In this document: positions 1 to 35,985 of the stretch, one piece after another
How positions within the stretch are numbered: the first letter of the stretch is position 1
Layout of the letters: every line of letters starts with the position of its first letter
Assembly: GCA_025455685.1 (NCBI GenBank)
Contig: JALOMB010000014.1
Location: 1 to 35,985 of the forward strand
Direction: 5' to 3'
From: Chitinophagales bacterium
Lineage (GTDB): Bacteria > Bacteroidota > Bacteroidia > Chitinophagales > JADJOU01
DNA: 35,985 bases
The notes under the pieces: generated by a model
Told to the model about the DNA's origin: nothing
Databases searched by the model: none
What the model saw: only the letters and a program-made list of their open reading frames with translations
Program-made: the position numbers and the translations under genes

Positions 1-2
1 AA

Positions 3-284
3 GAAGAAAAAACAAAAGAGTTTTATCAGGAAATTCAAAGGGCTCTGTATAATTATCTTAGTGTCACACTCCAAATTAAAACAGCTGAGACATCTATCGA
101 CAATATCGTCATGCAACTAAATCAGATAGGCATATCCAATGAAATTCAACAAAATATTAAGGACGTCCTACAGGTATGCGACATGAGTCTATATGCTCAT
201 ATTTCCGATCCAAACTCTATGATTGACCTATACAACAAAGCAAACGAATCTATATTTTTAATTGAAAAGTCTAAAATCGTATGA
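3..284 (+). CDS. batD: BatD C-terminal fragment (5' end outside window)
   Basis: Only the last 93 codons are present; the reading frame is open from base 3 to the TGA at 282-284. The visible protein is helical and contains a YQEIQRALYNYLS stretch followed by a VLQVCDMSLYAH stretch, which matches the C-terminal cytoplasmic end of BatD proteins (there usually KAL..YL and CE.a.YAP). BatD is a large membrane protein of the Bat (Bacteroides aerotolerance) cluster, whose molecular role is still poorly understood. The stop overlaps the batE start in an ATGA arrangement, which is the expected batD-batE gene order and supports the assignment. Identification rests on the short tail and the neighbour, so it is good but not certain. 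Confidence 0.75.
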   Translation, partial: EEKTKEFYQEIQRALYNYLSVTLQIKTAETSIDNIVMQLNQIGISNEIQQNIKDVLQVCDMSLYAHISDPNSMIDLYNKANESIFLIEKSKIV

Positions 285-991
285 AGCAGCTAAGCTATAT
301 AGTTTTAGGATTAATTTTATCTTGGCATGTCCCTGAAGTGTTCGCTGCAAATCTAGATAGTTTGACTAAGCTAGGACAATATAATGAAGCAATTTCTCTG
401 ATCAAGAATGACCCTAACCTAGATATAGCAGATAAGTATTATAACTATGCTTTGGTTTTGCAGACTTCTAGACAAACTGCTCAAGCAAGGCTATATTTAC
501 TCAAAGCTATCAAAATAAAGCCTCACAATCAAAAATTCAAAGATAATTTAGACATCATCAATGCAAAATTAAAAATCGAATCAAACTCTGATTTCTTTTC
601 TAAGATAAAATCAGTCTTGTTTCATACCTTCAGTTTAGTGCATTTACGAGTTATAAGTCTCTGTATTGCTTTGGTATGGCTAATTAGTATTTTCATGAGA
701 AAGCATCCTAAGTTTTCTGTGCTCTATCGTTTCGAAGGGATCCTGCTTTTTTGTTTAGCGATTAGCTTGCTTTGGATGTGGGCGCAGATTTATCAAAGTA
801 AAGCCCGCAAAGCAATGATTCGCTATGATCAAATCATTAAAAAATCAACGCCTAAAGAAAAAGTGACGCAGCTATCTCAAACTCATTATAACATTGTGAC
901 CGTAATAGATTCATTAGATGATTTATACTTAGTGGAAACAGATGAACAGAAAAACTTCTGGACAGAAAAGAAGAATTTAGATTGGATATAA
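281..991 (+). CDS. batE: BatE, TPR membrane protein of the Bat operon
   Basis: 236 aa. An N-terminal signal peptide (residues 1-22, ending VFAA) is followed by two tetratricopeptide-like helical pairs (about 25-95, with GQYNEAISLIK and ARLYLLKAIKIKPHNQKFKDN stretches). Two transmembrane helices lie at about 118-137 and 149-168. The C-terminal 60 residues look like a degenerate SH3-type beta domain ending in a LDWI motif. This signal peptide-TPR-TM-TM-SH3 order is the known architecture of BatE. The ATG overlaps the batD stop by 4 bases, so the two genes are translationally coupled. BatE presumably acts with BatA-D at the inner membrane in stress tolerance; that function is known only from the family and is not shown by this sequence. 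Confidence 0.8.
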   Translation: MKQLSYIVLGLILSWHVPEVFAANLDSLTKLGQYNEAISLIKNDPNLDIADKYYNYALVLQTSRQTAQARLYLLKAIKIKPHNQKFKDNLDIINAKLKIESNSDFFSKIKSVLFHTFSLVHLRVISLCIALVWLISIFMRKHPKFSVLYRFEGILLFCLAISLLWMWAQIYQSKARKAMIRYDQIIKKSTPKEKVTQLSQTHYNIVTVIDSLDDLYLVETDEQKNFWTEKKNLDWI

Positions 992-1017
992 ATCCAATTT
1001 TTTTGCTTCAAATTGAT

Positions 1018-1025
1018 TATCTTTG
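1018..1025 (+). promoter_or_regulatory. Bacteroidota -7 box (TATCTTTG) for the holB operon
   Basis: TATCTTTG fits the Bacteroidota sigma-A -7 consensus TAnnTTTG exactly. It ends only 5 bases before the ATG at 1031, so transcription from it would begin at or next to the start codon. No well-placed TTG -33 element is visible. It lies in the 40-base gap after batE and would drive holB, ricT, gldH and the genes after them. Confidence 0.5.
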
Positions 1026-1030
1026 TGCCT

Positions 1031-2209
1031 ATGAAGAAGATAACATGGACAGATTTACAGCACCATGATAGGCATATAGAGGCTTTGAAGACTTTGAGTC
1101 TTCGAAAGAATATACATCACGCCCATCTTTTTTATGGTAAATCTGACCATCAAGTCCTGATGACGGCTTGGATTTTTATCATGACTCACTTGTGTCTCGC
1201 TGATTCTTCTGACGCTATAGCTAAACCCTGCTATAGTTGTGAAAGTTGTATGGCTATTCAAGGGTTTAATCCTCAAATCGTTCAATTTCTTTTACCTACT
1301 ACTGCCGATAAGAAAATGAATCATTTTCAGTATTTTAGGGAGTTGATAGAAGAAAAATCTTTATCTGTAAGCCTTGAAGATTATCGAAGTTATTTATCTA
1401 GTCATTTAGGTAAAAGTGGTACTGAAAAAATTAACTTAAAAATTCGTGCTGAGCAGCTCGCATCATTTTTTGATTTTATAGAAATGAGTAGCCTATCCAA
1501 CGGATTCAAAGTTCAATTTATTTGGATGGCAGAAATGCTCGAAGCAGAATCCAACAAAATTCTAAAAATTCTCGAAGAACCACCGGCCAAAACAATCTAT
1601 ATCCTCATAGCAGAGCGGATAGATAGATTATTGCCTACGATTATATCCCGATGTCAGCTTCATCAAATTCACAGTCCTGATCCTGACAAATTCATTAGGC
1701 TAGTTCCTAGTTCCTTGGAAAAAGAAGATATAAGGCAGTATTTTAAGCTTTTCGGTTCTAATCTATCTATCATGACTGATATAGCCTTACCTGCAGATAA
1801 AAGTTTGTGGATTTTGACTCAGAAATACTTGAGTGCTATTGCAAAATTTCAAAACAAAAATTTTCAAGAAGCCATAAAAGCAATGCAAATTATAAGTCAA
1901 ATTGATGCTTTAACTATAGATGAACAAAATAATATCCTACGCTATATGCTTGATTTCTTAGCTCATGTCCTAAAAATGAAATATGGTAAATTGTCTTTTG
2001 AAGAAAAACCGTATTTTAAAATTATAAATTTTTATTCTCTTCGCATAGAGTTAGATCAGATTGGGTATATGCGAGAAGTAATTGAAAAAACATATCAAAA
2101 TTTACAACAAAACGTAAATTCAAAAATAAGTTTTGTATATTTGTACGTCGAATTGGGTCAAAGCATGCTAAGGACTCTTTTCGAAGAAAAAATGAATAAA
2201 ATCGCATAA
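1031..2209 (+). CDS. holB: DNA polymerase III delta' subunit (HolB-like clamp-loader ATPase homologue)
   Basis: 392 aa from the ATG at 1031. A TTG start at 1013 would add six residues (MIIFVP), but it overlaps the promoter box, so 1031 is preferred. The fold is that of the clamp-loader AAA+ family. The P-loop region is degenerate (HLFYGKSDHQVL), as in delta' proteins. It is followed by a Cys4 zinc-module pattern with a final CYSCESC, then MLEAESNKILKILEEPP at about 175-195 and the SRC motif (ISRCQL) that supplies the arginine finger. Delta' belongs to the complex that loads the sliding clamp onto primed DNA. The segment between the zinc module and the EEPP motif carries a longer insertion (about 90-140) than in E. 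coli, which is common in Bacteroidota. The downstream ricT-gldH order is typical for the phylum. Confidence 0.85.
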   Translation: MKKITWTDLQHHDRHIEALKTLSLRKNIHHAHLFYGKSDHQVLMTAWIFIMTHLCLADSSDAIAKPCYSCESCMAIQGFNPQIVQFLLPTTADKKMNHFQYFRELIEEKSLSVSLEDYRSYLSSHLGKSGTEKINLKIRAEQLASFFDFIEMSSLSNGFKVQFIWMAEMLEAESNKILKILEEPPAKTIYILIAERIDRLLPTIISRCQLHQIHSPDPDKFIRLVPSSLEKEDIRQYFKLFGSNLSIMTDIALPADKSLWILTQKYLSAIAKFQNKNFQEAIKAMQIISQIDALTIDEQNNILRYMLDFLAHVLKMKYGKLSFEEKPYFKIINFYSLRIELDQIGYMREVIEKTYQNLQQNVNSKISFVYLYVELGQSMLRTLFEEKMNKIA

Positions 2210-2241
2210 TTATTAGTGGAAAAGTATAAAATTATAAGTAA

Positions 2242-3375
2242 ATGGGATGTGGAAGTTCATGTGGTTCAGGGGGCTGTAGTTCAGGGGGCTGCAATAAATT
2301 AAATGCTTTTGATTGGTTTAGTAATATAGACCAGAAAATTGAAGATAAGTTATGGGTCGAAGTTTCGTTTAAGGGTGGAAACAGAAAGGACTTCTTTTTG
2401 CATACACAAGATTTCTTTTTAGCGGACAAATCTATGGTCGTCGTAGAATCTGACAAAGGTTATGATATAGGTCAAGTAATGCTCAAGGGTTTCTTGGCTA
2501 AAGTTCAGGCTAAAAAAAAGAAAGCCAAAATTATAGAAGATGAAATGCCCAAAGTCCTTAGATTGGCTTCAGATGAAGAGCTCAAACAATTAGAAACCCT
2601 AAGAAAAAAAGAAGCACAAATGATGCTCGATGCACGAGTAATGGCTAAGAAACATCATTTAGACATGAAGTTTTCAGACGTAGAATATCAAGCAGATGGC
2701 AAAAAAGCAATATTTTATTTTATCGCTGATAATCGCGTCGATTTTAGAGAATTAATCAAAAGCTTCATCACGCATTTTCGAATAAAAATAGAGCTAAAAC
2801 AAATCTCTGCACGACAGGAAGCCGCTATAGTAGGAGGAATAGGTAGTTGCGGTCGAGAACTATGCTGTAGTTCCTGGCTGACGCAATTTAAAACCGTCAC
2901 AACGCAAGCAGCTCGATATCAGAATCTTTCTATTAATATGGATAAACTCTCTGGTCAATGTGGTAGGATGAAATGTTGTCTCAATTTCGAGCTTTCACAA
3001 TATATCGAAAGTTTCAAACAATTTCCAGAAAAATTTAATACTATCAAAACCGATTCAGGTTTTCTCGAACTGAGAAAAACGGAAATCCTGAAAAAACTCC
3101 TGTGGTTTCAATACAAAGAAGGCAAAGATAGAAATATGTACAAAATTTCACTTGAAAAAGCCTTGGAAATAGCTCAACTTATGAAATCAGGTCAAACAAT
3201 TCGTTCGATTACAGATTTTACTATCGCCGAAATAATAGATTTAGAAAAAGAAGACCCACAAGAAGACCTCGTAGGACAAGTATCTTTGAGTATGCTCGAA
3301 GATAAGAAAACTTCTTCCTCTAAACGAAAAAAGAAAAAGAAAAAGCCAAACAATCCTAAAAACGATGCGCCTTAA
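2242..3375 (+). CDS. ricT: PSP1 domain protein, RicT/YaaT-like
   Basis: 377 aa. The N-terminus is a Gly-Cys-rich tail (MGCGSSCGSGGC, then SSGGCNKLNAFDWF) that is characteristic of Bacteroidota members. The PSP1 domain follows at about 45-270 and carries two paired cysteine motifs, GSCGRELCC near 207 and GQCGRMKCC near 246. In Bacillus subtilis, RicT works with RicA and RicF as an Fe-S-bearing complex needed for RNA maturation by RNase Y. These cysteines are the expected cluster ligands. Whether RicA/RicF partners exist in this organism cannot be seen here. The C-terminus ends in a lysine-rich tail (KRKKKKKKP) that could bind nucleic acid. The stop overlaps the start of gldH by 11 bases, so the genes are in one operon. 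Confidence 0.85.
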   Translation: MGCGSSCGSGGCSSGGCNKLNAFDWFSNIDQKIEDKLWVEVSFKGGNRKDFFLHTQDFFLADKSMVVVESDKGYDIGQVMLKGFLAKVQAKKKKAKIIEDEMPKVLRLASDEELKQLETLRKKEAQMMLDARVMAKKHHLDMKFSDVEYQADGKKAIFYFIADNRVDFRELIKSFITHFRIKIELKQISARQEAAIVGGIGSCGRELCCSSWLTQFKTVTTQAARYQNLSINMDKLSGQCGRMKCCLNFELSQYIESFKQFPEKFNTIKTDSGFLELRKTEILKKLLWFQYKEGKDRNMYKISLEKALEIAQLMKSGQTIRSITDFTIAEIIDLEKEDPQEDLVGQVSLSMLEDKKTSSSKRKKKKKKPNNPKNDAP

Positions 3376-3856
3376 ATTGCTCATTTTGCTTTATAGCTCT
3401 ATCATGCTCATCTCTGGATGTGATCGAATAGAGATTCTCGATAAGCTAGTTCCTATTAAAAACATGTCTTGGAATATTCAAGATACCTTGGTCTATGATT
3501 TTGAAATAAAAAACACCGATCTAAAATATGATATGTATCTCATGGTAAGACATCGAGATATTTATGAATTCCAAAATTTATATATCAAAACACTTACTAA
3601 AAATCCAGATTTATCTATATCTGCTCAGACTATTTCATGCAATCTCTGCGATGATATGGGTTCCTGGAATGGTCAATGTATTGGAGATGTATGTTTTGTG
3701 AGCTTCAAGCTCAATAATCGAATTAAATTCCTCCAAAAAGGAATTTATCAAATCAAGCTAGTTCAAGAAATGAGATTAACCTCAGTTAAAGGCATCATGG
3801 ATATAGGTTTGAAAATCACCCAATCACCTGAAATAAGTTCAAATGAACAGAATTAA
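3365..3856 (+). CDS. gldH: Gliding motility lipoprotein GldH
   Basis: 163 aa lipoprotein. The signal sequence ends in a lipobox (LISGC, Cys19). The body has the GldH pattern of W-ixDTLVYDFEIKNTDLKYDMYLMVRHRDIYEFQNLY near residues 38-72, a GSWNGQCIGD stretch near 112, and a C-terminal QKGIYQIKLVQEMR segment. GldH is an inner-face lipoprotein required for gliding in Flavobacterium johnsoniae and is widespread in Bacteroidota that carry the Gld/type IX secretion machinery. Its position directly after the PSP1 gene is the usual one. Here it is followed by an unknown lipoprotein and a sigma factor instead of the penicillin-binding protein gene often found there. Its presence agrees with the T9SS cargo proteins elsewhere in the window. 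Confidence 0.85.
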   Translation: MRLKLLILLYSSIMLISGCDRIEILDKLVPIKNMSWNIQDTLVYDFEIKNTDLKYDMYLMVRHRDIYEFQNLYIKTLTKNPDLSISAQTISCNLCDDMGSWNGQCIGDVCFVSFKLNNRIKFLQKGIYQIKLVQEMRLTSVKGIMDIGLKITQSPEISSNEQN

Positions 3857-4328
3857 CGCATTACTTTTTTTAGGGCTCTTCACTATATGCTCCTGTCAGT
3901 ATGATGATAACCCTAAATCATATTCAAATAAGGTTCATTCTGGTATCGTGCCTAGTTATTTCAAAGAAGACTTAGCGCTAATGCCTGAGGCTATAGCTAG
4001 TTATGCCAACCGATATAGATGTTTTTATTTCGTTACCTTTCTCGACACTGTTTCTGTTGATTCTGTAATACATAAGAATAGCAATCGAATACTACAGACA
4101 TTAGACAGTGCTAGAATTCATATTGATTCTACTAATTTTCGTATAGATATACAAGGAAATTATAAAGAAACGCAAGAGAAATTATATTATAAATCTAAAA
4201 TTTTTCCTACGTCACAAGCCAATATATTCTTAATTGCGACCACCTGGGTCAAGGATAAAAAACGCTTTGAAACCTATGCGAATCAAATGGATTCACTTTT
4301 GATTACCATTAAACTCCATAAGCCATGA
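3843..4328 (+). CDS. Unknown lipoprotein in the gldH operon
   Basis: 161 aa. A signal peptide runs to a lipobox-like LFTICSC, with Cys17 or Cys19 as the lipidation site, so this is a predicted lipoprotein. The mature part is mixed alpha/beta, with a VTFLDTVSVDSVIHK stretch, a helical segment with repeated aspartates, and a NIFLIATTWVKDKKRFETYANQMDSLLITIKL end. The end resembles the small lipoproteins that monitor fluctuating metal or stress signals only in general shape. No family is recognised. The gene overlaps gldH by 14 bases and the next sigma-factor gene by 4 bases, so it is clearly part of the operon. A role in the envelope is inferred only from the lipobox and the neighbours. Confidence 0.75.
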   Translation: MNRINALLFLGLFTICSCQYDDNPKSYSNKVHSGIVPSYFKEDLALMPEAIASYANRYRCFYFVTFLDTVSVDSVIHKNSNRILQTLDSARIHIDSTNFRIDIQGNYKETQEKLYYKSKIFPTSQANIFLIATTWVKDKKRFETYANQMDSLLITIKLHKP

Positions 4329-4894
4329 AAATCATCATAACTGACGATGAAATTATCGACTTAGTTATAGATCCTCATACACAAGAAAAAGGATTTAGAT
4401 TACTGATCAATCAATTCAAGGAAAAAGTTTATTACCAAATCAAAAGATTAATTATTCATCATGATGATGTCGATGAAGTCTTACAAATAGTCTGGATCAA
4501 GGTATGGCAGAATCTACATGCTTTCAAAAGAGAATCATCCTTGAGCACATGGATTTATCGCATAGCCTATAATGAATCTATTACTTATATTCAGAACCAA
4601 AAAAAGAAAAAAATCGCAGACTGGGAAACCGTTGCACCAGCTTTGGAAGAAAACATTTCGTCTAATGATTTCGAAGAAGACGAAATCAAAGGTTATTCTA
4701 AATCAGAAATTCTAAGAACAATTGAAAAAGCTATCGATTCCTTGCCTGAAAAACAAAAATATATTTTTCAACTGCGCTATTTCGAAGAGCTTCCTTATGC
4801 TGAAATAGCCAAAATTACTGGAACTACAGAAGGAGCCCTAAAAGCCTCCTATCATCATGCTGTCAAAAAAATTGAAGCAAAATTTAAAGATTAA
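4325..4894 (+). CDS. ECF-type RNA polymerase sigma factor
   Basis: 189 aa. Region 2 (residues about 28-95) shows the DDVDEVLQIVWIKVWQNL core-binding helix and the STWIYRIAYNESITYIQ promoter-melting segment. Region 4 (about 137-187) has SLPEKQKYIFQLRYFEELPY followed by the helix-turn-helix AEIAKITGTTEGALKASYHHA. This is the two-domain layout of an extracytoplasmic-function sigma-70 factor; region 3 is absent. The ATG overlaps the preceding lipoprotein stop (ATGA). Directly downstream is a broken gene for a single-pass membrane protein (4966-5305) that occupies the place of an anti-sigma or regulatory partner. The regulon is unknown. Co-transcription with gldH would tie it to the surface/motility apparatus, but this is inference. 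Confidence 0.9.
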   Translation: MKIIITDDEIIDLVIDPHTQEKGFRLLINQFKEKVYYQIKRLIIHHDDVDEVLQIVWIKVWQNLHAFKRESSLSTWIYRIAYNESITYIQNQKKKKIADWETVAPALEENISSNDFEEDEIKGYSKSEILRTIEKAIDSLPEKQKYIFQLRYFEELPYAEIAKITGTTEGALKASYHHAVKKIEAKFKD

Positions 4895-4965
4895 CTAAAC
4901 CTTTTTGATCAAATTTTACTCTAAAATGAAGAACGACATTCAAGCAATTTATAAATCTTAATGAT

Positions 4966-5305
4966 ATGAATAATTTATCTACTAATGAACCAAAAACTAT
5001 CTTGGATTTAATTGAAAAATCTGAGCTTCATCTAGATTCAGATACCCCTAAGCAATATTTCGATTATATGGAAGATAGAGTCATGAATCAAATCAGATCG
5101 CATCAAAATAGCGCTCAACCTTCGATCAACAAACTTCCTTGGTATCTTACTGCTGCAGCTAGTATTAGTCTCATAGTCCAAAGAAATTAAGACTACTTCA
5201 GTAATTTATACCAAGGCCGATAAGTTAAAACCAAACGCTAAAGAAGCCGTTAATGATGCGCTTGACTATTTAATGGATATCGAAGAAGAACTAGAAAAAA
5301 ACTAA
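4966..5305 (+). pseudogene. Frameshifted small membrane protein, probable sigma-factor partner
   Basis: The ATG at 4966 opens a frame that encodes a soluble N-terminus (LDLIEKSELHLDSDTPKQYF, then DYMEDRVMNQI), then a short hydrophobic segment (WYLTAAASISLIV), and then hits TAA at 5188. A different frame (+1 relative to the first, from about 5177) continues with KEIKTTSVIYTKADKLKPNA and ends LDYLMDIEEELEKN at the TAA at 5303-5305. Removing one base near 5177-5182 joins the two into a protein of about 113 aa. The pattern (PxxYFDxxEDRVMxxI, a Trp-Tyr-led membrane helix, an acidic tail) is what sits behind ECF sigma genes in many Bacteroidota. The membrane helix is unusually short, so material may also have been deleted. 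A sequencing error cannot be excluded. Confidence 0.6.
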
Positions 5306-5438
5306 GCCTATCTTAAAGCTCCTCAATTTCCTTTTTGGAACCCTAAAAAAAACCAAAAGAAGCGTACGACGAACTCATACTCGTAGAAGAAAACGAATCT
5401 ATGAACCAATAGATTTAAAATCACTCAATCAAATTTAC

Positions 5439-5924
5439 TTGTGGGAAGTCCCTTATAATCTAATATGGACTTATGATAGCTCTGTATCTCAGCCTAAAAT
5501 AAAACTACAAGGCAATGAAATTAATATCACTTTAAACAATACTAAGTTTAAGCTCGATAAAGTCTTCGCTGCTAAGTGGACTAGAGTACTCAAACTAATC
5601 ATTTACGACAGGCTAGCGCTAAGAGTTCAAGAAATAAATGCTTTGACGGTAAAACAACCCATAGAAAAAATAGCGCTAAAAAACAATTTTTCAAAATGGG
5701 GTAGTTGCTCTGGTCAGAAACTCTCCTTTTCTCTTATGTTATTCTTTTGCTCTTCTGCTCAAATCGACTACGTCATCGTTCACGAACTTTGTCATTTAGT
5801 CCATAAAAATCATTCAACTTCCTTTTGGAAATTATTAGGGAGTTTTATCCCTAAATACAGAGAAATTGACCAAAGTTTGAAGTTCAAAAGTTATAAAATC
5901 GGAGCTTTGCTCAAATTTGAATAA
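5439..5924 (+). CDS. YgjP/SprT-like M48-type metallopeptidase domain protein, uncertain N-terminus
   Basis: 161 aa from a TTG at 5439, the only near-canonical start in frame. The same frame is open upstream to a TAG at 5292-5294 and reads plausibly (FLFGTLKKTKRSV, then RRRKRIYEPIDLKSLNQIY), so the true protein may start earlier or be joined by a frameshift. The catalytic block is intact: KWGSCS near 88-93, then DYVIVHELCHLVHKNHSTSF with the zinc-binding HELCH and the third ligand in NHS, then W. This is the signature of the YgjP-like (WssP/DUF45) metallopeptidase domain family. The usual basic N-terminal beta segment is missing or degraded. Substrate is unknown. It lies next to the frameshifted gene, so the entire 4.97-5.9 kb segment deserves caution. 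Confidence 0.7.
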   Translation: MWEVPYNLIWTYDSSVSQPKIKLQGNEINITLNNTKFKLDKVFAAKWTRVLKLIIYDRLALRVQEINALTVKQPIEKIALKNNFSKWGSCSGQKLSFSLMLFFCSSAQIDYVIVHELCHLVHKNHSTSFWKLLGSFIPKYREIDQSLKFKSYKIGALLKFE

Positions 5925-6017
5925 CTTGCCTTGAATGATAAATTTAAGATTAAAGAAAATATATCCTTTTCTTCTGAGTAATCGAGGTATTAAAATTTAT
6001 CTCAAGCTAAGTTTGTA

Positions 6018-6560
6018 TTACTTAAAACTCTTATCAATTAATTTAATGATATCCGAGGTGACATTAGCTTTAGGATCGATATATGCTAAGTTTTTGATCA
6101 TGGTCTCGAGCTTATAGAGTACTTCGATTTTATTTTCTTTGCAGTATTTAGCTACTAAATCATTGACTTTATTGAGCAAACCACCCATTTTATTTAGGTA
6201 AATGCTTTCATATTCTTCTTCTTTTAACTTGACTTGTTTGTCGATTAGTTTTGCTTCTTCAAGCAAAAGATCCCATTTTTTCTTTTCTTTTTCTTGTAAT
6301 AAGCTTGGAATACTACTAACTTGGACATCTTTAGGAATTTTATTTTCATTCAAAAACAAATCTACTTTTTTATTAAGGTTTTCCCTTAGGATTTTAATCT
6401 CGCTTTCATATCCTTTTTTGATAGAATCAATTTCTCTTTGTGCTCTTGAATAACCAGGAGTGGCTTTTAGCAATAGTTCCTCATCTAGAAATGCTGTGCG
6501 CTGTGCTAAAACATTGCTCAGAATGAAAAAAGACAAAAAAGAAATCAAAATTCGGGTCAT
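6018..6560 (-). CDS. OmpH/Skp-family periplasmic chaperone
   Basis: 180 aa. A signal peptide (residues 1-19, ending NVLA before QRTAFLDEE) is followed by a long charged coiled-coil core from about 35 to 150 (repeated E, K and L, for example QREIDSIKKGYESEIKILRE), and a short conserved end with VLYKLETMIKNLAYIDPKAN and VTSDIIKLID. That is the Skp/OmpH layout: a small beta core from the N- and C-terminal ends and two long tentacle helices. Skp chaperones hold unfolded outer-membrane proteins in the periplasm. The gene follows two tail-fibre-like secreted proteins (19-base gap) and is transcribed with them, suggesting a dedicated role for their passage or trimer folding; this is inference. The family call is firm. 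Confidence 0.85.
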   Translation of the reverse strand: MTRILISFLSFFILSNVLAQRTAFLDEELLLKATPGYSRAQREIDSIKKGYESEIKILRENLNKKVDLFLNENKIPKDVQVSSIPSLLQEKEKKKWDLLLEEAKLIDKQVKLKEEEYESIYLNKMGGLLNKVNDLVAKYCKENKIEVLYKLETMIKNLAYIDPKANVTSDIIKLIDKSFK

Positions 6561-6579
6561 AGGTTATAAATTTAATAAA

Positions 6580-7722
6580 TTAATCTCCTAAATACATATA
6601 AACATTGAAGTTTAATGTCATAGGTTTAATATTTAAGGGTTGTTGTGGACCTGAATTTAACCTCAAAGTACCTGATATACTGTGATTATGCTCTCCACGA
6701 ACATCTGACCATAGATTTCCGATATCTACTAGATGGTTGTGATTTCCTGCAAATCCCGTATTTCTTTTCTGAGCTCCTGTTCTAGCAGGCCCTCCTGCTT
6801 GAATTAAAACCCAACCTACATAGCCACAACATCCATCATCCCAATAAGTATGATTATGGTTTCCATTAATACTAGTATTCCTATTTGTCGATGGAATATA
6901 ATGATTATGATTCCCTGTAAGATTTGAAGTTGCATTAATGCTAAAAGCATTGGTAGGTAAATTATTATTTTGAATCAAGAGCTCATCTGAACCCTTGAAC
7001 GTACCTAAGGGCTGACCATTCTGTGAAAAAATCACATCTGTAGCATTAGGTATATTATTGCCTATGCCTATTACATTAGCCTGAACTTGCTGCGTAGCGG
7101 TTAAAAGACTTTTTGCTCTACCGTCGAGTTTTATCCAGCCTTCGTGATCTGAAGTAAGATAACTGTATTTAATATCTCCAAAAACAGGAATATAAGGATC
7201 TGTCCAGTTTGGTGCTGAGATATTTCCTTGACTAGTCAGCACTTGTCCATAGTTACCGGGATCATTATTGGGCAAAAGCATATTCTTGAAGACAATATTT
7301 CCATTGACATCCAAGCGCTGCAATGGGGTATTGGTGCCTATTCCGACTCTATCATTGAGACCATCGACACTAAAAGTAGATACATCTAAACTAAACATAT
7401 CGACACCACTGCCTTGAAACTGGAGTTTATGTGCTGCATTAGTAATCCTTATCTCTGTTTCTCGATTTAAGCCCCCTTCTAAATCTAATCTATTAAACGT
7501 ATCATTTAAGGTAATTCCGTTAGCTCCTTCTGTAGCATCTTTTAGCCCTTGTCCCCAAAAAGCATTTCCTTTATCATCTACACGTAATGTCTTATATAAT
7601 CCAGCTCCTGGGGTAATCATAATAGAATCTATCCAATGTCTCTGTGCTATCGTTTCGAGAGGGATTGCAAAACACACTCCTAGATAAGCCAAAATTGAAA
7701 AAGAAAGAAGTTTAGAACTCAT
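6580..7722 (-). CDS. Secreted tail-collar/fibre-tip-like protein, downstream paralogue
   Basis: 380 aa from the ATG at 7722 (a TTG at 7725 adds one residue). A signal peptide ends at about 27 (ETIA before QRHW). The next third is head-repeat material including RVGIGTNTPLQRLDVNGNI near 126-144. A collar-type segment follows (FGDIKYSYLTSDHEGWIKLDG near 182-202), then four His-Asn-His sites in GNHNH or GEHNH contexts between about 271 and 348, around a YWDDGCCGYVGW block, and the end FNVYMYLGD. That end and the HxH spacing recall the phage tail-collar/tip domains, where HxH motifs bind metal in a trimer. It is a clear paralogue of the gene at 7735-8886, which lies 12 bases upstream. The gene is host chromosomal in context: no other phage genes are near. 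Its ligand is unknown. Confidence 0.75.
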   Translation of the reverse strand: MSSKLLSFSILAYLGVCFAIPLETIAQRHWIDSIMITPGAGLYKTLRVDDKGNAFWGQGLKDATEGANGITLNDTFNRLDLEGGLNRETEIRITNAAHKLQFQGSGVDMFSLDVSTFSVDGLNDRVGIGTNTPLQRLDVNGNIVFKNMLLPNNDPGNYGQVLTSQGNISAPNWTDPYIPVFGDIKYSYLTSDHEGWIKLDGRAKSLLTATQQVQANVIGIGNNIPNATDVIFSQNGQPLGTFKGSDELLIQNNNLPTNAFSINATSNLTGNHNHYIPSTNRNTSINGNHNHTYWDDGCCGYVGWVLIQAGGPARTGAQKRNTGFAGNHNHLVDIGNLWSDVRGEHNHSISGTLRLNSGPQQPLNIKPMTLNFNVYMYLGD

Positions 7723-7734
7723 CAATACTTATAG

Positions 7735-8886
7735 TTAATCTCCTAAATACAGAAATACATTGACACTCATAGTTCTTGGTGTAATCACTATAGGCTGTTG
7801 GGTAGCATCAGTGTTGATTCTAACCGTACCGGTAATCGTATGATTGTGTTCTCCACGTGTATCCGTCCAAACGTTTCCTACATCCACAGTATGATTGTGA
7901 TTGCCATTCCAATCTGAACCTCTATTTGTAGCATCTCTTCTAGCTGGTCCACCTCCTTGAATTCCAACCCAACCCACTGTACCACAGCACCCATCATCCC
8001 AATAGCCATGCTGATGATTTCCATCCGTTGATGTCCATCGATTCGTACCGCCTACATAATGATTATGATTTCCTGCATTTCCAGATGTAGCGTTAATAGG
8101 ATATGCGGTGGTAGGTAGCTGAAAAGTATTGATAATTCTGGTGTTTTGACCTACGAAAGCCCCGATAGGTGCGTTATTCTGTGATAAAATAGCATTGTCT
8201 GCATTCGGTATATTGGCACCGATACCAAGGAAATTTGCTATATTTTGCTGAGATGGCGTTAATGTATTGACTGCACGACCATCGAGTCTAATCCATCCGG
8301 AATGATCTACAGGCTGAAAGCCTAATTTGACATCCCCAAAATTTGGCTTGTAAGTATTTCTCCATACAGGCGCTTTGTCAGGTCCTGAGCTCGTGAGGAC
8401 TTGTCCGGCTGTACCAGGTAAATTATTGGGCATTAAGGCACCCGTAAATCTAATATTTCCATTTACATCTAAGGCTTGCTGCGGACTATTGGTGCCAATT
8501 CCTATTCGATTATTATTAGCATCAAGACTAAAGGTAGTCCCATCGACACTAAAGACATCGGTACCTGTAGCTAATACCCTAAATTTATTTGTATTGCTTA
8601 AATTGGCAATTGTAGTCAATCTATTGAGCGTACCGCCTAATTCGACTATTTTACCATTCATTGTCAAACCATTACCAGCCTGAGTGCTGTCTGAAGGCAG
8701 GTCTCTCCATGAGGCTAGTCCATTTGCATCAGACATGAGAACTTTGTTTGAAGAAGCACCAGGAAGAATAACTAATGAATCAATCCATTGTTGCTGCGCT
8801 TTGATTTCTTCTAAGCAAAAAAACAAACTTAGCAAAATTCCAAAAATCGCATGAAGTTTGTTAACCGTTCGTTTTTCTATATTCAT
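7735..8886 (-). CDS. Secreted tail-collar/fibre-tip-like protein, upstream paralogue
   Basis: 383 aa. A signal peptide ends at about residue 30 (EEIKA before QQQW). It shares the whole plan of its downstream neighbour: an IDSLVILPGASSNKVLMSDA start, RIGIGTNSPQQALDVNGNI at 127-145, FGDVKLGFQPVDHSGWIRLDG at 183-203, and histidine sites HNH at 274-276, HQH at 291-293, HNH at 330-332 and HNH at 347-349, around YWDDGCCGTVGW, ending NVFLYLGD. One HNH has become HQH. The two proteins align along their length, so they arose by tandem duplication. No T9SS sorting domain is visible at either C-terminus. This is the first gene of a three-gene minus-strand operon with the Skp-like gene at the end. Whether it forms a surface fibre is inferred from the family only. 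Confidence 0.75.
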   Translation of the reverse strand: MNIEKRTVNKLHAIFGILLSLFFCLEEIKAQQQWIDSLVILPGASSNKVLMSDANGLASWRDLPSDSTQAGNGLTMNGKIVELGGTLNRLTTIANLSNTNKFRVLATGTDVFSVDGTTFSLDANNNRIGIGTNSPQQALDVNGNIRFTGALMPNNLPGTAGQVLTSSGPDKAPVWRNTYKPNFGDVKLGFQPVDHSGWIRLDGRAVNTLTPSQQNIANFLGIGANIPNADNAILSQNNAPIGAFVGQNTRIINTFQLPTTAYPINATSGNAGNHNHYVGGTNRWTSTDGNHQHGYWDDGCCGTVGWVGIQGGGPARRDATNRGSDWNGNHNHTVDVGNVWTDTRGEHNHTITGTVRINTDATQQPIVITPRTMSVNVFLYLGD

Positions 8887-8930
8887 GTAAGCGAATTTAG
8901 TAATATTAGTTCAAAAATTATGCCAATCTT

Positions 8931-8958
8931 ATTGACACTATAATATTGACACTATAAT
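8931..8958. repeat. Exact tandem duplication of a 14-base unit (ATTGACACTATAAT x2)
   Basis: The unit ATTGACACTATAAT occurs twice back to back between the divergent 8886 (minus) and 9022 (plus) genes. Each copy contains TTGACA and TATAAT, so the first TTGACA and the second TATAAT lie 15 bases apart. This looks like a classical sigma-70 promoter, but Bacteroidota use other boxes, so the resemblance may be accidental. Confidence 0.85.
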
Positions 8959-8988
8959 ATTTTAATGGCAAAGCTAATGAATTTTTTT

Positions 8989-8996
8989 TATCTTTG
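8989..8996 (+). promoter_or_regulatory. Bacteroidota -7 box (TATCTTTG) for the hydroxylase gene
   Basis: TATCTTTG is an exact match to TAnnTTTG and ends 25 bases before the ATG at 9022. It lies inside the open frame that starts at an ATG at 8965, which argues against that upstream start. Confidence 0.6.
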
Positions 8997-9021
8997 TATT
9001 TTATATTCAAACTCGATAATC

Positions 9022-9840
9022 ATGGATGTCTTTATTAATTTCTTCGCTAACATGACTTCTTTGCAGAAATTCTCTTGGATTTTATTTAGTATTACCCTAA
9101 CTTGGCTTTTGGAATTTCTCTGGCCTAGAATGAATTATTCAATAAATAAAATCAAACACGCTAGCGTAAATTTAGCTTTCTTATGTACTTCAATTATTTT
9201 AAATTTCTTGATTTTGGCGCTTACAGCTCGTGTATATATATGGATAGAAGACCATAAAATAGGCCTGCTCAACCAATTTAATCTGCCTTGGTATTTGGTA
9301 TTGCTCATTTCTGTGCTCGTTTTGGATTTAGTGGCACAGTGGTTTGCTCATTTTGTACTGCATCGATACAAATATCTTTGGAAATTTCATGTGATTCATC
9401 ACAGCGATGCATATTTAGACGCAACTTCGGGCACTAGGCATCATCCTGGTGATTATTTTATAAGAGAAATTTTCACATTACTCGTTGTTTTAGCCTTAGG
9501 CGTTCCCCTTTACGTTAGTATATTTTATAGAATGCTCACGGTATTGTTTACTTATTTGACCCATGGAAATTTTAGCATGCCATTATCTATAGATAAGGCG
9601 TTAAGCTACGTATTCGTAACCCCTAATGTTCATAAGTTTCATCATCATTTTGAACGCCCTTGGACAGATTCTAATTATGGCAATGTATTTACTTTTTGGG
9701 ATAGACTTTTCGGTACATTTGTCTATGAAAATCCAGAAGATATTATTTTTGGCGTCGATGTAGTAGATGCGGAAAAAACCAATGACCTTAAATATCAAAT
9801 GCTTTTGCCTTTTGATAAGAATCTAAAAACAGATTACTGA
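9022..9840 (+). CDS. Sterol desaturase/fatty acid hydroxylase superfamily membrane protein
   Basis: 272 aa from the ATG at 9022; the frame can be read from 8965, but the -7 box at 8989-8996 lies within that extension, so 9022 is preferred. Four to five hydrophobic segments span the N-terminal half. The family's histidine clusters for the di-iron centre are all present: HFVLHRYKYLWKFHVIHHSD (HxxxH, then HxxHH) at about 113-132, TRHHPGD shortly after, HGNFSMP about 180, and HKFHHHFERPWTDSNYGN about 202-219. The C-terminal FTFWDRLFGTFV is also typical. Family members hydroxylate or desaturate lipids at the membrane using O2 and iron. The particular lipid substrate cannot be told. The gene stands alone, divergent from the tail-fibre-like operon. 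Confidence 0.85.
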   Translation: MDVFINFFANMTSLQKFSWILFSITLTWLLEFLWPRMNYSINKIKHASVNLAFLCTSIILNFLILALTARVYIWIEDHKIGLLNQFNLPWYLVLLISVLVLDLVAQWFAHFVLHRYKYLWKFHVIHHSDAYLDATSGTRHHPGDYFIREIFTLLVVLALGVPLYVSIFYRMLTVLFTYLTHGNFSMPLSIDKALSYVFVTPNVHKFHHHFERPWTDSNYGNVFTFWDRLFGTFVYENPEDIIFGVDVVDAEKTNDLKYQMLLPFDKNLKTDY

Positions 9841-9915
9841 TTGATTTATTCGGCTCTTCATAGGCATTATCTTTTAAAAAAATCGAAAAATTAAGCGTAC
9901 ATAATTTTTTTTATT

Positions 9916-9923
9916 TATCTTTG
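9916..9923 (+). promoter_or_regulatory. Bacteroidota -7 box (TATCTTTG) for the subtilase-recJ-lptB operon
   Basis: TATCTTTG is an exact TAnnTTTG match, 106 bases before the ATG at 10030. It implies a leader of about 100 bases. The 9841-10029 gap otherwise holds no gene and no obvious hairpin. Confidence 0.5.
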
Positions 9924-10029
9924 TATGGGTTAAAATGGTCATATCCAAAATTAACCTAAAACGCTGAGATAATATTATTGAACCAAAATAGTTTTATAAG
10001 AACTGGGCATTTCTCCTAAATATATTAAC

Positions 10030-11631
10030 ATGATTCGATTAGCATTTAGTTTACTTATACTTTTTTTTGCTGTAGTTGCAAATGCTCAAATTTGTCCTAT
10101 TTACAAATATAAATTTCTTACTCCTAGAAAAATTATTGTTCAAACGAATACACATATCGACAAGTTTGAAGTCCCTCAAGGCTATCAAATTCTCAAAGTA
10201 GATAAACTAGTACCTAAGCTCAATATCTATTTAATCGAACTCAATAAAACGATTAGTCAAGCAGATTTTCTTTCTTCAAACCAATCCGTTATCTCTTTTT
10301 CATATGACAAACCCCTAAAACAGCGTAGTTTAAACCCAAATGATTCTCTTTTTTCTCGGCAAGATTTCCTTAAAAAAGAGTTTATCTATATGAATCAAAC
10401 CGCTTATGGCATCAATGCTATAGAGGCATGGAATTATAATATTGTGCCAGTGAATTTTCGTGGAGACAGTATGGTTTGTGCCCTGATAGATTTTTATTTT
10501 GACAGTAGTTTGCTCGATGTTCGCTATATTACCAATAAGAATGAAATTCCCTTCAACAATTTAGATGATGACAACAATGGATATGTAGATGATTATCAAG
10601 GATATAACGCAACTTTAAACTCAGGCAAAATCAATTCAATTCCTTATGAAACACATGGTAATGCAACTGCAAGCGTTTTAGGTGCCATAGCCAACAATGT
10701 TACTTTTGGTGTTGGGGTCGCTCCTAATGCATCAATTCTGCCTGTAGTCATTAACGGGCATGTATCTGATTTACTCAAAGGCTATCAATATGTCTATGAT
10801 ATGAGAAGAATATATGATTCTACCAACGGAGCGCAAGGTTTATATATTGTTACATTGAATGTATCTTTGGGCACTTCGGGAAAAGAGCAGGATCAACCTA
10901 TTTGGTGTGCCATGCATGATCTTTTGGGTGAAATTGGAATTATCACCGTAGCCTCAGCAGAAAATAACTACTTTGACATTGACAAAATGGGATCACTTCC
11001 CGAAAGTTGTTCTAGTCCTTATCTCATCACGGTAGGTGGGGCAACGCCTTTTCGCAATTTCGATAGAACTAGTGCTTATGGAAAAGAAACAGTCGATGTA
11101 CTGACCTATGGCTCTAGAGTTCAGGCTAGTGATGGGAGATTTTTTTATACTCATTCAGGAAATTCTTTTGGTGCCCCACAGGTCGCAGGCTTAATTTCCT
11201 TGATGTATAGCAATTTGACTAGATTGCCCATAGAAAGCATGAAAAGCAGAGATTTAGCCCTAAAACTAAAAGATATCATTTTACAAAACGGCTATTTCAA
11301 ACCAAGTCTTCTCGATACGTGTAAAACAGGTCGAATTATTGAGTTTAATTCTATACTCAAAGCCACCAAAGAATTTACGGATAGTTACGCGCATTTGATC
11401 ACTCCAGAAATCGAAAAGCAATCTTTAGAAATTGATTTTGATGAATCACAGATTAGATTTATGGGCATTAAATCAACAGTAGAAGTTCGAATATTTGATT
11501 TGATGGGAAGAAATATATATCAAGATAAAATCTCTATTGCTAAACCATTTATCGATATACAACGACGCGGAACTCTTCTCATAGAGGTAGATATGGGAAA
11601 TGAATCCTTTAGAAAAAAAATTCATCGATAA
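10030..11631 (+). CDS. Secreted S8 (subtilisin-like) peptidase with T9SS type A sorting end
   Basis: 533 aa. A signal peptide ends at residues 18-20 (VANAQ). The catalytic triad is visible: Asp154 (VCALIDFYFDSS), His209 (ETHGNATASVLGA) and Ser379 (GNSFGAPQVAG), with an oxyanion Asn in SAENN at about 312. The segment NLDDDNNGYVDDYQGYN near 177-193 is the calcium-like insert seen in Bacteroidota S8 proteins. The last 70 residues (VEVRIFDLMGRNIY to KKIHR) form a type A C-terminal sorting domain, so export by the type IX system is predicted. Residues are atypical (N in place of T before the serine; D-F-Y after the Asp). The start of recJ is directly after the stop, so the protease heads an operon with recJ and lptB. 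The substrate is unknown. Confidence 0.85.
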   Translation: MIRLAFSLLILFFAVVANAQICPIYKYKFLTPRKIIVQTNTHIDKFEVPQGYQILKVDKLVPKLNIYLIELNKTISQADFLSSNQSVISFSYDKPLKQRSLNPNDSLFSRQDFLKKEFIYMNQTAYGINAIEAWNYNIVPVNFRGDSMVCALIDFYFDSSLLDVRYITNKNEIPFNNLDDDNNGYVDDYQGYNATLNSGKINSIPYETHGNATASVLGAIANNVTFGVGVAPNASILPVVINGHVSDLLKGYQYVYDMRRIYDSTNGAQGLYIVTLNVSLGTSGKEQDQPIWCAMHDLLGEIGIITVASAENNYFDIDKMGSLPESCSSPYLITVGGATPFRNFDRTSAYGKETVDVLTYGSRVQASDGRFFYTHSGNSFGAPQVAGLISLMYSNLTRLPIESMKSRDLALKLKDIILQNGYFKPSLLDTCKTGRIIEFNSILKATKEFTDSYAHLITPEIEKQSLEIDFDESQIRFMGIKSTVEVRIFDLMGRNIYQDKISIAKPFIDIQRRGTLLIEVDMGNESFRKKIHR

Positions 11632-13338
11632 ATGTCTCATAACATAAAATGGGTTCTAAAAGAATTTGACAAGCAAAAATCTAGTTTGCTTCATAGTCAA
11701 TTAAAAATTAATCCAATTTTCTGTGACTTATTGATTCAGAGAGGCATAGAGACTTATGACCAAGCCAAAAGTTTCTTTCGTCCTAGCCTAAATCAACTCT
11801 ATGACCCATTTCTCATGAAAGATATGGACAAAGCAGTTTCAAGAATTCAGCAAGCTATTCTGCAAGGTCAGAAAATTTTGATCTATGGTGACTATGACGT
11901 AGATGGGACTACTTCGGTATCATTGGTATATTTATTTCTTAAAAAAATTTATAGCAAGCTTGATTTCTATATCCCTGATAGACACTCTGAGGGTTATGGG
12001 ATATCATTACAAGGAATTCAATATGCTCAGAAAGAAGAAGCGTCTTTAATTATAGCGCTAGACTGTGGTATTACGGCAATTGAGCAGTCAAAACTCTGTA
12101 AGACTTATGGTATAGATCTAATTATTTGTGATCATCATAACCCTGGGCCAGAAATTCCAGATGCATATGCTATTCTAAATCCTAAACAGAATGATTGTAG
12201 TTATCCTTTCAAGGAGCTGAGTGGATGTGGAGTAGGCTATAAACTTATTTCTGGCTTTGCGCAAAAATTTGATATGGATTCGTTTAGTCATGAATCCTTA
12301 CTTGATTTAGTAGCTGTTTCGATAGCTTCTGATATAGTGCCTATAGAAGATGAGAATAGAATTTTAGCTTATTTTGGCTTAAAAAAATTAAATGATAACC
12401 CTAGCTCAGGACTCAAAAAAATCATAGAAAATATTGGCTATTCAGATAAACTCATTACAATATCAAATATTGTATTTAGTATTGGCCCTCGTATTAATGC
12501 ACCAGGAAGGGTCACACATGCTAAGGCGTCGGTAGAACTCCTGATTTCTGAAGATGAGCATGCCAATATTGGGCTATACAAAGATATAGACGTCCAAAAC
12601 GAATCTAGACGTGCAGCTGATAAACAAATTACCTCTGAAGCCATAGAGTTATTTGATGAAAAATCACTGAATCATAAATCCTCAATTGTTTTAGCAAACA
12701 AGCATTGGCATAAGGGTGTAATCGGTATTGTCGCTTCTCGAATAGTCAGTCGATATTATAAACCAACTATTATTTTTACTGAGTCTGAACCAGGCTTCTT
12801 CGCAGGGTCGGCACGGTCAATAAAAGGATTCAATATTTATGAGGCACTCAAAGCATGTCAAAGCCATATCTTTCAATTTGGTGGTCATGATTTCGCTGCC
12901 GGGCTTACCATTAAAGCAGAAAATCTAAAAGAATTTATCGTAGATTTCGAATCCTATGCTGCCAAGCACATCACTGACGATATAAAATTTCCTAAAATTG
13001 AGCTCGATGCTTGTCTCGAATTAGAAAGAATAGATGATGATTTCTATAAGATTTTAGTAGAGTTCGAGCCATTTGGCCCCAAGAATATGAAGCCCATTTT
13101 TTATACCAAAATGGTTAAAACTACCAAAAAAAGTTATGTAATCAAGGATATGCATCTCAAACTAGAGTTAGAAAATCAAAACGGATATAAAATTAATGCC
13201 ATTTTTTTTAATGCAGCTGAAGATTTTCCATTAGAAACTCTAGAAAATAGATGGCTTCATATCTGTTTTCATTTAGATAAGAATCAACTGAGAAATGAAA
13301 TAAATGTTGAGTTAATGGATATCAAATTTGCTACATGA
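11632..13338 (+). CDS. recJ: Single-stranded-DNA 5'-3' exonuclease RecJ
   Basis: 568 aa, standard length for the family. The DHH-superfamily motifs appear in order: [10 protein letters not shown] at 86-95 (motif I), ALDCGIT, then CDHHNPG at about 166-172 (the DHH), [16 protein letters not shown] at 233-248, INAPGR near 290, VIGIVASRI, and [10 protein letters not shown] near 417-426 in the DHHA1 domain. A C-terminal OB-fold segment with EFEPFGPKN-type sequence follows. RecJ degrades single-stranded DNA during recombination and mismatch repair, using divalent metal held by the aspartates and DHH. The ATG follows the subtilase stop with no gap, and the stop overlaps lptB by 4 bases (ATGA). Confidence 0.95.
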
Positions 13339-14069
13339 TCAAACTCGAAACCAAAGGTCTAGTCAAACAATACGGAGAAAAAAAAGTGGTGAACGATGTA
13401 TCTATAGAAGTATCGCAAGGTGAAATCGTTGGGCTGCTAGGGCCTAATGGTGCTGGAAAAACTACGACTTTCTATATGACTGTAGGACTTATCAAACCTG
13501 ACCAAGGACGAGTACTCTATGAAAATCAGGAAATCACCAAACTTCCTATGTATAAACGAGCACAGCTTGGGATTGGTTATTTACCACAGGAACCATCAAT
13601 TTTCAGAAAATTATCTGTAGAAAACAATATAATGGCCGTTCTGGAATTAGTAGAAAAAGATAAAGCCGTTCAAAAAAGACGATTAGAGGAAATCTTAGAA
13701 GAGTTTCGTCTGACTCATGTGCGAAAATCAATAGGCAATGTCTTATCTGGAGGCGAAAGAAGAAGGACTGAAGTCGCACGAGCCTTGGCTACTAACCCTA
13801 AGTTTATTTTACTCGATGAGCCTTTTGCGAACATTGACCCTATAGCTGTAGAAGATATCCAAGAAATTGTAATCCATTTAAAAAATAAAAATATTGGGGT
13901 ACTCATCACAGACCATAATGTTCAAGAAACACTTTCTATAATTCATAGAGCTTATTTGCTTTTTGAAGGAAAAATTCTTAAAACAGGCACCGCAAGAGAA
14001 CTTGCCGAGGACCCAGAAGTCAAAAGAGTTTATTTAGGACAAAATTTTGAATTTAAACCAAGGGCTTAA
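13335..14069 (+). CDS. lptB: LPS export ABC transporter ATP-binding protein LptB
   Basis: 244 aa. The Walker A motif [10 protein letters not shown] is at about 36-45, the Q-loop region is near [19 protein letters not shown], the signature [16 protein letters not shown] is at about 137-152, and the Walker [20 protein letters not shown] is at 158-176, followed by the H-loop [11 protein letters not shown]. The FANIDPIAV sequence and [13 protein letters not shown] are hallmarks of LptB. LptB powers transport of lipopolysaccharide from the inner membrane to the outer membrane with LptF/G, which are not in this window. It overlaps recJ by 4 bases and converges on the next gene with 6 bases between stops. 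Confidence 0.95.
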
Positions 14070-14075
14070 AATCTT

Positions 14076-15470
14076 CTAATCTACAATCTTACCACCTTTT
14101 AGCTTCTCTGTAAGGGCCAAGAATGCTTCTATCTCATTGTCTCTAAGTAGTTTGGCTTGAGATGGCCAGGTAGTCGGATCGTGAAAAGCAAACTTAGGAC
14201 CTGAATTTCGCAACATTTCTTGAATTAAATTTGCGTCTGTTTTTGCTAAATCACTAAATGAGAAGATATTATTCTGATTTAGTATTTTCTGAATAGCAGG
14301 ACCAATTCCTTCTACAAGCGTTAAATCGTTTTGCGTAAACGATTTTGGAAAACCTTTTATTGGTTTTTTAAGTTTAGTAATGTTTTTTTCATCTTCTTCA
14401 ATTTTCACCATTTTGCTTTCGTCAACTTCAGCTTTTGGAAGTTCTAAATCTATAGAAGGATTTTGGTTATTTTCATCATGAATAGTCCCTTGAAAATCTT
14501 TAGGTTTTATGGATAAATCTTCTTTTATCTCGACCTTTGGTGTTGATATATCCGCATTTACATCGATTTTATTAGGCTGAATAGATACATCTTCTTTTAT
14601 TTCTACTTTAGGCGTTGATAAGTCCGAATTTACATCGATTTTATTAGGCTGAATAGATACATCTTCTTTAATTTCTACTTTAGGCGTTGATAAATCCGCA
14701 TTTACGTCAATTTTATTAGGCTGAATAGATACATCTTCTTTTATCTCTACTTTTGGCGTTGATATATCTGCTGTTACGTCAATTTTATCCGAATGAATAG
14801 ATACATCTTCTTTTAACTCGACCTTTGGTGTTGATATATCTGCTGTTACGTCAATTTTATCCGAATGAATAGATACATCTTCTTTTATCTCTACTTTTGG
14901 CGTTGATAAATCAGCATTTACGTCTATGTTTTTAGTCTGTACCGATAAATCTTCTTTTAACTCGACCTTAGGCGTTGACAAATCTGCAGTTACGTCTATG
15001 TTTTTACTCTGTACCGATAAATCTTCTTTTAATTCGACCTTAGGCGTTGACAAATCTGCAGTTACGTCTATGTTTTTACTCTGTACCGATAAATTATCAT
15101 TTACCTTTACCGAAGGTGAATTAAAATCAATTTGATGAGACGAGTTTTGGTTTTTTATTTGTGCATTTGCAGCAACCTTGACATCTCTATCATCTAAGTC
15201 TACCTTAGGTTCGAACTTAAAAGCAGGAATATTTAACTGTTTTTCCAAATGCATCAAACGTGCATTAATTTCATCTAATCTATCTACAGAATCTTCCCCA
15301 GCTAGGTTTGAATTTAAAATAATTTCTCGTTTTCGAGTGTGACCGAGAAAATGTCGAAACAAAAAGCCGAGTAATGCCGCAATAAAAAGCATGAGAAAGA
15401 TCTCGATAGAGGCATCTGTTCTATCGTATCTAGCCAAAACTGAGTTTTCGAAAATAGCGAGAAGTTTCAT
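14076..15470 (-). CDS. Membrane-anchored repeat protein with C-terminal helix-hairpin-helix domain
   Basis: 464 aa, no family recognised for the whole protein. A transmembrane helix is at about 22-40 (IEIFLMLFIAALLGFLF) followed by basic residues (RHFLGHTRKREI), which predicts that the rest is cytoplasmic. A short coiled-coil-like stretch (about 63-80) leads to a region of eight 24-residue repeats, residues 129-320, built on IDVxADxSTPKVExKEDxS. A charged linker follows, then at about 385-464 a domain with LTLVEGIGPAIQKILNQNN and a NEIEAFLALTEKLKGGK end, the helix-hairpin-helix (EGIGP) type found in DNA-binding or protein-binding small domains. It overlaps nothing and lies downstream of an OmpA-domain gene (18-base gap) in the same direction. 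Function unknown; a link between membrane and nucleic acid is one inference. Confidence 0.7.
   Translation of the reverse strand: MKLLAIFENSVLARYDRTDASIEIFLMLFIAALLGFLFRHFLGHTRKREIILNSNLAGEDSVDRLDEINARLMHLEKQLNIPAFKFEPKVDLDDRDVKVAANAQIKNQNSSHQIDFNSPSVKVNDNLSVQSKNIDVTADLSTPKVELKEDLSVQSKNIDVTADLSTPKVELKEDLSVQTKNIDVNADLSTPKVEIKEDVSIHSDKIDVTADISTPKVELKEDVSIHSDKIDVTADISTPKVEIKEDVSIQPNKIDVNADLSTPKVEIKEDVSIQPNKIDVNSDLSTPKVEIKEDVSIQPNKIDVNADISTPKVEIKEDLSIKPKDFQGTIHDENNQNPSIDLELPKAEVDESKMVKIEEDEKNITKLKKPIKGFPKSFTQNDLTLVEGIGPAIQKILNQNNIFSFSDLAKTDANLIQEMLRNSGPKFAFHDPTTWPSQAKLLRDNEIEAFLALTEKLKGGKIVD
14511..15086 (-). repeat. Eight tandem 72-bp coding repeats (24 aa each)
   Basis: Within the minus-strand gene, residues 129-320 are eight 24-aa units, each 72 bp. 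They fall in homogenised groups: two with VQSKNIDVTADLS, one with VQTKNIDVNADLS, two with IHSDKIDVTADIS and three with IQPNKIDVN (A or S) D. Neighbouring copies differ by few bases, so recent unequal exchange is likely. Alternating hydrophobic residues suggest beta strands. Confidence 0.9.
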
Positions 15471-15488
15471 AAAATATGATTTAAAGAA

Positions 15489-16307
15489 TTATTGAATTTT
15501 AATTTCTACCCTTCTGTTTTGTTTCAGGGCTGCACTCGTTTTGACCGCAGGTTGCTCATCACCTACAGAGGATATTGAGATTATGTCTGAGGATACACCA
15601 TAGGATTGCATCTTAGACTTAAGATTTTCCGCTCTTTGATTGCTTAGCCATTTATTCGCGTTTTTATTCCCGGTTTTATCAGTATGACCTTCAAGCAAAA
15701 CAGAAGCATTGGAATCTTTGATTGAAGCACAAAGCTCTTTTAATTTCTTTTCTTCCATAGGATTCAAAGAAACCTTGGTCGCATTATAGTCAAAATATAT
15801 AGTCATAGCAACAGGAGCATTTAAGGGCTTCTGCAAAGAATCCTTTAGTTTGCTTTGACCTGAGCTGTCGAGATTCTTTTGGATAGCGGCTGAGTCAAGC
15901 ATTTTAGATTCTATAGATTTCCAAGAAAATGCTACACTAGGATATACTAAGTCTTTTGAGATATAATGACCAATATTTATTGAATCCCAATTGATACAAG
16001 TAAATTTAGACTTGAAATATGTTAATCTTCGATACGTAATACTCGAATCCTCGCTGCTATCTCTATAAAATATCAAGGAATAACCTAGCATCGATTGATA
16101 AACCTGACACAAAGAATCTACGTTTATACGTTTGTCTAAAACTAAGGTGTCTGAGCCTTTTAAAAAACCAAAAGTGTCTGAGACTTCAGCCGTTAATATA
16201 TTGTGGTCATTATTACACAAGCCTTTTATATTGCAGACGTAATAATTCCAACATAACGCAAAGAAAATCAACGTTAAGAGAAGCGTAATTTTTGCTTTGA
16301 TATTCAT
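15489..16307 (-). CDS. OmpA-like C-terminal domain protein
   Basis: 272 aa. An uncleaved or lipid-less hydrophobic N-terminus (residues 5-24) is followed by a unique region of about 140 residues with no recognised domain. The C-terminal 105 residues are a typical OmpA/peptidoglycan-binding domain: IYFDYNATKVSLNPMEEKKL at about 167-186, LLEGHTDKTGNKNANKWLS, NQRAENLKSKM near 222-236, and the end KQNRRVEIKIQ. The GHTDxxG and NxxLSxxRA-like blocks bind diaminopimelate in peptidoglycan. The protein is therefore likely to sit at the membrane and contact the cell wall. It is followed 18 bases on by the repeat/HhH gene, so the pair is likely co-transcribed from the box at 16327-16334. Confidence 0.8.
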   Translation of the reverse strand: MNIKAKITLLLTLIFFALCWNYYVCNIKGLCNNDHNILTAEVSDTFGFLKGSDTLVLDKRINVDSLCQVYQSMLGYSLIFYRDSSEDSSITYRRLTYFKSKFTCINWDSINIGHYISKDLVYPSVAFSWKSIESKMLDSAAIQKNLDSSGQSKLKDSLQKPLNAPVAMTIYFDYNATKVSLNPMEEKKLKELCASIKDSNASVLLEGHTDKTGNKNANKWLSNQRAENLKSKMQSYGVSSDIISISSVGDEQPAVKTSAALKQNRRVEIKIQ

Positions 16308-16326
16308 AATGAGTCAAAGATTTATG

Positions 16327-16334
16327 CAAAGGTA
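16327..16334 (-). promoter_or_regulatory. Candidate Bacteroidota -7 box (TACCTTTG) for the OmpA-like operon
   Basis: Read on the minus strand the sequence is TACCTTTG, an exact TAnnTTTG match, 19 bases upstream of the ATG at 16307. No clear TTG at the -33 distance is seen. Confidence 0.5.
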
Positions 16335-16365
16335 TAAAAATATTTTTAGAATGCCGTGAAATTGT

Positions 16366-16373
16366 TATTTTTG
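16366..16373 (+). promoter_or_regulatory. Candidate Bacteroidota -7 box (TATTTTTG) for rlmH
   Basis: TATTTTTG matches TAnnTTTG and ends 27 bases before the rlmH start at 16401. With the opposite box at 16327-16334 it makes a compact divergent promoter region. Confidence 0.5.
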
Positions 16374-16400
16374 TTGCATTTAATATAAAAAAAAATAGCA

Positions 16401-16868
16401 TTGACAATAGATATTTTATTACTTGGCAAGAGCCATCCCAATGAAATTAAGGATTTGAGTGCTTTTTATCTCAAAAAAATTTTACCTTTTTCACCCGTGA
16501 ATATTGTAGAACTTAATCCTAAAAAAACTTTTAAAGAAGACCTGCTCAACAAAAATTATCACTGTGATTTAATCTTAGAAAAAATCAAACCAAAAGATTT
16601 TTTGGTTTTACTCGATGAAAATGGACAAATTTCTGATTCCAAAGCGTTTTCAAATTTACTTGACCTAAGAAGGCAACACATTGACAAAAATATACTGTTC
16701 GTAATCTGTGGGGCCTTTGGTGCTAATGACGCCTTGCGAAAAAGAGCAAATTATATCTTGTCTTTTGGGAAAATGACCTTGTCACACCAACTCATAAGAC
16801 CGGTTTTGTTTGAACAAATCTATCGAGGTTTTAGTTTGATTTATAATCTAAAATATCATAATGAATAA
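16401..16868 (+). CDS. rlmH: 23S rRNA (pseudouridine1915-N3)-methyltransferase RlmH
   Basis: 155 aa, the standard size. It starts with TTG (TTG ACA ATA GAT) at 16401, since no nearby ATG in frame keeps the conserved IDILLLGKSHP beginning. Family motifs are visible: LDENGQISDSKAFSNLL at about 74-90, FVICGAFGANDALRKRANYI at about 103-122 (the SPOUT knot, SAM-binding, normally GGxxG), and MTLSHQLIRPVLFEQIYRG at 128-146, then the end YNLKYHNE (usually YHHE/YH). RlmH methylates pseudouridine 1915 in helix 69 of 23S rRNA as part of late ribosome assembly. It overlaps the next gene by 8 bases. Confidence 0.93.
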   Translation: MTIDILLLGKSHPNEIKDLSAFYLKKILPFSPVNIVELNPKKTFKEDLLNKNYHCDLILEKIKPKDFLVLLDENGQISDSKAFSNLLDLRRQHIDKNILFVICGAFGANDALRKRANYILSFGKMTLSHQLIRPVLFEQIYRGFSLIYNLKYHNE

Positions 16869-17331
16869 GTTAAACTACGACGATTTCATAAAATCTAAGC
16901 TAAAAATTTCCCCTGAGGAGATTGAAAAACAATTGAATCATACAAAAATTAACCTATCTAAGTTACAAGCTTCGTTTGACCAAATCGAAGAAAGCTTTGA
17001 CTGTCTAAGTTGTGCTCAATGCTGCAAACAAATCTCCCCAATACTCTATCCTGAAGATTTTGAGCCGATTGCGAAGCATTTCCCCAAGGAAAATATTTTT
17101 GATACACTTATAGAAATTGACCAGGAAGGAGACTTTGTATTTCGCTCGCAACCCTGCCCTTTGCTCGAGACGTGTAATGGCAAATGTAAGATATACGAAA
17201 ATAAACCCATGAGCTGTAGTGATTTTCCTCATTTATACAACGTTTCTGAATACTTCGATTATGATGCCTTAATTCAAAACATTTCCATTTGCCCCATTGT
17301 ATATTTCACCTCGGTAGATTATTTAGCATAA
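16861..17331 (+). CDS. Cysteine-cluster protein of the YkgJ/zinc-iron-chelating family
   Basis: 156 aa. A coiled N-terminus (about 1-40) is followed by the cysteine-cluster domain: FDCLSCAQCCKQIS at about 44-57, then RSQPCPLLETCNGKCKIYENKPMSCSDFPHLY near 93-125, and ICPIVYF at the end. The order CxxCxxCC...C...C.G.CxIY...P..C is the signature of the YkgJ-type family thought to bind zinc or an iron-sulphur cluster. Molecular function is unknown. It overlaps rlmH by 8 bases and is probably co-transcribed. Confidence 0.8.
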   Translation: MNKLNYDDFIKSKLKISPEEIEKQLNHTKINLSKLQASFDQIEESFDCLSCAQCCKQISPILYPEDFEPIAKHFPKENIFDTLIEIDQEGDFVFRSQPCPLLETCNGKCKIYENKPMSCSDFPHLYNVSEYFDYDALIQNISICPIVYFTSVDYLA

Positions 17332-17346
17332 ATTAAAATTTTTTCC

Positions 17347-17374
17347 TTGTTTTATATTTTTTTTTATATATTTG
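17347..17374 (+). promoter_or_regulatory. Bacteroidota promoter, TTG-N17-TATATTTG, for the M43 protease
   Basis: A TTG at 17347-17349 and TATATTTG at 17367-17374 are separated by 17 bases, close to the phylum's -33/-7 spacing. The ATG at 17415 lies 40 bases downstream. The region is very AT-rich (T runs). Confidence 0.6.
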
Positions 17375-17414
17375 TATTTGGAAATATAAAATCATTTGAT
17401 AAAATATAAAGTAT

Positions 17415-19430
17415 ATGAAACACTTATTTTTAATTTTAATTTTAAATAGCTTTCTATCGTTATCAGCGCAGCAAGCTAAGCCAAATTTCTGTGGTACAAA
17501 AGATACCGATATCGATATATGGCTCGCGAAACTAGATATGATAGGAGGTCGAGCATATTTAGACCCAAATAGAATTAAACAACGAGAAGATAATTTCTTT
17601 TGGGTGCCTATTCACTATCATGTTCTTAGAAAATCAGACGGTAGTGGTCAATATTATCAAGAATGGTTGCTACTCATGAATCAAGAACTTAATGACGCAT
17701 ATAGCTTTACAAATGTAAGATTCTTTATCGATAAGGTATCTTATCATAATACTGATACATATTACAATATCACTAATTCAACAGATGATGCCGTCAATAA
17801 ACTTTTTGGCTCTACGACCGCTTGTAATGTTTTCTTGACCAATGACCCTGCTGGAAATTGTGGTTATACCCGTCGTCCTACAGTAACTGGAAAGCCAGAA
17901 GATCGATTCCCAATTTTTGTCGCAGCTTCTGCTACCAATACAAATTGTGCCCTTCCAAAAGGGAAAACCCTTATCCATGAAATGGGACATTGGTTAGATT
18001 TAGCGCATACCTTTTATGAGTGGGAAGGCAAAGCATTTCCTACTAATCCAGCAGATACTATAGTTTCTAGATTAAGAGAAAATGTAACGCGTAATCCAGA
18101 TGATCCATGTTTCAATTGCTACACAACAGCAGATGGTTTTTGTGATACCGAAGCTGATTACACTTCAGGTAGATACAACTGTCCTTCTGGAAGAATTATT
18201 ACAGATCCATGTGGTAGAACTTTTAGACAAGATGCAACTGGATGGAATACAATGAGTTATGCAGATGACGCTTGTATAGGCGCAGGTGTTAAAAGGGACA
18301 GTTCGTTTTCCCTCGAACAAGCTAGACATATGGATTTAGTTAGAAAATTCCCAGATAGAAGAGATTTAGATTTACTTCCTGATCCTAAAAACGTTGCAGC
18401 AGGAAGTGTACAAAACTTCATTCCTAAAAAAGGGGATATTTTACCTCGCTCAAAAGTACTGCTTACTTTTGATTCTGCAGAAGATGCAGAGATGTATTTG
18501 ATATCTGTAATTTCAGGAACCACTTCTTTGAATATAAATTATAAGTTTCCGTCTGCCTCAGGCCAACAAACACTTTGGCGTAATTTGATAGTAGATACTA
18601 TAGTGACTTCTAATTCCATAGAAATCGATGCAAGAAGATTTCCAAATAGTGATGTGTTTTATTATTGGAGGGTTATCCCTGTGACTAAAGCGAAGCAAGT
18701 CAAACTCGATGAATATGAAACTAATTATTTTAAACTAGCAAATTTTAGCTTTGGATTAGAAAAAAACAATGAGACCTGTACAGAAAAAAATGATGGTAAA
18801 ATAAATTTCTTAAATACTAGTACCTTTAAATTCTTCTTAGACGGTAGTGAGGTTACTGATGGACTTGAAGGATTAGCGCCAAACATATATGAAATAGAGG
18901 TAAGAGATGCAAACAATCAAAAAGTAGCAACTCAATATGTAAGGATAAATGCCGCAGAAGCACCAAAAGTAGCGCTAAGAGTAGAAAATGGATTTGCTTA
19001 TTTAGATATTCAAGGCGGAGCTCAACCTTATTCTATTAAATGGAATACTGGAGCTTCAGCACCTACAGTTAAGTTAACGAGTTCTTTGAATTCAGTAACA
19101 GTAACAGATGCAAATGAATGCTTTAAAAAAGTACTTACATTGAATACGGGTGGTATTGATGCAAATATTAAAGATTTACCTTTTATTACTTTCAAAAATC
19201 CAGCACCAATTAAAGAAAATTTAACCCTTGAGTTTGAATCTTTGCTTTTAGGAAAACAAAGCCATGTTCAGGTTCAAGACTTGCAAGGGAGAATTTTGGC
19301 CACACAAGACATTTCGATTAATTCTGTTCGTCAGCAACTCGATTGGAAAATTCAATCCGCAGGAATATACTTCTTGGTCGTTCAGGTCGAAGATAGTATT
19401 AAATCATATAAATTAATCGTACAAGAGTAG
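17415..19430 (+). CDS. Secreted M43 (cytophagalysin/pappalysin-like) metalloprotease, T9SS cargo
   Basis: 671 aa. A signal peptide (about 1-19, LSLSAQ) is followed by the M43 catalytic domain with FFWVPIHYHVLRKSDGSGQY near 54-73, the zinc site HEMGHWLDLAH at 188-198 and the Met-turn WNTMSYADD at 277-285, with cysteine-rich loops between them. After it come repeated Ig/SprB-like modules (about 440-590; for example EVRDANNQKVA and ITWNTG-like IKWNTGASAP) and a T9SS type A sorting end (VQVQDLQGRILATQDISI to YKLIVQE, about 615-671). The protein should be secreted by the type IX system and cut proteins outside the cell. The zinc site has Asp before the third ligand (WLDLAH), a common variant. It is monocistronic: its own promoter is at 17347-17374 and a strong terminator follows. 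Confidence 0.88.
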   Translation: MKHLFLILILNSFLSLSAQQAKPNFCGTKDTDIDIWLAKLDMIGGRAYLDPNRIKQREDNFFWVPIHYHVLRKSDGSGQYYQEWLLLMNQELNDAYSFTNVRFFIDKVSYHNTDTYYNITNSTDDAVNKLFGSTTACNVFLTNDPAGNCGYTRRPTVTGKPEDRFPIFVAASATNTNCALPKGKTLIHEMGHWLDLAHTFYEWEGKAFPTNPADTIVSRLRENVTRNPDDPCFNCYTTADGFCDTEADYTSGRYNCPSGRIITDPCGRTFRQDATGWNTMSYADDACIGAGVKRDSSFSLEQARHMDLVRKFPDRRDLDLLPDPKNVAAGSVQNFIPKKGDILPRSKVLLTFDSAEDAEMYLISVISGTTSLNINYKFPSASGQQTLWRNLIVDTIVTSNSIEIDARRFPNSDVFYYWRVIPVTKAKQVKLDEYETNYFKLANFSFGLEKNNETCTEKNDGKINFLNTSTFKFFLDGSEVTDGLEGLAPNIYEIEVRDANNQKVATQYVRINAAEAPKVALRVENGFAYLDIQGGAQPYSIKWNTGASAPTVKLTSSLNSVTVTDANECFKKVLTLNTGGIDANIKDLPFITFKNPAPIKENLTLEFESLLLGKQSHVQVQDLQGRILATQDISINSVRQQLDWKIQSAGIYFLVVQVEDSIKSYKLIVQE

Positions 19431-19444
19431 TTTGATATCATATG

Positions 19445-19479
19445 AAAAAAGGTCGAGTAAAACTCGACCTTTTTTTTTT
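19445..19479 (+). terminator. Strong Rho-independent terminator after the M43 protease gene
   Basis: A perfect 14-bp stem (AAAAAAGGTCGAGT, loop AAA, ACTCGACCTTTTTT) starts 14 bases after the stop codon and ends in a T run to 19479. The A-rich left arm could also terminate transcripts from the minus strand. Confidence 0.9.
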
Positions 19480-19513
19480 GACTTAAAAAAAGAGGTTCAT
19501 TAATGTTTTGGGT

Positions 19514-19780
19514 TTATTCGATTATTTTCAAATGTCCTGTTTTACTGAGTTCATTTACTTTTTTTAAAGTGTCAGCAAGAATGAGCATATAGCGGTTTTT
19601 GTGCGGAAAATTTCCTTTGAGCAATAGGTTAAGAAAAAGGATTAAAAAACTCTTCTGTCCAATAATGCCATTTGACAAGTCTTCGAAGTTGGCTCATACC
19701 AACGCATTTCGCAAACACCAAAAGCAAGTCGTTGTCAACGTGATTGTCATCAAAATTTAATGAAACTGTCAATAAAGACT
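19514..19780 (-). pseudogene. Decayed ORF of unknown family between terminator and aconitase gene
   Basis: The 19482-19896 stretch has no intact gene. On the minus strand, two frames give protein-like sequence. The first (about 19780 to 19629) contains VSLNFDDNHVDNDLLLVFAK and then CVGMSQLRRLVKWHYWTEEF, and stops with TAA at 19629-19631. The second, in another frame, gives LLLKGNFPHKNRYMLILADT and then LKKVNELSKTGHLKIIE, ending with TAA at 19514-19516. Joining them by a shift near 19640-19650 gives one C-terminal fragment of about 90 residues. No start, signal or known motif is seen and the family is not recognised; a transposase or plasmid-borne gene remnant is possible. It could also be coincidence in a short AT-rich stretch. 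Confidence 0.4.
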
Positions 19781-19818
19781 TCTAAACGTTTTATCTAACT
19801 TTCATCAAGAAGTCTTTA
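19773..19818. repeat. Inverted repeat, 11-bp perfect arms (TAAAGACTTCT / AGAAGTCTTTA)
   Basis: The left arm is 19773-19783 and the right arm 19808-19818, with a 24-base spacer; the arms continue with a one-base bulge (CAA before, CTTG after). It marks the upstream end of the decayed ORF. No T run follows, so it is not a clear terminator. It could be a remnant of a mobile-element end or a transcript hairpin. Confidence 0.6.
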
Positions 19819-19896
19819 CTTGTTAGTTCGGTAAACTTACAATTTTAAACGGTTCTTTTGTAAGCTCGAGTGTCTTTCTAATCTTACAAAGTACGG

Positions 19897-22170
19897 TTAG
19901 GCACCCGCAAATTGCTTTTTGATAATATTGAGAGCAGAGCCTGCCTTAAACCATTCAATTTGCTGTTCATTATAGGAATGATTTACAAGGATTTCTTCAG
20001 TACTTCCGTCACTATGATTGAGGGTTAGGGTGAGTGGTGTACCTTTTTGAAAATTAGCTAAGTTTTTGATAGAAATCAAATCATCTTCTCTAATTTTATC
20101 ATAGTCTGATTTGTCAGCAAAGGTAAGACCAAGCATTCCTTGCTTTTTTAGATTTGTCTCATGAATTCTAGCGAAGGATTTTACTAATACGACAGCGACT
20201 CCTAAATGCCTTGGTTGCATAGCTGCATGCTCTCTGGAAGAGCCTTCACCGTAGTTTTCATCACCTACGACGATGGTTTTAATCCCATTAGCTTTATAGG
20301 CTCTCTGGACTTTGGGCACTTCGTCATAACTTCCTGTCAATAGATTCTTCACAGAGTTCGTTTTATCATTAAATGCATTGGTGGCACCAATAAGCAAATT
20401 ATTAGAGATATTATCTAAATGTCCTCTATATTTGAGCCATGGGCCGGCCATAGAGATATGATCTGTGGTACATTTTCCTTTGGCTTTGATAAGCAATCTC
20501 ATATCTACAAGATCATGACCATCCCAAGGCTCAAATGGCTCTAGAAGTTGAAGTCTATCTGAATCAGGATTTACTTTGACTTCAATTGTGCTGCCATCTG
20601 CTACAGGTTCTTGATAGCCAGAATCAGCAACATCAAAACCTTTTGGAGGAAGCTCTAGACCTGTAGGTTCATCTAGTTTTACCTGCTCACCTTTGTCATT
20701 AGTAAGTGTATCGGTGATAGGATTGAAGTCTAAACGCCCTGAAATTGCAATAGCTGCTACCATTTCTGGAGAAGAAACGAAAGCATGTGTATTAGGATTT
20801 CCATCAGCTCTTTTAGCGAAATTCCTATTAAAAGAATGAATAATGCTATTCTTTGGTGCATTTTTTGGGTCAGAATACCTTGCCCACTGACCAATACAAG
20901 GGCCACAAGCATTTGTAAAAATGGTAGCGTCTAACTTTTGAAAGATTTCAAGATACCCATCTCGCTCTGCTGTATAACGAACCTGCTCAGAGCCAGGATT
21001 TATGCCAAATTTTGCTTTGGTTTTCAAACCTTTGTCTAAGGCTTGTTTGGCTACAGAAGCAGCACGAGACAAGTCTTCGTAAGATGAGTTGGTACAACTT
21101 CCAATGAGACCCCATTCTACTTCTATCGGCCAGTTATTTTCTGTTGCGGCTTTATTCATATCTCCTACTACAGTGACTAAATCAGGCGTAAACGGACCAT
21201 TTAAGTGTGGCTTAAGTTCATCTAAATTAATTTCTATGACTTGGTCAAAGTATTTTTCTGGATTAGCATATACTTCGTCGTCTCCTGTGAGGTGTGCTTT
21301 TATATTATTGGCGAGGTCTGCTACTTCTGCTCTTCCTGTAGCCCTTAGATAGCGCTCCATACTCTCATCGTATCCAAAAGTTGATGTAGTCGCGCCAATT
21401 TCAGCACCCATATTACAAATTGTACCTTTGCCCGTACAAGATATTGTCTTAGCACCTTCCCCAAAGTATTCTACGATTGCACCGGTACCACCTTTTACAG
21501 TTAGAATTCCGGCAACTTTAAGAATGACATCTTTTGGACTAGACCATCCTGATAGTTTACCAGTTAGTTTTACTCCGATGAGTTTAGGAAATTTAAGCTC
21601 CCATGGTAAACCTGCCATTACATCTACTGCATCAGCACCCCCTACTCCAATAGCGACCATGCCTAAACCGCCTGCATTAACCGTATGACTGTCTGTACCT
21701 ATCATCATACCACCTGGAAAAGCATAGTTTTCCAATACTACTTGGTGGATGATCCCTGCTCCAGGCTTCCAAAAACCTATGCCGTATTTGTTTGAAACTG
21801 ACTCTAGAAAATTATATACTTCATTGCTTGTGTTTAATGACTCTTGTAGGTCTTTTTCTGCACCTAACTTAGCTTGGATGAGGTGATCGCAATGCACTGT
21901 ACTAGGTACGGCTGCTCTCTTTCGTCCTGAAGTCATAAACTGAAGTAAAGCCATTTGAGCCGTAGCATCTTGCATAGCAACTCTATCAGGTGCGAAATCA
22001 ACATAGCTACCGCCTCTTACGAAGTTTTCCACCTTTTGGTCTGCATGTAAATGAGCATAGAGAATTTTTTCACTTAAAGTAAGTGGCTTGCCTACTACTT
22101 TTCTAGCTTCCTCTATCTTAGAAGACATGTGTTGATACACATTCTTGATCATGTCTAAATCAAATACCAT
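19897..22170 (-). CDS. acn: Aconitate hydratase, mitochondrial-type
   Basis: 757 aa. It catalyses citrate to isocitrate in the TCA cycle via a [4Fe-4S] cluster. The cluster cysteines are at 359 ([11 protein letters not shown]), 422 and 425 ([11 protein letters not shown]). Substrate-side motifs include [13 protein letters not shown] at 88-100, [16 protein letters not shown] at 156-171, and the swivelling C-terminal domain with [16 protein letters not shown] and [20 protein letters not shown]. Sequence and length are those of the mitochondrial-type aconitases found in Bacteroidota (start [11 protein letters not shown]). The start ATG at 22170 is preceded by its own promoter at 22210-22239. No partner genes of the TCA cycle adjoin it. 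No T-run terminator is visible below the stop; instead the 19836-19890 segment has alternating complementary heptamers. Confidence 0.95.
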
Positions 22171-22209
22171 AATGCTATAATTTATAATTAAATATTAAAA
22201 AATTCGAGG

Positions 22210-22239
22210 CAAATATAGCAATTTTACTTCAAAAACCAA
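22210..22239 (-). promoter_or_regulatory. Promoter of the aconitase gene, TTG-N19-TATATTTG (minus strand)
   Basis: On the minus strand a TTG (22237-22239) precedes TATATTTG (22210-22217) by 19 bases, matching the Bacteroidota -33/-7 arrangement. The aconitase ATG at 22170 is 39 bases downstream. Confidence 0.7.
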
Positions 22240-22292
22240 GAATTATTATATTATATTATCGGTATTCGATTTAGGTATAGCTGAAGCAGGGG

Positions 22293-22381
22293 TTTAGAAA
22301 TCTTATGTTCTAAAATAGCCCTGAAGCGGCTCTTCTAGAAATTTTTAGGCTAGTTTAGGTCATACGAGGTTGTACCTAGCC
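22293..22381. other. Structured noncoding stretch between aconitase promoter and unknown gene
   Basis: The 213-base gap 22171-22383 holds the aconitase promoter and, from about 22293, several inverted repeats: TTTAGAA (22293-22299) with TTCTAAA (22308-22314), AGCC with GGCT around CTGAAGC, and GGCTAG (22348-22353) with CTAGCC (22376-22381) followed by TTTTATATTTC on the plus strand. The last hairpin lies just after the 22384 gene in its own direction, but no T run follows there. No ORF is seen. Confidence 0.5.
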
Positions 22382-22383
22382 TT

Positions 22384-23433
22384 TTATATTTCTTTTAAGG
22401 GTATTTCTAAATTTTTAGCTAATTTGAAAATGTCTTGTTTCATTTGTTTTTTTATTAGTATTAAATTGTATCTATCAAAACCACCATCTAATTGCAAAAG
22501 GCATAAATTATTTTCTGCTAAATGAGCATTTATTTCATTTAAGTTCGAAAAATTAGCTACTTGTATTCCAGTATTTTCGAAAATAAAATGAATCAAGCCG
22601 TCCATATCAATTTTCCAGTCATCTTCATAATTTAAAACATGATGTCTAAAAAATTCATAGTTAATTCTATCTAAATCTTCTAAGGTGTCTTCAATTTCCG
22701 ATGCTTCTAAATATCCATTATCTTCCAACCAAAGTAGGAATTTTTTTGGCTTTTGTAGGGTTGTAGAATAAAGCCTTTTTAAATCGAGCATTTCTTTTTC
22801 TTCTAATGTAGGTAGTAAATTTTCTAACAAAATTCGTATGGAATCTATATGTTTTAATTTTTCCTTTTTGTCATTCAATTTAGTCAAATTTTCTTCTAAT
22901 ATTTCAGTAAGATATTCTTCAATCAAGATTCTTTCTTTCGTTTCAAATGATTCAAGTAGTTTGAATTCAGAAATATGGTATATAAATTCTATATATTCCT
23001 TGGATAAATAGCATAAAACCTTATTCTGATTGTTTTTTAAAGGTAATATGCTTACGGTTAAATAATCCTCTTTTAAATCGTGGGGCTGATAAAAGTCTGA
23101 AAGTTTAATTATGATGGAAAAGAAACGATAAGATTTTGAATTCACCAAATCTTTGTATTCATTTTCTGCAACCTTAGCTTTTTGCATAAGTTCTATTAGG
23201 GGTGTCAATGCATTATCAGCGTCATCGAAATTCCCAAAGAAAGGATAATTTTTATGTAAATCTTTTGGAAAATTCCAATACGTAATATGAATTAAAGGCG
23301 ATATGGCATTTTTAACATAGATATCAGAAGGGCCAAGGAATGATTTTTTATTTTGATGAAAATAGAAGATCAAATTTTCTATTTGTTGTTGTAAATGATT
23401 CATTTGTAATGGGCTGTTTATGGTTTTAAACAT
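22384..23433 (-). CDS. Unknown protein, C-terminus loosely like DUF6630
   Basis: 349 aa, soluble, no signal peptide. The start ATG at 23433 shares a base with the upstream gene's stop (TAATG coupling); the next Met is residue 11. The body is acidic and helical, with a coiled-coil-like part at about 180-215. The last 80 residues contain WKIDMDGLIHFIFENTGI and AENNLCLLQLDGGFDRYNLI, which recalls the end of small DUF6630-type domains, but the match is weak and judged by eye. No catalytic motif is evident. Because it is translated with the secreted protein upstream, the two products probably act together, for example as a cytoplasmic partner of an exported protein. Nothing more can be supported. 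Confidence 0.55.
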   Translation of the reverse strand: MFKTINSPLQMNHLQQQIENLIFYFHQNKKSFLGPSDIYVKNAISPLIHITYWNFPKDLHKNYPFFGNFDDADNALTPLIELMQKAKVAENEYKDLVNSKSYRFFSIIIKLSDFYQPHDLKEDYLTVSILPLKNNQNKVLCYLSKEYIEFIYHISEFKLLESFETKERILIEEYLTEILEENLTKLNDKKEKLKHIDSIRILLENLLPTLEEKEMLDLKRLYSTTLQKPKKFLLWLEDNGYLEASEIEDTLEDLDRINYEFFRHHVLNYEDDWKIDMDGLIHFIFENTGIQVANFSNLNEINAHLAENNLCLLQLDGGFDRYNLILIKKQMKQDIFKLAKNLEIPLKEI

Positions 23434-24311
23434 TATTTTAATGCCTCTTGAAGCATTTCTATCTCATCATATCCGTATAACTTAGCTAATCGAAGAAATC
23501 TAGCGCTTTGAGCTACATTATTTTTATCATGATAATGCTTGGCTAACATCGCAAAACCTTCTATATGCATGGTATTGCTTAGCATAATTACGGCTTCAAG
23601 GTAGTTTCTTTCGGCGACATTCCGCAAATTGACATCTGACTGATTCAAAGATTGTTTGTATTTATATTCTAGCAATTTCACACGATCATAAAGCGCAATA
23701 TAAATATTCTTAAAGGCAAAAGGTTGATTTTTAGTCAAAATTACATCAATTTGACTCGTGTCAAAATTCCTAGTAAAAGCATTAAAATAAAACCCTACCG
23801 AATCTTGATAGTCCCGAATTATCTTAAAAACTTTTTCCGTGGACAATTGAAACATACCTGATTGATAACTAAATTTCAAGGTGTCTTCAGGATTCACTGG
23901 CTCATCTGGCTTATAGGGGAAATACAAGGTAAAACCAAAATCCTTTTCATGAAGCAAAGGCGATTTTTTGGTTGTGTCCAAATAAAGAATCTGCGCAGAT
24001 TTAGGGTCTAGATTCTGAGGATTGGGAAGATAAATGAGGAAATTATCTCCAAGTTTGAAATTTAGGGTCATTTTAGGCAAAATTACATATACATCTCTTG
24101 CGAAAACATAATAGTTGCCTAACGTTTTCTGATTGATTCTGACATAACCAAGTTCGTCGAAATCAATTTGCTGAAAATAGGTGGGTTTTTGGTTTTTCTT
24201 TTTTTGCTCCGCATGATAAGAGCCTATTATCATGTATTCTTGGGCTACAATATAAGCTTTGATTTGTAAACAAAGTACAAAGAGAACAAAAATCGGTTTT
24301 TTTAGTTTCAT
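23433..24311 (-). CDS. Unknown secreted protein with helical C-terminus
   Basis: 292 aa. A signal peptide ends near 23-24 (YIVAQ), so it is exported. The next 150 residues are rich in aromatic and beta-type sequence (YMIIGSYHAEQKK; GNYYVFARDVYVILPKMTLN), and the final 90 residues are helical, with a Sel1/TPR-like character (RNYLEAVIMLSNTMHIEGFA, then MLAKHYHDKNNVAQSARFLR). No family is recognised. The start is 13 bases from the divergent frame of the YhhN-like gene. The stop overlaps the start of the next gene by one base, which indicates translational coupling. Confidence 0.65.
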   Translation of the reverse strand: MKLKKPIFVLFVLCLQIKAYIVAQEYMIIGSYHAEQKKKNQKPTYFQQIDFDELGYVRINQKTLGNYYVFARDVYVILPKMTLNFKLGDNFLIYLPNPQNLDPKSAQILYLDTTKKSPLLHEKDFGFTLYFPYKPDEPVNPEDTLKFSYQSGMFQLSTEKVFKIIRDYQDSVGFYFNAFTRNFDTSQIDVILTKNQPFAFKNIYIALYDRVKLLEYKYKQSLNQSDVNLRNVAERNYLEAVIMLSNTMHIEGFAMLAKHYHDKNNVAQSARFLRLAKLYGYDEIEMLQEALK

Positions 24312-24396
24312 AAATAACTATTAGATGAAAAAATCTTGTGCAAGTTTACAAAAACTTTTTCCACTTATAAAATTATTTTTATTTTTACCTCAATCT

Positions 24397-25032
24397 ATGA
24401 AATTCTACAGGTATTTTATTGTTTATTTTGGCTTGCTTATAGGTCAAATTTTAAGTGTTCTCATTGAATCTAGTCAAGGAAACTATATCCTTAAGCCTGC
24501 TTTGATGATCGTCTTAGGATTATTTTATACCTTTCAAGCCAAGCGTCTTCATTATGGCATCTTAGCAGGCTTGTTCTTTTCTTGGTTAGGGGATATTTTG
24601 CTCATGGGTAATGAGGAAATATTTTTTTTATCTGGTATTGGTTGCTTCCTTTTAGCCCAACTCAGTTATTTTTTTAGTTTTAAGAAATGGGTATCATGGC
24701 AAATAATAAGTATCGTATTGATGATAACCTTAACTTTTGGTTTTTATTTTGGGTATATATATCCTTTTGTGTCCGATCGTACTTTATCCCATATTATTGG
24801 GCTATATGTAAGTGCTATTACGGCTATGGGTATCGCAGCATTGAGCATGGTGCCTAGAAATAATTTCATTGCTCTTGGGGCTTTATTGTTTATTTTATCT
24901 GATGCTTTGATAGCTTGGGATAAATTCAATTCACCTATACGCTTGTCGCCTCTTTGGATTATGAGCACCTATGGTATCGCTCAGTGGCTAATTGTTTTCG
25001 GTGCGAAAACAGATCATTCCAATCGATTTTAA
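24397..25032 (+). CDS. YhhN/TMEM86 family membrane protein (lysoplasmalogenase-like)
   Basis: 211 aa from the ATG at 24397. The frame could start at 24325, adding 24 residues, but the YhhN-like helices begin near YRYFIVYFGLLIGQIL and the extension overlaps the promoter area of the divergent gene, so 24397 is preferred with moderate confidence. About seven hydrophobic helices are visible. Conserved family motifs include AGLFFSWLGDILLM (F-S-x-x-G-D) and the second acidic site in GALLFILSDALIAWDKF. In mammals TMEM86B hydrolyses lysoplasmalogens; the bacterial family's substrate is uncertain. It stands between two divergent units, upstream of ileS by 59 bases. Confidence 0.8.
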   Translation: MKFYRYFIVYFGLLIGQILSVLIESSQGNYILKPALMIVLGLFYTFQAKRLHYGILAGLFFSWLGDILLMGNEEIFFLSGIGCFLLAQLSYFFSFKKWVSWQIISIVLMITLTFGFYFGYIYPFVSDRTLSHIIGLYVSAITAMGIAALSMVPRNNFIALGALLFILSDALIAWDKFNSPIRLSPLWIMSTYGIAQWLIVFGAKTDHSNRF

Positions 25033-25061
25033 GTTTTATGGACTAAAAGATTTTTTTTCTG

Positions 25062-25069
25062 TATTTTTG
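25062..25069 (+). promoter_or_regulatory. Candidate Bacteroidota -7 box (TATTTTTG) for ileS
   Basis: TATTTTTG matches TAnnTTTG and ends 22 bases before the ileS ATG at 25092. It lies in the 59-base gap between the YhhN-like gene and ileS. Confidence 0.5.
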
Positions 25070-25091
25070 CAAAAATTTTTTTTTGTAAAAA

Positions 25092-28000
25092 ATGAATCAA
25101 AGACCCGAAAAATCTATATATCCTGAGTTGAACATAAATCAGCTTCAGCAGATAGAAGCTGATATCCTTAAATTTTGGAAGGACAAGGCCATTTTTCAGA
25201 AGTCTTTGGACTCAAAAGAACCTGATAATCGATTTAATTTTTATGAAGGTCCCCCTTCTGCAAATGGAATGCCTGGAATTCATCATGTAGTAGGTAGAAC
25301 ATATAAAGATTTATTTTGTCGTTATAAATCATTACAAGGCTTCGCTGTCCCTCGAAAAGGAGGATGGGATACACATGGACTTCCAATTGAGCTTCAAGTA
25401 GAAAAAAAACTTCAAATAACTAAAGAAGATATTGGCAAAAAAATATCTATCGAAGATTATAATCAAGCCTGCAAAGAAACGGTTCTAGAATTTCAGCATG
25501 TATGGGAATCTTTGACCGAACAAATGGGTTATTGGTTAGACCTTGAAAATCCTTATATTACTTACAAGAATGAATACATTGAATCTGTTTGGCACATTGT
25601 CAAGGAAATAGCTAATAAAAACTTAATTTATAGAGGCTATACGATTCAGCCTTATTCACCTGCAGCAGGTACCGGTTTAAGCACGCATGAACTCAATCAG
25701 CCAGGAGCCTACAAAGAAGTGTCAGACACGACTGCTGTTGCTTGTTTTGAAATCTTAGAAATTGATAAAGTCAACGCTGCTTTTGGGATATCTATTGAAA
25801 AAGCCTTTTTTTTAGCCTGGACGACTACTCCATGGACTTTACCCGCAAATACCGCCCTTGCCTTAGGTCCTGAGATTAACTATAGCATAGTCAAATCACT
25901 TAATCCTTATACCAAAGAAGTCCAACACTATATTTTAGCCACTGATTTAATCGAGCAATGGTTTGACGCAAAGCATCTTCTGGAAAAAGACAAGAATTTA
26001 GAAGAAAAAGAATACCTCGTCTTAGCTCAGACCAAAGGAAAACAATTGTCACAAATCGCTTATCATCAGCTCATGCCTTTTGAAGCTAATGCCCCTCAAA
26101 AGATTAATGGAGCCTGTTTTCATACTATTTTAGGTCAATTTGTCACCACTACAGACGGTACGGGAATAGTTCATATAGCGCCTTCTTTTGGTGCTGACGA
26201 TAGAAAGGTAGCCAACGAAAATGGTATTGGAGAACTCAAGCTGGTAGATTTATCAGGGAAGTTTATTGATGGTTTAGATTGGCTCAGTGGTCGATATGTC
26301 AAAGACTATAAAGATGAGCAGGATTATAAAGCTCCCGACATAGATATAGTGATTTCCCTTAAAACGCAAGGTAAGGCTTTTAATGTAAAGAAATACATAC
26401 ATAGCTATCCGCATTGCTGGCGAACTGACAAACCCATTATATATTATCCCTTAGATGCTTGGTTTATTCGGACAAGTCAGATTAAATCACAACTCATCAA
26501 CAATAATCATAAGATTAATTGGTATCCTGAATCTACAGGAAGTGGTCGCTTCGGACAATGGTTAGAAAATATTCAGGATTGGAATTTCTCTAGAAGTCGT
26601 TTCTGGGGCATACCAATACCAATTTGGATCGATGAATCTCAGGAAAACTTCATGACTATAGGCTCTATTTCCGAGCTTAAAGCCTTGATAGAAGAAAGTC
26701 TGTCCTCAAATCTTCTCAATGAAACAGAAAAGCAAGACAACCGTAAATTTTTAGACAAACTACATAGCGCTGACATAGATTTACATAAACCTTATATAGA
26801 CTGGGTTACTTTGGTTCAAGGGGACAAGAAATATAAGCGAGTATCTGATGTGCTCGACGTATGGTTTGATAGCGGCGCAATGCCGTATGCACAGCATCAT
26901 TATCCATTTTCTATGGATGATGCTAATTTGCAAAAATTTTTTCCAGCTGACTTTATCGCAGAGGGCGTAGATCAGACTAGAGGCTGGTTTTATACCCTTC
27001 ATGTACTCTCTACGATACTCTTTGATACGCCTGCATATAAAAACGTAATTTCCAATGGATTGCTGCTCGATAGTCAAGGAGAGAAAATGTCAAAACGAAA
27101 AGGCAATGTCGTAGATCCATTCAAAGCAATTGAAACTTATGGTGCTGATAGTTTAAGGTGGTATATCGTGAGTAATTCAGCGCCTTGGGAAAATATTAAG
27201 TTTGATTTAAAAGGGGTAGAAGAAACGAAAAGAAAATTCTTTGGAACTTTAGTCAATACATACTCCTTTTTCACGCTGTATGCTAATCTAGATCAATTCA
27301 TATACGAAGAAAATGAGTTTAAACCTACCCACGAACTAGACCGATGGATCCTCTCTAAATTAAATTCTTTGATCCTTGAAGTAGCATCTCATCTAGATGA
27401 TTATGATTCCTTCAAAGCAATCCGAGCTATTCAGAACTACCTCGATAGACATTTATCTAATTGGTATGTCCGACTCTCTAGAAGGCGATTTTGGAAAAAC
27501 TACGAGACGCAAGATAAAATAGATGCTTATCAGACGCTTTATCTTAATTTGGTCACTCTAAGTCAAATAATGAGCCCCTTTGCACCATTTCTGAGTGATT
27601 GGCTCTATATAAATCTTACCAAATCTCATCATCAAGTAGCTAAAAGAAATACTAATTACACGCTAGAATCTGTTCATTTGAGCAATTACCCAAAAGCAAA
27701 TCTCGATTTGATAGATTTAGAACTGGAAAAAACAGTTGATATGGCTCAGAATATTTGTTCGCTTGGTTTAAGTCTAAGAAAAAAAGAAAAAATAAAAGTT
27801 CGTCAGCCCCTAAATAAAATCCTTATCCCAATTCTCAAAGAAGAAGATGAAGCCCTTATCCGAAAAATAGAAGCCCTAGTAAAAGCGGAACTCAATATTA
27901 AAACTATTGACATCGTACCCCCAAATTCTGGTCTATTTCAAAAAAAAGCTAAACCAAAATTCAAAGAACTCGGTAAAATCTTAGGCAAAGATATGGGTAA

Positions 28001-28466
28001 AGCCCAAGAAATAATCCAAGCTTGGACGACAGAAGAGATTTCTAAAATAGAAACTATGTCTGAATTCGACCTCGATGTCAACGGAAAAACCTATCGAATT
28101 CATAGTGCTCAAATTGAAATTCTGACCGATGATATGCCTGGTTTTACGGTAGCTAGAGATCAAGGAATAACGATAGCTTTGGATCTTACTTTGGATCAAA
28201 GCTTGATAGAAGAAGGTATCGCTAGAGAACTCGTCAATAGAATTCAAAACTTCCGTAAGGAGGCTCAATTTGAAGTGACAGACCGAATCAACATCACCTT
28301 AGATACTATAGGAAATACTGAATTTGATAAGGCCATCGAGACTTATCGCACCTATATAATGGAAGAGGTTTTGGCAGACAATTTGAGTATGACTGCCTTA
28401 CCTAAGGATAGTGAATCTATAGATATTAATGACATTTATATTAACTGGAAAATTTTTAAAATTTAA
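25092..28466 (+). CDS. ileS: Isoleucyl-tRNA synthetase
   Basis: 1124 aa, class I synthetase. The HIGH-type motif appears as GPPSANGMPGIHHVVGRT at 53-70, the WDTHGLPIE block follows, the editing CP1 domain contains TTPWTLPANTALALGPE near 245-261, and KMSKRKGNVVDP is at 665-676. Length and CP1 sequence are of the longer, eukaryote-like IleRS type (associated in other bacteria with mupirocin resistance), which is common in Bacteroidota. It charges tRNA-Ile and clears misactivated valine. The following dksA-like gene starts 5 bases after the stop, and lspA after that: the conserved ileS-dksA-lspA order of this phylum. Confidence 0.95.
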   Translation: MNQRPEKSIYPELNINQLQQIEADILKFWKDKAIFQKSLDSKEPDNRFNFYEGPPSANGMPGIHHVVGRTYKDLFCRYKSLQGFAVPRKGGWDTHGLPIELQVEKKLQITKEDIGKKISIEDYNQACKETVLEFQHVWESLTEQMGYWLDLENPYITYKNEYIESVWHIVKEIANKNLIYRGYTIQPYSPAAGTGLSTHELNQPGAYKEVSDTTAVACFEILEIDKVNAAFGISIEKAFFLAWTTTPWTLPANTALALGPEINYSIVKSLNPYTKEVQHYILATDLIEQWFDAKHLLEKDKNLEEKEYLVLAQTKGKQLSQIAYHQLMPFEANAPQKINGACFHTILGQFVTTTDGTGIVHIAPSFGADDRKVANENGIGELKLVDLSGKFIDGLDWLSGRYVKDYKDEQDYKAPDIDIVISLKTQGKAFNVKKYIHSYPHCWRTDKPIIYYPLDAWFIRTSQIKSQLINNNHKINWYPESTGSGRFGQWLENIQDWNFSRSRFWGIPIPIWIDESQENFMTIGSISELKALIEESLSSNLLNETEKQDNRKFLDKLHSADIDLHKPYIDWVTLVQGDKKYKRVSDVLDVWFDSGAMPYAQHHYPFSMDDANLQKFFPADFIAEGVDQTRGWFYTLHVLSTILFDTPAYKNVISNGLLLDSQGEKMSKRKGNVVDPFKAIETYGADSLRWYIVSNSAPWENIKFDLKGVEETKRKFFGTLVNTYSFFTLYANLDQFIYEENEFKPTHELDRWILSKLNSLILEVASHLDDYDSFKAIRAIQNYLDRHLSNWYVRLSRRRFWKNYETQDKIDAYQTLYLNLVTLSQIMSPFAPFLSDWLYINLTKSHHQVAKRNTNYTLESVHLSNYPKANLDLIDLELEKTVDMAQNICSLGLSLRKKEKIKVRQPLNKILIPILKEEDEALIRKIEALVKAELNIKTIDIVPPNSGLFQKKAKPKFKELGKILGKDMGKAQEIIQAWTTEEISKIETMSEFDLDVNGKTYRIHSAQIEILTDDMPGFTVARDQGITIALDLTLDQSLIEEGIARELVNRIQNFRKEAQFEVTDRINITLDTIGNTEFDKAIETYRTYIMEEVLADNLSMTALPKDSESIDINDIYINWKIFKI

Positions 28467-28471
28467 AAATT

Positions 28472-28957
28472 ATGAGTCGAAAAATAACAAAAAGAGTCGA
28501 AAAGATCAAAAGCAAAATGAAAGATATTTTAATCGACAAACAATCAAATGACGAACTTGATAAAGAAATTGATAAAATCAATATCAAAATAGGAATGACT
28601 CGCTACTCTGATGAAGAATTGGCTATGTTTAAAGAATTAATCCTGAAGAAAATTTTAGAAGCTCGTGAAACCTTAGATTTTTACAAGGATGAACTCAATA
28701 ATGAAGCCTTGATTCTCGGAGATAAAATTAGCAGCATGGAAGAAGGAGGCTTTAGTAATAGAAATGAGGCTTTTTCACAAAAAATACATAGACAAGAGAA
28801 ATTTATCAATAATCTTGAAAACGCCTTGATTCGTATCGAAAATAAAACTTATGGTATTTGTAGATTAACCGGGGAACTTATAGACAAGAAGAGATTGCTC
28901 GCTACACCTCATGCCACTACCTCCATAGATGCTAAGTTAAATGCTGATAAGAAATAA
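28472..28957 (+). CDS. DksA/TraR-family zinc-finger-type regulator
   Basis: 161 aa. A basic N-terminus (KITKRVEKIKSKMKD) is followed by a coiled-coil (about 45-105: RYSDEELAMFKELILKKILE to DISSMEEGG-type sequence) and the C-terminal TraR/DksA domain with ALIRIENKTYGICRLTGELI and DKKRLLATPHATTSIDAK. Only one cysteine (GIC) remains of the zinc finger, as in other Bacteroidota members, so zinc binding is probably lost. DksA-type proteins bind RNA polymerase in its secondary channel and modulate transcription with ppGpp. It sits between ileS and lspA; the 5-base gap to ileS suggests cotranscription. Confidence 0.85.
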   Translation: MSRKITKRVEKIKSKMKDILIDKQSNDELDKEIDKINIKIGMTRYSDEELAMFKELILKKILEARETLDFYKDELNNEALILGDKISSMEEGGFSNRNEAFSQKIHRQEKFINNLENALIRIENKTYGICRLTGELIDKKRLLATPHATTSIDAKLNADKK

Positions 28958-28958
28958 T

Positions 28959-29579
28959 ATGGGCTATAACTTAAGAGTATTGTTTTATTTTTCAATAGTA
29001 TTGTTGTTGGTTTTTTTAGATCAATGGACTAAAATCTATATTAAGACTAATTTCTATTTAGGTCAGGAACTCATTATAATTCCAAATATTTTCAAACTTT
29101 GGTTTACCGAAAATCCTGGTGCTGCCTTCGGTACGGAAATTGGTGGCGTTTGGGGAAAATACCTTTTATCTACTTTTAGGCTCTTATTTTCTGGTTTTTT
29201 TGTTTATTATCTCTATTTCAACATTAGAGAAAACAATAAGTTTTATATCTGGGCATGTTTACTTCTTTTATCAGGAGCAATTGGCAATTCTATTGACGGT
29301 TTGCTTTATGGCGCTATATTTAGCGAATCCAATCCATTTACACAGAATGTAGCTCATTTTACTCCTTTCTTAAAGGGTTATGCGCCGCTTCTCCAAGGTA
29401 AAGTAGTGGATATGTTGAGTTTTCCGATTATCGATACTATTCTGCCGGAATGGGTCCCTTATTGGGGTGGACAGCGGTTTACATTCTTTGATCCTATTTT
29501 TAATCTTGCCGATTCGTTTATTTCTATTGCGTTTGTTTTGTTTTTATTAGCAATGATGTTTCCGCAAAAGAAATCATAA
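28959..29579 (+). CDS. lspA: Lipoprotein signal peptidase (signal peptidase II)
   Basis: 206 aa from the ATG at 28959 (an ATG at 28941 would add six residues inside the dksA-like gene). Four transmembrane helices. The catalytic aspartates appear in GAIGNSIDGLLYG (first, about 117) and FNLADSFISI (second, about 185). The FTENPGAAFG block near 49-58 is typical. Between the two aspartates is a loop of about 40 residues (SNPFTQNVAHFTPFLKGYAP), larger than in E. coli but usual in Bacteroidota. LspA cuts the signal peptide of prolipoproteins such as the GldH-like ones here. Its stop overlaps the convergent rarA gene by 6 bases. Confidence 0.92.
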   Translation: MGYNLRVLFYFSIVLLLVFLDQWTKIYIKTNFYLGQELIIIPNIFKLWFTENPGAAFGTEIGGVWGKYLLSTFRLLFSGFFVYYLYFNIRENNKFYIWACLLLLSGAIGNSIDGLLYGAIFSESNPFTQNVAHFTPFLKGYAPLLQGKVVDMLSFPIIDTILPEWVPYWGGQRFTFFDPIFNLADSFISIAFVLFLLAMMFPQKKS

Positions 29580-30833
29580 TTTGGGATATCGCTCCGGTCG
29601 GATTTGACTGATAAACTTATAGTTAACGGAATTCTTCTCTGTATCTGATGGGTAATAAAACTGAGGATTTTTAAGCGCTTCTGGCAAATAAACTTGGTCG
29701 ATATAATGATTTGGGTAATTATGGGGATAAAGATAATTCTGTCCATAGCCTATGTCCTTCATGAGTTTGGTAGGTGCGTTTCTCAAATGCAAATCTGGCA
29801 TTACTTCTGGTTGGGCTTTTGCTAATTCAATCGCTTTATCTATAGCTAAATAGGCTGAATTAGATTTAGGACTCGTCGCTAGATAAATTACTGCTTGAGA
29901 TAGAATAATTCTACTTTCTGGCCAGCCTACTTGACTGACCGCCTGCATTGCCGCATTGGCTAAAAGCAAGGCATTCGGATTAGCTAAGCCGACATCTTCA
30001 CTTGCAAAAATTATCATTCTTCTCGTGATAAACTCTGGCTTTTCTCCGGAAACAATCAATTTAGCCAACCAAAATAAAGCAGCATCAGGGTCAGAGCCAC
30101 GCATGGATTTGATAAAAGCACTGATAATGTCATAATGAAACTCTGAATTCTTGTCATATTTAGGCAAATTGCTTATTTGGAGGCTTTCCAAAGCGTTGTC
30201 TGTGAGTTTGTAGTCAAATTTTTCTGCATGTATTGCGAAAATTTCTAATAGATTTAGCGCTCTCCTTGCATCTTGCTGCGCTAGGGCCAATAAGCCTCTC
30301 GTTTCTTTGATTTCTATAGGAAATTGTTTTAAATATTCATCATTATTCAAAGCATTTTGAATAATGTTTAGGATGTTATCATCGCTTAAAGGCTCGAGCT
30401 GATAAACTTGACATCTACTGAGCAAGGCATTATTGACTTCAAAAGAAGGGTTTTCGGTTGTGGCACAAATCAAAGTTATGACACCTGCTTCGACAGCTTT
30501 GAGCAAAGCGTCTTGTTGGGTTTTATTAAACCGATGAATCTCATCGATAAACAAAATACTCGGATTGGTTTGTGAAGCTTCTATGACTTCTTTTAGCTGC
30601 TTAATCCCTGAATCTACTGCCGAAAGACTATAAAAAGTCCTTTTTAGTGCATTCGCGATGAGCAAAGCCAAGGTAGTCTTCCCTACTCCTGGATTACCCC
30701 AAAAAATCATAGATGGACATTGTCCTTGAGCTATCATTTGACGTATTATCCCGTCTTCTCCGATTAATTTATCCTGACCTACAAATTCTGAAAGGTTTTT
30801 TGGGCGCATTCGAGATGCTAAAGGCACATTCAT
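29574..30833 (-). CDS. rarA: Replication-associated recombination protein A (RarA/MgsA AAA+ ATPase)
   Basis: 419 aa. The start PLASRMRPKNLSEFVGQDKL is the typical opening. Walker A is FWGNPGVGKTTLALLIANAL at about 44-63, Walker B is ILFIDEIHRFNKTQQDALLK at about 92-111, and the sensor/arginine part is CATTENPSFEVNNALLSRCQ at 123-142. The C-terminal half carries the MgsA tetramerisation domain: FIKSMRGSDPDAALFWLAKL and IYLATSPKSNSAY, with YGQNYLYPHNYPNHY near the end. RarA acts at stalled replication forks. It is followed on the plus strand by lspA with a 6-base overlap of stops, and is 3 bases after rnz. Confidence 0.95.
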   Translation of the reverse strand: MNVPLASRMRPKNLSEFVGQDKLIGEDGIIRQMIAQGQCPSMIFWGNPGVGKTTLALLIANALKRTFYSLSAVDSGIKQLKEVIEASQTNPSILFIDEIHRFNKTQQDALLKAVEAGVITLICATTENPSFEVNNALLSRCQVYQLEPLSDDNILNIIQNALNNDEYLKQFPIEIKETRGLLALAQQDARRALNLLEIFAIHAEKFDYKLTDNALESLQISNLPKYDKNSEFHYDIISAFIKSMRGSDPDAALFWLAKLIVSGEKPEFITRRMIIFASEDVGLANPNALLLANAAMQAVSQVGWPESRIILSQAVIYLATSPKSNSAYLAIDKAIELAKAQPEVMPDLHLRNAPTKLMKDIGYGQNYLYPHNYPNHYIDQVYLPEALKNPQFYYPSDTEKNSVNYKFISQIRPERYPKL

Positions 30834-30836
30834 AAG

Positions 30837-31751
30837 TTATAAATCAATGATAAGTTTTTCTATTACTGCGTATGTCTCAGGAAATACAGACCTAGCTTCT
30901 CTTAAAAGCGCATCAGAATTCAAATACCTCGATGAAAAATGACCAATATACAAGGTACTCACTTCAGCTTTCAGCGCTATCGTAGCAGCTTCTAGGGCTG
31001 TGGTGTGTTTGGTTTCTATAGCGCGGTGTTTGAGCTCATGTAGAAAAGTAGCTTCGTGGTATAGGGTTTGATATGCTTTTATTTTCGGGATAATCGGCTC
31101 AAAATACTCTGTATCCGTTACATATACATATTTTTTTCTAGTTTCTTTTGGCAAAATTACATCTTCTGCCCGTAGGATTTGACCCTCGATTTCAATTTCT
31201 TTTACGCCTTTTTGGATTTGAATAAAATGATCACGAGATAAAGGCAAATCTTTGATTTTATCTTTGTCAAAACGAATATCATCTATAATTTCATCAACCA
31301 AGAATCCAAATGACGGGATTTTATGACTTAATTCTATCGGCTTAATCCCTATATTGTCGATCCTAAAAGCTTGTTTATCGATATAATCTTCGATTTCTAA
31401 AATCTCTAAGTCAAATGAAAAACGAGATTGTGACAATTCTAAATTCAATTCAATATATTCCTGTATTCCCTTAGGGGCTAGGATGATCATAGATTCTTTT
31501 CGTTTATTGAGACTCATCGTAGTGAGCAAACCCATTAATCCATAAAAATGATCGCCGTGGAAATGCGAAATACAAATCGCTTTAATCTTTTGGTATTTAA
31601 GTCCATAAGTCGTTAATCGAAATAACGTGGCTTCAGAACAGTCTAACAAAATACTACCACTTCCCAAATCGAGGTATTGAGCAGAGGGATATCTCCCATT
31701 AAAATACTGGGCGCTATTGCTGCCTAATACATGAACTTTGAGGGTACTCAT
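30837..31751 (-). CDS. rnz: Ribonuclease Z
   Basis: 304 aa, standard size for the short RNase Z. The zinc motif SHFHGDHFYGLMGLL is at about 60-74, then SHKIPSFGFLVDE near 140-152, YVTDTEYFE (Asp ligand) near 211, LYHEATFLHE near 228 and the final GHFSSRY near 269. These are the metallo-beta-lactamase elements with the exosite. RNase Z trims the 3' trailer of tRNA precursors. It precedes rarA by 3 bases and follows the barrel gene by 7, in one minus-strand unit. Confidence 0.92.
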   Translation of the reverse strand: MSTLKVHVLGSNSAQYFNGRYPSAQYLDLGSGSILLDCSEATLFRLTTYGLKYQKIKAICISHFHGDHFYGLMGLLTTMSLNKRKESMIILAPKGIQEYIELNLELSQSRFSFDLEILEIEDYIDKQAFRIDNIGIKPIELSHKIPSFGFLVDEIIDDIRFDKDKIKDLPLSRDHFIQIQKGVKEIEIEGQILRAEDVILPKETRKKYVYVTDTEYFEPIIPKIKAYQTLYHEATFLHELKHRAIETKHTTALEAATIALKAEVSTLYIGHFSSRYLNSDALLREARSVFPETYAVIEKLIIDL

Positions 31752-31758
31752 TTATCTT

Positions 31759-32406
31759 TTATATTCCAAAATGCATCGTGAAGAATGGCCAAGGTAAAAT
31801 TTGATTATCCGTGGAATTCGTTTTGATTAAATTGACTTTGATTCCTGTAATCGCAAATGATCTTTCGCCAAGCTGTACCGTATATCCTGCCCCTACAAAT
31901 GCATTTATCTCTATACTATTTAAGTCAACTCTTCTTCTCGTATCTTTAAATGAATTATACATACCATAAGCCTCGAACTGAAGCACCAAAGGCTGAAAAG
32001 GATAAATTCTAAAAACAGGACCAGCGTATGCGGTATGACTATTAAATTGTCCAAAATTTCCGATATAGGTATAGCCTGTGCCGATACCCGCTTCAAAATT
32101 AGGGGAAAGCATATAGGTAAATTGAGGGGTAATAGAAGCATAGAGATTGGAGCGACCAAAGACATCTGTACTGCTAAAGAGATTAAACCCAAAGCCAAGT
32201 CTAAAGTTTTCTCTAAAGTAATTGGGTTCCTCTTTCTTTTCAGAAGTAATCTTAATGGTTTTCATCCCTTCCAATGATTCTGGAGTCGGTTTGACTTTTT
32301 TCTTTTCATTGAGACTTCCTTTGTCTTCATATTCTTCTTGTGCCGTCATACTATAGGTTACAATAAAAATAGCAACTGATAAAAGAAGTTTATAAAATGA
32401 TTTCAT
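31759..32406 (-). CDS. Small outer-membrane beta-barrel protein
   Basis: 215 aa. A signal peptide ends near 22 (SMTAQ). A charged linker (23-65, rich in E and K) is followed by alternating beta strands with aromatic ends: NFRLGFGFNLFSSTDVFG, SNLYASITPQFTYMLSP, FEAGIGTGYTYIG, AYAGPVFRIYPF, LQFEAYGMYNSF, and the end PWPFFTMHFGI. This is the pattern of a small (about 8-strand) outer-membrane barrel. The protein family is not recognised more precisely. It heads the rnz-rarA unit and is divergent from the CHU_C-type gene at 32484; whether the promoters overlap is unclear. Confidence 0.65.
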   Translation of the reverse strand: MKSFYKLLLSVAIFIVTYSMTAQEEYEDKGSLNEKKKVKPTPESLEGMKTIKITSEKKEEPNYFRENFRLGFGFNLFSSTDVFGRSNLYASITPQFTYMLSPNFEAGIGTGYTYIGNFGQFNSHTAYAGPVFRIYPFQPLVLQFEAYGMYNSFKDTRRRVDLNSIEINAFVGAGYTVQLGERSFAITGIKVNLIKTNSTDNQILPWPFFTMHFGI

Positions 32407-32463
32407 AGATTAATCTTTTGACTTGATAAAATTTTTCATGAAGCAAATTTGCATTTTTTTTCT

Positions 32464-32471
32464 TAAATTTG
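32464..32471 (+). promoter_or_regulatory. Bacteroidota -7 box (TAAATTTG) for the type B T9SS cargo gene
   Basis: TAAATTTG matches TAnnTTTG and ends 12 bases before the ATG at 32484. The TTG inside the box (32469-32471) also starts the longer reading frame, so that start is rejected in favour of 32484. Confidence 0.55.
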
Positions 32472-32483
32472 TGGGAATTTCTT

Positions 32484-35400
32484 ATGAAAATTATATATTT
32501 TTTGGTTATTTTTTCTATAATGTCTCTAAATGCGCAGCATTTATGGATTGAAAACAAAGGACAATATCCTGCTAAGGTCATTGCTTCAATGGATATGAAA
32601 GGACAAAAGATTTTTTTGGAAAAAGGCAGACTGGTATTTCATCAATATGAAAATATAGATAAACATGATAAACTAATAGAAGATTCCATAAAATGTCATG
32701 CCTATAGCCTAAACTGGCTTAATCATACCATGACGCAAAACATTTCTTGGCATCAGCGAGATTCTGGTTTGTATCATTTCTATCTCGGAAAAGATACGAG
32801 TAAATGGGCGTCTAATTGTCGTGCATTCCAAAAAATAAAAGTCTCAAACTTATATCCAGGTGTGGATTTAGAACTCTTCGGCACGCCAAACGGTCTAAAA
32901 TACCAATATATCGTCGCCCCTAACACAGATATCAGCCAAATTCAAATAGAATTCAAAGATATCAAAAAAGTCTTGATCAACGAACAAGGCTCTTTGCTGG
33001 TGCAGACCACACTAGGTGTGAACTTCGACGATAAACCTATGGCATTTCTCAAGGAAACTAAGGAGCAAATACCTATTTCATTTGCGCTTAGAAAAAATCA
33101 AGTATTCTTTGATTTAGCTCAATCCTCCTTTTCGGATACCTTGTATATCGATCCAGAAATAATCTTTAGTTCCTTTACAGGAAGTTCCGCTGATAATTTT
33201 GGTACGACTGCGACTTATGATGCCGAAGAAAATCTCTATGGCTCAGGTACGGTGTTTAATATTGGCTATCCTATTACTACAGGGGCATACAGGACTGGTT
33301 TTTCTGGAAAGAGTGTCATAGGTGTATCTAAATTTGACAAAACCGGTCGATTCTTTCATTATAGTGCTCAAATTGGCGGAAATGGCTCTGATGTGCCAAA
33401 CAGCATTTATGTCAATAAAAAAAATGAGTTGCTCATTTTTGGCGTTACAAGTTCCTCAGACTATCCTACGACAGCATCTGCGGTAATGACCAATCAGCCT
33501 GCCCTACAGACAGGCTCTGCTTCTTTTACTTCAGGCTATGGCGTTAATTTCGAGCGTAGCGCTGATATCATCGTTTCTAAACTTAGTGCCAATGGTTCTC
33601 AATTGCTCGCAAGCACCTATTATGGGGGAAATGGCATGGAAGGACTTTCGGACTTCACGGATTTGGTTAGGTGCTATGGCGATCATTTCCGAGGAAAAAT
33701 CGAAGAAAATTCCCTTGGACATATCGTCGTAGGCAGCTGCACCAACTCTACCAACCTACCCTATATCAATGGATTTCAAAAAACAAATGGTGGCGGTTGG
33801 GATGGATTGCTCTTGACTTTTAATTCGGATTTGTCTCAAGTACTCTATGGCAGCTACTATGGCGGTAGTCAAAACGACATCATCAACGATATCTCGCTTA
33901 ATCAAAGCAATGAAGTCTATGCTACAGGCGTGAGTCGTTCTACCAATCTCCAAGGAATTAACGGATTTGACCCTACGCCAAAAGGAGGAAATGATGGATT
34001 TGTCGTCAAGTTTTCCGCTGATTTCAATAATATTCCTAATGGAACTTATGTCTCTACGGCTAACTATGATAATATTTATCTCATTTCTTATAGTCCATTT
34101 ACCAATTCCGTCTTCATCGCAGGCCAAACAGACCATAATTTGAGCAATTATTATATACTAAATTCAAATTTTCCTTCCCAAAATAAAGGTCAATTCATTA
34201 TGGAACTTTCTGAAAATCTGTCAACCAAAGTCAGATCAATGGCCTTTGGTACTGAGGATAGATATCCTGACCTAGTTTTCACATCATTTCGCGTAGATGA
34301 CTGCAAAAATATAAATCTCGCAGCATATAGCTTTGGAGAATTCAAAGACAATAACGGTGTGGACCAAGCTATGAATGCCACTGGACTTCCTACCACCCTT
34401 GATGCGCTTTTTCCTAATGTATTAGCAAGTAATGGCAATGCTTTTTATTTCATGATCATAGAGCAAAATATGAATAGTTTGAAATACGGTAGTTTTTTCG
34501 GCGCTCAGAATAGTACGCTTCATGTCGATGGAGGCACTTCTCGCTTCGATGAAAAAGGAATTCTATATCAAGCCGTTTGTGCTGCTTGCTCCAATAGTTC
34601 ATTTCCCATTTATGTTAACGATAAATCTGTGGTATCGAGTACCCGAAACTCTAATAACTGCAATTTAGGTGTGATTAAATTTAATTTTACCATTCGCCCT
34701 AAAGCAAGATTTGAAATCGATTTAGATTGTCAAGGAGGTATTACTAACCTTTTGGATTATGACTCTACTCAGAATAATGCCAAGTCATTATGGCTAATCA
34801 ACGACAGTATTCGTTATAATTCCCATAAAATATACCATAGATTTAGTAAGACTGGCTCTCAAAAGATTCAACATATACTCTCTATTGCCAATGGTGAATG
34901 TATCGTCTATGATACATTTACTCGATTTGTATTCGTTCCGAATGGGGACACGGTTATCCTAGATACAATTTATAACTGTACCGTCAATCTAGAAATAGGT
35001 CTTACCGACACCCTAAACTTTCCTAAACCTTATACGACTTCCTGGTATCCCAATAAAAACTTGGTGTCAATCAGCCCTAACCGTGCAGTAGTGTCACCCA
35101 AAGAATCGATTGATTACATCATGACTTTAAATATAGATAACTGCTTGATGCACTATAAATTCCCAATTGCTAAATTTGGATTTGAGTATGAACTCATTCA
35201 AACGGAAAATAAATGCCTCCAAGATACGGTGAAGCTAGTTGGACAATCACACGCCAATAAAATCTTCGAATACAAACCAAAAAACACCTACTTTGTAGCA
35301 CTAAACGATACGACAATGCTTATTCGAATTGATTCCCCACATTGGTTTAACTATATAATCAAAGATACCATAACGGGCTGTAGCTATGAAAATGAGATTT

Positions 35401-35945
35401 ATCTTACTGTGGATTCCAGCCTTAGAGATAGACAAATCTCAGCGGATCCAGACACTATAGCGTTTAGAAGTATCTCAAACCTTTCTATTCTTAGTCCTGC
35501 AGCAGTTTCCTTTCTCTGGTCAGAAGATTCTACACTAAGCGCCCTCAATACTCAGTTCCCTCAAGCCAGTCCACTTGAAGAAACTATGTATTATGTAACC
35601 CTTACTAATGCCAAAGGGTGTCAAGATCTGGACTCAATTAAGGTATATGTATATTACGAAGTCTGTGATGACCCTGAAGTGTTTATCCCCAATACCTTTA
35701 CCCCAAATCAAGACGGACAAAACGATATTTTTCAAATTCGAGGCGACAATTTAACATCAACCTATCTTATGGTTTATGATAAATGGGGACAAAAGGTTTT
35801 TGAAAGCGGTGGAGAAATCACGGGTTGGGATGGTACATTTCAAGGTAAATATTTACCAAATGGAGTATATTACTACTATGCAGCGTATAGTTGCTATGGC
35901 AATAGGAAAAACGCTAAAAAAGGAACTATAATGCTCATCAAATGA
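32484..35945 (+). CDS. Large secreted protein with SBBP-type propeller and T9SS type B (gliding motility C-terminal) domain
   Basis: 1153 aa from the ATG at 32484 (five residues shorter than the open frame from a TTG inside the promoter box). A signal peptide ends near 18 (SLNAQ). The N-terminal part (about 19-190) begins LWIENKGQYPAKV, the DUF7948-type start. A beta-propeller with SBBP-like repeats follows, visible as recurring strands such as GSYYGGSQNDIINDIS, STYYGGNGMEGLSD and KYGSFFGAQN. PKD/Ig-like modules make the second half. The last 85 residues (FIPNTFTPNQDGQNDIFQIR, then YDKWGQKVFE to KKGTIMLIK) are the gliding-motility-associated C-terminal (type B CTD) domain. The protein is predicted T9SS surface cargo. 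Its stop overlaps the next start by 2 bases, as usually seen before a PorP/SprF gene. Confidence 0.9.
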   Translation: MKIIYFLVIFSIMSLNAQHLWIENKGQYPAKVIASMDMKGQKIFLEKGRLVFHQYENIDKHDKLIEDSIKCHAYSLNWLNHTMTQNISWHQRDSGLYHFYLGKDTSKWASNCRAFQKIKVSNLYPGVDLELFGTPNGLKYQYIVAPNTDISQIQIEFKDIKKVLINEQGSLLVQTTLGVNFDDKPMAFLKETKEQIPISFALRKNQVFFDLAQSSFSDTLYIDPEIIFSSFTGSSADNFGTTATYDAEENLYGSGTVFNIGYPITTGAYRTGFSGKSVIGVSKFDKTGRFFHYSAQIGGNGSDVPNSIYVNKKNELLIFGVTSSSDYPTTASAVMTNQPALQTGSASFTSGYGVNFERSADIIVSKLSANGSQLLASTYYGGNGMEGLSDFTDLVRCYGDHFRGKIEENSLGHIVVGSCTNSTNLPYINGFQKTNGGGWDGLLLTFNSDLSQVLYGSYYGGSQNDIINDISLNQSNEVYATGVSRSTNLQGINGFDPTPKGGNDGFVVKFSADFNNIPNGTYVSTANYDNIYLISYSPFTNSVFIAGQTDHNLSNYYILNSNFPSQNKGQFIMELSENLSTKVRSMAFGTEDRYPDLVFTSFRVDDCKNINLAAYSFGEFKDNNGVDQAMNATGLPTTLDALFPNVLASNGNAFYFMIIEQNMNSLKYGSFFGAQNSTLHVDGGTSRFDEKGILYQAVCAACSNSSFPIYVNDKSVVSSTRNSNNCNLGVIKFNFTIRPKARFEIDLDCQGGITNLLDYDSTQNNAKSLWLINDSIRYNSHKIYHRFSKTGSQKIQHILSIANGECIVYDTFTRFVFVPNGDTVILDTIYNCTVNLEIGLTDTLNFPKPYTTSWYPNKNLVSISPNRAVVSPKESIDYIMTLNIDNCLMHYKFPIAKFGFEYELIQTENKCLQDTVKLVGQSHANKIFEYKPKNTYFVALNDTTMLIRIDSPHWFNYIIKDTITGCSYENEIYLTVDSSLRDRQISADPDTIAFRSISNLSILSPAAVSFLWSEDSTLSALNTQFPQASPLEETMYYVTLTNAKGCQDLDSIKVYVYYEVCDDPEVFIPNTFTPNQDGQNDIFQIRGDNLTSTYLMVYDKWGQKVFESGGEITGWDGTFQGKYLPNGVYYYYAAYSCYGNRKNAKKGTIMLIK

Positions 35946-35985
35946 GGCAAATGATTATTTTGATTTTGGGAATGCAGTCACTATT
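35942..35985 (+). CDS. Start of a further gene, possible PorP/SprF-type protein (truncated at window edge)
   Basis: The ATG at 35942 overlaps the previous stop (ATGA) and opens MRQMIILILGMQSL, an apparent signal peptide, before the window ends. In Bacteroidota, type B T9SS cargo genes are commonly followed by a PorP/SprF-family outer-membrane protein, so that is the most likely identity. Only 14 codons are visible, so the identity is inferred from position. Confidence 0.4.
   Translation, partial: MRQMIILILGMQSL

Follow-up and report, generated by a model that had tools for sequence, protein, structure and literature searches.

The question raised by this locus is whether a bacterium encodes, for its own use, secreted fibres with a phage-type tip together with a chaperone for their folding. 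The window (the whole 35,985-nucleotide stretch of Chitinophagales DNA analysed here, from an assembly that is 85.9% complete and in 161 contigs, and whose gene content and relatives indicate Bacteroidota) contains two tandem fibre genes, A and B, followed by a gene of the OmpH/Skp family. The explanation that we favour, with slightly more confidence than doubt, is that A and B are secreted homotrimeric fibres of the T4 gp37 type belonging to the bacterium itself, with a metal-containing needle and with folding assisted by the OmpH protein.

The locus and the anatomy of the fibres

The three genes run along the minus strand from 8886 to 6018 (Table 1), with gaps of 12 bases between A and B and 19 bases between B and the OmpH gene. 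The upstream neighbour of the set, a fatty-acid hydroxylase gene, is divergent and the downstream neighbour, YgjP, is convergent, so that A, B and the OmpH gene look like a single operon; scans for promoters and terminators added nothing to this. The other neighbours identified in the window (subtilase, RecJ, an ABC ATPase, PSP1 and an ECF-type sigma factor) are also chromosomal, and no phage genes were recognised around A and B in the wider window, in agreement with the ordinary chromosomal setting originally described. With these neighbours and with signal-type N-termini, A and B do not have the character of members of a phage tail. A perfect 14-base tandem repeat, TATTGACACTATAA (8930-8961, 2.3 copies), which is possibly regulatory, lies in the short stretch that separates fibre gene A from the divergent hydroxylase gene. 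Elsewhere in the window a 72-base tandem repeat of 7.7 copies (14512-15068), within an open reading frame at 14076-15470, encodes a region of 24-residue repeats.

Table 1. Positions in the window of the three genes and of the parts of their products
Feature	Position	Strand	Details and basis
Fibre gene A	7735..8886	-	383 aa; open reading frame; tip profile E 2.3e-73
Fibre gene B	6580..7722	-	380 aa from ATG, or 381 aa from a possible TTG start one codon earlier; open reading frame
OmpH/Skp-family gene	6018..6560	-	180 aa; Pfam OmpH E 5.6e-12, above cut-off
A signal-type N-terminus	8797..8886	-	residues 1-30, junction KA/Q; by eye from translation
B signal-type N-terminus	7645..7722	-	junction IA/Q; by eye
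OmpH signal-type N-terminus	6504..6560	-	junction LA/Q; by eye
A stalk motif GIGTNSPQQALDVNGNI	8452..8502	-	A/B alignment; PHROG fibre-family matches to the stretch
B stalk motif GIGTNTPLQRLDVNGNI	7294..7344	-	A/B alignment; PHROG matches
A tip (collar, needle arms, apex, closing strand)	7735..8340	-	residues 183-383; tip profile
A HxH site 1	8059..8067	-	HNH 274-276
A HxH site 2	8008..8016	-	HQH 291-293
A apex between arms, with YWDDGCCG	7900..8007	-	A/B alignment
A HxH site 3	7891..7899	-	HNH 330-332
A HxH site 4	7840..7848	-	HNH 347-349
B tip	6580..7182	-	tip profile
B HxH site 1	6901..6909	-	HNH 273 (381-aa numbering)
B HxH site 2	6850..6858	-	HNH 290 (381-aa numbering)
B apex between arms	6742..6849	-	A/B alignment
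B HxH site 3	6733..6741	-	HNH 329 (381-aa numbering)
B HxH site 4	6682..6690	-	HNH 346 (381-aa numbering)

The open reading frames and their alignment confirmed that A and B are tandem paralogues of 383 and 380 residues with the predicted motifs, YLGD ends and signal-type N-termini. They are 53% identical overall and 58% identical in the tip, and a tree of 59 tips groups them as sisters with full support. Each consists of a signal-type N-terminus, a stalk and a C-terminal tip of about 200 residues, in that order; the N-termini of A, B and the OmpH protein, read by eye, all resemble signal peptides with an alanine-glutamine junction. The stalks have in common the motif GIGTN(S/T)PxQxLDVNGNI and match phage fibre families (PHROGs) weakly, with E about 1e-4 to 1e-5. 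The tip begins with a collar-like opening, GDxK...DHxGWxxLDGR, recognised by eye, followed by two HxH sites, an apex in which YWDDGCCG lies between sites 2 and 3 of both proteins, two further HxH sites and, last, a closing strand with YLGD at its end. Neither fibre was given a family name by Pfam or NCBIfam. The opening, together with weak fold matches in a viral library, gives the tips a likeness to phage tail collar proteins and to the microcystin-dependent protein MdpB, whereas neither A nor B matched Pfam Collar (PF07484) at E 1 or below.

The OmpH gene and the proposed export of the fibres

The gene starting 19 bases past B, for which the role of a dedicated chaperone had been proposed, does belong to the Pfam OmpH family (PF03938; 46.5 bits against a cut-off of 32.4), as do the Skp/OmpH periplasmic chaperones. 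It differs from these in being divergent and in lying beside fibre genes, after B, rather than in the canonical place after BamA, outside the phylum's usual BamA-OmpH-OmpH context. A single-sequence model of the protein is helical, with no significant match in the PDB. The source genome has five OmpH matches: a pair on contig C17 before MurI, one on C146 after the ribosome-recycling factor (both neighbours named by eye), the gene described here and a fifth on C10. The last of these (L116 869-1402), which is the window protein's best match in its own genome at 25% identity, lies 22 bases after the end of another fibre gene (L116 1-846). That fibre gene contains GIGITNPLSRLHVNGEI, has its start cut by the contig end, and encodes a C-terminal head that differs from those of A and B and has no Pfam match. 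A third fibre-linked case was found in a Flavobacterium MAG (L073), where two stalk proteins flank an OmpH gene (Pfam 3.7e-14).

At about 45 other related loci no OmpH gene was found within the flanks examined, which extended up to 8 kb each way at the named loci (less at contig ends), up to 6 kb at viral loci and about 1.5 kb at several loci from whole genomes. Whole-genome searches gave no close relative of this OmpH protein in the sister genus. When 198 phylum and 150 order genomes were searched with a profile built from the three OmpH proteins linked to fibres, there were many matches, and the 30 that were read in detail looked canonical apart from that on C10. When 57 OmpH loci were scanned for the stalk motif, in flanks of about 1.5 kb, only C10, already known, was positive; the scan is not a sensitive one, since the motif misses the L073 stalks. 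The idea of a dedicated chaperone is supported only in part. OmpH genes also accompany the C10 and L073 fibre genes, but none was found at the other related loci within the flanks examined, and the loci read or scanned from the phylum and order genomes yielded no new fibre-linked case. The link of OmpH to fibres is rare and is not a rule of the tip family, and yet it is probably real in the source genome.

It is quite possible, although the balance is slightly against it, that A and B are fibres as we propose and that the OmpH gene is a general extra copy of Skp, there by chance, so that the fibres fold without it. The failure to find OmpH genes at most related loci within the flanks examined, the presence of five in the source genome and the canonical appearance of the loci read from the phylum and order searches speak for such a copy. 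It is less easily reconciled with two of the five own-genome genes trailing fibre genes by 19 and 22 bases, for which a rough, post hoc estimate with a guessed gene number gives an expectation of 0.04, or with the third linked gene in L073, which brings the observed number to three against 0.2 expected overall on similarly rough, post hoc grounds and guessed gene numbers.

With regard to the destination of the fibres, no anchor, outer-membrane route or export signal beyond the N-terminus was recognised for A or B by Pfam and NCBIfam. Type IX export was considered and dropped, as Pfam detected no C-terminal type IX sorting domain (Por_Secre_tail or CHU_C) in either protein, though type IX cargo is present elsewhere in the source genome. 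The missing anchor and sorting domain would suit fibres that are periplasmic, or released as soluble binders (for example, as decoys against phage or rivals), instead of displayed adhesins. We think this rather unlikely, the long stalk being suggestive, if only indirectly, of display away from the base. Surface display, metal binding and chaperoning, which our preferred explanation brings together at this operon, are plausible.

The tip and its likeness to T4 gp37

Searched against the PDB, a nine-tip profile matches the T4 gp37 receptor-binding tip, whose structure is solved (2XGF), with E 5.9e-6, and hhalign aligns the tips with T4 gp37 over the needle with E 1.2e-7 and a probability of 94%. 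Both matches lean on biased composition. A 50-row tip profile loses the match to 2XGF in the PDB, and gp37 was missed in a single-protein PDB search. The spacing of the HxH sites was therefore examined as a separate line of evidence.

The number of HxH sites per tip ranges from none, in six tips, to seven, and tip length increases by about 11 residues per site (r = 0.83, n = 59 tips). In 13 of the 14 tips with four or six sites, the spacing of the arms is mirrored about an apex of variable length. The four-site pattern of A and B (17/39/17) recurs in nine further tips, with arms matching within two residues in eight of them; the spacings include 12/41/12, 12/46/12, 14/42/13, 14/38/13, 13/40/11, 17/46/17, 17/51/17 and 17/48/17. 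All three six-site tips are exactly mirrored (17-17/46/17-17, 17-17/44/17-17 and 17-12/51/12-17). The arm spacing of the own-genome tip C160 does not fit the pattern. A permutation test of the mirrored spacing, with C160 left out and relatedness ignored, gave p about 1e-4. In T4 gp37 the spacing at the centre is 14/37/14, while the outer sites are not matched likewise. The simplest reading of these spacings is that the HxH sites would lie on two antiparallel arms in register, the chain passing down the needle and back.

The T4 likeness claimed in the original prediction is supported by the 2XGF profile match, by hhalign, by the mirrored spacing and by homology over the whole tip to a protein of Vibrio phage phi 3 (AJF40815, 566 aa). 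The homologous part is the C-terminal end of the phage protein, which aligns over 99% of the tip with E 1e-7; its gene adjoins a tail-protein gene. Three viral loci (L040, L042 and L043) also carry whole-length tip homologues. Unlike A and B, these phage proteins are without signal peptides (by eye) and lie beside structural genes in phage genomes. With gp37 itself, the tips have in common an HxH needle with matched central arms, a C-terminal hydrophobic strand and, by sequence, the order of parts. They differ in being carried on a secreted host protein and not on a virion, and in belonging to a family whose tips have from none to seven HxH sites; for A and B the trimer and the iron of gp37 would be predictions. 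By analogy with NIAFNYIVRLA of gp37, the best interpretation of the hydrophobic YLGD end is a closing collar strand rather than an anchor.

An alternative that we consider improbable makes the HxH tract a Gly/Asn/His-rich repeat without bound metal, its resemblance to gp37 being convergent low complexity. The composition bias in the gp37 match and the many related tips with few or zero HxH sites would fit such a repeat, but simple repeat growth would not be expected to give the order-reversed spacing 17-12/51/12-17 or the paired changes in the two arms, and the phage homology spans the whole tip. We keep to the needle, with one metal ion per HxH level as the simplest reading by analogy. HxH motifs from three chains form one octahedral iron site in R-pyocin fibres and gp37 (PMC6116203), and seven irons are reported for gp37 (PMC11705849), the same as the number of HxH sites in the gp37 needle. 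R-pyocin fibres, in which the three-chain motif is an established metal site (PMC6116203), are a different fibre in a different setting, likened to A and B by the motif and not by a sequence match.

A monomer model of tip A built from 50 sequences is weak (mean pLDDT 65, pTM 0.36). Foldseek found no match for it in the PDB; in a viral library its matches, to phage fibres and to collar proteins, were weak. Poor monomer models are to be expected of an intertwined trimer, but the poor quality is no evidence for a trimer. Among the seven tips of the source genome the apex is the least conserved part (mean pairwise identity 0.25 compared with 0.33-0.38), as would suit a binding head. The apexes of A and B do not differ from each other to any special degree.

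Distribution of the tip family and the proposed fibre

The seven own-genome tips are spread over four contigs, and the tree of 59 tips gives no support to a single origin for them. Whole-genome searches found no tips in the sister genus. At E 1e-6 a tip is present in six of 396 sampled phylum genomes, the source genome included, which makes the family a patchy one. When genome contigs were scanned with a single protein, no relative emerged, and the nine-row alignment was too diverse for such scans; a four-tip alignment gave 56 loci, about 40 of them full relatives and mostly from Bacteroidota (Flavobacteriaceae, Weeksellaceae, Crocinitomicaceae, Chitinophagaceae and Hymenobacter). Nearly all of these full relatives have a signal-type N-terminus and most have a stalk; host encoding together with a secretion-type N-terminus holds for almost all the Bacteroidota relatives that were read. 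Their nearest neighbour genes include those for Peptidase_S74 or Lcl_C proteins and some type IX cargo. Tandem tips occur also in L048, L051, L054 and L081. The original prediction had counted prophage homologues lacking signal peptides against itself; such homologues do exist in phages, but they are a minority. That A and B are prophage remnants or phage-derived cargo rather than a working bacterial fibre is improbable, for, while some phage proteins terminate in tips of this family, the frames here are intact, the N-termini are signal-type, the neighbours are chromosomal with no phage genes recognised nearby, and many Bacteroidota relatives share the secreted form.

Three observations concern particular loci. 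At the Crocinitomicaceae loci L048, L049 and L051 the tips have between four and seven HxH sites each, and those of L048 and L051 form tandem arrays; these are good cases for comparing metal count with motif count. A tip in a MAG labelled Deltaproteobacteria (L080 4701-8459) hardly differs from two Bacteroidales tips, from either bin contamination or transfer. Near-identical phage-type fibre genes on many contigs of Candidatus Arsenophonus triatominarum (L087-L095) are weakly similar to the tip; that in L088 is Gp10_C by Pfam.

The working bacterial fibre that we favour would be made as follows. A and B, judging from N-termini read by eye, would be secreted into the periplasm, where their operon's OmpH/Skp-like product would keep hold of the chains until they trimerise, probably as homotrimers, with metal being loaded into the needle. 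One ion, probably Fe(II), would sit at each HxH level of the trimer, giving up to four per trimer. A stalk of the phage-fibre type would carry the tip, in which the chain is predicted to pass from the collar down the needle to the apex head, and back in register to the closing collar strand. The fibre would then be displayed or released with the apex as its binding end, and the ligand that the apex may bind would be on another cell, on a surface or on a phage. Of this scheme, the sequences themselves show the gene content, the homology to gp37 and phage tips, the mirrored HxH ruler and OmpH beside fibre genes at three places; the other steps are inferred. Against this explanation as a whole we have counted the composition bias, the loss of 2XGF with 50 rows, the weak monomer model, the six members without HxH sites, the related loci at which OmpH was not found and the lack of a recognised anchor or export signal beyond the N-terminus. 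More tentatively, and with doubts that outweigh our confidence, we suggest that bacterial surface fibres of this kind are distributed patchily across the phylum, with phage-type metal needles of adjustable length, a Skp-like chaperone in the operon in some cases and an unrecognised export route.

The tip is a known phage module. What appears to be new is its use on secreted, chromosome-encoded stalks, the variable number of HxH levels and the occasional linkage to OmpH; in the open-licence literature, represented mostly by titles and abstracts, we found no description of host-encoded gp37-type tips or of fibre-linked OmpH. With the mirrored HxH spacing, any genome can be tested for such needles simply from its sequence; if the proposal is correct, the HxH count predicts the number of ions per trimer. 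Assistance by a Skp-type protein in the folding of a soluble trimeric fibre would extend the presumed role of this chaperone family, and the proposal as a whole would call for caution in taking every Bacteroidota 'tail fiber protein' annotation as prophage. If true, bacteria would be using, on their own secreted fibres, the tip by which phages recognise them.
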